Shown one piece after another: positions 1-64,000 of a stretch of 64,000 nucleotides of DNA. How positions within the stretch are numbered: position 1 is the stretch's first letter; every line of letters begins with the position of its first letter. The notes below the pieces were generated by a model that had not been told where the DNA came from, did not search any database, and was given only the letters and a program-made list of their open reading frames with translations. The translations under genes and the position numbers were made by a program. Source of the DNA: Myxococcaceae bacterium (lineage in GTDB: Bacteria > Myxococcota > Myxococcia > Myxococcales > Myxococcaceae); assembly GCA_017881265.1 (NCBI GenBank), contig JADGRA010000067.1, forward strand, positions 1-64,000, read 5' to 3'.

Positions 1-288
1 CCTTGGCAGACGGCCGCCGCGGTGGGTGCGGGCGCGGCGCTGGTGGACGTCTCGGGCGACGGCACCCTGCGCCTGGCGGCCAGCGCCGACGCCGCCGTGC
101 CGGCGCACGACAGCGTGCGCCTCCTCCGACTGGATGACGGCGCGCCGGAGGGGGCCGTGGAAGTGCCAGGCCGCATCCTCCAGGTGGCCGCCGCGGCCCT
201 GGACGGCCCCGGCGCCGAAGCGCTGCTTTTGGGCGTCTGGCTTCCGGGCGGCGGCGCGCAGCTGCGGCTGGTGCGGGGGGCGCGGTGA
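1..288 (+). CDS. C-terminal part of a protein that begins upstream of the window (hypothetical)
   Basis: Frame open from base 1 to a stop at 286-288; the GTG of the next gene overlaps the stop. Confidence 0.55.
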   Translation, partial: PWQTAAAVGAGAALVDVSGDGTLRLAASADAAVPAHDSVRLLRLDDGAPEGAVEVPGRILQVAAAALDGPGAEALLLGVWLPGGGAQLRLVRGAR

Positions 289-1682
289 AGCCGCCGCTGG
301 GTGCAGCCGCGCTTCTTTTCCTCGGCCTTCTGGCCGGGCCGGCCGCGGGGGCGGCGCGCGCCCGCGACGGCGGCACCCTGGCCGTCGGCCTGGTGGGCCT
401 TGGCCCGCCGGTGGCGGACACCAGCGCGGACAGTCCGGAGGCGGCCAGCGCCCGGGCGCTTTTGGCCCTGCCCCTGTGCCGGTTACGGCCTGGCCCCGTG
501 CCCCTCCTCGCCAGCCTGACGCGCACCAGCGCCGGGCCCCAGGAGGAAGTGCACCTGGTGCCGCTGCCCGGGGCGCGCTTTGCCGACGGCAGCCCGCTGC
601 GCGCCGAGGACGTCGCCGCGTCCTTGCGGGCGCTGGCCCGCGCCGCCAGTCCCTACCTTTCGCTGCTGGCGCCGGTGGCCGACCTGGACGCCGCGCTGCA
701 GGCGGAGGCCCTGTCCCCGGAGGCGGGGCTGCGCCTGCCCCTGGCCTACGCCTGGCCTGACTTGGAAGCCTCGCTGTGCCACCCGGCCTTCACCCCGACG
801 CGGGGCCGCCCGGGCGGCGGGCCAGCCCAGGGGGTGGGCCTGTACGCGCCCGGGGCGGAGGGGCGCCTTTGGGCCGCCCGCGGCGCGCCGCGGGGGCCGC
901 CCTTCCCGGCCGCCCTCGCCTTCTCCCCCCTGCGCGGCCGCGCCGCCGCGCAGGCGCTGCAGCGCGGAGAAGTCCACGCGCTGCTGGGCGAGACAACCGG
1001 GCCCGACGGCGGGCCCCTCCTCTTCGCCACCTACCTGGTGTACCGCCCGGACGCGCTTCCCGCCGGCGCCCGCGCCGCGCTGGAGGCGGTGGACGTGCAG
1101 GCCCTGGTGCGCACGTTTGTGCCCGGACCGGCGGTGGCCCTGCACGCGCTTTTGCCAGACGCCCTGCTGCCGGCTGGCGCGGCGGCCCCGGCCCCCCCCC
1201 GGCCACCGGCGGCTGCGGCCGCCCCCGCCCGCCCCTTCACCCTGGGGTACGAAGTCGGCGTGGCCGACCAGCGTGCGGTGGCAGAAAGGCTGCAAGTGCT
1301 TTTGCATGACAGGGGCTTCCCGGTGCGCCTGCGCGCGGACAGCCGGGCCGCCCTGCTGCAGGCCCGCAGCACAGGCGCGCTGGAGGCGACCCTGGTTTCC
1401 CTGCTGCTGCCGCCCCTTCCGGCCCCCGCCCTGGCACTGGTGCTGGGGCTGGCACAGGACGCAGCCCTGCTGCAGCGCGAATTGCCCGCCCTGGGGCAGG
1501 AAGGGGACGCCTCGGCCCGCGCCGTCCGCGCAGCCCAGCGCGCCCTGGCCCTGGCGGCGCAGGTGCCCGTGCTTCCCCTGTACGTCCGGGGGCTGCGGGC
1601 CGGCGTCGGCGAGGCCCTGGTGGACGCGCGCCGGGACGGCTTCGGGCTGCTGGTGCTGGACGACGCCTGGCTTCTGCGCTGA
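285..1682 (+). CDS. Family 5 (peptide/nickel-type) extracellular solute-binding-like protein
   Basis: Signal-peptide-like N-terminus and FADGSPLRAEDVAASLRAL motif typical of SBP_bac_5. Confidence 0.7.
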   Translation: MKPPLGAAALLFLGLLAGPAAGAARARDGGTLAVGLVGLGPPVADTSADSPEAASARALLALPLCRLRPGPVPLLASLTRTSAGPQEEVHLVPLPGARFADGSPLRAEDVAASLRALARAASPYLSLLAPVADLDAALQAEALSPEAGLRLPLAYAWPDLEASLCHPAFTPTRGRPGGGPAQGVGLYAPGAEGRLWAARGAPRGPPFPAALAFSPLRGRAAAQALQRGEVHALLGETTGPDGGPLLFATYLVYRPDALPAGARAALEAVDVQALVRTFVPGPAVALHALLPDALLPAGAAAPAPPRPPAAAAAPARPFTLGYEVGVADQRAVAERLQVLLHDRGFPVRLRADSRAALLQARSTGALEATLVSLLLPPLPAPALALVLGLAQDAALLQRELPALGQEGDASARAVRAAQRALALAAQVPVLPLYVRGLRAGVGEALVDARRDGFGLLVLDDAWLLR

Positions 1683-1708
1683 AGGGGGGCGTGGGCCCCG
1701 CACACCCC

Positions 1709-3376
1709 ATGCGCCTGCGCACGCGACTTTCCCTGGCCTTCGCCGCCCTCGCGGTGCTGCCCCTCCTCGTCTCCGCCCCCTTCGTCGCAAGGCGGCTGCG
1801 GACGACGTTTGACCGCGAGTTGGAACGCCGCGCCGAGTCCGCCGCGGCGCTGGTGACGGCGTCCGCGCAGCGGCTGCGCACGCGGGTGGCGGAGGCGGTG
1901 GCCGCCGCGGCGGCGGACAAGGGCGCCGAGGAACTTGCCCGCGCGCTGCAAGGCCCGGGGCCCCTGCCCCCACCGGACGCCGCGCGCGCCCTGGCCGAGG
2001 GGCGGGGGCTGTCCGTCCTGGCGCTGTTGGACGCCAGCGGCCAGGTGCGCAGCAGCGCCCACTTCCCCGCGCGCGCCGGCGACGTGGACAGGGGGCTGCT
2101 GGCCGCGCTGCAGGCGCCTTCCGGGGTGCCGGTGGTGGCAGACGTGCAGGTGGCCGCGCCGGAGGGGCCGCGCGTCTGGCCGGCGCTTCTGTCCTGTCGC
2201 CCGGTGGAAGGGGTGCCGGGCGCCTTCCTGGTGGGTGGGGTGCTACTGGACGGCGCGCTGGCGGCCGCGCTGTCCGCGGAAAGCGGCGCCGAGGTGGAAG
2301 TCCGCCGGGGCAGCCAGGTGCTGGGCAGCGCCGGGGTGGCCAGCGGCCGGCAGCTGTGGCGGCTGGTGCCGCTGGGGGCAGACGCTGCCGCCGCGGTGGC
2401 GGTGGGCGACGCCGCCTCGGCCGAGGCGGAGGAAGCGCTGCTGCTGGCGCTGGCCCTGGTGGTGGGCGCCGGGCTGCTGCTGTCCGTCGCCTTGGGCGTG
2501 CTGTTGGCCCGGCGCACCACCCGGCCCCTGGAAGCCCTCACCGCCGGCGCGCGGGCGGTGGCCGAAGGCAAGCTGCAGACGCGCGTGGAGGGGACGGCGC
2601 CGGGGGAGGTGGGCCTTCTGGTGGAGGCCTTCAACTACATGACGGCACAGCTGTCGGCCACCACCACGGCGCTGGTGAAGGCGGAACGGGTGGCGGCCTG
2701 GGAGGAGGTAGCACGGGGACTGGCGCACGAGTTGAAGAACCCCCTCACGCCGCTGCAGACGGCCCTGGAGACGCTGGGCGCGGCGCAGGCGGCGGGCAGC
2801 CCGCGGTTTGCGGACTTGTTCCGCGAGGCGGCGCCGGCCATGCGCGAGGAGGTGGAACGCCTGAAGCGCACGGTGGACGCCTTCGCCCGCTTCGCCCGGC
2901 TTCCGCCGTCCAGCCCGTCGCCCGTGGACCTGGGGGCTTGGGCCGAGCAGGCCCTCGCCCTGGACGCCGCCTCGCCCGCCGTCGCCCGGGAGACGTCGCT
3001 GGCCAAAGGCCTCACTGTCCGGGCGGACCGGGACCAGCTGGCGCAGGTGCTGCACAACCTGTTGCGCAATGCCGAGGAGGCGCAAGCCGGCCGCGCACCT
3101 TGGGTGGCGGTACGGGTGCGGGCGGAGGGGCCGTGGGCCCTTCTGGAAGTAGAGGACGCCGGCCCGGGCGTCCGGGAGGAGGAGGCCGAGTCGCTGTTTG
3201 CCCCCGGCTTCAGCAAGAAGCCCGGCGGCACCGGCCTCGGCCTGGCCATTGCCCGGAGGATTGCGACGGAACATGGCGGCAGCCTGGAGGTGGTGCGCGG
3301 CGGCCGCGGCGGCGCAGTTTTCCGGCTGCGCCTGCCCTTGCTGGCGGATGGGCACGGGCCCGCGGCCCCGCGCTAG
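1709..3376 (+). CDS. HAMP-domain sensor histidine kinase (NtrY-like)
   Basis: Two TM segments, HAMP, H-box GLAHELKNPLTPLQ, N-box LLRNAEEA, G-box GTGLGLAIARRIATEHGG. Confidence 0.92.
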   Translation: MRLRTRLSLAFAALAVLPLLVSAPFVARRLRTTFDRELERRAESAAALVTASAQRLRTRVAEAVAAAAADKGAEELARALQGPGPLPPPDAARALAEGRGLSVLALLDASGQVRSSAHFPARAGDVDRGLLAALQAPSGVPVVADVQVAAPEGPRVWPALLSCRPVEGVPGAFLVGGVLLDGALAAALSAESGAEVEVRRGSQVLGSAGVASGRQLWRLVPLGADAAAAVAVGDAASAEAEEALLLALALVVGAGLLLSVALGVLLARRTTRPLEALTAGARAVAEGKLQTRVEGTAPGEVGLLVEAFNYMTAQLSATTTALVKAERVAAWEEVARGLAHELKNPLTPLQTALETLGAAQAAGSPRFADLFREAAPAMREEVERLKRTVDAFARFARLPPSSPSPVDLGAWAEQALALDAASPAVARETSLAKGLTVRADRDQLAQVLHNLLRNAEEAQAGRAPWVAVRVRAEGPWALLEVEDAGPGVREEEAESLFAPGFSKKPGGTGLGLAIARRIATEHGGSLEVVRGGRGGAVFRLRLPLLADGHGPAAPR

Positions 3377-5172
3377 TCCTTCACCGGGGTGGCCTTGAGG
3401 GCGGCCTTCCCGTCCTTCACGTACACGCTGAAGCGCACCGTGCGGCAGGCGTACTTGGTGATGAGCTGGTCGCGATTCTTCCGCAGCTTCTGGGCAAACC
3501 TTTCGTAGGTGAGGCCGTCGGCGGACTCGCCGCACTCCTGCCGCTGGGCGACGAAGTCCTGGTACACGTCCTGGAAATGTTCCTCGTCCGGTGCCGACGT
3601 CGCCGCCAGCTGCCGCGGCCGGGGGACGGGCGTCGTCACCGGGCGGGCCGCCTGCAGCAACTCCGGTGGGATGTCCGCCACCCGCGTGGTGTCCGGGATG
3701 GCGTTGGCCAGCGGCCCGACCGCGCCGAAGCCAGAGGGCGGCGCGTTGAAGTCGGGCAATTCCGGAATGGGGTAGGCCGTCGTCGGCTGGTGGTCCGAGT
3801 CAAGGGGCGGCGGGGGCGGCGCGGCGCGCGCGCCGGGGAAACGGCCGCCAATGGGGGCCGAGGGGGTCCGCTGCATGGAGGCGGAGGGCAGCGGCGTGCG
3901 CGGGGGGGGCGGCGGCGGCATGGCGTCCAGCAAGGCGGAGAGGTCCTCCACCGGCGGTGGCGGGGGCAGCCGGGACAGGGGGACAGGCGGCGGCTCGAAG
4001 TCCAGGACGGCGCCGCCCAGTGCCGCCGGCGCCGCGTCGAAGACGGAGGACGCCCGGGCCGCGGCCGGCAGGGGCGCCGGCGGCAGCGGTGCGGGCGACG
4101 CCTCCGCCACGGACGGTGCCGGGGCCGGCTCCAGGGCGCGCACCGGCACCACCGGCCGGGGGGGAGGGGTGGTGCGGCGCGGGGGAGGCAGCGTGTCCTC
4201 GTCCGGGCGCGGCGCGCGCGCAGGCTGGTTGCGACTCGTCCAGGCCACAGCGGCCACCAGCAGCAGCGCCAGCCCGGTGATGCAGCTGAGGGCGAAGCGC
4301 TGCGTGTCGGCCAGGGTGGACATGAAGGGTTCCAGGTTGGCCACCGCCAGCACCTCCACCGGCTGGCCAGGGAGGCTGCGGCGGACGGCGACGCGCAGGG
4401 CCGGCTCCCCGCCGGACGTCCACAGGGGCAGCTTCAGCGGACCCAGCGCGCCGGCGCTTCCGCGCACCGCCGCGGCATTCTTCCCCACCGGCGTCTCCCG
4501 AAGCGCCGCCGGCAGCACGGCGCGGTCCGGCCCGCCGGAGGCCACCAGCTTCCCGGACGTGACGAAGCCCACCGCGGCCAGGCCCAGTTCCAGCGACACC
4601 TGGTCCGCCGTGCTGTCGGGAAGCAGCGGCCCACCCACCACCAGCGTGCCCAGCGCATGGGCGTCCTTGTCGGAGCCCGTCAGCGGGACGCTGAAGAACA
4701 AGTCATAGGCGCCGTAGGCGTCGCGCGTCTGCCCGTCGCTGCCGGCACCGGCCAGCACGTCCACCTCCACGCCGGACAGGCCCGGGCCCGGGCTGTCCGC
4801 CCCGTGGACGTAGCTGCCACCCGCGTCGGCGCGCACCCCCAGGACGAGGGCACCCCGCAGCCCGGTGGAGACGGCGTCCTGGGCCACCCGGCGCACCGCC
4901 CCCATGCGTTCGGCGGCCAATTCGGACTTGCCGGCGCGCAGCGCCTCCAGCGTGCCCCAGGTGGCGGGCGAGGCGGACAGGCGCAAGGTGAGGGCTTGCA
5001 ATTCCGCCCGCCGCGCCGCCACCCGCACCGCGACGGCGTCCACGGCACGCGCGGCGTAGGCCGCGGCCTGCTGCTCGGCCTGAGCGCTTTGGGAGGAGGC
5101 GGAGATGGACAGCTCAGCGAGCCAGAGCACCAGCGCCGGCAACGCGAAGAGCAACGGCCAAAGGCGGGGCAT
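3373..5172 (-). CDS. MXAN_5187-family-like myxococcal protein (membrane anchor, proline-rich linker, conserved C-terminal domain)
   Basis: 599-aa ORF; N-terminal TM plus extracytoplasmic sensor-like region; C-terminal EEHFQDVYQDFVAQRQECGE...; family name from memory. Confidence 0.65.
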   Translation of the reverse strand: MPRLWPLLFALPALVLWLAELSISASSQSAQAEQQAAAYAARAVDAVAVRVAARRAELQALTLRLSASPATWGTLEALRAGKSELAAERMGAVRRVAQDAVSTGLRGALVLGVRADAGGSYVHGADSPGPGLSGVEVDVLAGAGSDGQTRDAYGAYDLFFSVPLTGSDKDAHALGTLVVGGPLLPDSTADQVSLELGLAAVGFVTSGKLVASGGPDRAVLPAALRETPVGKNAAAVRGSAGALGPLKLPLWTSGGEPALRVAVRRSLPGQPVEVLAVANLEPFMSTLADTQRFALSCITGLALLLVAAVAWTSRNQPARAPRPDEDTLPPPRRTTPPPRPVVPVRALEPAPAPSVAEASPAPLPPAPLPAAARASSVFDAAPAALGGAVLDFEPPPVPLSRLPPPPPVEDLSALLDAMPPPPPPRTPLPSASMQRTPSAPIGGRFPGARAAPPPPPLDSDHQPTTAYPIPELPDFNAPPSGFGAVGPLANAIPDTTRVADIPPELLQAARPVTTPVPRPRQLAATSAPDEEHFQDVYQDFVAQRQECGESADGLTYERFAQKLRKNRDQLITKYACRTVRFSVYVKDGKAALKATPVKD

Positions 5173-5291
5173 CGCCTTCCTTTGTCGAGGCGGAAGAAAT
5201 GCCTAGTAAACGTGGGCTTATACGCGTGCCGCCCAACCTCGGACAAGCGCCCCTTCGGCGGCGACGCCCGGGCTGCGACGGGCGAGAGGCG

Positions 5292-5651
5292 CTACGTCTC
5301 CTCCACCGGGAGGTCCGCCAGGGCGGCCCCGCCCGCGTGGTGGTGGTGCTTGTCCAGCCAGCGCTTGGCCGCACGTTCCAGGCGGTCGCACGCCCCCACC
5401 ACCGCCTTGCGCACGTCGTCGGACGTCTCCTCCACGTGAATGGCCGGCACCCCCGGCACGCGCAAGGTGACGCGCGCGGACTGGTCCACCCCGCCCTTGG
5501 CGGTGTTGGTGTCCACCAGGTGCACCTCCACCGCCACCGCCTGCTGCTGGAAAATGCGCCCGAGTGCCCGCTCCAGGTGCACCTCGACGAAGCTTCTCAG
5601 CGACTCGTCCACCTCCACGTGGACGCCTCGAACAAGCAGTTGCATGCGCAT
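5292..5651 (-). CDS. HPF/RaiA-family ribosome-associated protein-like
   Basis: MRMQLLVRGVHVEVDESLRSFVEVHLERALGRIF...AIHVEETSDDVRKAVVGACDRLERAAKRW; S30AE-like length and pattern. Confidence 0.7.
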   Translation of the reverse strand: MRMQLLVRGVHVEVDESLRSFVEVHLERALGRIFQQQAVAVEVHLVDTNTAKGGVDQSARVTLRVPGVPAIHVEETSDDVRKAVVGACDRLERAAKRWLDKHHHHAGGAALADLPVEET

Positions 5652-5798
5652 CCCTTCTGTCCACCCGCACCACAAGCGGCAGGACGCTGACAGCCAGTAT
5701 GCGCCAAAGCCCGGGGCGGTGCCCTGCCTGACGGCACGCCGGGCGTGCCCATCCTGGGGCCCACCCATGCCCCCGGCCCTGCTAGGCTGCACAGCACC

Positions 5799-6098
5799 AT
5801 GGCCGAGGACAAACGCCGCTTCACCCGCATTGCCCAGGTGGATGACCCGCTGACGCTGGAGACCTACAAGCACGTCCTGCAAGCGGCCCACATTCCGGTG
5901 CTGTCCCTGGACGACGGCGGCATGGTGGGCGGTATTACCGACGGTTTCGGGGGCCGGCTGTATGAAATTCAGGTGCCGGAGGAGTTGGCGGCCAAGGCCA
6001 CCAAGCTTCTGACGGAGGAACAGGCCCGCCTGGAGGCCTCCGCGGAGGAAGCGGGCAAGGCCGCCGAGCGCGAGGAAGCCGAGGGCGAGCGCCACTAA
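5799..6098 (+). CDS. DUF2007-like putative signal-transducing protein
   Basis: DPLTLETYKHVLQAAHIPVLSLDDG...YEIQVPEELAAKATKLL. Confidence 0.6.
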   Translation: MAEDKRRFTRIAQVDDPLTLETYKHVLQAAHIPVLSLDDGGMVGGITDGFGGRLYEIQVPEELAAKATKLLTEEQARLEASAEEAGKAAEREEAEGERH

Positions 6099-6949
6099 GG
6101 CGCCCGCTGTGGCCCGGCCTCGGCCTGGGCCCCCGGCTCCTGCAGCTGCCAGAGGCTGATGCCCACCAGCTTCCAGCCCAGGCTGGCCTGGCGGGCGAGG
6201 AAGTGTCCCAGCTCCTCGTCCACCACCGCCCTTTGGCCGACACTGGTGGCATGCCGCAGGTAGGTGTGCCCGCCGTCCTGGACGACGAGGCCGAGGTGAC
6301 TGACGCGTGTGACGCGCGAAGGGCTGTCCTCCCGCACCACCAGCAGCAGCGTGCCGCTAGGAAACTGGCCCGCGTGCGCCCCGACGTGCGGCAGCGGAAG
6401 CAGCCCGAAGCCGTAGTGGCCCGTCGCGTGGACGGACGCGGGCAGGGCCAGGGCGCGCGCTTCCGGGGACTGCCAGGACGCCTCGCCCAGCACCTTCTCC
6501 GCACTCACCGCGTCCGCGCCGCCCAAGGCGAGGGTGACGTCCCGGGCGAAGCCGGCGCGGGCGTTGGCCGGAAGCCAGTCCGCCTCCATCAAGTGGTTGC
6601 GCGTTTCATAGCCGACGCGGCCGTCCCGGTAGCGGATGGCGTCCAGCCGGGGCAGCACCTCCTCGGGCCGGTGGGCCAACGCCAGCGCCAGCGACTCCTC
6701 GACGAAGGTGACGCAGTCCACCCTGTCCCAGCGCAGCCGCGGGTCCGCGTCGAAGCCCGTCCCTTCCCCCAGCGGCGAGAGGCCATAGGGCGTGCCGAGG
6801 AAGCGCGCGGAGGCGGCCAGCAGCCGCGCTTCAAAGGGCAGCGGCTGCAGTTCCGCCAGCGCCTTGGTGCGCCCGGCGTCGTCCAGCGCCTCCCAGCGCA
6901 CCGGCGCGGCGGTCACAAGCAGCAGGAGGAGGGCGGCGGGAGGGGACAA
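6095..6949 (-). CDS. DUF1460 (N-acetylmuramoyl-L-alanine amidase-like) protein
   Basis: FLGTPYGLSPLGEGTGFDADPRLRWDRVDCVTFVEESLALA typical of DUF1460. Confidence 0.82.
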   Translation of the reverse strand: MSPPAALLLLLVTAAPVRWEALDDAGRTKALAELQPLPFEARLLAASARFLGTPYGLSPLGEGTGFDADPRLRWDRVDCVTFVEESLALALAHRPEEVLPRLDAIRYRDGRVGYETRNHLMEADWLPANARAGFARDVTLALGGADAVSAEKVLGEASWQSPEARALALPASVHATGHYGFGLLPLPHVGAHAGQFPSGTLLLVVREDSPSRVTRVSHLGLVVQDGGHTYLRHATSVGQRAVVDEELGHFLARQASLGWKLVGISLWQLQEPGAQAEAGPQRAP

Positions 6950-7016
6950 GCGACAGCGGCCAGCATGCGGCGGCCGGCGCAGCCGTGTCCACTTCGCGTG
7001 CCGCCCCCTTTTTTGC

Positions 7017-8438
7017 TTAGCGGCCGACGTCGGCCGCGCAGCGCTGCAGCAGGGCCCACACCGCGTCCACGTCCGGCTGGGCCGTGTCCAGCGCGCCGAT
7101 GGAGATGCGGATGAGGCGCCGCCCCTTCACCACCGCCGGGGTGACGTAGGCCTCCCCGGTGGCGTTGACGGCCTCCGCCAGCGCCAGGTTGTGGGCGTCC
7201 TCCTCGGCCGCACTGGCCCCGGGCAGAAGGTGGCGCACGCACACCGTCTGCAGCGGGACGGGCGCACAGCGTTCCCACCCAGGCGCCGCGTCCACCCGCG
7301 CGGCCAGGCCCTGGGCCAGCGCGACGTCGCGGCGCACGGCCGCGCGCAGCCCGTCGGCGCCCAGGCTGTGCAGCACAAACCACACCTTCAGCGCGCGGAA
7401 GCGGCGCCCCAGGGGAATGCCCCAGTCCCGGAAATTCTTCACCTCGGCGTCGGCCTTGGTGCGCAGGTAACTCGGGTGGGTGGACATGACGCTGAGGAGG
7501 TGGCCCACGTCCCGGACGAAGTAGGCCGTGCAGTCGAAGCCCACCCCCATCCACTTGTGGGGGTTGAAGACGACGCTGTCCGCCGCCTCCACGCCGGCCC
7601 ACATCCAGCGCAATTCCGGGCACACCATGGCGGTGCCGGCCATCGCCGCGTCCACGTGCAGCCACAAGGCATGCCGGCGGGCCACCTCGGCCACCGCCGC
7701 CACCGGGTCCATCGCAGTGGTGGACGTGGTGCCAGTGGTGGCCACCACCGCGCAAGGCTGGAGGCCGGCTGCGACGTCCGCCTGGACGGCGGACGCGAGC
7801 GCCTCCACCTGCAGCGCGTGCGCCGCGTCGGTGGGAAGGAAGCGCACGTAGTCCCGGCCGAAGCCGGCCAGCAGCGCCGCCTTCTCCACGCTGCTGTGGG
7901 CCATCTCGGACGTGTAGACGACGAGGGGCGCGTGGGCCTGCTGCAGCCCGCCGCGGCACAGGGCCAGCCCGGTGGACTTCTCCCGCGCGCACAAAAGCGC
8001 CACCAGCGTCGCGGTGCTGGCCGTGTCCTGCAGCACGCCCGAGAAGGCCAGCGGCAGGCCGAGCAGCTGCCGCAGCCACTCCAGCATGACTTCCTCCACC
8101 TCGGTGGCGGCCGGGCTGGTTTGCCAGGACATGCCTTGGGCCCCCAGCCCTGCACAGACGAGGTCCGCCAGCACCGAGGCCAGGTGCGTCTTGCTGGGGA
8201 AGTAGGCGAAGAAGCGCGGGTGGTTCCAGTGGGTGATGCCGGGCAGCACCACGCTGTCCAGAAGCGGCAGCAGCGCCTGCAGCGCCCCGGGGGCCTCCGG
8301 CGGGGTGGCCGGCAGCTGCGCGCGGATGTCCCCCGGGCGCACGGCGGACATGACGGGAAGGCCGGGCAAGTCCTCGCGGTAGCGCGCCACCCACTCCACC
8401 AGCGCATGGCCCAGCTCTCGGAATTCGTCAGGCGTCAC
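7017..8438 (-). CDS. Group II PLP-dependent decarboxylase (aromatic-L-amino-acid decarboxylase-like)
   Basis: HWNHPRFFAYFPS, PLP lysine motif FNPHKWMGVGFDC, HVDAAMAGTA. Confidence 0.92.
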   Translation of the reverse strand: MTPDEFRELGHALVEWVARYREDLPGLPVMSAVRPGDIRAQLPATPPEAPGALQALLPLLDSVVLPGITHWNHPRFFAYFPSKTHLASVLADLVCAGLGAQGMSWQTSPAATEVEEVMLEWLRQLLGLPLAFSGVLQDTASTATLVALLCAREKSTGLALCRGGLQQAHAPLVVYTSEMAHSSVEKAALLAGFGRDYVRFLPTDAAHALQVEALASAVQADVAAGLQPCAVVATTGTTSTTAMDPVAAVAEVARRHALWLHVDAAMAGTAMVCPELRWMWAGVEAADSVVFNPHKWMGVGFDCTAYFVRDVGHLLSVMSTHPSYLRTKADAEVKNFRDWGIPLGRRFRALKVWFVLHSLGADGLRAAVRRDVALAQGLAARVDAAPGWERCAPVPLQTVCVRHLLPGASAAEEDAHNLALAEAVNATGEAYVTPAVVKGRRLIRISIGALDTAQPDVDAVWALLQRCAADVGR

Positions 8439-8642
8439 GTGCGGAAGGGGGCCCCCAAAGGGGGGCCAGGCGGCGGGTGGGCGCCCCGCACTCTGCCATG
8501 GTTGGGCAAGGACGGGCCCCTGCTCCCCGTCCCCCGCGGCGAGGCGGTGCGTCAAGACGGGGAAGTTGTCCGCGACCGCGGCGCGGGGGCTGCTACACTC
8601 CCCTTTCTGGCGGCCAGGGCCCAGGCGCCGTGAGGTGAGAGG

Positions 8643-9674
8643 ATGCCTCGTTACGAGGTGCACATTCCCGGGGCGCAGCCCGACGGCCTCACCGTCACGC
8701 TGCGCGTGGATGCGCCCAACTGGATGCAGGCGCTGAAGTCGGGCTTCCTCAAGCTGGGCGAGGCGGGCCTGGTGGTGCACAACGTCCTGGTCGACGTCGC
8801 CGACGACGGTTCTCTGCACGTCACCGAAGGCAGCAGCGGCCGCGTTTTCCGCATTCGCGAATTGACGGCCGAAGAGGACGCCCGGGCCAAGGTGAAGCCC
8901 GCCGTCTCCCCCACCCCGGACCCCAGCAGCGCCCCGACGGTGGTGGTGCGGGCGGTGCTCCCGAACGCCCGCGCGGCCCCGGACACGGACCCCAGGGCGA
9001 CAGCACAGCCCGCCGCCGTCCCCGACCGCCCGGTGGCGCGCAGCGCGCCGCGCCCCACGCCGCTGTCCACCCCGGCGGTGGTGCTTCCCAGCGCCCGCAT
9101 TCAGGAGTTGAGCGGGCCTACCGAGCCGGTGCGCGGCACCATCGGCCGACCGCGTCCCCCGCCCCCGCCGCGCGAAATGGAGGACGTCCTGGCCGAGGTG
9201 TTCGACCGCGTGCAGGGCGTCTACCAGCACCGGGACGCGGCGAGCGGCCTGTACTACCTGCTGGACCTGGCCCTGGAGAAGATTCCGGCCGAGTCCGGAA
9301 GCGCCTTCTCCGCGGAGTTGATTACCGGCGCCCTGCGCTTCGTCGCGGTGCGCGGGCCGAAGGCCAAGGAGATTCTGGAGTCGCGCGCCGTCATCCCCGC
9401 CGGGCAGGGCATTGCCGGCTTCTGCACCGCGGAGGGCGTCAGCCTGGCGCTCTCCGATGTGCACCGGGACCCCCGCTGGTACTCGGCCATTGCCGACCGC
9501 GTGCAGTACGACACCCGCAGCCTTCTGTGCTCGCCCATGGTGTCCTCGGGCCGGGCCTACGGGTGCCTGGAGTTGGTCAACCGCAAGCCCTCCGCCACCT
9601 TCACGGACCAGGAGGTGGGCCTTCTGGCCTACATCGCCCACCAGGGGGCGCTCTTCCTCAAGGCCCTCGGCTAA
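8643..9674 (+). CDS. GAF domain-containing protein
   Basis: C-terminal GAF pattern (AVIPAGQGIAGFCTAEGVSLALSDV...SLLCSPMVSSGRAYGCLELVNR). Confidence 0.85.
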   Translation: MPRYEVHIPGAQPDGLTVTLRVDAPNWMQALKSGFLKLGEAGLVVHNVLVDVADDGSLHVTEGSSGRVFRIRELTAEEDARAKVKPAVSPTPDPSSAPTVVVRAVLPNARAAPDTDPRATAQPAAVPDRPVARSAPRPTPLSTPAVVLPSARIQELSGPTEPVRGTIGRPRPPPPPREMEDVLAEVFDRVQGVYQHRDAASGLYYLLDLALEKIPAESGSAFSAELITGALRFVAVRGPKAKEILESRAVIPAGQGIAGFCTAEGVSLALSDVHRDPRWYSAIADRVQYDTRSLLCSPMVSSGRAYGCLELVNRKPSATFTDQEVGLLAYIAHQGALFLKALG

Positions 9675-9685
9675 GGGGGGCGCAC

Positions 9686-10288
9686 TCAGGCGACGATGTT
9701 GGTTCCCCCGTCGACGTACACCGTGCCGCCGGTGATGCGACGGGCGAACGGCGTGGCGAGGTACGCGCAGGAGAAGCCGACGTCCATGACGTCCACCAAC
9801 TCGCCCAGAGGCGCCTTCTGCGCCGCTTCGTTCAGCAGCAATTCAAAGTCCTTGAGGCCAGAGGCGGCACGCGTCTTCAGAGGACCTGCGGAAATCGCAT
9901 GGACCTGGATGCCGGAGGGTCCAAGCTCAAAGGCCAGGTTGCGACAGGCGGCTTCCAGCGCGGCCTTCACCGGGCCCATCACGTTGTAGTTCGGGACCAC
10001 CCGGCTCGCCCCGTAGTAACTCATCGCGAAGAGGGTCCCCCCCTTCTTCATCAACGGAGCGGCCAGCTTCGCCATCCGCACGAAGGAGTGACAGGAGACG
10101 TCCATGGCCTTGGCGAAGCCTTCTCGCCGAGCAGTCCAGAAGCCCTCCCTGCAGGTCCGCTTTCGGCGCGAACGCGATGGAGTGGACGAGGATGTCGAGC
10201 TCGGTACGGGTCCCCTTAGCGGCGACGGACGCGAAGGACGCAGCGCGCAATTTCTGCTTCGACGGGGCCTTCCTGCGGAAGCGGATGC
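9686..10288 (-). pseudogene. FabI-type enoyl-ACP reductase remnant (5'-truncated and frameshifted)
   Basis: LDILVHSIAFAPKADLQGGLLDCS in one frame, then EGFAKAMDVSCHSFVRMAKLAAPL...GGTVYVDGGTNIVA in another; no N-terminal nucleotide-binding part. Confidence 0.85.
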
Positions 10289-11380
10289 TCAGTCTGTCTG
10301 GGCGGGCCCGACTAGCGGGGCGTCCGGCTTCACCACTTCATCCAGCAGCACGGTGGCATAGCTGCCGCGGGGAAGCCGGAAGGAGAGCCACACGTCCTGG
10401 CCCTCCTGCCCCATTTCCACCGCGCCCACCGGGACGGCGTAGGGGCGCCGCGCGCCCTCGGTTTCGCCCTTGCCGCTGCGCAGCGCCCCCTCCGGCAGCC
10501 CCTCGGCTTCAAGCAGCTGCGCCTCGGCCTCCCCCACGGCCCCGGTGGGCAAAGGCTTCACCTTCCAGCCAAACATGGGCCCGGTGGGGGACACCTCCAG
10601 CGTGTCCACCCGCGGCTGGTCCATGGCCACGTCCTGGCAGAGGAAGAGGCCACCCGAATCCGCCTTCCGCAGGACGTCCCCCAACAGCGCCCGGCCGTAC
10701 TGGCCGGACACAAGGCGCGCCGCCAGCGCCCGGTTGAAGAGGAGGGCCTGGTAGGCCGACAGGTACAGGCGCCGCTGCAGCCGGTCCACCCGGCCCGGCA
10801 GCCGCTGGCCGAGGAGGAGGGCGCGGCCGCGCGCTGCATTGTCCCCGCCGCGGCCGAAGCGCTGCGGGCCGAAGTAGTTGGGCAGTCCAAAGCGGCCCAG
10901 CCGTTCCAACACGGCCGGGGCGGCCTCCGGGGTGGCCACCTCCCGCAGCCGCACGGAAAACGCGTTGCCCCACAGCTGCCCGGCCCGCAGCTTGCGCTCC
11001 GTCCTTTCCGTCCGCAGCACCTGGACGCCTTCCAGGCCCAAGTCCCCGGGAAGCCCCGCGGCGCGCCAGGGGACGGTGAAGGCCTGCCGCGTCACCGCCT
11101 GCCTGTCCTTCAGCCCGGCGTAGCCCACCTCGCGCATGTCCACCCCAGCGGCCCGGGCCAGCGCGCGTGCCACCTCGGCCGTCTCCCGGCCGCGCTTCTC
11201 CACCCACAGCCACAGGTGCTCGCCCGTCCCGGTGGGCGCAAAGGCCGGGACCTCCTCCACGCGGAAGTCCTCGGGCATGTCCTTCAGCCGGCCGCCGGTG
11301 CCGGGCAGCCCTCCCGTCAGGCGCGGCCAGGGGGCGTCCTTGGGCCTCGGGCCAACGGCCTCTGGCCCGGGCGACGTCAC
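10289..11380 (-). CDS. truD: tRNA pseudouridine(13) synthase TruD
   Basis: EDFRVEEVPAFAPTGTGEHLWLWVEKRG, GYAGLKDRQAVTRQ, FGPQRFGRGGDN. Confidence 0.95.
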   Translation of the reverse strand: MTSPGPEAVGPRPKDAPWPRLTGGLPGTGGRLKDMPEDFRVEEVPAFAPTGTGEHLWLWVEKRGRETAEVARALARAAGVDMREVGYAGLKDRQAVTRQAFTVPWRAAGLPGDLGLEGVQVLRTERTERKLRAGQLWGNAFSVRLREVATPEAAPAVLERLGRFGLPNYFGPQRFGRGGDNAARGRALLLGQRLPGRVDRLQRRLYLSAYQALLFNRALAARLVSGQYGRALLGDVLRKADSGGLFLCQDVAMDQPRVDTLEVSPTGPMFGWKVKPLPTGAVGEAEAQLLEAEGLPEGALRSGKGETEGARRPYAVPVGAVEMGQEGQDVWLSFRLPRGSYATVLLDEVVKPDAPLVGPAQTD

Positions 11381-12648
11381 TCCTGAAGGCCCGAGAGAAG
11401 TTCCTTCACCCGGCGGGCCAATTCCTCGTCGGCGCGGGATTCCAGAAGCTCTCCGGCTTGAAAGAGGAGGAAGAACATGACGTCGCTGAGGGCCGCCCGC
11501 AGGCTGGCCACCGGCTCGCTGCCCAGGGTGGCGCGCGCCCGGGCGAAGGCCTCCAGCAGCTGGCGCTCGGGCAGCCGGCCGTCCGGGCCAAACTGCAGCC
11601 CGGCCAGCACGCCGAAGGCGGTGAGGGACTGGCCGGCCAGCGCCACGTTGGCGGCCTGCAGGAAGTCCGCGCCCCGGCCTTCGTGGGCCACCTCGGCCAG
11701 CACCTCGGCGTAAATGGCGTTGAAGGTGCGCACCACCGCCACCGCCGGGTCCGCCGCGGCGGCGGCCACCGGTGGCGCCTCGACCGCACTCACCTCGGAC
11801 ACGGAGGCGTAGCCGCCCTCCAGCAGGCGAAACAGCACCTTGGTGGTCTCGAATTCACTCAGGTGGGCCGCCGCGGCCAGTTCCAGCACCGTGCGGCGGC
11901 CAGTGGCCAGCCCCAGCAGCAAGTCCTCGTCCGGGTGCAGCTTGCCGTCGCTGGGGCGCTTCTTGGCAACGTACACGCGCCCGTGGGGAATGCGGCCGCG
12001 GAAGTGCGCCAATTCATCGATTTTGCGGATGGCGTCCATCAGCAGACTCTGGGTGGACAGCTGCACGTTGGACTGCAGCCGCTCGTCCACGTCCTGGTCC
12101 ACCAAAAGGAAGACGCCCTCCCGCGCCAGCACCATGGCGTGAAAAATGTCGCTCACCTGCTGACTCACCGCGGCCCACAGCTGGTGGGCCTGCAGCACGC
12201 CCCGGTCCACCAGCGCCCGCCCCACCTTGGACGGGGGCACCTCCCGCAGCGCCTCGTCCACGTGGCTGCGGGTGGCCAGGCCGAGGCGCACCAGCACCTC
12301 ACTGAGGCGGTCCGCCGGGTCCTCGCTGGCGGCGCCGCGCACCTCGCCGTCCTTCAGGGCCACACTGCGCTCGCCCCCAGCGGTGTGTACCCGCAGCACG
12401 CCACTCCAGCGGGACTGGCTGAGGAAGGCGATGAGGTCACTCAGCGGAAAGCCGGACGCATCCCCCAGCAGCACCACCCGGGGGGTGGCGGCGCGCCCGC
12501 CGTGCAGCGGCGTACGCAGCGCGCACAGGAGGTCCGCCGCGGTGGGCAACAGCAGGTAGTGCCCGCTGCGCTGGGCAAGCTCAGCTGCCGTCTCGGACGC
12601 GTCGGGCTTGAGGCCCCCCTTGGCGTCGATGCTGAAGCGAGACGTCAC
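11377..12648 (-). CDS. DUF4388 (PATAN-like) domain protein
   Basis: GFPLSDLIAFLSQSRWSGVLRVHTAGGERSVALKDGEVRGAASED. Confidence 0.8.
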   Translation of the reverse strand: MTSRFSIDAKGGLKPDASETAAELAQRSGHYLLLPTAADLLCALRTPLHGGRAATPRVVLLGDASGFPLSDLIAFLSQSRWSGVLRVHTAGGERSVALKDGEVRGAASEDPADRLSEVLVRLGLATRSHVDEALREVPPSKVGRALVDRGVLQAHQLWAAVSQQVSDIFHAMVLAREGVFLLVDQDVDERLQSNVQLSTQSLLMDAIRKIDELAHFRGRIPHGRVYVAKKRPSDGKLHPDEDLLLGLATGRRTVLELAAAAHLSEFETTKVLFRLLEGGYASVSEVSAVEAPPVAAAAADPAVAVVRTFNAIYAEVLAEVAHEGRGADFLQAANVALAGQSLTAFGVLAGLQFGPDGRLPERQLLEAFARARATLGSEPVASLRAALSDVMFFLLFQAGELLESRADEELARRVKELLSGLQE

Positions 12649-13517
12649 TTCGCCCCGTCCACCGCCCAGCTTCCCCGGTGGGACTGGTAATCCAGCTCAT
12701 CCTCCAGGGTGAGCTGGAGCAGGGCCGCCTGCGGGAGGAAGTCCACCTTGCGGCCATTCATGTACAGGGTGGGCGTCCCCTGGACGCCGGCGGCGACGCC
12801 CGAGTCGCGGAAGCGCTCCAGCTCCGCGCGGTACTCCTCCTTGGCCAGGGCCTTGGCCCAGGCGTCCGCGGACAGTCCCGCCTTCACCACCACCTCGCGG
12901 ATGACGTCCGGGGACAGGCGCGTCTGGTTCTCGAAGAGGCCGTCGTGCACCGCCCAGAATTTCCCGTGGTCGCGCGCGAACAGGGCTACCTGCCCGGCCG
13001 GCATGGAGTTGGGGTGCTGGGCCAGCGGGAAGGGCAGGTAGCACAGCCGCACCTGGCCGCTGCGTTCCTGGGCGAACTTCTCGAGGATGGGCCTGGTGGC
13101 GCCGCAGATGGGGCACTCGAAGTCGGCATACTCCACCAGCGTCACCGGGGCGCGGGCGTCCCCCTGGCACATCTTGGCGTCCACCGGCAGCTTGGCCCGC
13201 GGCTGCTGGAAGGAGAGATTGTAGCGGGCCAGGGCGACGCCCAGCTCGGCCGCGGTGGCCCCCCGCTCGGCGAGGATGGCGGCCAGCTGCACTTCCCGGC
13301 GGCTGTGGCGGCAGCCGGCGTGGCCCTGCACGCACGCGGCCAGGGTGTGCGGCGCCCCGCAGCCGCAGAACTCCTCCCCCATGGCCTGCATCACCTCGCG
13401 GCGGGCCGTCTCGCTCAGGGACGACAGGTCGAGCGGCCCCGGGTCCGTCGGCGCCGCTGCCCCCGGGGCACCCCAAGCACACACCACCAGCAGAAGAAGC
13501 GTCGAGAGGGGCCGCAT
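12645..13517 (-). CDS. Secreted DsbA-like thioredoxin-fold protein
   Basis: Signal peptide MRPLSTLLLLVVCAWG; VEYADFECPICGATRP CxxC site; GVQGTPTLYMNG cis-Pro region. Confidence 0.9.
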   Translation of the reverse strand: MRPLSTLLLLVVCAWGAPGAAAPTDPGPLDLSSLSETARREVMQAMGEEFCGCGAPHTLAACVQGHAGCRHSRREVQLAAILAERGATAAELGVALARYNLSFQQPRAKLPVDAKMCQGDARAPVTLVEYADFECPICGATRPILEKFAQERSGQVRLCYLPFPLAQHPNSMPAGQVALFARDHGKFWAVHDGLFENQTRLSPDVIREVVVKAGLSADAWAKALAKEEYRAELERFRDSGVAAGVQGTPTLYMNGRKVDFLPQAALLQLTLEDELDYQSHRGSWAVDGAK

Positions 13518-13654
13518 GCGTGGCAGCCCTTCTCGCCAGCGCACGTGGGCCTTGTCAAGCGGCCCTGCTCTGTGGAACGCGTAGCGCCGGACGCGCCCCA
13601 GGGGGGCGTCCGGCCGTCCGCCACGCCGGGACAACGCCCGGCGTACTGTTTCCC

Positions 13655-14647
13655 ATGCGCAAGACCGTCCTCCTCCTGCACACCGGCGGCACCCTCGGCA
13701 TGGTGGGCGGCCGCCCGCACACGCTGAAGCCCGCCCCCTTCGCCGAGGCGCTACGCGCCCGGGTGCCGGAGTTGACGGAGCTGGCCAACGTGCAGCTGGA
13801 ACTCTTCAGCAACCTGGACTCGAGCGAGGTGCAGCCCGAGGCCTGGCTGGCCCTGGCCCGGCGGCTCCACCAGCGGCTGCCGGAGGTGGACGCGGCCGTC
13901 GTCACCCACGGCACGGACACCCTGGCCTACACCGCCAGCGCCCTCTCCTTCCTGCTGCCCGGCCTGCGCCGGCCCGTCGTCCTCACCGGTTCTCAGCGCC
14001 CGCTGCAGGAAGTGCGCAGCGACGCCCGCCTCAACCTCATCGACGCCGTCACCGCGGCCCTGCGCGGGCCGCCCGAGGTGACGGTGTGCTTCGACAGCCA
14101 CCTGTACCGCGGCAACCGCACGGTGAAGGTGAAGGTGGCCGAGTATGACGCCTTCGCCAGCCCCAACTTCCCCCCCTTGGGCACCCTGGGTGTCCATGCC
14201 CACTTCCTCCCCGGGCTGCGTCCGCGGGGACGCCCCGGGCTGCTGCCGGGACTGGAGACGCGCGTCTTCCTCCTCAAAGTCTTCCCCGGGCTGGACCCAG
14301 CCCTGCCGCTGCTGCTTCTGCCGAAGCTGCGCGGCCTGGTGGTGGAGGCCTATGGCGCGGGCAACGTCCCGGTGGAGGAGCGCTCCGGCCGCTCGCTGTT
14401 GCCCCTTTTCCGCGCGGCGCGGGCACGGCGCATTCCGGTGCTGGTGGTGTCCCAGGCGCCGCGCAACGCCGTGGAACTGGGCCTGTACCAGGGCGGGGCA
14501 GCCATCGCCGAGGAGGGGGCCATCGACGGCGGGGACCTCACCGCGCCCGCCGCCGTCACCAAACTTATGTGCGGGCTGGCCCTGCACCCGGACGGCCCCG
14601 CGCTGCGCCGCTACCTGGAGACGTCGGTGGCCGGCGAGCGCAGCTGA
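13655..14647 (+). CDS. L-asparaginase
   Basis: MRKTVLLLHTGGTLGM and VVTHGTDTLAYTASALSFLL signatures. Confidence 0.92.
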   Translation: MRKTVLLLHTGGTLGMVGGRPHTLKPAPFAEALRARVPELTELANVQLELFSNLDSSEVQPEAWLALARRLHQRLPEVDAAVVTHGTDTLAYTASALSFLLPGLRRPVVLTGSQRPLQEVRSDARLNLIDAVTAALRGPPEVTVCFDSHLYRGNRTVKVKVAEYDAFASPNFPPLGTLGVHAHFLPGLRPRGRPGLLPGLETRVFLLKVFPGLDPALPLLLLPKLRGLVVEAYGAGNVPVEERSGRSLLPLFRAARARRIPVLVVSQAPRNAVELGLYQGGAAIAEEGAIDGGDLTAPAAVTKLMCGLALHPDGPALRRYLETSVAGERS

Positions 14648-14704
14648 CGGGGCGTCCTTTTTGCCGGGCCAAGCCCTTGCGTTCCATGGGCATTTGCAGG
14701 CAAG

Positions 14705-14852
14705 AGTGCGTCCCCCAGCTTTTCGGGGGTGGGCAGCGGTTTTTGTGTGCACACCCCCAGAAGGCCTGGGAGACGGTTCCCCCCTGGCACCCTCCACAAG
14801 GAAGGCGCCAGCTGAAGGGGGGTCCCCCTTTGGGAGGAGGTGAGAGGCACCC
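14705..14852 (+). promoter_or_regulatory. Candidate structured 5' leader of rpsU
   Basis: Competing G/C hairpins: CCCCC 14712-14716 with GGGGG 14725-14729, versus GGGGGTG 14725-14731 with CACCCCC 14752-14758; AAGGGGG/CCCCCTT dyad near the RBS. Confidence 0.35.
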
Positions 14853-15047
14853 GTGGCAGGAATCCGAGTGAAGGAAGGCGAATCCATTGAAAGCGCCCTC
14901 AAGCGCTTCAAGAAGGCCACCGAGAAGGCCGGCATCCTCTCCGAAATTCGCAAACGCGAGCACTACGAGAAGCCTTCGGTGAAGCGGAAGAAGAAGGCCC
15001 TGGCGGCGAAGAAGCGCGCCGTCAAGAAGCAGCGCAAGGCGTACTAG
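14853..15047 (+). CDS. rpsU: 30S ribosomal protein S21
   Basis: [46 protein letters not shown]. Confidence 0.97.
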
Positions 15048-15196
15048 AAGGGGCCCCGGACGTCGGACGCACCCAGAAGACGGGGGCGGGGGGGAGCCGA
15101 GGCTGGAGGGGAGCACCCCCACCCCAGTTTGCGTCTCCCTCCCGTCCCGACCCCGGGCCGGGTGCGCAAGCGGCCGTCAGGAAGCGAGGGAATGCC

Positions 15197-15655
15197 ATGA
15201 GTAGCCTCAAGGAGCGCATCGACGAGGAGTTGAAGAACGCGATGCGCAGCAAGGAAGAATTGACCACCAGCGTGCTGCGCATGCTGAAGAGCGCGGTGAA
15301 GTACAAGGAAGTGGAACCCGGCGCCAAGGCCCTGGACGACGCGGGCGTGCTGGGCGTCATCTCCACCCTCATCAAGCAGCGCCGCGACTCGGTGGAGCAG
15401 TTCCGGAACGGCAGCCGCCCGGACCTCGCCGACAAGGAGGAGCGGGAAATCACCATCCTGCAGCGCTACCTGCCCGCGCAGCTGTCGCACTCGGAATTGA
15501 TGGACTTGGTGAAGGCCGCCCTCACCGAGGCCTCTGCCAAGGGCCCCGGGGACATGGGCGCCGTCATGAAGTTGCTGCGGCCCAAGGTGCAGGGACGCGC
15601 CGACGGCAAGGCCGTCTCGGACGCGGTGAAGGCGGCGCTGGCCACGCTGGGCTGA
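15197..15655 (+). CDS. GatB/YqeY domain-containing protein
   Basis: MSSLKERIDEELKNAMRSKEELTTSVLRMLKSAVKYKEVE; YLPAQLSHSELMDLV. Confidence 0.92.
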   Translation: MSSLKERIDEELKNAMRSKEELTTSVLRMLKSAVKYKEVEPGAKALDDAGVLGVISTLIKQRRDSVEQFRNGSRPDLADKEEREITILQRYLPAQLSHSELMDLVKAALTEASAKGPGDMGAVMKLLRPKVQGRADGKAVSDAVKAALATLG

Positions 15656-15747
15656 AGCCACCGGCCGCGGCCCACGGCCGGTCAGCCGGTTGCAGTAGCT
15701 TTGCCGTCCCGAGAAGTCAGCCGAAGCGGCTGCGTTGGTGAGACGCG

Positions 15748-17532
15748 TTGATTCCAGAGCAAAAAATTGAAGAGGTGCTCGAGCGCGTGGACCTGGTCGC
15801 GCTGGTGGGCCGGCATGTCGAGCTGAAGAAGTCCGGCCGCAGCTTCAAGGGCCGCTGCCCCTTCCACCAGGAGAAGAGCGCCTCCTTCTACGTGACGCCG
15901 GAGCTCAAGCGATTCAAGTGCTTCGGCTGCCAGGCCGGCGGGGACGCCATTGCCTTCCTGCAGCGCTTCTTGGGCAAGTCCTTCGTCGACGCCGTGCGCG
16001 AGCTGGCCCGCGAAGTGGGGGTGGAATTGCAGGGCCCGGAGGACCCGAGCGCCCGGGAACGGCAGCAGCTGCGCGAGGTGACGGCCCTGGCGCAGGCCCA
16101 CTTCCAGCACCTCCTCTGGGACGCGGCCGAGGGCCGCCCCGCCCGCGACGCGCTCGCCGCCCGGGCCATCACCGAGGAGACGGCGCGCGCCTTCGGCCTC
16201 GGCTGGGCGCCGGAGGGCTGGACGCGCCTGTCCGACGAATTGGTGCGCCAGGGCATGCTGGAGCCAGGGCTACAGGCCGGCCTGGTGCAGCGGCGCACCA
16301 AAGGGGAAGGCACCTACGACGTCTTCCGCGGCCGGCTGATGGTGCCCATCCGCGCCCCCGACGGCCGTCCGGTGGCCTTCGGCGGGCGCCTGCTCTTGGG
16401 CGACCAGGGGCCGAAGTACCTCAACTCGCGCGAGTCCCGCCTCTACAACAAGAGTGACACCCTGTACGCCCTGGACATGGCCCAGCATGAGGTGCGGCGG
16501 CAGCACACCGCCCTCCTGGTGGAGGGCTACTTCGACGCCATGGCGCTGCACCAGGCAGGCCTGAAGACGGCCGTGGCCCTGTGTTCCACCGCCCTCACCC
16601 CCGGGCACTTGGAGGTGCTGCGGCGCGCCGAGGCGCGGGAGCTTGTGCTGCTGCTGGACGGGGACGCGGCCGGCCGGACGGCCGTGGAACGCCTGGCCGG
16701 GCCCCTCCTCGCCGCCGCCACCAGCACCCGGGTGGCCCTGCTTCCGGAGGGGGAGGACCCCGACACCTTCGCCCGCCGGGCGGGGGCCGAGGGGCTGCGC
16801 ACACTTTTCGCCCAGGCCCGTCCGTTGAGCGAGCACCTGCTGGCTAGCCTTCTGCCGGACGGCCCGGCTTCAGGCTTCGAGCAGAAGATGGAGGCCCTGG
16901 AACGCCTCCGCCCGGTGCTGTCCCACCTGCCGGCCGGCCTCATCCGCACCGCCTTCTTCGCCGCCCTGGCCCGCGGCTTCGGCCTGCCCGCCTTTGAGTT
17001 GGAGGCGGCGCTGCGTGGCCGGGCGGAACCGGCCCGCGCCACCACCGCCCGCCCCCCAGCAGCCCCCCTCCCCGCTCGCCCGGTGGACGCCCTGGAAGCC
17101 GCCCTGGTGGCCGCCGTCCTGCGCGAGCCGGCGCTCCTGGCCCAAGGGGAAAGCCACGTCACCGACGAGGTGCTGTCCCACCCCGGCCTGCGCACCATCA
17201 TCGCCCGGCTGCAGGGGGGCGCCCTCCCCGCCGACGCCCTGGACGAGTTGCCCCCCCGCCTGCTGGACACCGTGGCCGCCCAGGGCCGCACCCTCCCGGC
17301 GGACGGGGCCGCCCTGACCGAGGCTTTCGGACGCCTCTGCCGGCGGCTGAAATTGCGTCGCATTGACGAAGCGCTCACCCACATCGCCCGGGTGACGGGC
17401 CAGCACGCCTCGGCGCACGAATTAGACGAGGAGACGCGGCGGCTGCAGGCCGAGCGCGTGGAACTCCTCGGGCTGCGCCGGCGTGTCCTCGGCGAGGGGC
17501 AGGTGCAGCCGCCCGGCCTCCAGTCGGTTTGA
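15748..17532 (+). CDS. dnaG: DNA primase
   Basis: CHC2 zinc motif CPFHQEKSASFYVTPELKRFKCFGCQAGGD; Toprim VLLLDGDAAGRTA. Confidence 0.96.
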   Translation: MIPEQKIEEVLERVDLVALVGRHVELKKSGRSFKGRCPFHQEKSASFYVTPELKRFKCFGCQAGGDAIAFLQRFLGKSFVDAVRELAREVGVELQGPEDPSARERQQLREVTALAQAHFQHLLWDAAEGRPARDALAARAITEETARAFGLGWAPEGWTRLSDELVRQGMLEPGLQAGLVQRRTKGEGTYDVFRGRLMVPIRAPDGRPVAFGGRLLLGDQGPKYLNSRESRLYNKSDTLYALDMAQHEVRRQHTALLVEGYFDAMALHQAGLKTAVALCSTALTPGHLEVLRRAEARELVLLLDGDAAGRTAVERLAGPLLAAATSTRVALLPEGEDPDTFARRAGAEGLRTLFAQARPLSEHLLASLLPDGPASGFEQKMEALERLRPVLSHLPAGLIRTAFFAALARGFGLPAFELEAALRGRAEPARATTARPPAAPLPARPVDALEAALVAAVLREPALLAQGESHVTDEVLSHPGLRTIIARLQGGALPADALDELPPRLLDTVAAQGRTLPADGAALTEAFGRLCRRLKLRRIDEALTHIARVTGQHASAHELDEETRRLQAERVELLGLRRRVLGEGQVQPPGLQSV

Positions 17533-17617
17533 AATCCACAGGCCTAGGCGCTAGATCCGCCCGTTCACCCGTTTTTCACCAAAAAAAGTCTCCCTCCCCA
17601 CCACAGGCCCCCTCCGT

Positions 17618-19717
<2,100 letters not shown>

Positions 19718-19752
19718 CGCCAGGGCCGCCCCGCAGCCCCCTGGAAGCGACG

Positions 19753-20079
19753 GTGGCCCGCGTGGTGCGGGCTATTCCCAAGGGCCGCGTCCTCTCCTAC
19801 TCCCGCGTGGCCGTGCTGGCCGGCATCGCCGGCCGGGCGCGGCTGGTGGGCAAGGTGCTGGGACGCACCGGCACCGGCCTCCCCTGGTGGCGCGTGGTAC
19901 GCGCCGACCGCACCCTGGCCAGTCCGGTGGCCCAGCTGCAGGCCCGGCGCCTCCTCCGGGAGGGCGTCCTGTTGAAGGGCGGCCGCGTCATGGCGGCCTA
20001 CGTGCTGCCCGTGGGGGACAGCCGGCTGCTTCGCGCCCTGGGACGCAGCCGCCCCCGTCCGTCCCGCCGCGCACGCTGA
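19753..20079 (+). CDS. Alkyltransferase-like (ATL) protein of the MGMT family
   Basis: [17 protein letters not shown] fold; Trp in the catalytic Cys position (PWWRV versus PCHRV). Confidence 0.85.
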
Positions 20080-20149
20080 CTCGCACGCCGCCAGCCCGTG
20101 TCGCTATGCTTGGCGGGCGGCAACTCTTCTTTTTGCCGAGGGCGAGGGC

Positions 20150-21046
20150 ATGGCGAAAGGCTTCCGGGACTTCATCGCGCCGTACCGGGTGGACAGCGGG
20201 AAGGGCTTCCGGCTGAAGGACTGGGACCCGGGCGACACCGGGGGCCTGCAGGAAGAGGCGGCCAAGCAGATGCTCGCCGAGGAGGTGGCGCTGCTGAGTG
20301 AGTTGCAGGAGAAGCTGTACGCCCAAGACAGCTGGGCGCTGCTCGCCATCCTCCAGGGCATGGACGCCGCCGGGAAGGACGGCACTGTCAAGCACGTCAT
20401 GTCGGGCGTCAACCCGGCTGGCTGCGAGGTGACGTCCTTCCGAACGCCGTCCGAGGAGGAGCTGGACCACGACTACCTGTGGCGCGCCGTGCGCGCCTTC
20501 CCGGAACGCGGGCGGATTGGGATTTTCAACCGCTCCTACTACGAGGAGGTGCTGGTGGTGCGGGTGCACCCGGCCTTGTTGTGGAAGCAGAAAATCCCCC
20601 ACCCCCTGGTGGGCAAGGACCTCTGGACGCAGCGCTACGAGGACATGGTGGCGCTCGAGCGCTACCTGTGCCGCAACGGCATCGCGCTGCGGAAGTTCTT
20701 CCTCCACCTCTCGCACGGCGAGCAGCGCCGGCGGCTGCTGCAGCGGCTGGAGGACCCGAAGCGCACCTGGAAATTCTCCGCCGCCGACGCCGAGGAACGG
20801 CGCTACTGGGACGCCTACCTGGAGGCGTACGAGGAGGCCATCCGCGACACCGCCACCGAGGAGGCGCCCTGGTACGTGGTGCCGGCGGACAACAAGTGGT
20901 TCACGCGCCTGGTGGTGGCCGGCACGCTGGTGCAGGCCCTGGAGGAGATGAAGCTCGCCTTCCCCACCGTCGACGCGAAGAAGCGCCGGAACCTCGACAC
21001 CTTCCGCGTTGCCCTGCAGAAAAAGGGCAAGTCGAAGAAGGCCTAG
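20150..21046 (+). CDS. Polyphosphate kinase 2 family protein
   Basis: LQGMDAAGKDGTVKHVMSGVNP Walker A; FNRSYYEEVLVVRVHP. Confidence 0.95.
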   Translation: MAKGFRDFIAPYRVDSGKGFRLKDWDPGDTGGLQEEAAKQMLAEEVALLSELQEKLYAQDSWALLAILQGMDAAGKDGTVKHVMSGVNPAGCEVTSFRTPSEEELDHDYLWRAVRAFPERGRIGIFNRSYYEEVLVVRVHPALLWKQKIPHPLVGKDLWTQRYEDMVALERYLCRNGIALRKFFLHLSHGEQRRRLLQRLEDPKRTWKFSAADAEERRYWDAYLEAYEEAIRDTATEEAPWYVVPADNKWFTRLVVAGTLVQALEEMKLAFPTVDAKKRRNLDTFRVALQKKGKSKKA

Positions 21047-22428
21047 AAGTCCAAACGCACCACGGCACGGCCGCCGATGAGCTGGTCCTTGGCATTGGTC
21101 GCCGTGTAGACGACCGTGGGGTCCGCGGTGAGTGAGTAGTTGGTGGTGGAGTACTCGCCGTACAGGCGCAGGCTGAGCGGGCCGATAATATAGAAGCCGA
21201 AGCCCAGCTCCCCCTCCAGCGCGTAGGCACTGCCCGAGTTGTAGAAGGTGGGGTTGGTGTTGCCGACCAGCTGGTTCTTCTGGAACCAGTACACGTAGTC
21301 CCCGCCGATGAGGATGAGGAACCAGCTGCCGATGGGAATCTCCAGCTTCAGCCCGGCCGAGACGCCCAGCAGGTTGGAGTTGGCAAGCCCGGGGAAGGCG
21401 GTGGAGGCGTTGCTGACGACGAAGCGGTAGGTGCGAAAGGCCACCGGGATGACGATGGCGAAGTCGGAGTACTTCACCGGACGGATGCGGGCCTCCAGGC
21501 CGGCGGCTCCCATGCCGAAGTTGGTGGACTGCTGGGTGCCGGTGGCCGGCTGCTGACTCTGCAGCCCGATGGCGAACTGGTAGTTGGCAAAAATGCCCAG
21601 GCCGGTGAAGAAGCCGCCCGACTTGGCGAAGGGGTAGAACTCAAGCCCGAGCATCACCATGCCGATGACGTTGGCGTTGTAGGTGAGCAGGTTCTCCGTC
21701 GCGCCGGTGGGGTAGGTGTAGCTGAGCTGGCGGTTGAGGAAGGTGCCGCCCAATTCCACCGAGAACATCGGCTGGCCGCGCACGCCCCCGGCGTTGGTGG
21801 GCGGGGTGGCGTCGACGGCGACCGGCGTGTCGGCCAGCGTCTTTTCCGGGACGGCGCCGGGCGGGGGCGGGATGGCCGTCGTCGTCTCGAGGCCGGTGGG
21901 CGGCGGCGCCGTCACCATGGGCGAGGTGGGCGTGGTGGTGGCCAGCGGCGCCGGGGCCTTGGCGGTCTCCGCCGCGGCGATGGCGGCCACGCCGGACACG
22001 TCCTCGGAGAAGCCCAGCACCGGACCCGTCTCGTGCACCACCTGCGTGACGGCCAGGCTGCTCAAGTTGCGCTTGGAGGTGAGTGGGAAGCTCCACGTCT
22101 GCGTCGGCTTGGAGGAGCCGCTCAGCAGGGCGACGCCCGCGGTGTAGCCCTTCTTCGTCTTGGTGATGCTGGTGGTGAAGATGCCGGCGACGCGCTCCTT
22201 CTTCGCCTTCTTGAAGTCCGGCTTCTTGTTGGTGGACACCTTGGCGTACGGGACGCACACGTACACCTTGCAGAGCTGGCCGTTGAGCTGGCTGCCCACC
22301 GCGTTGTTCTTGTCCCCGTGGACCGGCGCCAGAGAGATTCGCGGAGGCGAACCTGCCCCTTGGGCCAACGCCACGCTGGCCAGCCCCACTGTCGCCAGGA
22401 CTGCAAAACCCACCGAGACTCGCATCAT
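21043..22428 (-). CDS. Secreted hypothetical protein with probable C-terminal outer-membrane beta-barrel
   Basis: Signal peptide MRVSVGFAVLATVGLASVALAQ; alternating beta pattern ending in aromatic ...VVRLDF. Confidence 0.65.
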   Translation of the reverse strand: MMRVSVGFAVLATVGLASVALAQGAGSPPRISLAPVHGDKNNAVGSQLNGQLCKVYVCVPYAKVSTNKKPDFKKAKKERVAGIFTTSITKTKKGYTAGVALLSGSSKPTQTWSFPLTSKRNLSSLAVTQVVHETGPVLGFSEDVSGVAAIAAAETAKAPAPLATTTPTSPMVTAPPPTGLETTTAIPPPPGAVPEKTLADTPVAVDATPPTNAGGVRGQPMFSVELGGTFLNRQLSYTYPTGATENLLTYNANVIGMVMLGLEFYPFAKSGGFFTGLGIFANYQFAIGLQSQQPATGTQQSTNFGMGAAGLEARIRPVKYSDFAIVIPVAFRTYRFVVSNASTAFPGLANSNLLGVSAGLKLEIPIGSWFLILIGGDYVYWFQKNQLVGNTNPTFYNSGSAYALEGELGFGFYIIGPLSLRLYGEYSTTNYSLTADPTVVYTATNAKDQLIGGRAVVRLDF

Positions 22429-22594
22429 CCTGCCCCTTGTTTCGTTGAAGTGGAGGCGCACCTAGCGGCTGCGGCCCAAGGCACCTTCCAGCAGCTAGAT
22501 GAGACCCTGCCCGGGCCACCCGGGCAAGCAATCTTCCGCCCCACACCCGGTGCCCCGCGGTGTACAAGTGTGGGCAGCCCGCGCGCTGCTGACG

Positions 22595-22667
22595 GGGCCC
22601 TTAGCTCAGCGGTCAGAGCTGTCGGCTCATAACCGATTGGTCCCTGGTTCGAATCCAGGAGGGCCCA
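22595..22667 (+). tRNA. tRNA-Met (CAT)
   Basis: Cloverleaf with GGGCCCT/AGGGCCC acceptor stem, CTCATAA anticodon loop, TTCGAAT T-loop. Confidence 0.93.
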
Positions 22668-24116
22668 CATCTTCCACTGACACGAGCCGCCCGTTGCGCA
22701 GGGCGAGGGTCGGGCAGAAGGCCTCCGCCCCGCCTGCGAAGGACGGCCACGGCTGTCCCCGGACGGGAGGCAGCACCGCGCGGCGCACCGAACGCAAGAA
22801 GCGCGGCGGGGCGCCCGGCGCGGGGGACGCCAATAGCCGCCACACCGGGACGTCCAGCGCAAGCAGCCGCCGCGCGAACGCGAAGAACCACGGCGAGGCC
22901 CGGCAGGGCCCCAGCGCCGCGAACCACATCTGCCAGTCCAGCCGCGGCATGTCCGGCGCCACCCACGAGGCCGAGGCGTCATCCGGCTTGTCCCGGAAGC
23001 GCAGCGGCCGCCACGCCTGGCCGTCGTCACTCACCTCCAGGCGGATTTCATCCCGGTGTTTCGTCATGACGGCGAAGAGGCCGTAGCGGTTGACGATGCC
23101 CAGGGGCGCCAGCGTCTCCAGCACCGGGGACAGCGGCGAAGGGCCCCCAAGCCCCTCGACGAAGGTGGCCAGCCCCAGCACGGCCAGCGCGCCGGCCAGA
23201 AGCCGCACCGGCCAGCCGGAGGGCCCCGCGGGTCGCGCCCGCCGCCCCCGCAGCAAAAGCCGCCCCAGCGCGCCGAGGTCTCTGTCCTCCAGCATGGCCG
23301 CCACCAGCACCAGCGAAAGCAGGTTGAAGAAGCCGTAGTTGCCCGTCAGGGCGATGACGACTTGCAGAAGCGCCAGGGCCAGGGCCCCGGCCAGACGCAC
23401 AGGGCGCGGGCCGAACAGGCACAGGGGCCCAAGCAGCTCCACCGCCAGCGTCAGCGCGCAGGCGGCGTCCAATAGGTGCACTGGCCAGACGGCGACCCAC
23501 AGCCCCACGGGCGTCGGCAGCGGCTGCGTCCAGAAGTGGTAGCGCAGCGCCACCAGGCTGCGCCAGGTGACGTCCCCGCTGAGCAGCTTCACCGCCCCGC
23601 TTGCCACGACAAGCCGCACCAGCAGCAGCTGCACGCACCACCAGGTGGCCCGGGACGGCGAGTCCCCCCAGCGTGGAAACAGCCCGGCCGGCGCCACCAA
23701 CAGGGCGAGGACGCCGGCTTCTGTCAGAAGCGCGTCCCACTGGTAGTGCCAGAAGACGTTGCCGGCGCTCACCAGCGAGATGTGCAGCACGCAGGCCAGC
23801 GCAAGGCAGACGCGCGGGCCGACGCCGAGGGTGGCCAGCACTCCAACGAGGGCGCCCAAAAGGCACAGGGCGCGCAGCGCGCCGGCACTGGCGTCGAGCC
23901 AAAACACCGACGGCACGGCCCAGCCGGCGCGAAAGGGGCCCCAGGCCGCGGCGGCCGAACGCAACAGGCCGGAGGCCGGCGCGATGCCGTCCGGGCCGAT
24001 GAGGCCTTGCACCTGGCCCAGCGCCGAGAGGAAGGCGAGGGCGAAGCACAGCCCGACGCCGGAGACGAGGAGGCGACGCGGCGCTGAGCGAGTCCTCACC
24101 GCGCCACGCGAGGCCA
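22627..24116 (-). CDS. Lipase maturation factor-like (LMF1 family) polytopic membrane protein
   Basis: Multi-TM plus NRYGLFAVMTKHRDEIRLEVSDDGQAWRPLRFRDKP and PRLDWQMWFAAL; start uncertain. Confidence 0.82.
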
Positions 24117-24128
24117 CGCCCCAGCAGT

Positions 24129-25043
24129 TCAGGCGCGCGCCGTGGCGTTCAGGAACAGGGCGGCGAAGAGGACGGCCAGGTAGACGAGCGAGAAGAAGAA
24201 GCTTTTCCGGGCCCAGCCGCCGCCCAGCCGCTTCAGCACGCCCCACACCTGCACGGCGAGGAAGGCCGCGCCGAGCAGGATGGCCACCGCCAGGTAGAAC
24301 CGCCCGGCCACATGCAGCGGGAAGAGCACCATCGTCACCGGCACCAGGACGGCCGTGGTGGCCAGCATCCACCACCGGGCGGCGTTGTCGCCAAGGTGCA
24401 GGGGCACCGTCTTCAGGCCGGCCGCCCGGTATTCCACCTTGCGGAAGAGGGCGATGGCGAGGAAGTGCGGCAGCTGCCAGAAGACGAGGATGGCGAAGAG
24501 TGCCAGGCCCCCCGCATCCAGCCGCCCGGTGACGGCCGTCCAGCCCATCAGCGGTGGCAGGGCGCCGGGGATGGTGCCCACCAGCATCGCCGCGTCGGTG
24601 TGCCCCTTCAGCGGCGTGTAGACGAAGACGTAGGTGAGCAGCGCCAGCAGCCCGAGTCCCGTGGTGAGGAGGTTGCTCCCCAGGGCCAGCACCGGCAGGG
24701 ACACCGCGGCCAGGGCGATTGCGAAGCGCAGCGCCACCACCGGTTCCATCCGCCCTGCCGGCAGCGGCCGGTTCCGCGTGCGCGACATGGCCCGGTCGAC
24801 GTCACGCTCGACGTAGCAGTTGAGGGCATTGGCGGCGCCCACCGTGCCGGCCGTGCCCAGCAGCGTCAGCAGCCACCGGCCCGGCGTCAGCCCCCCGGGC
24901 GCAAGCCACAGTCCGCCGGCACAGGTGCACAGCACCAGGCTCGACAGCCGCGGCTTGGTCAGCGACACCAAGTCGCTGGCCGACAGCGGTCGATTCACCA
25001 CCTGGGCATTCACGGAAGCGGGGCCTCGTGGCAGGACTGTCAA
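24129..25043 (-). CDS. ctaB: Protoheme IX farnesyltransferase
   Basis: LTKPRLSSLVLCTCAGG, NCYVERDVDRAMSRTRNRPLPAGR signature. Confidence 0.95.
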   Translation of the reverse strand: MTVLPRGPASVNAQVVNRPLSASDLVSLTKPRLSSLVLCTCAGGLWLAPGGLTPGRWLLTLLGTAGTVGAANALNCYVERDVDRAMSRTRNRPLPAGRMEPVVALRFAIALAAVSLPVLALGSNLLTTGLGLLALLTYVFVYTPLKGHTDAAMLVGTIPGALPPLMGWTAVTGRLDAGGLALFAILVFWQLPHFLAIALFRKVEYRAAGLKTVPLHLGDNAARWWMLATTAVLVPVTMVLFPLHVAGRFYLAVAILLGAAFLAVQVWGVLKRLGGGWARKSFFFSLVYLAVLFAALFLNATARA

Positions 25044-25167
25044 AGGGTAGACATCTACCGGGGGAGACGGCTTCCATCAAGTCCCGCCGCACTCTGGTGC
25101 GGCCGGGCCGGACACGGGCCACGGCGACGTAGCTGGGCGACGACGCGCGCACCCCGCGTCCGGCGCC

Positions 25168-27435
25168 TTATTGCGATTGCGCGATGCGTTGCGCCTCGCT
25201 GGCGTGCTCGCCACGCGGGTCCAGGCGCAGGTAGGCCAGCGCGCTCGCCCGCGCCTTGTCCTTCGCCTTCTTGTCCTGGGCCAAAAGGCGCGCGTAGAAG
25301 AAGTACGCCTCGGCGTAGTCGGCGTCGGTGTTTAGGGCCTTCTGGTAGGCCTCGTCGGCCTTGGTGCGGTCGCCCATCGCCTCGTAGGTGCGGCCAAGCT
25401 CGGTGAAGGTCTCCGCGATGCGTCGAGACTGGCCCAGGTATTCCTCGCTGGCCCGCGCTAGCTGCTTCTCGGACTCCTTCAGGTCGCCCTTCTCGCGGTA
25501 GGCAATGCCCAGCTGCAGCCGCGCATCCGGGTTGCGAGCCTTGGGGTCGGCCAGCGCCTTGTTGTACTGGGCGATGGCGTCGTCCAGCCGCCCCTGCCGC
25601 CGGTACGCCTGGCCCAGAAGCACCATCAGCTTCGGGCTGTCCGGCAGCGTCCGGATGGCCGTGACCAGGGCGTCCTGGGCCTCGCGGGCACCGTCCGGCT
25701 TCAGCATCAGCGCCCGCGCCAGGTCGACGTAGAACTGCGCGCGGGTGGGGTCCATCTTCACCGCCTCGCGCATCTCATGGATGCCGGCGTCGAGCTGTCC
25801 GTCCGCCACCAGGCGCTTGCCCTTCAGCAGCCGCAGCTCGGGGTTGTTGCGGTCGAGCGTGAAGGCTTCCTGCTCCTCCTTGGCCTCCAGCGCCACGGCG
25901 TCGGTGTGGTCCAGGGGCACGTTGGTGCGCTCGGCGAGCGTCTTCTGCTCGTCGGGCTTGAGGAGCGGGAGCGCCGCCTGCACGCGGGCGATGAGCAGCG
26001 CTCGCGCCATGTGGGCCACCGCCAGCTGCCGGGGGGATGGAGGCGGCTCGCCCTCCAGCAGCTTCTTGAGGTTGGCCGCGGCAGCCGGGTAACGCGCTGA
26101 GTTGTCCTGCTCGAGCAGCAGCAAGCTCAACCCCAGCAGCGAGGCGGAGTGGTCCCTCTCGTAGCGGAGGGCGAAGCCGAAGGCCTGCTCGGCGCCCCGC
26201 GTGTCGCCGCGGCGACGGTGCAGCGCTCCCAGCGCGGCGTAGATGCGCGGGTCGCTCGGGGCCAGCGCCTGGGCCTTCTCGAGGCTCTCCCGGGCGCGCT
26301 CCAGGTCTCCGGCATTCATCTGCACCAGGCCCAGCGTCAGGTACAGGAGCGAGGAGGCATGGCCCTCCTCGTCGAAGGTCTTCACCTGCCGTGACAGTTC
26401 TCCCAAGGCACGGGTGCCCTGCCCCGAGTACTGCTGCAGCAGCGCCTCGGCCGCGTACAGGTGGCTGTCCACCTCGCCGCCGGCCTTGGCTGCCTGCAGG
26501 TGTTCATCGGCGAAGCGCCGCGCGTCGTCCCCGTCCCCGTGCTCGCCCCAGCGGATGGCGTAGGCGTAGGCGAGGTAGGCATGGGGCGGGACCGCCTTGG
26601 GTTCCACTTCCAGGGCCTGCTCCGCGGCAGTGCACGCAAGCTTGTAGGAGGAGAAGCTGTCGTGCTTCAGCTGCTCGCTCGCCTCCTTCAGGTTGCGGCT
26701 GTAGATGTTGGCGCGCCGCGCATTCCACTGGCCCCAGACGTACAGGCCGGCCACCGTCAGCGCGGCCACCGCCAGCGCCACGAAGAAGGCCCGGGCAGCG
26801 CCCGAGCTGGCCTTGGCGTGTCGGCGCAGCCGCTCGTCCTCGTCCTCGGCTGCCCGCAGCGTCGTCCGCGACACCGTCGCGGCCGGAGCCCCGTTGACGG
26901 GCGTGCGTGCAAGCGGCACCTCCCCGGTGCGACCGGACCGGCCCGGGGGCCGCTCGACGGGCGCAGGAGGCGGCGGCGCGACCGGCTCGGGCGGCGGGGG
27001 CGGCCGCGGCAGCTCTACCTTCCACTGCGAGAGGAGCCCCAGCGTCTCGGGGTCTGCCGGCGCCGCTTCCCAGGCCTTGAGGAGGTTGGCCCGGCCCGGG
27101 GCCGCCTCCCCCGTCTTCATCTGCAGGGCGCCCAGCTGCCGCAGGATGGTGCGGTCGTCGGGAGCCACCTGCAGGGCGGCCAGCAACTCCTCGATGGCCT
27201 TCTTGTCCTTGCCCTGGTCGGCGTAGACGCGCGCCAGCAGCACGCGGGGGTCCGGACGCGTGGGGTGGGCCTTGACGCCCTTCTTGCAGACGACCATTGC
27301 CTCCATGAAGCGGCCCATGCCGAGGTAGGCCTCGGCCAGGGGGCGGTAGGCGTCCGAGCTCGGGTCCGAGGCAAAGGCATGCTCGAGTTTCGCGAGCTCT
27401 TGCGGGCTCGGCGTCTTTGCCGGGGAGGGATTCAT
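25168..27435 (-). CDS. Tetratricopeptide repeat protein with one TM segment
   Basis: Multiple TPR units (LAEAYLGMGRFMEAM, LGLVQMNAGDLERARESLEKA and others); central TM AFFVALAVAALTVAGLYVWG. Confidence 0.88.
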   Translation of the reverse strand: MNPSPAKTPSPQELAKLEHAFASDPSSDAYRPLAEAYLGMGRFMEAMVVCKKGVKAHPTRPDPRVLLARVYADQGKDKKAIEELLAALQVAPDDRTILRQLGALQMKTGEAAPGRANLLKAWEAAPADPETLGLLSQWKVELPRPPPPPEPVAPPPPAPVERPPGRSGRTGEVPLARTPVNGAPAATVSRTTLRAAEDEDERLRRHAKASSGAARAFFVALAVAALTVAGLYVWGQWNARRANIYSRNLKEASEQLKHDSFSSYKLACTAAEQALEVEPKAVPPHAYLAYAYAIRWGEHGDGDDARRFADEHLQAAKAGGEVDSHLYAAEALLQQYSGQGTRALGELSRQVKTFDEEGHASSLLYLTLGLVQMNAGDLERARESLEKAQALAPSDPRIYAALGALHRRRGDTRGAEQAFGFALRYERDHSASLLGLSLLLLEQDNSARYPAAAANLKKLLEGEPPPSPRQLAVAHMARALLIARVQAALPLLKPDEQKTLAERTNVPLDHTDAVALEAKEEQEAFTLDRNNPELRLLKGKRLVADGQLDAGIHEMREAVKMDPTRAQFYVDLARALMLKPDGAREAQDALVTAIRTLPDSPKLMVLLGQAYRRQGRLDDAIAQYNKALADPKARNPDARLQLGIAYREKGDLKESEKQLARASEEYLGQSRRIAETFTELGRTYEAMGDRTKADEAYQKALNTDADYAEAYFFYARLLAQDKKAKDKARASALAYLRLDPRGEHASEAQRIAQSQ

Positions 27436-27592
27436 GCGCGAGGGTCGGGGCCGGCAATCTAGAGGGAAACCGCTACCGCTGGAAGAACCACCGCTGGTGG
27501 TGCGAGCCGTACCTACGCCGGCGCCGCTCGGGCACCATCCGTTGACAGCTCCCGAGGTGCAGAAGTAGACGCTGGGGCCCGTTCGGGTTCCC

Positions 27593-27665
<73 letters not shown>

Positions 27666-27682
27666 CTCGTGTCAGCCGTCCG

Positions 27683-27712
27683 GGGGTTCAGGTCCGCAGG
27701 GACCTGAACCCC
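27683..27712 (+). terminator. Perfect 13-bp stem / 4-nt loop hairpin just after tRNA-Ala
   Basis: GGGGTTCAGGTCC-gcag-GGACCTGAACCCC; no T-tract. Confidence 0.6.
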
Positions 27713-27732
27713 ACGAGCGCCGCTGGCTGCCC

Positions 27733-28764
27733 TTGAAAAGCCTCGACGCACAGGTTCTGTCCGTCGACGCTCCGACGGGCTCCGGCACGTTGCGCCTTTC
27801 CGACGGCACGCTGGTGCCCTTTCGCCTTAAACTGGCCACTGGCTTCGCGCCCGCCCAGGGCCTGAGCGTCGTGGCGCAGCTGGGCGACGACGGCGCCGTC
27901 CAGCGCATCCACCTCCCCTCCCACCCCACCAAGCCCGACGTCCCCGCCTCGGCCAGCGTCGCGTGGGTGACGGTTTTCGGTGGCGGGGCCCTGCCCACGG
28001 ACAGGCCGGCGCTGGAGGCCCTCCTCGACGGCCTGGGGCGCCCTCGCCCCCACCTGGCAGTCCACCCTGCGGGCCCTGCGGGCCACCGCAGCCTGGAACT
28101 TGTCTGGCCGACGACGCACATGCTGCTGACGGAAGAGGCCGGGCCCTTCCCCCTCGACAGGGCGGACGGCCGCGCGCTGCCCCCAGGCTTCTCCGCCGGA
28201 AGTCACCAGCTCGCCCTGCTGCCGGCCCCGGTCGAGCCGGCCGAGGAGCGCCGTCTTCTTGGCACGGACTTCCCGGACCCCTGGGCCGAGGAGGGGACGC
28301 TGCGGCGCGCCTCGCGCCTGGTGCGTGCGCTGCTTCAGGCGGGCGGGCGCGGCCTCGTCCTGCACCGGGCCGGGCAGCTAGCGCTTGGCCGCGAGGATGC
28401 GCTGCGCCGCCTCGGCAACCTCGAGGACCTCGCCGCGCGCCCCTTCGGGGGGTGGATTGACTGGGCCCTCACCGAGGACCGGCGCGCCTACCGCACCCTC
28501 GGCATGGGGACCCTCGGCGGGGAGGACGTGGAGATTGCCCTGGCCAACCCCCGGGCGGAGGTGGAACTGGACAGCGCCGAGTCGGCGCTCCTCTTCGCCT
28601 GCATGCTGCAGGTCCGCGAGAACCGCTTCCTGGCCGATGGCGAGCTCTTCCACGTCCCGAAGGACGTCCGGGTGGGCCCGCGCGGCGCGAGCGCCACGTC
28701 CAGGACGGGCTACCGCTACTTTGCACACCGCGGCCACGGCCGCGTGCAGCTCATCCGCGGCTAG
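27733..28764 (+). CDS. Hypothetical protein (possible DUF4261-like C-terminal region)
   Basis: 343-aa ORF with sensible composition; no confident family. Confidence 0.5.
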   Translation: MKSLDAQVLSVDAPTGSGTLRLSDGTLVPFRLKLATGFAPAQGLSVVAQLGDDGAVQRIHLPSHPTKPDVPASASVAWVTVFGGGALPTDRPALEALLDGLGRPRPHLAVHPAGPAGHRSLELVWPTTHMLLTEEAGPFPLDRADGRALPPGFSAGSHQLALLPAPVEPAEERRLLGTDFPDPWAEEGTLRRASRLVRALLQAGGRGLVLHRAGQLALGREDALRRLGNLEDLAARPFGGWIDWALTEDRRAYRTLGMGTLGGEDVEIALANPRAEVELDSAESALLFACMLQVRENRFLADGELFHVPKDVRVGPRGASATSRTGYRYFAHRGHGRVQLIRG

Positions 28765-28829
28765 GCAGTGGCCTCAGGCGGGCGGCGAAACTGCCGCCCC
28801 CTCCGCCTGGGCGTCCCGGTGGGGGGACG

Positions 28830-30146
28830 CTAGAACTGGTGGGCCTCGGTGGAGTCGTTGAGGGCCAGCGTAGAAGCCAGGCCGCCCGAGATGACCTGCG
28901 CCACGTCGTCGAAGTAGCCCGTGCCCACCTCGCGCTGGTGGCGCGTAGCGGTGTAGCCGTCGGCCTCGGCGGCGAACTCGGCCGTCTGCAGCCGCGAGTA
29001 GGCGGCCATCCCCTCGGTGCGGTAGGCGCGTGCCAGCTCGAACATCGCGTGGTTTAGGGCGTGGAACCCGGCCAGCGTGACGAACTGGAACTTGTACCCC
29101 ATCGCCCCGAGCTCGCGCTGGAAGCGCGCGATGGCCGCGTCGTCCAGGTGCTTCTTCCAGTTGAAGGAGGGCGAGCAGTTGTAGGCCAGCAGCTTGTTCG
29201 GGAACTTCGCCCGGATGGCCTCGGCGAAGGTGCGCGCCTCGGCCAGGTCCGGCGTGGAGGTCTCGCACCACAGCAAGTCCGCATACGGCGCATACGCCAG
29301 GCCCCGCGCGATGGCGTATTCGAGTCCGCCGCGGACGCGGTAGAAGCCCTCGGCGGTGCGCTCGCCGGGGATGATGAACTCGCGGTCGCGCAGGTCCACG
29401 TCCGACAGCAGGAGCTTCGCGCTGTCGGCGTCCGTCCTGGCCACAATCAGCGTCGGCACGTCGCACACGTCGGCGGCCAGGCGCGCCGCCACCAGCGTCC
29501 GGATGAACTGGCTGGTGGGGACCAGGACTTTGCCGCCCATGTGGCCGCACTTCTTCTCCGAGGCGAGCTGGTCCTCGAAGTGGACCCCGGCGGCGCCGGA
29601 GTCAATCATCGCCTTCATCAGCTCGAAGGCGTTGAGGGGGCCCCCGAAGCCGGCCTCGGCGTCGGCGAGGATGGGCGCCATCCAGTAGTGCTCGTGCTTC
29701 CCTTCGGCGTGCTCAATCTGGTCCGCCCGGCGCAGCGCCTGGTTGATTTTCCGCACCACCTGCGGCACCGAGTCGACCGGGTAGAGGCTTTGGTCCGGGT
29801 ACATCTGCCCGGCCGTGTTGGCATCCGCCGCCACCTGCCAGCCGGAGAGGTAGATGGCCTTCAGCCCGGCCCGCACCATCTGCACTGCCTGGTTGCCGGT
29901 GAGGGCCCCGAGGGCAGGCACGTAGTCCTCGCTGTGAAGCAGCTCCCACAGCCGCCGGGCCCCAAGCTCCGCCAGCGTGTGGGACACCCGCACCGTCCCG
30001 CGAAGTCGTTCCACGTCGGCGGTGGAGTACGGGCGGACGACGCCCGCGAAACGCCGTGCGTGCAGCGCGGTCACCGCGTCGCTCTTCGCCGAGCTTGAAC
30101 TGGACGGCGCCACGGACCCTTCCTTCATCACCATCGCAATCGACAT
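28830..30146 (-). CDS. aceA: Isocitrate lyase
   Basis: [22 protein letters not shown], catalytic [23 protein letters not shown]. Confidence 0.97.
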
Positions 30147-30301
30147 GGCCGTTGTTTTCCTTGCTTGTGGGGAGCAGTAGGCCCTCGTCGTTGTCAACGC
30201 GTACGCTTCATGACGAGGTGCGATGTAAATGCTGCCATGGCGATGTAGGAGATCGCAAGCACGAGGTTCCGCACCCCCGTCCGAACGAAGAACCCCCCAG
30301 A

Positions 30302-30338
30302 TTTACAAGCCAGCGCGCCGCTTCTCTAGGCTTGTAAA
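30302..30338. promoter_or_regulatory. Dyad operator candidate upstream of aceA
   Basis: TTTACAAGCC (30302-30311) and GGCTTGTAAA (30329-30338), perfect 10-bp inverted repeat with 17-nt spacer. Confidence 0.5.
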
Positions 30339-30432
30339 CGACTTTGTCTGGGTTTCCAGCAAGGGCGTAAAGAAGCCGGAGACGGGGCATGCCTCGCCCA
30401 GCTGGCCTTGGGCTAACCCCGGGCAGGGGACG

Positions 30433-30741
30433 CTAGGGCTGCGCGGAGGGAGCGTCGGCGACGGGCGGTGGCGGCGCCTTCCGCTTGGGCGTGGCGGCCC
30501 CGCGGCAGGTGCGGCACCACGGCTGGTTGCGGATGGCCCCGTCGGGCATCCGCCGCAGCCCGAACTGGGCCAGCGGGCGAATCTGGTGGCACTTGAGGCA
30601 CATGAGGGTAATCAGCACCTCATTACCCTCCCCGTCGAAGATGGCGGCGGGGCGGCGACGGCGCGGCTTGGCCTCTCCGCGGGCAGGAGCGAGCGGCTTG
30701 CGCGCACCCGGGAGCATCGCCGGGGTGACCTTGTAGAGCAT
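30433..30741 (-). CDS. Small zinc-ribbon-like protein
   Basis: CLKCHQIRPLAQFGLRRMPDGAIRNQPWCRTCRG, paired CxxC. Confidence 0.6.
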   Translation of the reverse strand: MLYKVTPAMLPGARKPLAPARGEAKPRRRRPAAIFDGEGNEVLITLMCLKCHQIRPLAQFGLRRMPDGAIRNQPWCRTCRGAATPKRKAPPPPVADAPSAQP

Positions 30742-30809
30742 GTCGGTCAGGCAGATGAGCAGGCTGATCTGACACGCGAGCGCTCAACCCGGGCTGGCGC
30801 CGGGCCGCC

Positions 30810-32609
30810 TCACAGCGAGCAGCGGGCGGCCTTGCCCTGCACCATTTGGGTGCGCCCCGACGGTGGGGCCACCAGGGGCTGCCCGCGGCGGCTGAGGTCC
30901 GCCGCCAGAGCGTCTCGCAAGTTCTGGGGGCGGCGCTCGCCCAGGTCGCGCCGCTCGGCGGGCAGCGCCCCCATGAAGGCCGTGAGGCCATCTCCCCCGC
31001 GCGCCAGGTAGTCCGGCAGGACGACGCGGTACAGGTGCCCGTCCTGCAGCGCCGTGCCGTCGGAGAGGGACACCTCCATCACCTTCAGCCCCCCCGGGCA
31101 CGCGCCCACCGCCAGCTTGAGGCCCGACTGCTGGGGCACCCGCCCGTGGGCCAAAATGGCCGCGAGGAGGGCCCGGAGCTCGGCGGACGTCAGCTTCAAC
31201 GTGGCCACGGCGTTGTCGAAGGGAAACGTCTCGTACAGGTGGCCGTAGGTGAGGAGCCCGGCGGCCAGGTCGGCGCGAAAGCCTCCGGCGTTGAGGAGGC
31301 CGACGTCCGCGTCTTCCATGCGCCGCAGCGCATCCGCCGTCGCGCTCCCCAGGGGACTCTCGCCGTTGCCGTTTCGGTGCAGCGTCACCGGCACGTTGAT
31401 GCCGAGCGGCATTGCCTGGGCCTCGGCCACCGCGGCCAGGGCCGGGGCCAGCCGCTGCTGCATGGCCGCGTCCGGGTGCAGTGGCTGGCCATGGAAGCTT
31501 GCCTGGACCAGCGGCTTGCCGCGCGCCAGGGCGTTTGCATCGCAGCGGGTGGTGCCCTCCACCACACGCTCGCAGAGCGCCACCTCGGCCTCGATGCGGG
31601 TGGCGGCCGCCAGGGGACGACGCGTGGCGGGGTCAAGCTCGAGCGAGATGAGGCCGAAGCTGCGCCCCAGGGCCGACGTCTCGATGACGGGCGTCCCGTT
31701 GACGAAGTGCCCGACGGCGCGGTGGGTGTGGCCGGCCACGACGGCGTCCACCGTGCCCGGCGGAAGCTGCTCGAGCATGGCGAAAATCTCCTCGCCGGCA
31801 TTGCAGCCCTTCAGCTGGTGCGGGTCTTTGACGTCGTCACACCGGCCGCCGGCGTGCGCCACCACCACCACCACGTCCGCGCCCTGCGCCCGGAGCCTCT
31901 CGGCTGAAGCCTTGGCTACCGGGGCAAGTGGCAAGAAGCGCAGTCCGGCGACGTTGAGTGGATTGGTCGAGGTGGGGGTGTCCACGGTGATGAGGCCGAT
32001 GATGCCCACCTGCACGCCGCCGACGGTCCTGAGGGCGGTGCCGCGAAGCCAGGCCGGCAGGGCCCCGGTCGACGCGTCGACGATGTTGGCGGCCAGGAAG
32101 GGAAACTGGGCCTGGGCGACGCGGGCCTTGAGGGCACCGAGCGGGTCCTCCCCGGGCGCCGTGGCCACCACGGCGGGGCCCACCGGCCCGTAGTCGAACT
32201 CGTGGTTTCCCACCGCCACGGCGGCGACCCCGAGGGAATTGAAGGCATCCACCATGACCGCCCCCTCGCTCAGGTTGGAGACGAGCGTTCCCTGGAAGAC
32301 GTCGCCCGCGTCCAGCACCAACAGCCGCCCGTCCGTCTCGGCCCGGAGCTGCTTGAGCACCGAGGCGTAGAGGGCGAGGCCCCCTTCATCCACCAGCGAG
32401 CCGTCGCGGGCCGGGGCCTGGTGGGGCTGCGCCCAGCCGTGCCAGTCGTTGGTCCCGGCGATGGTGAGGCGCAGGGGTGGGGTGGCCGGCGCCGGCGCGC
32501 TGGGGGCGACCGCGGCGCCGGGCGTCCCGCACCCCAGCTGGGCGAGCAGGACAGTGCAGAGGAGGAAGCGCGCGACGGGGGAAAGCACGAGGGCGCGGAG
32601 GGTTACCAC
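30810..32609 (-). CDS. Secreted 5'-nucleotidase / 2',3'-cyclic phosphodiesterase-type metallophosphatase
   Basis: TIAGTNDWHGW, VGNHEFDYG, VVAGHTHRAVGH metallophosphatase motifs; UshA-like C-terminal domain. Confidence 0.9.
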   Translation of the reverse strand: MVTLRALVLSPVARFLLCTVLLAQLGCGTPGAAVAPSAPAPATPPLRLTIAGTNDWHGWAQPHQAPARDGSLVDEGGLALYASVLKQLRAETDGRLLVLDAGDVFQGTLVSNLSEGAVMVDAFNSLGVAAVAVGNHEFDYGPVGPAVVATAPGEDPLGALKARVAQAQFPFLAANIVDASTGALPAWLRGTALRTVGGVQVGIIGLITVDTPTSTNPLNVAGLRFLPLAPVAKASAERLRAQGADVVVVVAHAGGRCDDVKDPHQLKGCNAGEEIFAMLEQLPPGTVDAVVAGHTHRAVGHFVNGTPVIETSALGRSFGLISLELDPATRRPLAAATRIEAEVALCERVVEGTTRCDANALARGKPLVQASFHGQPLHPDAAMQQRLAPALAAVAEAQAMPLGINVPVTLHRNGNGESPLGSATADALRRMEDADVGLLNAGGFRADLAAGLLTYGHLYETFPFDNAVATLKLTSAELRALLAAILAHGRVPQQSGLKLAVGACPGGLKVMEVSLSDGTALQDGHLYRVVLPDYLARGGDGLTAFMGALPAERRDLGERRPQNLRDALAADLSRRGQPLVAPPSGRTQMVQGKAARCSL

Positions 32610-32626
32610 GGCCCGCCTGGCGCCAG

Positions 32627-33859
32627 CTACCGTCGGCGGCGCGGGAGGAAGAGGGGCAGCAGCAGCGCCAGCAGGATGGGTGCGCTACCGGCGGTGGAGC
32701 AGTTGCAGCTGTTGACCGTCCCGGTGAGCTGGCCCTGCCCGGGGGGGATGATGGGAATGGTGGGAATGCCTGAATCTGGTCCGGCGTCGGTCCCGCCAGC
32801 TCCCCCACCGTCCGTGCCTCCGTCGGGACCCGCGTCGATCACGATGGGTACGCCTCCATCCCAGATGAGCGCGCTGGGGAGCACGATGTGCAACCTGGCG
32901 GGCGTGTTGGCGCCAAGGGTGCCGGGGTCCTCGGTGACGAGCGTCACGTTGCCCGCCGCATTCACCGATGCAGAGCTGGGCTGAGTCTGCCGCCCACCGA
33001 CTGCCACGACCTGAACGCTGCTGAGGACGATGGGCGCATTGGCTGCCGCCAGCGGGTCGAGCCCGTAGACGCCCGAACCCACGCCGCCCCCGAGGAGGTA
33101 AGGAGCCGGGAGGTCCGGGTAGAAGAAAACGCCCTCGAGCTGGCTGTACCCACCCGTGGACGTGTTCCGGTAGAGAGTCAGGGTGCCGGCGGACACGTCC
33201 GGGTTCCCCAGCCCGGTCACCGTGTAGAGATTGGAATTGGTGTCGGCGAGCAAGAGTTCGTTGTTGTTGGAGTTGAAGGTCAGGCCCCGAACGATCGCCG
33301 TGTTGATGAACAGGCTGCCGAAGCTGCCGCTCGACACGCTGCCGTTTGCAGCGAAGGTGATGTCCTGCTCGTACAGCGTCACCGGGTTCGAACCCGCGAG
33401 GTAGATACGAATCGGGCTCGAAGTCGCGTCGATGGCCATGGCCGTCGGCGCCGGCAAGTTGAGGACGATGGGCGAGCCCGTGACAGGGCCGAAATGATTG
33501 GTCGAGTCCCAGAAGGAAATGTCCAGGCACGTCGTGGGACAGTTGGGGCCGACGTTCGCCCCAACCACCACGTTCACGACGCTGGCGCCAACTGTATAGC
33601 TGGCCACTGCGAAGGTGGAAAACGGGCCGAGCTGTCCGGGAATGACTTCGTTTCCGCTCGACGTGTCGAAGGTACGGAGGTCCCCGCCGGTGCCAGCAAT
33701 TGCCCACTGGCCTCCATCACTCGGGACGACATACGCCCGCGCAAAGGCGGTCCCGCCATCCAAAACTACACTGTAGTTGGCCTGGACGGTTGGAGCAGCT
33801 GCGGCCGCAGATGCGGCCCAGAGCCCGACCATGAGAGGCACCGCTCGACGTCCCGTCAT
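32627..33859 (-). CDS. Secreted beta-propeller-like protein with MYXO-CTERM-like tail
   Basis: N-terminal signal peptide; C-terminus NSCNCSTAGSAPILLALLLPLFLPRRRR (Cys motif, TM, Arg cluster). Confidence 0.75.
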   Translation of the reverse strand: MTGRRAVPLMVGLWAASAAAAAPTVQANYSVVLDGGTAFARAYVVPSDGGQWAIAGTGGDLRTFDTSSGNEVIPGQLGPFSTFAVASYTVGASVVNVVVGANVGPNCPTTCLDISFWDSTNHFGPVTGSPIVLNLPAPTAMAIDATSSPIRIYLAGSNPVTLYEQDITFAANGSVSSGSFGSLFINTAIVRGLTFNSNNNELLLADTNSNLYTVTGLGNPDVSAGTLTLYRNTSTGGYSQLEGVFFYPDLPAPYLLGGGVGSGVYGLDPLAAANAPIVLSSVQVVAVGGRQTQPSSASVNAAGNVTLVTEDPGTLGANTPARLHIVLPSALIWDGGVPIVIDAGPDGGTDGGGAGGTDAGPDSGIPTIPIIPPGQGQLTGTVNSCNCSTAGSAPILLALLLPLFLPRRRR

Positions 33860-33968
33860 CGACCACAGGCTACCAGCGGCCCCCCACCCCTCCAAATTGC
33901 CGTCACTCTGCGCACACCCGGGTGGACAGGCGCCAATTGCCCACACGCCCTCATCTCGGAACGCAGCG

Positions 33969-35060
33969 TCACCGCCCGGAAACTGCCTGGTACACCGCGG
34001 CAAGGTGCTGGGCGACGCTGGCCCAGCGAAACCCTTCCGCGTGACGGCGGCCCGCCTGCCCACGCGCCCTCCGCTCGTCCGGGGACTCGAGCAGCCGCCG
34101 GAGCACCATGGCCAGCCCCGGCGCATCGTCCGGGCTGACCTGGACAGCGGCGTCCCCGCAGACCTCCGGCAAGGCACCCGCCGTGCTCACCACTGCCGGG
34201 GTGCCCAGCGCCATCGCCTCAAGCGGTGGAAGGCCAAAACCCTCGCCGCGAGACGGGAAGACGAAGACGGTGGCACGTTGCATGAGGGCGCGCAGCAGCG
34301 GCTCCGGCTGAAAGCCCAACGTGCGGATGTCGTAGCCGGCGCTGCGCATCTCGCGAATGCGCTGCTCAACGGGCGCTGAGCCGTACCAGGCTTGGCCCAC
34401 CAGGACGAAGGGCACGCGCCGCCACGCACGCAGGCGCTCGAGCGCGTCCAGGACGAGGGAGACGTTCTTCCGGGCGTCGAGCGCGCCGACGTAGAGGAGA
34501 AACTCCGCTGGCAGCCCGAGGGTCTCGAGAAAACGTTGGCTGGTGGCGTCGAGGACGGGCAGACGGACGTGGTCGACGCCGAGGTGGGCCACGCTGAGCT
34601 GCGCCTCGTCGAGCCAGTCAAAGCGTGCCAGGAGCGAGCGGCGGGTGGTGGCGCTGTCGCAGACGACGTGGTCGGCGACACGCAGGCTACGCTCGAGCCA
34701 CAGCCGGAACTGCCACCGAAAGCCAGGCGACACCGTCTCGGGGAGCTCCAGCGGGATGAGGTCATGCACGGTGAGGACGTACGCCGTGCCAGGGAGTCGC
34801 CGGAGCGGGAGGTCGAAATTGCCCACCGCATGGAAGACGGAGGGCCGAAGCTTCGCCAGCACCCGCGGAAGCTCGGCCAGCACATACAGGCTGCGGCTGC
34901 GGAGCTGGCGTGGGTACTCGCCTGAGCTGCGCGCGCCGAGGCGTACCACCGGGATGCCGAGCTCGCCCAGTGCCCCGGCCACCTGGCGCGTGTAGAGGCC
35001 AATCCCGGTGGTGGGCTCGTCCCATAGCATCGCGTCCAGGGCCACCGTCGGCGGCGTCAT
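33969..35060 (-). CDS. GT4-family glycosyltransferase
   Basis: GIGLYTRQVAGAL, LYVGALDARKNVSLVLDAL, FPSRGEGFGLPPLEAMALGTPAV. Confidence 0.92.
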   Translation of the reverse strand: MTPPTVALDAMLWDEPTTGIGLYTRQVAGALGELGIPVVRLGARSSGEYPRQLRSRSLYVLAELPRVLAKLRPSVFHAVGNFDLPLRRLPGTAYVLTVHDLIPLELPETVSPGFRWQFRLWLERSLRVADHVVCDSATTRRSLLARFDWLDEAQLSVAHLGVDHVRLPVLDATSQRFLETLGLPAEFLLYVGALDARKNVSLVLDALERLRAWRRVPFVLVGQAWYGSAPVEQRIREMRSAGYDIRTLGFQPEPLLRALMQRATVFVFPSRGEGFGLPPLEAMALGTPAVVSTAGALPEVCGDAAVQVSPDDAPGLAMVLRRLLESPDERRARGQAGRRHAEGFRWASVAQHLAAVYQAVSGR

Positions 35061-37282
35061 GGCACACGCTCCCAGGGCCAGACGACGCGCGGCGGCCACG
35101 CCGGACGTGGCGTGTTGGAGTCCAGGGAAAGGTTGGGGCTGTAGTAGGGGTCCCGCTCGATGAGCGCGCCCCAGCGCTTCCGCATCACCGCCTCCTCGCG
35201 CAGGAAGCGCCGGCGGTCCCCTCCGCGCTCATCAGTCCCTCGCGACGCGGACTCCCGGTGGTAGAGCTCGGCATACGGGGTCCACAGGTTCCGGTAGCCC
35301 GCTTTCAACAGCTTGAAGCACAGGTCGACGTCATTGAAGGCGACCGGCAAGTCCGCTTCGTCAAGGCCCCCGATTTCCAGAAAACGGTCCTTGCGTATGA
35401 CCATGCAGGCTGCGGTGACGGCGGCAACCTCGCGCGTCGTCTGCAGCTGAAGCAGGTACCCGTCCGCCTCTCGCGGCTCGCGCAGGTAGCCGTGCGCCGC
35501 CACACCGAATAACCCGGCCACGGTGCCCGCATGCTGCACGGTGTCGTTGGGATACAAAAGCTTCGCCCCCACCGCCCCGACACCGGGCTGAAGCGCAAGC
35601 CCGACCATCTCGGTCAGCCATCCAGGGTCGATGGCCTCCACGTCATTGTTGAGCAGGCAGAGCACCTCACCCCGTGCCTCGCGCGCAGCCAGGTTGTTCA
35701 TGGCTGAGTAGTTGAAGGGCTGCGGGTAGGCCAGGACGCGCGCGGCGCCATCCTGCTCCAGCTCTCGGAAGTAGGCATGAGTCCGCCGTTCGCGGCTGCC
35801 ATTGTCCACGACCAGGACCTCCAGCGGCCGGTAAGCGGTCCTCTGGACGCTCTCCAGGCACCGGCGCAGCAACTGCACGCGGTCCCGGGTCGGCACGAGC
35901 ACGCTGACCGGCGGCAGTGGCGACGAGACCGCATAGCGCACATGGCAGGTGCGCGGCCGGCGCCCCAGCTCCACGCGTGCCGCCACGTGCGCGTCGTCGA
36001 GGCTTGCCTGCACCACGCGAACCGCTGCCTGCGCTTCTTGCGAGCTGGGGTCATGCTCGGTCCGGGTGCGCAACAGCACGAATGGAAGGTGACCAATGCG
36101 CGTCGCTGGAAGCTCGGCGGTGTAGCGCAGCAGGAGCGCATGGTGGGAAGCGGCCCCTGGCTCGGTACCCCATCCCCCGAGTGCCCGCACAAGCGTGGTG
36201 CGAAGGAAGGCCGAACGCCCCACGTAGTCGAAACCACGGAGCAACTCGGGGCAAAAGTCTGGCTTGAAGGCCGGAGCGAGTTTCCCCGCCGCATCCTCCC
36301 CGTCGGTGTCAGTGTAAAGGAGAGCGAGGGTTGGCTGTCGGCCAGCGACCTCTGCCACGGTAAGAAGCGCGTGCTCGGCGAGGACGTCCCCGGCTTCGAG
36401 CCGGGCAACGAGGTCCCCGTTGGCTGCCGCCAGCGCGTCCCTTCCGCTCGCCCAGCGCACGCGCGACGCGCCTTCGAAGTCGCTGGCAATTTGCCGGAGC
36501 TCGTCCGTGGTGGCCTCCGTCGCAAGACAGAGTTCCCAACTCGGGTAGATCTGCCGTCCAAGGCTGTCGAGTGTTCGCCTCAGCCCGGCTCCTGAAGTGT
36601 CGCCGGGTGCGACGAGAATCGAGAAGCTCGGTCGGACGACGAGGTCACCAAGTTGGGCGCGGAGGTGCGCGCGCTGCTCGTTGTTTAACGTCGCATACCT
36701 TCGGGCCCAACCCTCGTATCCTTCCTCAGCAAACTGCCGTTGGGTGCCCCGCCGTAGGCGCTCCACGACCCCGGTGGGCCCGCGGAACCAGAAGAGGCGT
36801 CCCGCCCGGCCAAGCAGCACGATGAGCTGCCGTGGGTTGCGCAGGAGGCGCGCCAGTTGCGGCGCAGCGTGCGCCACCACGGCTCCCACTAGCGAGAGCT
36901 CCACCAGGCGCACGGGCCCAAGCCTAAACTCGCCGAGTTGGCCTGGCTGTAACCCTACGCCGACCGTGGCGCGCGGCAGGGTCACGACTGCAGACACGAC
37001 CCCTGCGCGAGGGGCCGGAAGCGGAACTCGCGGAGCGGCCTCGGTGAAGCCGTCGCCCGTATTCACGAGGAGTGTTGCATTGCCTGGCGGCGAGACGTCT
37101 GAGAGCTCTAGTTCGAGTCGCACGTCCCCGGTTGGAAGTGGTCGCCCAGCCTTGGGGACTAGCATGATGAGCGGCCGCGGGCCCCGCACCTGCCAACGGC
37201 CGTCCCCGAGCCGCTCGACCTCCCGCAGGGGCTCGGGCTCGAGTCGGGATGCGCGTCCAACCAGCCAGCGCTTTCGGTTCAC
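35057..37282 (-). CDS. Tandem GT2-domain glycosyltransferase (RfbC/WbgA-like)
   Basis: Second GT2 domain VSVLVPTRDRVQLLRRCLESV...LLNNDVEAIDPGWLTEM; first GT2-like domain degenerate. Confidence 0.85.
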   Translation of the reverse strand: MNRKRWLVGRASRLEPEPLREVERLGDGRWQVRGPRPLIMLVPKAGRPLPTGDVRLELELSDVSPPGNATLLVNTGDGFTEAAPRVPLPAPRAGVVSAVVTLPRATVGVGLQPGQLGEFRLGPVRLVELSLVGAVVAHAAPQLARLLRNPRQLIVLLGRAGRLFWFRGPTGVVERLRRGTQRQFAEEGYEGWARRYATLNNEQRAHLRAQLGDLVVRPSFSILVAPGDTSGAGLRRTLDSLGRQIYPSWELCLATEATTDELRQIASDFEGASRVRWASGRDALAAANGDLVARLEAGDVLAEHALLTVAEVAGRQPTLALLYTDTDGEDAAGKLAPAFKPDFCPELLRGFDYVGRSAFLRTTLVRALGGWGTEPGAASHHALLLRYTAELPATRIGHLPFVLLRTRTEHDPSSQEAQAAVRVVQASLDDAHVAARVELGRRPRTCHVRYAVSSPLPPVSVLVPTRDRVQLLRRCLESVQRTAYRPLEVLVVDNGSRERRTHAYFRELEQDGAARVLAYPQPFNYSAMNNLAAREARGEVLCLLNNDVEAIDPGWLTEMVGLALQPGVGAVGAKLLYPNDTVQHAGTVAGLFGVAAHGYLREPREADGYLLQLQTTREVAAVTAACMVIRKDRFLEIGGLDEADLPVAFNDVDLCFKLLKAGYRNLWTPYAELYHRESASRGTDERGGDRRRFLREEAVMRKRWGALIERDPYYSPNLSLDSNTPRPAWPPRVVWPWERVP

Positions 37283-37522
37283 GGTCGAGCACCTAGTTCC
37301 CGTCTCGCGTTCGAGGGCGGCGCTGAGAAATCACTGGCAGCTGGCGTGTCATGCGGAGGGCCCGTCTCTTAGTGGAAAGCTCCTGCGGGTGCACGCTTCC
37401 GAGTTGCCTGTGCCGACCTTCACTCCGTGCGCCGGGACGAGTCGCGGGACCGGCTTGCGACACGCCCGGGCCGCCACCGAAGGTGCAACGCACCGTCCTT
37501 TCCCATATGAAGCGCCCGCCTG

Positions 37523-38302
37523 ATGATTCGAAACCTCCGCGAGCTGTGGCAGTACCGCGCCCTTCTCTGGAACCTCACCCAGCGCGAACTGAAGGCGCGT
37601 TACCGCGGGTCTGCGCTCGGCTTTCTCTGGACGTTTCTCAATCCACTGCTGCTGATGGCCGTTTACGGTCTGGTGTTCGGCGTCATCCAGCGCAACCAGA
37701 TCCAGCACTACACGTACTTTCTCTTTGTCGGACTGCTGCCTTGGCTCTGGTTTTCGTCGAGCGTGGGGGCTGGTGCGAGCACGATTAGCGACCGTCGCGA
37801 CCTCCTCACCAAGGTTCGGTTCCCGGCCCAAGTCCTGCCTGCGACTGTGGTGTTGACGAATCTCGTCAACTACCTGCTCTCGCTTCCACTCATGATTGCA
37901 CTGGGTGGCATCGCCGGCATCTGGCCGTCCTGGCACGTGGTGATGTTTCCGGTGGTCCTCTTCGTCCAGCTCGTCTTCACGCTGGGCGTTTCCTTCCTGG
38001 TCTCGTCCCTGAACGTCGCCTTCCGGGACCTGCAACAAATCGTCACGAACTTTCTGACGTTGTGGTTCTTCGTGACGCCCATCCTCTACCGGCCGGACGA
38101 CGTGCCGGCCACGTTCCGCCGTGCCTTCCTCATCGTGAACCCGATGTCGGTCATCATCACCTCCTACCAGGGCATCTTCTACGAGCATCGGCTACCGCAC
38201 TGGCGGGCACTTACGGTTGTGACCCTGGCCTCCTTCCTCCTGCTGTGGCTCGCCTCGCGCGTCTTCGAGCAGAGACGCGAAGAGTTCGCAGAGTTGGTGT
38301 GA
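37523..38302 (+). CDS. wzm: Polysaccharide ABC transporter permease (Wzm-type)
   Basis: LTQRELKARYRGSALGFLWTFLNPLLLMAVYGLVF; ABC2-type membrane protein. Confidence 0.92.
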   Translation: MIRNLRELWQYRALLWNLTQRELKARYRGSALGFLWTFLNPLLLMAVYGLVFGVIQRNQIQHYTYFLFVGLLPWLWFSSSVGAGASTISDRRDLLTKVRFPAQVLPATVVLTNLVNYLLSLPLMIALGGIAGIWPSWHVVMFPVVLFVQLVFTLGVSFLVSSLNVAFRDLQQIVTNFLTLWFFVTPILYRPDDVPATFRRAFLIVNPMSVIITSYQGIFYEHRLPHWRALTVVTLASFLLLWLASRVFEQRREEFAELV

Positions 38303-38305
38303 CCC

Positions 38306-39592
38306 ATGGATGCCATCGTCCTGCGTAACGTGAGCAAGGAGTTCCGCAAGAAGACCATCCGCCGCGAGTACACGACGCTCAAGTCAGAGCTGGTTCAGTT
38401 CCTGAAGCGACGGCAGTCGCGGGCCGCGCCGATGGCCGTCACCTCGGCGCTCCGGGATGTCTCCCTCACCGTGCCACGGGGAAGAACCGTTGGTCTGGTG
38501 GGCCGGAATGGCTCGGGGAAGAGCACGCTGCTCAAGCTGGTCACCGGCATTTACCGCCCGACCAAAGGTACGGTGGAAGTGAACGGCCGCATCTCCGCCC
38601 TGCTCGAGCTGGGCGCGGGTTTCCACCCCGACTTCTCTGGACGGGAAAACATCACGGTCAACGGCATCATTCTCGGCATGTCGAGGCGGGAGATTCGCGA
38701 GCGGATGGAGGAAATCATCGCCTTCAGTGAGCTCGGGGACTTCGTCGACGAGCCTGTCCGCACCTACTCCAGCGGGATGTATGCCAGGTTGGCCTTCAGC
38801 GTGGCTACCCACGTCGACCCGGACCTCCTCATCATCGACGAGATTCTCTCGGTGGGCGACGAGCACTTCTCCCGGAAGAGCACCGCGAAGATGGAGGAAT
38901 TCCGACGCGCCGGGAAGACCATCCTGCTCGTGACACACGACCTGGCAAGCCTCGAGTCGCATTGTGACGAGGCTGCGTGGCTGGATGCGGGCACCCTCAA
39001 GGCGTATGGCGACCCCGCGTTCGTCGTCTCCGAGTACCGCAAAGCAGTCGCCGAGTCGGAGGTCCACGCGGAGACCACGCCCGGCCATCCACCGGTGGTG
39101 GCCGTTCACCCGACCGGCCGCCAACCTCGTAGCGGAGCGCCAGCGGAGGTCGGGCGTCGTTGGGGAACCTTCGAGGCAGAGGTGACGAGCGTGCGCTTGC
39201 AAGGTCCCGGCGGCGAGGAGCGCACAGTCTTCGATGCAGAGGACAGCTTGGAGGCACGGTTACATGTCGATGCGGATGCCTCGCTCGCCCATTTGAGCAT
39301 CGAGGTTTCACTGGTCTCCGCGGATGGGACACTCCTCTGGCGCAGCATTCAACCCATGCCTTCAGCCACTCACGCGAGCGCAACGTTGACCCTGGAACGG
39401 GTTGGGCTTGCAGACGGCAACTACCGCCTCGACGTCGCCGTGTTCGCGGAGGAGGGTCGAGTGTGCTGTGACTTCCAAAAGGGGCTTCACGGCTTCGCGG
39501 TCCGGAGTTCTGGCTCAAGCCCCGGGCTGGTGCGAATACCGCACGCCTGGACGGTCGAGCCTCCGCCACCCAGCGAGGCTCAGGCGTCGTAG
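38306..39592 (+). CDS. wzt: Polysaccharide ABC transporter ATP-binding protein (Wzt-type) with C-terminal domain
   Basis: Walker A GRNGSGKSTLLKLVTG, YSSGMYARLAFSVATHVDPDLLIIDE, Wzt-C-like beta extension. Confidence 0.93.
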   Translation: MDAIVLRNVSKEFRKKTIRREYTTLKSELVQFLKRRQSRAAPMAVTSALRDVSLTVPRGRTVGLVGRNGSGKSTLLKLVTGIYRPTKGTVEVNGRISALLELGAGFHPDFSGRENITVNGIILGMSRREIRERMEEIIAFSELGDFVDEPVRTYSSGMYARLAFSVATHVDPDLLIIDEILSVGDEHFSRKSTAKMEEFRRAGKTILLVTHDLASLESHCDEAAWLDAGTLKAYGDPAFVVSEYRKAVAESEVHAETTPGHPPVVAVHPTGRQPRSGAPAEVGRRWGTFEAEVTSVRLQGPGGEERTVFDAEDSLEARLHVDADASLAHLSIEVSLVSADGTLLWRSIQPMPSATHASATLTLERVGLADGNYRLDVAVFAEEGRVCCDFQKGLHGFAVRSSGSSPGLVRIPHAWTVEPPPPSEAQAS

Positions 39593-40131
39593 AGCGGCAA
39601 TTCCGTCGCCTCCGAGAGGCTCGGAGCCGCTCCGTCCTTGGCTGAAATCAACAGCGAAGCGACAGGCCAGAGGATGCCCAATCCTGGGTCGTCCCATCGA
39701 ATCGCCCGCTCACAGTCGGGAGCGTAGAAATCCGTGCACTTGTAGAAGAAGTCGGCTCCGTCGGAGAGCACGCAGAAGCCGTGGGCGAAGCCCGGCGGAA
39801 TCCACATCTGTCGACGGTTCTCTTCGCTTAACTCCACCCCGACCCAAGCTCCGAAGTGTGGCGAGCCCCGCCGCACGTCCAGCGCAACATCCCACACAGC
39901 GCCACGGAGCACCTGCACCAACTTCCCTTGGGGGCGCGGCTGCTGATAGTGAAGTCCCCGCAGAGTCCCTTTGGCCGAGCGGGAGAGGTTGTCTTGGACA
40001 AAGGGACCGCGAATGCCGACGGCCGCGTAGCGCTCCGCCTGGAAGGTCTCAAGGAAGAAGCCCCGGGCATCACCGAACGCACGCGGCTCGACGATGAGGA
40101 CGCCGGGAAGGTCAGTCGCCGTAACCTTCAC
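39580..40131 (-). CDS. rfbC: dTDP-4-dehydrorhamnose 3,5-epimerase
   Basis: [18 protein letters not shown]...[18 protein letters not shown]...[15 protein letters not shown]. Confidence 0.96.
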
Positions 40132-41012
40132 TGTCGCGCACCCCCGGTGCGGAGCAGTTCCAACAGGTACTGCCCATATGCGTTCTTCTGCATGGGCTCG
40201 GCGAGCTGCGCCAGGCGGGCCGCGTCGATGTAACCCATGCGGAAGGCAATCTCCTCCACGCAAGCAACCTTCAGCCCCTGTCTGCGTTCGACGATTTCGA
40301 TGAACGTCGAAGCGCTCTGGAGAGCATCGTGAGTTCCGGTGTCAAGCCACGCGTAGCCGCGCCCGAGCAGCTCAACGGTCAGTTGGCGACGTTTGAGATA
40401 CGCTTGGTTGACATCGGTAATTTCGAGTTCACCGCGGGCGGACGGTCTCAAGCCTGAAGCGATGTCGACCACCTGGTTGTCGTAAAAGTAGAGCCCGGTG
40501 ACCGCGTAGTTGCTCTTCGGGTGACGAGGCTTTTCCTCCAGCGAAAGCGCTTCATTCGCAGGTCCGAGTTCGACGACTCCGTACCGCTCCGGATCGCTGA
40601 CGTAATAGCCGAAGACGGTGGCGCCCTGCGTTAAATTGGCTGCACGCTGCAGCCGGTCGCTCAACCCGTCACCGTAGAAGATGTTGTCGCCGAGGATTAA
40701 CGCCACGGGCTCGGTGCCGACGAACGTCCGGCCAATGATGAAGGCCTGCGCCAGCCCCTCGGGACGTGGCTGCGGGGCATAGGACAGCCGCAGTCCCCAC
40801 TGTTCTCCCGACCCAAGTAACTCCTCGAACCGCGGAAGGTCTTGCGGGGTGGAGATGATGAGAATCTCTCGGATCCCCGCGAGCATGAGCGTGCTGAGCG
40901 GGTAGTACACCATCGGCTTGTCGTAGATGGGGAGCAGTTGCTTGCTGACCACTCGCGTGAGCGGATAGAGGCGCGTTCCGGACCCACCGGCGAGGATGAT
41001 GCCCTTCATCAT
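40128..41012 (-). CDS. rfbA: Glucose-1-phosphate thymidylyltransferase
   Basis: [44 protein letters not shown]. Confidence 0.97.
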
Positions 41013-41911
41013 GTCGCTCCTTCAGCCAGCCGGACAATTCGATGGAAACGCTCGAGAGCGGCTGCCAACTTCAGAGGGCCAGCCGAGAGCTCAGCTGCGG
41101 CTTTGTCGGTCCGCAGCCCGCTCCGCCTGGGTCGGGGGCTCTTCAAGTGGGCATCGGCGAGCCGCGACGGGATGATGTGGGTTGGGTCGAGGCCGAATTC
41201 TGCGCAGAGCGCCTGACCGAATTGAACTCGGTTGACGACCTCAGCCCCGCAGATGTTCCAGACGCCGACAAGGCGCCGCTCCGCCAGTTCCACCAACTGC
41301 TCGGCCACGCTCTCGGCAAGACTTGGCGAGACGTACTGGTCCTCGAACAGACGCACCGGTGTTCTCTTTCGGAGCGACTCGAGCAACCAACTGCCAAAGT
41401 TCTGCCGCCCTGCGGGAGGCCAGCCATAGACCACCGCGGTCCGTGCGATCGCCCACGAGGACCCTACCGCCTTCACTGCCTGCTCCCCGATGTGCTTGGT
41501 CAGAGCGTAGACGCCCCGCGGGTTAGGCACTGAATCCTCGCTGTAGGGGCCCGTGTCCCCGTCAAAAACGTAGTCGGTGGAGACATGGACTAGATGAGCA
41601 CCCACATCGCGGGCCGCAATCGCAAGGATGCCGGGAGCAATACCGTTGACGCGAAGCGCATCACGGGCCGCGCTCTCGCACGCGTCAACCTCGGTCATCG
41701 AACCTGTGTTGAGGATGACCTCGGGGCGAGCAGCGGCCACGGCAACCGTGAGCTTGTCTTCATCCACGAGGTTCACCGACACGTACGCGTCGGCGGAGGC
41801 AAAGCGTCGTGGGCCTCTCCCGAGACCGGTGACCTCGTGGCCCCGTACAGTCAGAGCCGCCGCAAGACGAGTTCCAACGAGGCCATTGACGCCAGTGACG
41901 AGGATACGCAT
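41009..41911 (-). CDS. rfbD: dTDP-4-dehydrorhamnose reductase
   Basis: [46 protein letters not shown]. Confidence 0.93.
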
Positions 41912-41917
41912 CGCAGC

Positions 41918-42946
41918 TCAGCCGGGGCTCGCTCCGAGTCGAGCACGGTACTGGCTATCGAAGTACTCACGATAGGCGCCGCTGTTGACGTGCTCCCACC
42001 AAGTGGGGTGGTCAACGTACCAGCGCACCGTCTCGGCCAGACCCTGCTCGAACGTGTGCGCGGGCTTCCAGCCAAGTTCCTTGCGGATCTTGCTGGGATC
42101 GATTGCGTAGCGGCGGTCGTGGCCAGGTCGATCGGCGACGAAGCGGATGAGTTCTTCACTCTTCCCGAGGAGCTTGAGCAATCCTCGGACGAGCTCGAGG
42201 TTCTTCCGCTCGGCACCGCCACCGATGTTGTAGACCTCGCCCGACCGGCCTCGCTCGAGGACACCGAGGAGCGCTTCGCAATGGTCCTCGACGTGGAGCC
42301 AATCACGGACGTTCCCTCCGTCACCGTAAACGGGGAGAGGCTTGTCGTGCAGGGCGTTGACGATCATCAACGGAATCAACTTCTCGGGGAACTGGTAACG
42401 GCCATAGTTGTTGGAGCACCGGGTGACCACGACGTCGAGACCGAAGGTGCGACCGTACGCAAGGGTGACCAGGTCGGCGGCTGCCTTCGAAGCAGAGTAT
42501 GGGCTCGAGGGCTGAAGAGGCGACGACTCGGTGAACGCACCAGTCGGGCCGAGCGAGCCGTACACCTCATCGGTGGAGACCATGACAAACCGACGGACTC
42601 CGATTGCCTTGCACACCTCGAGGAGCACCTGCGTCCCGAGCACGTTGGTCTGCACGAAGACCTCGGGACCCAGGATGGAACGGTCGACGTGGCTCTCCGC
42701 CGCAAGATGCAAGATGCCTTCAATCCGGTAGAGTCCGACGACGTGTTCGATTAGCTCGCGATTACAAATGTTCCCTCGGACGAAGATGTGTTTCGGGTCG
42801 CCCTCCAGCGCCGCGAGGTTTTCGAGGTTACCGGCGTAGGTCAGCTTGTCGAGCGTGACCAAGGTCCAGTCAGGCCGCCTCGCGCGGAGGTGGTGGACGA
42901 GGTTCGACCCGATGAAGCCGCAGCCGCCTGTGATGAGGACATTCAT
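41918..42946 (-). CDS. rfbB: dTDP-glucose 4,6-dehydratase
   Basis: MNVLITGGCGFIGSNLVHHL, STDEVYGSLG, PYSASKAAADLV, CSNNYGRYQFPEKLIPLMI. Confidence 0.97.
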   Translation of the reverse strand: MNVLITGGCGFIGSNLVHHLRARRPDWTLVTLDKLTYAGNLENLAALEGDPKHIFVRGNICNRELIEHVVGLYRIEGILHLAAESHVDRSILGPEVFVQTNVLGTQVLLEVCKAIGVRRFVMVSTDEVYGSLGPTGAFTESSPLQPSSPYSASKAAADLVTLAYGRTFGLDVVVTRCSNNYGRYQFPEKLIPLMIVNALHDKPLPVYGDGGNVRDWLHVEDHCEALLGVLERGRSGEVYNIGGGAERKNLELVRGLLKLLGKSEELIRFVADRPGHDRRYAIDPSKIRKELGWKPAHTFEQGLAETVRWYVDHPTWWEHVNSGAYREYFDSQYRARLGASPG

Positions 42947-43109
42947 TGCGTTCGGCAACACCGACCATCTTCCCGGGCGCGAGTCAACTTTCAAGTGCTC
43001 TTGGCGGGCCGCCTTCGAGGCCATGGACGACGAAACAGCCCCCTTCGGATCTGGATCGGAGATGACGTGCCTAGCCAGGCGCGCACCGGGGTCTCTCCGC
43101 TGGAGCGCC

Positions 43110-44456
43110 TCACCGGTCCATCTGGGGGTCCGGGCACGGGCGTCGAAGGGCGCTGAGTTGGTATTCTTTTAGTACGGGAGCGAAGGTGCGTATCCGCGCT
43201 GGGGTGTGAAAAATGCCCGCGAGCTCGCCATCGGTCGCTGTCTCGTAACAGCGCAGCGCCTTCTGCTGAGCCAGGCGCGTGTTCCTCCAGAAACGGCCTG
43301 CGTCGCCGGCGACCGGTTGGATGAAAAGAACACCACCGAGAACGACCCCCAAATACGCCCCCAGCCCACCAACGGCGAGTCGCCCACCGTTTTCCCCATG
43401 GACGAGCAGGAGCAGGTAGACGCCAACGATGAGGAGATTGACCAGGGTCACATAGCGAACCGACTGCGCCTGGACGTCACCGAAGCCGGACCGTCCGACG
43501 GTAATCATTCCTGCCGTCAAACCCGAAAAGGCGATCAGTCCCAAGGCCATCGTCGTTCGTTCGCTAGGCTGCCTGCGCAGAGCAGTGACGATCGCGAACA
43601 CGGTGAATGCGACGAGGACTGCCCCGCACGCGATACAACGGCGACGCTCATCTTCAAGCGGGCTGCCGAGAAGAACCAGAAAGTACTCAGCGCCAGCTCG
43701 GGGTTCGTGCAGCAAATAAAGCGGGCTCGGATGGTGTCCCGGGCGCGTATATCCCCACAGGTAAGACGCCACGCAGAACGCGCCCGCAGCTGTCCACCGG
43801 ACCATCCGCCCTATCGAACGAGGTCCGTCGCCAGAGCTCAGCCAAATCAACAGCAGGCCAACAGGCCAGACGCACAGTCCCGCCGACAGCGAGTAAGTGC
43901 TGGCAGCTGCCAGCACCATTGCTCCTGCCTCCTGGATTGGCGGAGGACGCGAAGCGACAACGAGGCGCAGGGCTGCGACTGCACTAAAAAGACACAGAAA
44001 GAACGTCACCTGCCATCCCCAGAGCAGGTTATCCCACTGCCTCCAAGAGAAGAGCACCAGGCTCACGGGAACCATCGACAGCACCAAGGGCCACGGTGCG
44101 GACCAGTGGCCGATTTGTTGCCGAATGAGGATGGCTCCCGTCCCCATCAGGAGAATGACGCCGAGATACATTTCCCAGCGAACGTCCCAGTGTGACGCAC
44201 GAGCGAGTGCGAGCATGACGAGCCGTGGCACGACAATCCGGTGCTCGTTGTGCTGGACCCACAAATCGCGTAGCGGCAGACGCCCTTCGAGGGCTTGCTG
44301 CAGCATGGGAACGAAATCCCATTGGTCCCACCATGGGACGTCGACCGAGTACTTTCGGACGAATCCGAAAGTCAACGCAGGGGGCAGAACAACCGCCGCC
44401 CATGCCAGAGTCCTGGCAGCCCTGGATGCCAACGTCGGTGTGGCAGGGCCCTTCAT
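43110..44456 (-). CDS. Polytopic membrane protein, candidate GT-C-like glycosyltransferase
   Basis: About 10 hydrophobic segments; large early loop VDVPWWDQWDFVPMLQQALEGRLPLRDLWVQHNEHR. Confidence 0.6.
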   Translation of the reverse strand: MKGPATPTLASRAARTLAWAAVVLPPALTFGFVRKYSVDVPWWDQWDFVPMLQQALEGRLPLRDLWVQHNEHRIVVPRLVMLALARASHWDVRWEMYLGVILLMGTGAILIRQQIGHWSAPWPLVLSMVPVSLVLFSWRQWDNLLWGWQVTFFLCLFSAVAALRLVVASRPPPIQEAGAMVLAAASTYSLSAGLCVWPVGLLLIWLSSGDGPRSIGRMVRWTAAGAFCVASYLWGYTRPGHHPSPLYLLHEPRAGAEYFLVLLGSPLEDERRRCIACGAVLVAFTVFAIVTALRRQPSERTTMALGLIAFSGLTAGMITVGRSGFGDVQAQSVRYVTLVNLLIVGVYLLLLVHGENGGRLAVGGLGAYLGVVLGGVLFIQPVAGDAGRFWRNTRLAQQKALRCYETATDGELAGIFHTPARIRTFAPVLKEYQLSALRRPCPDPQMDR

Positions 44457-45262
44457 CTCGCTCGCTGGAGTTCTGGACGGGAGGACCCCTCCGCGGTCGG
44501 CCTCGCCCCAACGGTGAGCACGAAAGAACCAAACGCGCGTCCGAGTCCTACCCGTTCCCAAAGCCAGTCGACACCGTTGAGGACGCTCAGGATCGAATCA
44601 ATAAGCTTGGGTGCGACGTGCCGATACGCGATTCCAGATTGAGCGCGTTGCCGAATCTCGACGAGTCCCGCGGATTCGAACACGCTCCGCAACTTAGACG
44701 GGAGCAATGGACATTCGTCGGGGCTCACGCCCTCAGACAAGTAGAATGGGCTCCGCGGATGCCGCAGAAGAAGCATTCCTGGATGGAGAAGGTTTGGGTC
44801 ATAGGCAAAGACTGTGCCCCCCGGGCGCACGACTCTAGCTGCTTCTCGAAGGGCACGGGCGATGTCCGGGATGTGATGCAGCACACTGCTGAAGGCGACA
44901 ACGTCGAACGTTTCGTCGTCGAAACGGAGGTTGCATGCATCTCCGACCTCCCACTTCAGCTTTGGGTACTTCGCACGAGCCACCTCGATGGAACGCACCG
45001 ACAAGTCGACGCCCACGTACCCAGTCGCCCGTCGAGCGTAGATGCTGTGGGACGCACCGGTGCCGCAACCGATGTCCAGCAGTGACAGGCGTTCTCGGGG
45101 GAGCACCCACTCCTCAAAACGCCGTGCAAGTACCGCCCATCCAGAGTCGGCGAAGGGATTGAAGTCCCCTTGCTCGGCGACGAATCCGTCGAAGAACGCC
45201 GATTCACGCTCGGCCACCGACGCACGCATGGGCTCGGGAACCCCTGAAGAATGGGGTTTCAT
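44453..45262 (-). CDS. Class I SAM-dependent methyltransferase
   Basis: LLDIGCGTGASHSIYARRATGYVGVDLS; AFSSVLHHIPDIARALREAARVVRPGG. Confidence 0.93.
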   Translation of the reverse strand: MKPHSSGVPEPMRASVAERESAFFDGFVAEQGDFNPFADSGWAVLARRFEEWVLPRERLSLLDIGCGTGASHSIYARRATGYVGVDLSVRSIEVARAKYPKLKWEVGDACNLRFDDETFDVVAFSSVLHHIPDIARALREAARVVRPGGTVFAYDPNLLHPGMLLLRHPRSPFYLSEGVSPDECPLLPSKLRSVFESAGLVEIRQRAQSGIAYRHVAPKLIDSILSVLNGVDWLWERVGLGRAFGSFVLTVGARPTAEGSSRPELQRAR

Positions 45263-45969
45263 GACGCGCGCGACCTAAAGGCAGCGAGGTACCAGCGCAG
45301 GTAATCCAAGAACCACTTCCGAAGCTGGAAATTACTCTTGCCAGAGGTTCGTTCGGTCCAAGTCGTCGGCAATTCACCGATGCGCAAGCCACGCAGGTGT
45401 GCCTTCACCGTCAGTTCCAAGGCGACCTCAAATCCCCCTCTGCTCTCGATCTTGACGGATTTCAGGAACTCGGCCCGGTAAAGCTTGAAGTTACTCGTCG
45501 CATCGGCTGTTCCAACGCCAGCAAGCCAACGCAGGCTGAGCCCGGCCGTACGGGAGAGAGCGCTCTTCAACAGCGGCCCGCCTCGCTGGGCGCCGCCGCG
45601 CATGTAGCGACTTGCAGCGACCAGGTCATATCCCTCCCGTGCAAGAGCCACCATCTGGTCTACTTGCCGATGGTCATCGGAGCCATCCGCCATTGTCACA
45701 ACCACGAAGCCATGGTCTGCCTCCGCAAGGCCCGTCCTCAGCGCCCCGAGAACGCCCTTGCCAGCGCTGAGCAGCAACTCCACTCGCGCGTCTTGAGCCG
45801 CAATTGCCCGCGCCACCGGGACGGTGGTGTCCTCTTCCCGGTCGTAGACTACCTTCAGCCTCCACGGAGTGAGCACGTGGGTACGGAGGCTCTCGTACAG
45901 GCGAGGAAAGTTCTCGGCCTCATTGTAGACGGGAACGACGAGAAGGAGGTCCGTCCCACCAGGCGTCAG
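45259..45969 (-). CDS. GT2 glycosyltransferase (polyprenyl-phosphate-sugar synthase-like)
   Basis: LLLVVPVYNEAENFPRLYESL, MADGSDDHRQVDQMV, SNFKLYR; likely CTG start at 45969 forming a CTGA overlap, otherwise upstream ATG 46044. Confidence 0.85.
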   Translation of the reverse strand: MTPGGTDLLLVVPVYNEAENFPRLYESLRTHVLTPWRLKVVYDREEDTTVPVARAIAAQDARVELLLSAGKGVLGALRTGLAEADHGFVVVTMADGSDDHRQVDQMVALAREGYDLVAASRYMRGGAQRGGPLLKSALSRTAGLSLRWLAGVGTADATSNFKLYRAEFLKSVKIESRGGFEVALELTVKAHLRGLRIGELPTTWTERTSGKSNFQLRKWFLDYLRWYLAAFRSRAS

Positions 45970-46985
45970 ATGTTGCCCAGCGTTACCTGGTCTTTCACCC
46001 AAGGGATGACCTCGTCGAGCATCTTGTCCAACGATGTGGTGCACTCGAAGTCGAGCACACGCTTCGCCTTTGTGACGTCAGGGACGCGGCGCTGGACATC
46101 GTACTTGAAGGGCTGATCCGAGGCCCATCGGAACGGCACGCTGGGCTTCAGCTTCTGCCAGGTCTTCTCCGCGAGTTGCAGTACGGTCGTGCTCTCCGCC
46201 GTCGAGATATTGAAATCTTCGTTCAAGGCCCGCGGGTGCTCGATACACACCCGGATGCCCTTCGCTAGATCGCCGCCGTAGGTGTAGTGCCGGACCTGGC
46301 TCCCGTTTCCGAGAATATGGAGAGGCTCCTGTCCTTTGACGATCTTTTGGACGAGGTCTGGGACAACGTGGCTCATCGCGAGCTTGATGTTGCCACTCAT
46401 GACTTGGCGATCGTTCTTGGCGCGGCCCTCGCCAATGCCCACGCAGTTGAACGGTCGCACGATGGTGAACGGCAGCTTGTATTGCTCGAGTGCACCCTTG
46501 GCGAAGTACTCGCACGCTAGTTTCTGAAACCCGTACGTCGAAAGTGGCGGGGGCGAGCGCAGTTGCTCTCCTTCCGGGGTCGGAAACCGCTCGGTGCTCT
46601 CGTACACCATGGAGCTTGAAAGGACAGTGATCTTCTTCAGCCTTTGCGTCCGATGGGCCCAAATGGCAGCGTCGAAAGTCGAAGCAATAATCCGTTCGTT
46701 CTCGGCGAGCAGATCGTAAGCCAGTTCGTGAAAGTAGCTGATTCCGCCGATCACCGCTGCGCCGGCGACGAGATGGTCGCAGTCGGCGAGGAGTTCCTTC
46801 AGGAGGCCGACATCCTTCGCGTCTCCCTCCACCAATCGAAAGCGTGGGTTGGCTCCATAGCTCCTGACCAGCCGGCCGTACTTCGAGAGGTTGTCCAGGC
46901 CGACAACGTCGTATCCTTGGGCCAACAACTCCTCCACGAGATAACCAGCGATGAACCCGGACGCTCCACTGACGAGAACCTTCAA
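45966..46985 (-). CDS. NAD-dependent epimerase/dehydratase (nucleotide sugar)
   Basis: LKVLVSGASGFIAGYLVEELLAQGYDVVGLDNLSKYG; YGFQKLACE YxxxK; TTG start overlapping upstream TGA. Confidence 0.9.
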   Translation of the reverse strand: MKVLVSGASGFIAGYLVEELLAQGYDVVGLDNLSKYGRLVRSYGANPRFRLVEGDAKDVGLLKELLADCDHLVAGAAVIGGISYFHELAYDLLAENERIIASTFDAAIWAHRTQRLKKITVLSSSMVYESTERFPTPEGEQLRSPPPLSTYGFQKLACEYFAKGALEQYKLPFTIVRPFNCVGIGEGRAKNDRQVMSGNIKLAMSHVVPDLVQKIVKGQEPLHILGNGSQVRHYTYGGDLAKGIRVCIEHPRALNEDFNISTAESTTVLQLAEKTWQKLKPSVPFRWASDQPFKYDVQRRVPDVTKAKRVLDFECTTSLDKMLDEVIPWVKDQVTLGNI

Positions 46986-48166
46986 ATGACGCTTCCTTTC
47001 CCGCGGTGGTTCCACACATCAACAACGGGCTTCCCCAGGTAGTTCAAATCGCGATACCGCTGGTGGGGCGCTCCAATGACGAAGAGGTTCGCTCGTTCGA
47101 GAACCTCCGCTTCGGGAAGAAGTTCCGGATCAACAACATACGGGTCGGTGGTGAGCACCGCCGCTGAGGTTAGAGACAGTATTTTCTTGAGCTTGTACGA
47201 CAGCGATTCACGAGTGTCATCGCTTTCTGCTTTGAAAGCCATGCCAAGAAGTCCAACCGTCTTGTTCTTGAGATCAGGCCACCGACGCTGCATCCGATTC
47301 ACAACGAATTGTGGTAACCCCTCGTTGACGAGCATTGCAGAGTGGCCCAGGAAGAACTGATTATTGTTGAAGGCCGACATCTGCATCGTGTCTTTGAAGA
47401 GGCACGGGCCCGCTGCAAAGCCGGGAGCCGGCATGTGCGCAGCCCTAGGGTACTTGAACTTCATCGCGTGCAAGATGCGATGGAAGTCAATGTTCCATTC
47501 TGAGCTGAGCATGTAGAACTGGTTCGCGACGGCGAACGTGACGTAGCGAAAGACGTTGTTGAAGAGCTTGGTGAGTTCCGCTTCTAGGGGCGTCAGCTCG
47601 AGGAGATCGATGCCGAGCGGCTCAAAGACGGCTCTGGAGGCGGCGACTCCGACAGGCGAGAAGCTGGCGACAATCTGCGGAAGCTTCCGGATTTCCTCCA
47701 GAGCGACGCCCTCGGCGACGCGCTCCGGACAGAAAGCGACGTGGACGTCCAACCCACGCCGGCGAAGTTGGTCCTGTACCCGCTCGGAGGTCCCCGGGTA
47801 CACGGTGGACCGCAGAACGAGGGTCTGCCCCGGATGCAGAACCTCGTAGAGTTGGCTCAGCAGCCGATCGAACACCGCGAACGACGGATTCAGGTGTTCA
47901 TCCACTGGGGTGCCGATGACGACGATGAGCGTCTCGCACTCCCTCAGGACGTCGGGGCTAGCGCTGACCACCAGCCCACTCGCCAGGGCGTCCCTTAGCC
48001 CTTCGGTCGCGCCAGCGTCGCGGAACGGCATTTCTCCCCGCTTCACGCGTTCGACGGCCTTCGCGTCGATGTCGAAGATTCGGACGTGGTGATGGGGGGC
48101 AAGCGCAATTGCCAGCGGAAGGCCAACGTGGCCGCAACCCCCTACGACTCCGACAGTTTGTCTCAT
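46982..48166 (-). CDS. UDP-glucose/UDP-ManNAc-type nucleotide-sugar dehydrogenase
   Basis: VGVVGGCGHVGLPLAIAL; catalytic Cys in GFAAGPCLFKDT; LGMAFKAESDDTRES. Confidence 0.93.
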   Translation of the reverse strand: MRQTVGVVGGCGHVGLPLAIALAPHHHVRIFDIDAKAVERVKRGEMPFRDAGATEGLRDALASGLVVSASPDVLRECETLIVVIGTPVDEHLNPSFAVFDRLLSQLYEVLHPGQTLVLRSTVYPGTSERVQDQLRRRGLDVHVAFCPERVAEGVALEEIRKLPQIVASFSPVGVAASRAVFEPLGIDLLELTPLEAELTKLFNNVFRYVTFAVANQFYMLSSEWNIDFHRILHAMKFKYPRAAHMPAPGFAAGPCLFKDTMQMSAFNNNQFFLGHSAMLVNEGLPQFVVNRMQRRWPDLKNKTVGLLGMAFKAESDDTRESLSYKLKKILSLTSAAVLTTDPYVVDPELLPEAEVLERANLFVIGAPHQRYRDLNYLGKPVVDVWNHRGKGSVI

Positions 48167-48539
48167 AGGGTCTCAAAACCCCGCCCTCAAGGGGCTCGGG
48201 GCAAGGAGACGCGCAACCTAGAAGAAGCAGAATGGTGGGTCAACCACGCAGACAGCACTGTTCGAGGTGGTCCTGCGCCCACGGCGACGGCGTGGACGAG
48301 GCGAGCAGCGCGCGAAGGGCATGAGCCCATGAATTAGCGCTTGCTCTCGGTCAGCGCCCCACTGCCATCCGCTGCCCTGCAGACCTCAAGTGGCAAGAGC
48401 ATCAGAGAAGCAGCATCCGGGCCTTGAAGACGGCTTTCACCGCGTTGCAGGAACACTTCGGGAATGCGACCATGACGACGGAGGCCGCGCTTGTTCAAGA
48501 CATCGGCACGCGCTGGGAGTTCCACGTTAGGCCACTGGT

Positions 48540-50159
48540 ATGAGAGGTCACGAGCTAGTCAAGAGGCTCCTCGGGGTGTTCGCGCGCCCCCCTGCTGGTG
48601 TAACCGCGGCACTTCTCTTTGGCGGGAGCGCCTCGCTCGCACGTGGAACCGACGCGACATGGGACCTCAGAAACTATCATTTTTACAATCCTTGGGCATT
48701 GCTCCATGGGCGCCTCTATCTTGATTACGCGCCAGCACAAATTCAGACCTACCTCAATCCGCTTCCAGATCTCCCGTTCTACGCATTAGTGCGGGCTGGA
48801 ATGCCCGCGCCATTTATTGCGTTCTTGACGGGCCTTCCCTTCGGTCTTGCCGTCTACTTCTTTTGTCGAATCGTGCACCGCGTGACGCTCGACCTCGGCG
48901 TTCGGCGGCAGGCACTCGCTCTCTTTGCGATTTGTGCGGTGGCGTTCACCGGTGCGGCAGGGTTCTCCCAAATCGGGTCGACAATGAACGAATGGACAAC
49001 GACGGCATTGGTGATGGTCGCTTTGTTTCTCCTCGTACGTAACGTCAGCGAGGGCCAGGCGTTGAATGTTTCTACGTCAGTCGTGGCCGGCGTAGCTTCC
49101 GGTGCCGCAGCCGGCCTGAAGCTCACCGCCGTCGTATACGTCATTGGACTGTCTACGGCGGCTCTTCTGTTTTTCGGGCGAAGGCGAGACTCCACTCGAG
49201 GCCTGCTGAGTTTTGCGACTGGGATTATTTTTGGATTCTTGGTTACCTATGGTTTCTGGGGACTAGCGCTCTGGAAGAGATTCGGTTCCCCATTCTTCCC
49301 GTTCTTCAACGGTATCTTTAGGTCGGTCTATTGGGAGCCACTGAATTTTTTCGATACAAGATTTCGTACGCACGGGCTCGCGTGGCTGACGTTTCCGTTC
49401 CGGCTCGCCAAGGGAGGGGCGGTCGCGAGCGAAATCTATCAGCGTGAGCCAAGGTTGGCTGTCCTGGTTGCTCTGGTGATCGCTCTGGTTGTCTCGAGAG
49501 CATGGGCTTGGAGGAGGTACGGCTCCCGGTCGGACTTGGGCAGCCGTCTGACGCCGCGTGCCAGCGTGGTCTTTCTCGTCGAGTTCCTCGGCGCTTCCTA
49601 CTTGGTCTGGCTCGCGACCTTTGTAATCTATCGCTATGCGATTCCCATCGAGCTCGTCGCGAGCCTGCTTCTTGTCCTGACGCTGCGGTTGGCTCTTGCG
49701 GAGAACCGAGCTCGGGACCTGATCACTAGTGCGGTGCTCGGCGCCATTATTGCGACAACAGCTGCGCCGGATTGGGGACGCGGCCCTTTTCGCACGGGTC
49801 GCTACATCGACGTTCGGCTTCCATCGCTGCCGGAGGATTCTATAGTCCTGATACTCTCCAGAGAGCCCTTCGGGTACATCGTGCCCTTCATCGACTCCCG
49901 CTCACGCGCCGTGCGGCCAATCAGCAATTTTACGGGACCGGACCATCACAATCGGCTGGAGCAAGAGCTCTCGGAGATTGTAGCGAACCAGCTCGGCCCG
50001 ATGTACGTCATCAGATACCTTGATGTCCTTGATCCAGCGGAGGAGCAGGCGCTTGAAACTTACCGGCTGCGACGGGTGGACGACCGATGTCAGGCGATTG
50101 AATCGAATCTGGAGGCGAACAGACGCCTCGGCATCTGTCCAGTGATTCGGCGGTCTTAG
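48540..50159 (+). CDS. Polytopic membrane protein, candidate GT-C/GT39-87-like
   Basis: Many TM segments; WDLRNYHFYNPWALLHGRLYLDYAPAQIQTYLNPLPDLPFY. Confidence 0.65.
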   Translation: MRGHELVKRLLGVFARPPAGVTAALLFGGSASLARGTDATWDLRNYHFYNPWALLHGRLYLDYAPAQIQTYLNPLPDLPFYALVRAGMPAPFIAFLTGLPFGLAVYFFCRIVHRVTLDLGVRRQALALFAICAVAFTGAAGFSQIGSTMNEWTTTALVMVALFLLVRNVSEGQALNVSTSVVAGVASGAAAGLKLTAVVYVIGLSTAALLFFGRRRDSTRGLLSFATGIIFGFLVTYGFWGLALWKRFGSPFFPFFNGIFRSVYWEPLNFFDTRFRTHGLAWLTFPFRLAKGGAVASEIYQREPRLAVLVALVIALVVSRAWAWRRYGSRSDLGSRLTPRASVVFLVEFLGASYLVWLATFVIYRYAIPIELVASLLLVLTLRLALAENRARDLITSAVLGAIIATTAAPDWGRGPFRTGRYIDVRLPSLPEDSIVLILSREPFGYIVPFIDSRSRAVRPISNFTGPDHHNRLEQELSEIVANQLGPMYVIRYLDVLDPAEEQALETYRLRRVDDRCQAIESNLEANRRLGICPVIRRS

Positions 50160-50289
50160 GCTGGTCGGAGAACCCGGTTGGGCACCGGAGCTCCCGTTGG
50201 CCAGCTAGGTTCCATCGATGCGGGCGGCGCACAAGCAGCTATCGCGCGGTCCTAACAACGCCAGGACGGGGGAAACGCCGAAATAGCAG

Positions 50290-50308
50290 CATAACGCTAT
50301 GCGTTATG
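50290..50308. promoter_or_regulatory. 19-bp palindrome resembling HigA-type antitoxin operators
   Basis: CATAACGC-TAT-GCGTTATG. Confidence 0.55.
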
Positions 50309-50398
50309 AGGGTTTTGTGAAAGAAGCTCGAACTCGGGCTGAAGTTCTGATGAACCCAGGCGCCCCGGTCTTCGTCGAAGTGGTCACTCCCGTTTGGC

Positions 50399-53300
50399 AT
50401 GAGCAACGAGCAAGCACCGTTCCGCTACTCCAGGCCTCCCGTTGACCCTGAGGGAAGGGAGCCCCTTGCCATCATCTCTCGCTGGATTGGGTCCGGAGCC
50501 GCGGTTCTCGACCTGGGAGCCTCGACCGGAGCTTTGGCCCGTCTCCTTGCTGCGCGGGGTTGCGTCCTCGACGGTGTGGAGATTGATCCCATCGCGGCGG
50601 CGACGGCGCGGCCGTCTTATCGTTCGCTGGTCGAAGCAGATCTTGAAACCGCCCGCCTGCCCGCGCTTTTCGAGGGGCGACGGTACGACGCCGTGGTCTG
50701 CGCCGACATCCTCGAGCACTTGCGAGACCCGGGCCCGCTTCTCGACCAGGCACGCGAGCTTCTGAACCCGGACGGAGCCCTCCTCGTCTCCCTTCCCAAC
50801 GTGGGCTACGCCGGGGTCGTGCTCGAACTGCTGGCCGGCGAATTCAATTACCGACCACTCGGGATTCTCGACTCGACACACGTTCGCTTCTATACGCGGC
50901 CCTCCCTGCTGAAGCTCGTCACCAACCATGGCTTCCACCCGGAAAAGCTGGAACTCGTCACTCGGACCCTCGACGATTCGGAGTTTGGGAGTCGCATGCT
51001 GGAACGCATTCCGCCGCGCATGCTCCGGGCCGTGCACGAGCAGACCGATGCACTCGTCTATCAGTTCGTCTTGCGTGCGAAGCTCATTCCGGGCCCTCGC
51101 GCCTTCGCGACCTCGCCGCCGCTTCCACTCGCGTGCTTTGTAGCACAGCTGTTTTGGAGTACAGGAGCCGCCAAGACATACGAGGAGAAGAACAGCGTCA
51201 CGACGACCGCCCCGCTCGATAGTGCGGTGCACGAGCTGAGATTTGTGTTCCCGGCATCGTCTGGCGAGCCTATTTCCCTGCGGCTCGATCCCTCTGACCG
51301 CCCTGGCTTCATTCACCTACACAGCTTGGCAGAGGAAAGTGAATCGGGCCCACCGCGATGGACGTGGCTGGCGGGCCAGGGTCCACCTCCAGTTCGCCCC
51401 CTTAGCCAGTTGCTCGCCCTTCCAGCTGATCCCATTCCAACATTCCTGTCCCTGGGCGAGGACCCATCGCTCGAGTTGATCCTCCCCCAGAAGGTGCAGC
51501 GTGAGGGCCGTGGCCTCCTCGTCGTCCGAATTTCGCTGTCGCCGACCGCGGAGGCCCTGGCGGTTGCTCGCGGAGCCGCGGATGCAGAAGGACGGTTAGC
51601 CCGTTCAGATGCTGCAACTGCAAGAATCGAACAGCAACTTGCTCGGACGGACGCGCGCCTTGCTCAGACGGAGGTGCGGCTACTAGAGGTCGGCGACCGC
51701 GAGCAGGCCAGTCTCCTCGCAACACGAGCTGACATCGCAGCGGCCGCGAAGGCGATTACGGCACTTGAACTCTCCAACCAAGCCCACGGCGAGGCCCGAC
51801 TAGACGACTTCGTCCAACTGTCCAACGGCATCGCAAGACTCCACAGCGAGATGGAAAGGCTTCGGGGGACGCTCGACGAGATGCAGTCCTCGAGCTGGCG
51901 GGGGGTACTTTCCAGACTCACCACTCGGATGCGCCGACGCAGCCGTCGCGTGATCGCTTCTCTGCTCCCGAGCCGTGTCAAAGCCTTTATCCGAAAGCAG
52001 CGACTTCTGCGACGCGCACGACTGATTACCAGTGCCGGTCTCTTCGACGCCGCCTACTACCGATCCCAAAACCCCGATGTGGGCGCTGCTGGGTTGGAGC
52101 CGCTTCACCACTACCTGGCCCACGGAGCGGCGGAGGGCCGGGACCCTCATGAGATGTTTGATACGTCATATTATCTCGAGCAAAACCCAGACGTGGCAGC
52201 GAGCGGACTCAATCCTCTCTTGCATTTCAGTTTGCACGGACGCGCCGAGGGCCGGCGACCGCACCCTGGCTTCACGGCAGATCAGTATCGCGCAGCCACG
52301 TCTCAAGGCCACCTCGTGGCTACCCGCGAGTCAAGTCCGACGGTCTCCTCAAGGCAGCACCTTGGTCTCACATTTCGGCGCTTCAGGACCCGTCGGTTCG
52401 ACAAAGGCCATCCGCAGCAAGATGCAGGCAAAGCCCCTAGCTTCAGAACTCTCGTCGTTAGTCACGTGCTGCCATTCCCGCCGCGCGCTGGCAACGAGTA
52501 CCGCATCCATCGGATGGTGAAGTGGCTCGAATCGATCGGGCACGAGGTCCACCTTGTCGTGGAACCGCTTCCAGGCGAATCTCTGGAGGCCGCGGCAGTG
52601 GAGCGTGCGGCGCTTGAATACCCAAACCTGATCGTCTGCGAACGGGACGGCACGCTACTCTACCAGTCCGGACGACCGGAGGTCATCTCGCAACTGTCAG
52701 CGTTGGATGAGGAGAAACCGCATTCGTTTGGAAAGCTGCCTAGTTCCGCGGGCCCAACAGCCGGGAAAGTCGCGGACCTCGAGCAGACCTTCTGTCCGGA
52801 CCACCTCCTCGACCTCCTGCTCCGGTTAGAGCATTCCATCCGACCGCACCTGGTAATCTGCAATTACGTCTTCATGAGTCGCTTTCTCACGATGTTGAGT
52901 AGCACCGTCTTCAAGGTCATCGACACCATCGATGTCTTCTCGACAAAGGCCAGCAAGGTCCTGCGCTTTGGAGTGGCTGACTCTCTCGATATTTCGCCTG
53001 TGGACGAAGGCAACCTCCTGAGGCGCGCCGACTTAGTTGTCGCCATTCAGCCGAATGAGGCCACGGAACTTCGGACACTGGTACCCGACAGGCCGGTCGT
53101 GACAGCAGGAGTCGACTTTACAATCGTCGCAGATCCTCGGGCCACACCGAGTGAGCCCGTAGTCCTGTACGTTGCCTCGAGCAACGCCCTCAACGTGAAA
53201 GGTGTCCGGGACTTTCTCTCCCTGTCATGGCCTCTGGTCCGACAGAGTGTTCCAGATGCCCGAATGTTGGTCGTCGGTCCTGTCTGCGAGGCAATCGACG

Positions 53301-53695
53301 CCGGCACCGAGGGGGTCGAACTGCTCGGTCGGGTGGACAAGCTCGACGACATTTACGCGCGGGCAAGGGTCGTCGTGAACCTCGCGGTCGCAGGGACAGG
53401 TCTGAAGATCAAGACGCTAGAGGCCCTCTCGCACCTCAGGCCAATTGTGGTCTGGCCATCGGGCGTCGACGGTTTGAGCCCAGAAGCGCAGCGCTTCTGC
53501 GACGTGGCGCATGATTGGTACGACTTCGCACGTCGTGTAGTCCGGCAGCTGACCGGTGACCAAGCACGCGACCTCGTCTCGCATCGCGTGGAAATCGAAC
53601 GGGAGTTCTCGCCAGCGGTGGTTTATGCTGAACTGCGAGCGGCCATCGAGGCGGGGATACGGCCTGCCTCGTCCCGGGAGGCGAGCGGCGCGTGA
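50399..53695 (+). CDS. Chimeric methyltransferase / coiled-coil / NPDV-repeat / GT4 glycosyltransferase
   Basis: N-term VLDLGASTGALARLLAARGCVLDGVEID; heptad-like ARIEQQLARTDARLAQTEVRLLEV; repeats FDAAYYRSQNPDV and FDTSYYLEQNPDV; C-term SHVLPFPPRAGNEYRIHRMVKWLESIGHEVHLV. Confidence 0.88.
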   Translation: MSNEQAPFRYSRPPVDPEGREPLAIISRWIGSGAAVLDLGASTGALARLLAARGCVLDGVEIDPIAAATARPSYRSLVEADLETARLPALFEGRRYDAVVCADILEHLRDPGPLLDQARELLNPDGALLVSLPNVGYAGVVLELLAGEFNYRPLGILDSTHVRFYTRPSLLKLVTNHGFHPEKLELVTRTLDDSEFGSRMLERIPPRMLRAVHEQTDALVYQFVLRAKLIPGPRAFATSPPLPLACFVAQLFWSTGAAKTYEEKNSVTTTAPLDSAVHELRFVFPASSGEPISLRLDPSDRPGFIHLHSLAEESESGPPRWTWLAGQGPPPVRPLSQLLALPADPIPTFLSLGEDPSLELILPQKVQREGRGLLVVRISLSPTAEALAVARGAADAEGRLARSDAATARIEQQLARTDARLAQTEVRLLEVGDREQASLLATRADIAAAAKAITALELSNQAHGEARLDDFVQLSNGIARLHSEMERLRGTLDEMQSSSWRGVLSRLTTRMRRRSRRVIASLLPSRVKAFIRKQRLLRRARLITSAGLFDAAYYRSQNPDVGAAGLEPLHHYLAHGAAEGRDPHEMFDTSYYLEQNPDVAASGLNPLLHFSLHGRAEGRRPHPGFTADQYRAATSQGHLVATRESSPTVSSRQHLGLTFRRFRTRRFDKGHPQQDAGKAPSFRTLVVSHVLPFPPRAGNEYRIHRMVKWLESIGHEVHLVVEPLPGESLEAAAVERAALEYPNLIVCERDGTLLYQSGRPEVISQLSALDEEKPHSFGKLPSSAGPTAGKVADLEQTFCPDHLLDLLLRLEHSIRPHLVICNYVFMSRFLTMLSSTVFKVIDTIDVFSTKASKVLRFGVADSLDISPVDEGNLLRRADLVVAIQPNEATELRTLVPDRPVVTAGVDFTIVADPRATPSEPVVLYVASSNALNVKGVRDFLSLSWPLVRQSVPDARMLVVGPVCEAIDAGTEGVELLGRVDKLDDIYARARVVVNLAVAGTGLKIKTLEALSHLRPIVVWPSGVDGLSPEAQRFCDVAHDWYDFARRVVRQLTGDQARDLVSHRVEIEREFSPAVVYAELRAAIEAGIRPASSREASGA

Positions 53696-55566
53696 GCATG
53701 GCTGTTGGGGGGGGAAGAATGCGGGAGCTGGGAGGTGTCCTGGTCGATGTCGAACGACTTCGGCCCGAAACCGCCGCAGGCTATTTTCGAGACCTTCGCG
53801 AGCGCTTGGGCCCATCGACGCTAGTCGCAATCTCTGGCCGCCGAGAGGACTATCGGGACTTTCCTGGGCCGTCTTGCTGGCTGGAGCGTGACGCCCGCGC
53901 ACTACCCATCGCCAGCGCGCGCACCGTCAACCGGGGGGACCTCTTGGTCCTGTTCGCGCCTATTCTGGTCGACGCTGCGGTCGTTCACGGACTCCTCGAA
54001 GGGTTCAACCTGGATGAGTTGGTCGGGGTTACACAGCCTCGCTTCTCCGACGCGGCCACAGACGCCCTGTGGGCCTTGCCCGGCGGAGATGACGGCGAGG
54101 CGGAGAGGTTGCCACGGCAGAGCTTGTCGATGCTACCGAACGCTTATCTAACGACCGAATACCTTGCGGCTTGTCTTGCAATCCGTCGAGAAGTGGCCGC
54201 CAGCTTCGCGCTCGATTCGGGACCAGCACAACGGCTCTTCATGGCACTTCTTCACGAGATGCGCAGTGCGCGGCGTCGCGGCTACCGGACTCTCGTCATG
54301 AACCGGCTTGTCGTAGCATCTGTTGAGCCACGGTCGGTCATCTACCCGTTCGACGAGCCGACGTCTCGCGTCGACCGTCTCGCCCAGGTGACCCGCAGCG
54401 CCGATGATTGGTTCAACACGGCCATCCACAGGCGCCGCGAGTCGCTCGTCGCCCGGGCTAGGCGCGCGCGACCGACCGAGAACATCCCCATCTTGCTCGA
54501 TTGCCGAGGCGTCGTCGACCACCACAATGGCACCTCTGAAGCGGTCTTCGGGCTACTTGAGGGGCTGAGCCTTGAGAATCCCGCCTGGGACATTGAATTG
54601 TGCTTTACGCCCGCCGCAGCCGCGTACCACCGGGTTCCGGCACGATTCCCCGGGATGAGCGTCAGCACAACGCTCTCACGTTCCAAGTTCGCCGCAGCGA
54701 TCTGCCTCAACCAGCCCTGGAATCTCTCGACGGTCAATGACCTGCATCGACGGGCCCTGACGGTGCTCTTTAACATTCTCGATACCATCGCATGGGATGT
54801 CGTCTATCTGGCGAATCCCGAGGTCGACAAAGTATGGCATTTCATTGCTGAGCACGCCGACGGGCTTTTTTACATTTCGGCGTTTAGCAAACAACGCTTT
54901 AATTTTCGCTTTCGCATAGCGCCCGGGATCCACCAGGCCGTCACCCATCTGAGCCTTGCATCCGAGGACTACTGCGACCCTGCTACGGCAGCACTTCCCC
55001 AGGGTGACCACATCCTCGTCTTCGGTAATCACTACGACCACAAAGCCGTCGCTCCAACGGTCGACCTCCTCAGCCGGGCGTTTCCGTACCAGCGTATTGA
55101 AGCAATCGGACCTCATGCCCAATCTCACCACAACGTCAGCTTTCGCCAGAGCGGACAACTGCCAGCTGGCGAGATTGACCGTCTTATAGCTACGGCGCGG
55201 CTCGTCGTATTCCCTTCCCACTACGAGGGATTTGGGCTGCCTGTCGTGAAGGCGCTTTCCTACGGCCGAGCGGTTGTTGTGCGCTCATCGTCCCTTTGGC
55301 AGGAAATCGCGGGCTTGATGCGAATGCCCGGTCAGCTCATCGAGTTCGTCACGCCACAGGACTTGGTGAAGACCGTGGGCCAACTGCTCAACGGCGAGCC
55401 GGCCGATGTGCTTCCCCTCGGACGAGCGCTGGTCGACGATGAGCCACCCCCGAGTTGGAGGCGGTGCGCCCACGGTCTGGTCAGATTGGTCGAAAGCACG
55501 GTGGCAGGTGCGGACGCTGAAAAATGGTACGAGCGCGACCGCACTCTTGCGTTGGCATACCCTTGA
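53692..55566 (+). CDS. GT4-like glycosyltransferase
   Basis: C-terminal VVFPSHYEGFGLPVVKALSYGRAVVVRSSSLWQE; GTGA overlap with upstream gene. Confidence 0.82.
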   Translation: MSMAVGGGRMRELGGVLVDVERLRPETAAGYFRDLRERLGPSTLVAISGRREDYRDFPGPSCWLERDARALPIASARTVNRGDLLVLFAPILVDAAVVHGLLEGFNLDELVGVTQPRFSDAATDALWALPGGDDGEAERLPRQSLSMLPNAYLTTEYLAACLAIRREVAASFALDSGPAQRLFMALLHEMRSARRRGYRTLVMNRLVVASVEPRSVIYPFDEPTSRVDRLAQVTRSADDWFNTAIHRRRESLVARARRARPTENIPILLDCRGVVDHHNGTSEAVFGLLEGLSLENPAWDIELCFTPAAAAYHRVPARFPGMSVSTTLSRSKFAAAICLNQPWNLSTVNDLHRRALTVLFNILDTIAWDVVYLANPEVDKVWHFIAEHADGLFYISAFSKQRFNFRFRIAPGIHQAVTHLSLASEDYCDPATAALPQGDHILVFGNHYDHKAVAPTVDLLSRAFPYQRIEAIGPHAQSHHNVSFRQSGQLPAGEIDRLIATARLVVFPSHYEGFGLPVVKALSYGRAVVVRSSSLWQEIAGLMRMPGQLIEFVTPQDLVKTVGQLLNGEPADVLPLGRALVDDEPPPSWRRCAHGLVRLVESTVAGADAEKWYERDRTLALAYP

Positions 55567-55592
55567 ATGCTCACCGGAGCACTTGAGACTGC

Positions 55593-56450
55593 ATGCGAGT
55601 CCTAACCCTCTTCGCGCGGCATGGAAGCACGAAGTACCCCGACGCACTCGACGACCTCCACGCATTCTACAGGACCCGGCTTCGCTCCGTGCAGTACGAC
55701 TTACTTGTGGTCGATAATGATGCGGGTGTGGCCAGCCCCCGGCAGTTCTCGAAAGAGCTTGTCATCCCAGGCTCAAACCGTCTTTGGGAGTTTTCTGCGT
55801 GGGACGAGGGCCTCGCTCATCTCGGGCAGCGGGTCTGGGACTACGATTTTGTGCACCTCGTGACGTCAGCTTTCCGGACGCTTTATACACGCTACATCGA
55901 TCGCTTCGATGATGGCCTTCTTGAAAGCCTCGCGGGACGAGGTGCCGCCACGGGGCACGTCGACTACTACAACGAGCCGATTGTGGTACTCGGAAACCGC
56001 TCCCAGGCGTGGCTCCGCACCTCCTTTGTCTTCATTCCTCCCACAGAATTAGCGACCCTGGGCTCTCTCGTTAGCGTCGATAGGCCGGACGAGTTCTTCT
56101 CTGGTGACCCCGCGTGCCCGTTCCTCACCAAGGCACCCCTTTCCGAGACTTACCGCCGCTATATTCTCGACTGGCTGACCGGCCCAGGTACTGGGCAGGG
56201 AGTCATCTGGCACTCGCGATTTGAACTAACGGCAGAGAGTTTGCCGTACTTTCAGGCGAAGGTACTGGCAATGTTGAACGAACAAATGCTTGCCGTCCGT
56301 TTACGCCGCCAGGGTTGCGCGCTTGTGGATGCGACATGGCTAGCCACGCAGGCGGCCCGGAGTAATCTCCCGGCAGCGCTGCGGGCGATTCCGTACTGGC
56401 GAATACAGCTGTCGCAGCGAGACACCGACGCAGTCGCACTGCCGCCTTAA
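55593..56450 (+). CDS. Hypothetical cytoplasmic protein, possible glycosyltransferase-like
   Basis: YDLLVVDNDAGVASPRQFSKELVIPGSNRLWEFSAWDEGL, GT-A-like opening; cluster context. Confidence 0.5.
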   Translation: MRVLTLFARHGSTKYPDALDDLHAFYRTRLRSVQYDLLVVDNDAGVASPRQFSKELVIPGSNRLWEFSAWDEGLAHLGQRVWDYDFVHLVTSAFRTLYTRYIDRFDDGLLESLAGRGAATGHVDYYNEPIVVLGNRSQAWLRTSFVFIPPTELATLGSLVSVDRPDEFFSGDPACPFLTKAPLSETYRRYILDWLTGPGTGQGVIWHSRFELTAESLPYFQAKVLAMLNEQMLAVRLRRQGCALVDATWLATQAARSNLPAALRAIPYWRIQLSQRDTDAVALPP

Positions 56451-56470
56451 AACGGTACTGAGAGCCCGAG

Positions 56471-57166
56471 TCAGCGAAAGAGCTTTCGGTTCAGACCCAG
56501 TTTCGTGATTTGGTCTTCGACGGGAATCTTCTCCGCGCCCTGCTGACGAGAGGTTCTCCGGACGTTGTATTTCTGTGTCCACCAAGAATCCCCATATGGG
56601 GAAAACGTCTCGACCTCTGTTCTACGGAAGAGCCCCGTAGCATCCACAACGGCCATCAGCTCAAACATGTCATCCTCGGCGAGGAAGTCGCCGAGACGGG
56701 CGATAGTTGGGATCGCCAGGTCGTCAAGGATTAGAATGCCGCCCTTCCGGATATGCGGGTAGATAAAATAGTATTCCAGGTCGGGAAACGGGTAGCCGTG
56801 TGGACCGTCTAGCAAGACGACGTCGTACTGGGCATGGTTTTGATAAAGGGGAAGAGTTTTTTGCGTAGGACCCAGTACAAGTTCGATCCGGTCGCGTCGC
56901 GTCAGTGGGCAGTCCTCGAAGAAGCGAATGGAGGATTGTGCTTCCATGCTCCGGTCTTCCACCGCGAATACCTTGTGATGCTGCGACAGGTTTGAGAACA
57001 GAATCGTCGACTTGCCGCATCCCGTTTCGATAGAGTTTTCGACCTGAACCGGAAGTAACTCCTCGATTCTTCTAAGTGTCTCATTTTCGAATGAACCGTG
57101 GGCATGCGCGTGTGTGGCTGTTTCAAGAGCCATGTACCGGTCCATCCATGGGGTGCGCTTGCTCAA
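56471..57166 (-). CDS. Class I SAM methyltransferase (Methyltransf_24-like)
   Basis: ETGCGKSTILFSNLSQHHKVFAVED; YDVVLLDGPHGYPFPDLEYYFIYPHIRKGGILILDD. Confidence 0.8.
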   Translation of the reverse strand: MSKRTPWMDRYMALETATHAHAHGSFENETLRRIEELLPVQVENSIETGCGKSTILFSNLSQHHKVFAVEDRSMEAQSSIRFFEDCPLTRRDRIELVLGPTQKTLPLYQNHAQYDVVLLDGPHGYPFPDLEYYFIYPHIRKGGILILDDLAIPTIARLGDFLAEDDMFELMAVVDATGLFRRTEVETFSPYGDSWWTQKYNVRRTSRQQGAEKIPVEDQITKLGLNRKLFR

Positions 57167-57351
57167 GGGACGCTCGTTTAGATTAGGGTTTCCTACGCAT
57201 CTGCGAAGGCCACATTACTCGCTCCCACTGCTTCAAGCAGCCCGACAGCGACGCCCTCTGGTCGATGCCGTCTCGTTCGCATGAGCAGGCGTGTAGCGAG
57301 CACGTTACCTACGGCGATGGGCGTGGCTAATGGAGTAGAGTGGCGAGCTCG

Positions 57352-58905
57352 ATGACTCCGAACTCTCGTCCGCGACTTCTCATCTTCGTCATCGCGTACC
57401 AGGCGGAGGCCACGCTCACGGCGGTCCTTGAAAGGATTCCTCGTCCAGTTTTCGCCGACTGGGACACCGAGGTCCTCGTCGTCGATGACGCTTCTGCGGA
57501 CCGGACCTACGAGATTGGTCGGGCGTACCGCGACGCTCATCCCGAGCTTCCTCTCGTTGTTCTCCGGAACGCCTACAACCAAGGCTATGGGGGAAACCAG
57601 AAGGTCGGGTACACCTACGCCATCGCCAAGGGCTTCGACGTGGTGGCGATGGTTCATGGCGACGGCCAGTACGCGCCAGAGGAGCTCCCCCGCCTTCTTG
57701 AGCCGCTTCGCGATGGGGAGGCCGACGCCGTTTTCGGCAGCCGGATGATGCCGCCATCGGGCGCTCTCAAGGGCGGGATGCCGCTCTACAAGTTCGTCGG
57801 TAACCGCATCCTGACGACCTTCCAGAATGCCGTCCTCGGAACGGACCTCTCCGAGTTTCATTCCGGCTACCGGCTGTACCGGGTGGCGACCCTGAAAGCG
57901 CTGCCGTACCAGCTCAATTCAAACGACTTTCATTTCGATACCGAAATCATCCTCCAGTTAGTCAACGCCGGTGCTCGCATCCTGGAGCTGCCCATCCCCA
58001 CCTACTATGGGGATGAGATTTCGCGGGTGAATGGCCTGGCGTACGCCTGGAACGTCGCCTGGGCCACCCTGCAAAACGCGGCGCACCAGGCTGGCATCTT
58101 GTACCAGCGCCGCTTCGACGTCGGCCCGACCAATGACGTTTCGCACTACACGGCAAAGCTCGACTACGCATCGAGCCATACCTTCGCGCTCGAGTCCGTC
58201 CCCGCCAAGGCACGCGTCCTCGACCTGGGCGCAGGCCCTGGGCCGCTCGCCGAGGCCCTGCTCGCCAAGGGTTGTAGCCTCACCCTGGTCGACCAAGCCG
58301 TGCGCGAGGCGCCCGCCCCGGCAAAGGTACTCGTTCGCGACCTCAACGACGACCCGCTCGACATCGAGCTCCAAGACATCGACGTCATTCTGCTGCTGGA
58401 CGTCGTCGAGCACTTGAAGGATCCGGAAAGGTTTCTCGCGGCCCTCCGGCGGCACTTCGACTACCGCACCCGCACGGTGGTGCTGACAACGCCCAATGTG
58501 GCGTTCATCATCCAGCGGCTCATGCTGCTCTTCGGACAGTTCAACTACGGCAAGGCGGGTATCCTCGACCGCACGCACACCCGGCTGTTCACGTTTCGCA
58601 GCTTCGTGCAGCTGTTGAGGGACGCCGGGTTACGCATCCGCCGCGTCCGCGGCGTCCCCGCCCCATTCCCGAAGGCACTAGGTGACAACTTCCTCGCCCG
58701 CACGGCGCTCGCCATCAACCAGGCGCTCATCCTACTGAGCAAGTCGCTGTTTGCGTACCAGATTTTTGTCGAGGCCGAGACCACGCCGGACGTCGCCTTC
58801 GTCCTTGCGGACACCGTCGGTCAGAAGCGTCCTCCCGGGCGGGACGGCGCGCCGAACCAGCCCTCTACCGAAGGGACCAATCGGCTAACGTCCGGCCACC
58901 GATGA
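57352..58905 (+). CDS. GT2 glycosyltransferase fused to class I SAM methyltransferase
   Basis: LLIFVIAYQAEATLTAVLERIPRP, MVHGDGQYAPEELPRLLEPL; then VLDLGAGPGPLAEALLAKGCSLTLVDQ. Confidence 0.9.
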   Translation: MTPNSRPRLLIFVIAYQAEATLTAVLERIPRPVFADWDTEVLVVDDASADRTYEIGRAYRDAHPELPLVVLRNAYNQGYGGNQKVGYTYAIAKGFDVVAMVHGDGQYAPEELPRLLEPLRDGEADAVFGSRMMPPSGALKGGMPLYKFVGNRILTTFQNAVLGTDLSEFHSGYRLYRVATLKALPYQLNSNDFHFDTEIILQLVNAGARILELPIPTYYGDEISRVNGLAYAWNVAWATLQNAAHQAGILYQRRFDVGPTNDVSHYTAKLDYASSHTFALESVPAKARVLDLGAGPGPLAEALLAKGCSLTLVDQAVREAPAPAKVLVRDLNDDPLDIELQDIDVILLLDVVEHLKDPERFLAALRRHFDYRTRTVVLTTPNVAFIIQRLMLLFGQFNYGKAGILDRTHTRLFTFRSFVQLLRDAGLRIRRVRGVPAPFPKALGDNFLARTALAINQALILLSKSLFAYQIFVEAETTPDVAFVLADTVGQKRPPGRDGAPNQPSTEGTNRLTSGHR

Positions 58906-60281
58906 GTGGACCCCCGGCCTCCAGCCAGCCATCCGACACCTGGACACGAACGACGCTCTTTGCGCTGCTCCTGGTAGCGCTCGGCCAGATGCTACAGGCC
59001 AGCAACGGCGGCAATACTCCAGACGGTATCCGCTGGCTGCTCGTCGCCAGTGCCCTCGTCCTCCTCGCTCTGTTCGCGCCACCTTGGCCCGCGCTCGAGC
59101 GGCTCGGCCGCTGCACGGCGCTGGGCGTGCTGTTGGCCGGGCTCACCCTGCAATTCAGTCAACTGTGCAGGGTGCTTACCTATCCGCCGGGCTACTTTCG
59201 CTTTTCCGCCCAGGGGTTGATGGCCTTCCTGGGCGCGCTTGGCGCGGCTGCGGTCTTGGCAGGCAGCGTCGCCTTTGCCGAGCCCGCGTGGTCGCGGCTG
59301 GGGACCGCTCTCCTCGCCGTTTGCTTCCTGGCGGCTGGCGTGTCCGTGCTACGCGCCTCTCCGCAACCGCACGTGGACGTCTTCTACTTTCAGCAGCTGT
59401 CCAGTGACGCGCTCTTGCACGGTCGTAACCCCTACACCCTCACCTTCCCCAACATTTACGGCAACCCGAGCAACTATGGGCCGGGGGTCGCCGACAACAG
59501 AACGCTCTTCTTCGGCTTCCCGTACCCACCCTTCTCCCTCCTTCTCGCAGCGCTTGGCTTCGCCACGACGGGCGACCACCGCGCGGCGCAGCTGGTGGCC
59601 CTCGTCGTTGCCGCTGCCTGCATCGTGGCGCTGCGTCCAGACCGCCTCGGAGCGCTCGGCGCCGCCGCACTCCTCTTCACCCCACGCGTCTTCTTCGTCC
59701 TCGAGCAAGGCTGGACCGAGCCGTTTGGCGTTGCGCTTCTCGGGCTGGTGCTTGTCTCGGCCGTCCGCGCGCCACGCCTGCTGTGGCTCGCCCTCGGGGC
59801 GCTCTTCGCCTGGAAACAGTACACCGTCGTGCTCTTTCCGCTGACAGCGCTTCTGCTTCCGCGACCCTTTTCCTGGAAGGCCTGGGGAGCGCTCGTCCTT
59901 CCGGCGGTGCTCCTCACCCTCGCTCTCACCCTCCCGCTCGCCCTGTGGGACCTCCCGGGCTTCTGGCGCTCGGTGGTGTGGCTCCAGACGGTGCAACCCT
60001 TCCGTGGAGACGCGCTGGCCTTTCCGGCGGTGCTGCTGAGCCATGGCTATGCGCCCCAGCCCTACGTCGTCCCGACGCTGCTCGCCCTCACCACGCTCGC
60101 CATCGCCCTCGTCCTCTGGAGGGCACCCCGCACCAGCCAGGGTTTCGCTGCGGCGGCCACGCTGGTGCTGACAGTATTTTTCGCCTTCAACAAGCAGTCA
60201 TTCTGTAATTACTGGTTCCTCGTCCTCGGGGCAGCAGCCCTGACGACTGCCGCAGGCAGGCCCAAGTTTTCCGCGCAATAA
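58902..60281 (+). CDS. Polytopic membrane protein, candidate GT-C/GT87-like
   Basis: About 10 TM segments; HVDVFYFQQLSSDALLHGRNPYTLTFPNIYG typical of GT87/DUF2029-like proteins. Confidence 0.7.
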   Translation: MSGPPASSQPSDTWTRTTLFALLLVALGQMLQASNGGNTPDGIRWLLVASALVLLALFAPPWPALERLGRCTALGVLLAGLTLQFSQLCRVLTYPPGYFRFSAQGLMAFLGALGAAAVLAGSVAFAEPAWSRLGTALLAVCFLAAGVSVLRASPQPHVDVFYFQQLSSDALLHGRNPYTLTFPNIYGNPSNYGPGVADNRTLFFGFPYPPFSLLLAALGFATTGDHRAAQLVALVVAAACIVALRPDRLGALGAAALLFTPRVFFVLEQGWTEPFGVALLGLVLVSAVRAPRLLWLALGALFAWKQYTVVLFPLTALLLPRPFSWKAWGALVLPAVLLTLALTLPLALWDLPGFWRSVVWLQTVQPFRGDALAFPAVLLSHGYAPQPYVVPTLLALTTLAIALVLWRAPRTSQGFAAAATLVLTVFFAFNKQSFCNYWFLVLGAAALTTAAGRPKFSAQ

Positions 60282-60288
60282 GGCGAGC

Positions 60289-60672
60289 GTGATTCCGTTC
60301 AACAAACCCGTCCAGCTCGGGGACGACCTTCAAGCCATTGGTCGTGCCTTTCGCGGCGGGCAGACCGCAGGCGTCGGTCCCCTGGGGGACGCCTGTGAGG
60401 CGCGACTCGAGAGCATGCTGGGCGCACGTGCCCTTCTCGTCTCCTCCTGCACGCACGCCCTGGAGATGACGGCCCTGCTGCTCGACGTCGGTCCAGGGGA
60501 CGAGGTCATCCTTCCCTCCTTCACGTTCGTCTCCACCGCCAACGCCTTCGTCCTCCGTGGCGCCCGTCCTGTCTTCGCGCGGTGCCGGCGCGCCGCCACA
60601 CCAGCACCAAGGCCACCGCCGCGAGGACGAAGCAGGCGACCCGGATGGCCGCCAGGCTTCCCTGAAGGCTGA
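60289..60672 (+). pseudogene. Truncated DegT/DnrJ/EryC1 sugar aminotransferase (WecE-like) N-terminus
   Basis: MIPFNKPVQLGDDLQAI...LLVSSCTHALEMTALLLDVGPGDEVILPSFTFVSTANAFVLRGARPVFA, then homology-like sequence ends near 60580. Confidence 0.85.
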
Positions 60673-61545
60673 GCCAGCCCGGGCCCAAGGCGGGCGGCGT
60701 GCCGATGAGGAAGGGCAACCCCTCCCAGGCCACCTGAAGCTTGCTGCCAAGGCCACTCTTCGTCCGAAAGAGCACCTCCCACTCTTTGGTATTCAGCCGC
60801 GCCCTCAGGACGAAATGAAGCAGACAGCCCATGACGGCAGCCACCCCCGAGGCGATGCCCATGGCCGCGCACCATCCGCGCATCCGGCCTACGCGGGCCT
60901 CCAGCAGAAACACCCCCAGCACCGGCACCAGCCAGTAGACGAGTCCCCGGGCCATGTTTCCGGCGAAGAGCAGCAGGACGAGGAGGGCGTACACCAAGAG
61001 GAGGGGGCGCCCGAGCGCCTGGCGCACGCTGGCCGCCGGCTGTTCCAGGACGCGCAGGACGAGAAACAAGAGCAGGCACAGGTAGGCTGCAATCCACCCG
61101 TAGGCCAGCTGCACGTACACCATGTCCCGCAGGAGTTGAGAGAAGGGCGCCAGCACGCCCAGCGTCACGACAGGGCCGCTGCGCGGTTTCCCACCAGCTG
61201 CTGGCTGAGGAGGAAGACGAAGAGGCCAGAGAGCAGCAGGCCGAAAATGTTTCCGGCGGCGAGGGCGCCGCTGCTCGGGCCCCAGGCCAGGACGAAGGGC
61301 AGCACGTCCAGCTGCGGCCCCACCAGCCAGATGTCGTCGTTGACGTAGTACCAACTGGACGGCACCCACGCTTGCGTCCTCAGCATCTCCGCCGCCAGCA
61401 ACGGAGGGACGGCCGCGTCCGAGTTGACGAGGTCGGCGAACGGCGGCCCGAACAAGGTGACCAGCGTCCAGGCGGCGCCCGCGGCGGCCGCAAGGCACAA
61501 CAGCGCCCAGCCGACATCCAGGCGGCGTACTGGGAGCCTCCTCAC
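60585..61545 (-). pseudogene. Polytopic membrane protein gene with frameshift near 61165, truncated at its 3' end
   Basis: N-term MRRLPVRRLDVGWALLCLAAAAGAAW...QLVGNRAAALS stop at 61165; continues in another frame as VVTLGVLAPFSQLLRDMVYVQLAYGW...VALVLVWRRAG. Confidence 0.7.
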
Positions 61546-62207
61546 CGGCCCGCATCTCCGGCGCTGCCGAGGCGCTCCCGGGCGCCCCGCACCTGGGCCT
61601 CGTAAAGGCGCTCCAGTTCCTTCTCGCGGCTAAGCAGCAGGTCCACGTTGGCGTCGCCCCACGCCTCCCGCTCGTCGGAAAGCCGCTCCAAGCGCGCCTC
61701 GTCCTCCCGCAGGGCGGCGAGGGTGGCGTCCACCGCGTCGCGGCGGTCTGGAGGGAGGCTGTTGCGCGCCGCCGCGAGGTCCTCGGACAGCTTGCCGAGC
61801 CCGAGCGGGCGGGCGAACAGGCGCGCCGCCGCGACGTCCGCCCCCATGGACTCGATGAGACGCACCTCGGCAGAACTCAGCCCACTGCGGGCGCGGGCCT
61901 CGGCCTCGCGCGTTCCCTGTTCATGCAGCACGGCCCATGCCCGGTCCACGGCCCCGGGCTGGCCGGCATCGACGGCCCGCAGCAGCTCCCGCAGCTGGGC
62001 CCCCGAGGGTTCTCCCCCCTGGACGAGAGCGCGCTTGTAGGCGAGGAAGGCGTCCAGCGTGGCGGGGGTGAGACGGTAGGGCCCCGCGTCGGCGAGGGAA
62101 ACCGCGTGGCCCCCCGCCCCCCCATCCCCGGCGGGGGACGTCCCCGGGCGGCCGCGACAACCCGAGTTGGTCAGCAGCAGCAGGCACACGCCCAGCGCAA
62201 GCCCCAG
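61542..62207 (-). CDS. Putative lipoprotein, helical
   Basis: Lipobox-like LLLLTNSGC; Glu/Arg-rich helical remainder; start codon uncertain. Confidence 0.6.
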   Translation of the reverse strand: MGLALGVCLLLLTNSGCRGRPGTSPAGDGGAGGHAVSLADAGPYRLTPATLDAFLAYKRALVQGGEPSGAQLRELLRAVDAGQPGAVDRAWAVLHEQGTREAEARARSGLSSAEVRLIESMGADVAAARLFARPLGLGKLSEDLAAARNSLPPDRRDAVDATLAALREDEARLERLSDEREAWGDANVDLLLSREKELERLYEAQVRGARERLGSAGDAGR

Positions 62208-62276
62208 CCTTTGACCCTGGGCAGCGCGCTCGTGTACGACCTTCTGCGACGGCGGGCTGCTGGGTTGGAGGCAACG

Positions 62277-62771
62277 GTGAAAGTGTACCTGGTGCGGCAC
62301 GCCGACGCGGACGCGGACATCCCCGAGGGGCTGGACGACGGGGCGCGCGCGCTGACGGCCAAGGCGCGGGAGAAGGCCCACGCCCACTTCCTCGCGCTCA
62401 AGCCGCACATGGAAGGGGTGGCCCTCATCCTCACTAGCCCCCTCGTCCGCACCGTGCAGACGGCCCAGATTCTGGCCCTGGCGCAGGCGCTGGAGGTGCC
62501 GCTGCGGGCGGACAGGAGTCTCTTGCCGGACATGCCCGTGGGCAGCCTGGACGGCGTTCTGAGCGAGCATGCCGACGGGGACCTGGTGCTGGTGGGCCAC
62601 AACCCCTCCATGCCGGCCATGGCGGCGTACCTTCTGGCGATGCAGGCCTTCCCGCGCACCGTCTCCCCCGGCACCGTCATTGGCCTCGAGCGGACGGGCG
62701 ACAGCGCCCGGGCACGCCTTCTCTTCTACGCACCGCCCGGGCAGGCGGTGGCCACCGCGCTCGGCATCTAG
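62277..62771 (+). CDS. sixA: Phosphohistidine phosphatase SixA
   Basis: VKVYLVRHADADADIPEGLDD; LILTSPLVRTVQTAQIL; LVGHNPSM. Confidence 0.92.
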   Translation: MKVYLVRHADADADIPEGLDDGARALTAKAREKAHAHFLALKPHMEGVALILTSPLVRTVQTAQILALAQALEVPLRADRSLLPDMPVGSLDGVLSEHADGDLVLVGHNPSMPAMAAYLLAMQAFPRTVSPGTVIGLERTGDSARARLLFYAPPGQAVATALGI

Positions 62772-62780
62772 GCAGGTCCC

Positions 62781-63107
62781 ATGGACGAGACGCGCTACAA
62801 CCAACTGGTGGCCGCTGCCTTCGCGACGCTGCTGCGGGCGCTGGACAAGGTCGACCCGGACCTCCTCGACGCGGACAGCACGGGGGAGATGGTGACGGTG
62901 ACGTCCGCGGCCGGGCAGAAGGTGGTGGTGAATACGCAGCGGGCCACCAGACAAATCTGGGTCGCCGGAAAGGGTCTGGGCCTGCACTTCTCCTTCGCCC
63001 CGGACGGCCGGTGGATGGACGACAAGGGGAAGGGCGTCGAATTCTTCGCCTTCGTCACGGACGCGGTGGAGGCCTTCTCGGGCGTCCGGCTGGAGTTGGG
63101 TGGCTGA
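62781..63107 (+). CDS. cyaY: Iron donor/frataxin-like protein CyaY
   Basis: VVNTQRATRQIWVAGKGLGLHFSF frataxin core; C-terminal helix. Confidence 0.85.
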   Translation: MDETRYNQLVAAAFATLLRALDKVDPDLLDADSTGEMVTVTSAAGQKVVVNTQRATRQIWVAGKGLGLHFSFAPDGRWMDDKGKGVEFFAFVTDAVEAFSGVRLELGG

Positions 63108-63140
63108 CGGCAAAGCAGGCCGGCCCTCCTCTCGGGGACG

Positions 63141-63995
63141 TCAGGCAATCGAGATGCGGCTCTTCTGGCGTCGGGCGTCGCTGCTGGCGCCGACCACCAC
63201 AATGCGGTTGCCGCCCTCGCGCCGCGCCGTCTCCAGCGCCTCCTCGGCCCCGTCAACGAGGGCCCCGAAACTCAACGGCCCGCTGGCGTGCAGGGGGTCA
63301 TGGCTGGCCACGCCGACCGAGGCGGTGATGAAGGTTTCCCCGAGGCCGGACAGACCCTCCTGCAGCCGCGCCGCCACTTCCTGCGCGCCGGCGAGCGGGG
63401 TGTGCGGCAGGAAAGCCACCCAGCTGGCCAGGCGGTAGGGGGCCACCAGGTCCACCTCGCGCAGGGCGGCCACCAGACGTGGCAGGACAGCGTCTCCCAG
63501 CACGGCGAGGCGGTCCGACTCCTCCAGGTCCTCGGACTCGCCGAAGCCGTCGAGGGCTACCACCACCAGCGACACCGGGTAGCGGAAACGCCGGGAGCGC
63601 CTCACCTCGCGGACCAGCAGCGTCCGAAACGTCTGGAAGTCGGCCGACGTCTGCGCCGTCAGCTCGGGCTCGCTCCCGTCGGTGGCCTGGGCCGGCGCCT
63701 CCGGCAGGACGAGGGCCTGCAGCGCATGAAGCTTCAGCACGTTCTTGACGCAGGAGAGGACGGTGCCGGCCTTGAGGGGCCCCACCAGGCAGCCGTCGGC
63801 CCCGGCAGCCGCCGAGCGTTCGTCGGCACTGGCTTCCTCCGGGGGGTACACCAGCACGACGGCCGGATGCCCCGGGCGCGCCTTGATGGCCGCGCACAGC
63901 CCCTCGCCGTCGAAGAGGGGGGATTCGCTGGCCAGGACGAGGTCGGCGCCCTCGGATGCCAGGGCCGAGAGGGCTTCGTCCTCGGTGCGGGCCAC
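63141..63995 (-). CDS. Response-regulator-like receiver plus degenerate GGDEF-domain protein (likely continues past window)
   Basis: Receiver-like N-terminus (DLVLASESPLFDGEGLCAAIKARPGHPAVVLVYP); VREVRRSRRFRYPVSLVVVALDGF...FITASVGVAS GGDEF fold. Confidence 0.75.
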   Translation of the reverse strand: MARTEDEALSALASEGADLVLASESPLFDGEGLCAAIKARPGHPAVVLVYPPEEASADERSAAAGADGCLVGPLKAGTVLSCVKNVLKLHALQALVLPEAPAQATDGSEPELTAQTSADFQTFRTLLVREVRRSRRFRYPVSLVVVALDGFGESEDLEESDRLAVLGDAVLPRLVAALREVDLVAPYRLASWVAFLPHTPLAGAQEVAARLQEGLSGLGETFITASVGVASHDPLHASGPLSFGALVDGAEEALETARREGGNRIVVVGASSDARRQKSRISIA

Positions 63996-64000
63996 CCGCA

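Follow-up and report, generated by a model that had tools for sequence, protein, structure and literature searches.

The open frame at 50399-53695 on the forward strand of the window (the whole stretch of DNA analyzed here, 64,000 nucleotides from a Myxococcaceae bacterium, source genome G000) would, in the reading that we favor and to which we give a probability of roughly 0.58, encode a terminator that caps by methylation and carries its own spacer, fused to one component of the polymerase for a glycan exported by an ABC transporter. The frame runs uninterrupted over 1098 aa, as the preliminary description of this DNA had it. The features to which we refer are the following (other genomes compared are labelled G006, G029, G045, G051, G067, G154, G157 and G192, and L-numbers denote homologous loci):

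50399..53695, +, whole ORF: methyltransferase (MT), beta domain, long helix, basic helices, two NPDV repeats, GT4
50462..51085, +, class I SAM methyltransferase domain, residues 22-229, motifs VLDLGASTGA and CADILEHL (Pfam PF13489, AlphaFold, Foldseek 3cc8, invariant alignment columns)
51134..51541, +, all-beta domain, residues 246-381, LRLDP motif (AlphaFold)
51548..51886, +, single 113-residue helix, predicted coiled coil, residues 384-496, about 17 nm if straight (AlphaFold, heptad periodicity)
51887..52033, +, basic helical segment, residues 497-545, candidate membrane-association base (AlphaFold, sequence)
52040..52153, +, NPDV repeat 1, 38 aa (sequence)
52154..52267, +, NPDV repeat 2, 38 aa (sequence)
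52433..53653, +, GT4 glycosyltransferase domain, residues 679-1085, TIGR03087-like (Pfam, NCBIfam, homologue in Methylovirgula)
53692..55566, +, next gene, GT group 1, cassette gene 2 (Pfam, Methylovirgula homologue)
55593..56450, +, cassette gene 3 (54% identity to its Methylovirgula counterpart, which has the same place in the order)
37523..38302, +, Wzm, ABC-2 permease
38306..39592, +, Wzt with C-terminal glycan-recognition domain Wzt_C (PF14524 above cut-off)
35057..37282, -, protein with beta domain and two GT2 domains (homologue fused to the MT-beta-helix module in G029)
40128..43024, -, rmlA, rmlD and rmlB, dTDP-L-rhamnose supply (rmlB by domain match; rmlA and rmlD by sequence and homology to annotated rfbA and rfbD)

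In the mechanism that we propose, the protein would be an assembly scaffold of an ABC transporter-dependent surface glycan of O-antigen type, in which rhamnose is probably present. The GT4 domain and the glycosyltransferase (GT) encoded by the next gene, perhaps together with other GTs of the locus, would extend a lipid-linked chain at the membrane, to which the basic helices at the base may hold the protein. Placed at the far end of the long, presumably oligomeric helix, the methyltransferase would reach the non-reducing end only once the chain is long enough; it would then O-methylate the terminal sugar directly, no kinase being involved, and growth would stop. The C-terminal domain of Wzt would recognize the capped chain, and Wzm/Wzt would export it. 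Weighing against this mechanism are that GT4 alone cannot be assumed to polymerize, that the heptad signal is moderate, that Wzm lies about 11 kb off, and that the locus holds other methyltransferases.

The N-terminal domain is a class I methyltransferase, as had been proposed: residues 28-180 match PF13489 (Methyltransf_23) in Pfam with E=1.4e-19, and the AlphaFold model (residues 1-545, 25 homologous sequences, mean pLDDT 84.4) predicts a Rossmann fold whose nearest solved structure in Foldseek is 3cc8, with a TM of 0.81 normalized to the target. Lack of a SAM site had been named as grounds for abandoning the terminator idea; the glycine-rich SAM motif is present and intact, reading VLDLGASTGA, and all 25 aligned relatives keep its first Gly, most of them having DLGCGSGA here. 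In its predicted anatomy the protein thus has a catalytic module of terminator type distal to a long coiled coil. Further methyltransferases are encoded within the locus at 44453-45262 and 57340-58905, the latter being another MT fusion in the window, with Methyltransf_23 behind GT2.

Between the methyltransferase and the helix lies the LRLDP domain, which the preliminary description had overlooked, along with the basic segment. Its 136 residues are all strands in the AlphaFold models (mean pLDDT 89.8 when modelled alone), which rules out a kinase such as that of O7 ORF6 in this position; nor did the domain searches give a kinase match. A known CBM fold is unsupported, the comparison with PDB folds having given no confident match (best Foldseek E 0.01), and the domain has no entry in Pfam or NCBIfam. 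That it binds sugar is a guess. A segment similar to it lies, in G192, at the C-terminal end of a secreted protein which resembles a glycoside hydrolase and has no Pfam match. Besides this hydrolase-like protein, terminator-like fusions and some GT2-GT2 proteins have the domain; L085 is one of the loci that carry it, and in the window a further copy forms the N-terminus of the minus-strand protein of 35057-37282.

The coiled coil claimed at about 51540-51890 agrees well with residues 384-496 (51548-51886), which AlphaFold, given 25 sequences, predicts to form one unbroken helix, followed by two shorter helices at residues 504-544. The coiled-coil prediction that had been suggested as a check gave a moderate heptad signal (p=0.018 for a period of 3.5 residues; local z no higher than 2.8), in part owing to the many alanines of the helix; a coiled coil in the window protein is predicted, not proven. 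Of 25 family members, 24 have a positive heptad score, and the coiled coil of L051 is unmistakable (z 7.2). Among these 25 members the spacer between the beta domain and the downstream GT measures from 102 to 395 residues with its ends conserved, as would be the case for a locus-specific ruler, and this one homologous family offers natural variants for testing coil length against glycan length. The basic segment, with 16 K/R and no D/E within residues 497-545, is a candidate base for membrane association.

It could also be, although we find it on balance doubtful, that methylation by the N-terminal domain is an internal decoration, placed on a sugar within every repeat unit that the attached GT4 makes, in which case the helix would serve for oligomerization or as a scaffold and chain length would be set elsewhere. 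MT-GT fusions are common in glycan loci, the window having another at 57340-58905, and in L066 and L065 GT2 follows the methyltransferase at once, with little space for a ruler. However, internal decoration would not readily account for the conservation of a long spacer that varies in length between conserved domains, for a methyltransferase that is always distal, as in proven terminators, or for the link to Wzm/Wzt and to the C-terminal domain of Wzt.

The GT4 domain announced by the preliminary description is there: PF13692 matches residues 919-1025 with E=9.6e-14, a weak match to PF13439 (residues 700-732, E=0.044) falls below the cut-off but stands in the order expected for the class, and there is homology to an annotated GT4; a phmmer search of the GT4 part against the PDB gave no match. 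The closest GT4 relative found is a stand-alone, annotated GT4 in Methylovirgula, 46% identical over 405 residues; behind it come, in unchanged order, counterparts of the two genes that follow in the window (29% and 54% identical), and rml genes accompany them. Since Methylovirgula has the GT4 alone in a conserved three-gene cassette, GT4 can be regarded as the cassette member to which the MT-beta-coil-NPDV part was joined. The cassette of GT4, GT and third protein is shared by the window (53692-56450 after the GT4) and a Methylovirgula plasmid (L075 8779-13012); neither Pfam nor NCBIfam gave a significant match for its third gene in the window, 55593-56450. The second gene adjoins the ORF, either with a GTG start overlapping the stop codon or with an ATG at 53698. 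A single-chain polymerase would have at least two GT modules C-terminal to the terminator; here there is one GT4, the second GT being the adjoining gene 53692-55566, and GT4 is probably part of the polymerase and not all of it. The idea of a fusion of terminator, spacer and polymerase-like domain is partly supported, by its context (domain order, helix, basic base and a locus with Wzm and Wzt_C), but 'polymerase' is too strong a word for a single GT4.

The two NPDV repeats that had been described are present at 52040-52153 and 52154-52267 and are identical at 23 of 38 positions, against at most 11 for other sampled 38-mer pairs in the protein. Neither Pfam nor NCBIfam has an entry for their consensus (FDxxYYxxxNPDVxxxGxNPLxHYxxxGxxEGRxPHP, about 38 aa), and a literature search on the repeat found nothing relevant. 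A special status for the repeats is not supported: they are widespread in glycan enzymes (e.g. L074 6082-11178, L098, L099, L100 and L101), and they are no hallmark of this system, being present in MT-free proteins such as an Azospirillum B510 GT4, which has a long tandem array of well over 20 copies, and a G157 protein in which three copies precede an RgpF domain. Copy number is two in the window protein and three in its counterparts in G051 and G067. One could speculate, at long odds, that the repeats serve for docking or spacing where the ruler meets the polymerase and can be adjusted as the coil can, so that copy number and coil length together would tune the position of the polymerase and hence chain length, and that the MT-coil-NPDV module is exchanged as a cassette between glycosyltransferases, changing serotype and length together. 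The NPDV repeat and the LRLDP beta domain are, in any case, two widespread glycan-enzyme domains without a Pfam or NCBIfam entry.

Relatives with the same kind of architecture were then sought, as the preliminary description had proposed for Myxococcota. The MT-beta module (residues 9-385) is rare in the phylum: of 195 genomes searched with a profile of residues 187-384, five gave a match, and G192 is among them with the beta domain only. Within the order the profile matched 2 of 145. Outside the phylum, MT and beta domain occur together in 28 loci (G029 counted among them), mostly in Comamonadaceae. A search of genome contigs with the single protein as query gave no match. The MT-beta-helix module is found in about 30 other proteins, again mostly from Comamonadaceae and a few from Myxococcota, and its partners are GT2+GT4, GT2+GT2 or no GT; in the relatives scanned with Pfam, the frameshifted L054 apart, the coil leads into GT2 and GT4 domains. 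In G029 what comes after the module is homologous to the wzm-adjacent GT2-GT2 gene of the window (36% over 787 aa), G157 encodes MT-beta-coil-GT2-GT4, and G154 provides a clean case without GT, a 674-aa protein that ends after the coil. L054 (468 aa) was set aside as a GT-less terminator because its C-terminus looks frameshifted. With a methyltransferase of a different family, the order MT-coil-3xNPDV-GT4 is found in G051 and G067, and MT-coil-NPDV-GT2s in G045. Methylovirgula HY1 encodes two such proteins, MT-coil-2xNPDV-GT4-GT2-MT and MT-coil-GT2-GT2, the second of them immediately after genes for an ABC permease and ATPase. The cases in G051, G067, G045 and Methylovirgula rule out that the architecture is unique to the source genome. 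The varied partner domains in G029, G154, G157, G051, G067, G045 and Methylovirgula mean that it is the order of modules that recurs, and that the modules themselves are exchanged.

Wzm and a Wzt with a C-terminal domain are indeed part of the locus, as had been stated, and PF14524 identifies the latter domain, Wzt_C, which is found once in the source genome. Together with rmlA/B/D they lie about 7-13 kb upstream of the fusion gene, Wzm/Wzt being about 11 kb from it beyond a block of minus-strand genes. The presence of Wzm was dismissed as evidence in itself, since 151 of 193 genomes of the phylum have Wzm, and only proximity is informative. Wzm and/or Wzt occur within 10 kb in 16 of the 28 loci of MT-beta relatives (15 of 22 for loci of at least 18 kb); the distance to Wzm is about 14 kb in G154, about 10 kb in G157 and about 84 kb, on the same contig, in G029. 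Wzt_C gave no match in G029, G045, G051, G067 and G154, and Wzm none in G045, G051 and G067, so that proteins of MT-coil-NPDV architecture may in some cases work without this exporter. An equivalent wzm-wzt-rml locus is present in G006, from a related genus (Wzm 80%, Wzt 63% and rmlB/D/A 75/60/77% identical), and holds a different protein, a 1351-aa MT-coiled-coil-GT2-WsaF fusion (L106 1107-5162), which suggests a serotype-like exchange of the terminator/polymerase gene.

A further explanation, which we consider unlikely, is that the protein belongs to a different polysaccharide pathway (Wzx/Wzy type) or serves an adaptor step, its nearness to Wzm/Wzt being incidental. A Wzx/Wzy pathway or ligases are probably also present in the source genome, three Wzy_C/ligase-type matches having been found on other contigs (C48 and C22); the separation from Wzm/Wzt by about 11 kb and a minus-strand block, and the many relatives that have Wzm but lack this gene, would fit as well. 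Yet the 16 of 28 relatives lying within 10 kb of Wzm/Wzt, and the G006 protein of the same architecture that adjoins orthologous wzm-wzt-rml genes, argue for a function in ABC-dependent export.

The design that a capping terminator with a spacer would represent is already known, the principle having been published for WsaE, WbbB and O7 ORF6; the parts that would be new here are the beta domain, the NPDV repeats and GT4. WsaE of Geobacillus stearothermophilus NRS 2004/3a joins an N-terminal 2-O-methyltransferase to two rhamnosyltransferases and is encoded in the wzm/wzt/rml cluster of an S-layer polyrhamnan (PMC2943079, PMC3898925); its methyltransferase methylates a1,3-linked rhamnose, which has been read as chain termination (PMC2943079). 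Like WsaE, the window protein has an N-terminal methyltransferase and a C-terminal GT, a cluster with wzm, wzt and rml, and presumably a second GT partner (WsaF in Geobacillus), but, compared by description, it has one GT4 instead of two rhamnosyltransferase domains, as well as NPDV repeats and an extra beta domain. In the G006 locus the design takes the MT-coiled-coil-GT2-WsaF form. Klebsiella pneumoniae O7 ORF6, a proven terminator of its glycan, has the order MT-kinase-CBM-coil-GT2-GT2 (PMC11231755) and shares with the window protein the N-terminal MT, a beta (Ig-like, CBM-like) domain, the central coiled coil, the C-terminal GT and the wzm/wzt/rml setting; it differs, again compared by description, in its 223-residue kinase domain and two GT2, whereas the window protein lacks a kinase and has a single GT4 and NPDV repeats. 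In K. pneumoniae O12 WbbB, polymerization, coiled coil and termination are combined on one chain (PMC11231755), an anatomy that resembles ours with its N-terminal terminator, coiled coil and C-terminal GT, although the WbbB terminator is a beta-Kdo transferase and both polymerizing GTs are in the same chain. Coiled-coil terminators have been called a 'characteristic marker' of this strategy (PMC11231755).

The preliminary description had invoked WbdD of Escherichia coli, which exists in an O9a form with kinase and an O8 form without kinase that methylates the sugar directly (PMC3482155). WbdD is comparable in that its methyltransferase precedes a coiled coil whose base lies near the membrane, and its O8 form likewise has no kinase, but it contains no GT and recruits a separate polymerase. 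Kinship was not found: WbdD is absent from all 15 phmmer matches in the PDB up to E 0.1 and from the best 60 of 158 profile-search matches in the PDB up to E 1, and, judged by these matches and the missing kinase, the window protein is not WbdD by homology. It is thus hardly conceivable that a WbdD-type methyl-phosphate terminator is fused here to a WbdA-like mannosyl polymerase: methyltransferase and coiled coil do come in the matching order, but the 136-residue all-beta domain stands where the O9a form has its kinase, no WbdD is among the PDB matches listed, there is one GT4 and not the WbdA tandem, and the locus contains rml genes.

If the terminator reading is true, the strategy of Klebsiella and Geobacillus, with terminator and ruler inside a glycosyltransferase, would reach this lineage with new parts. 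Loci of Chromatium okenii and Thiohalocapsa (L064, L065 and L066) encode, after wzm-wzt, proteins of 1793-2954 aa that combine MT and GT2, with GT4 as well in the two that were scanned.
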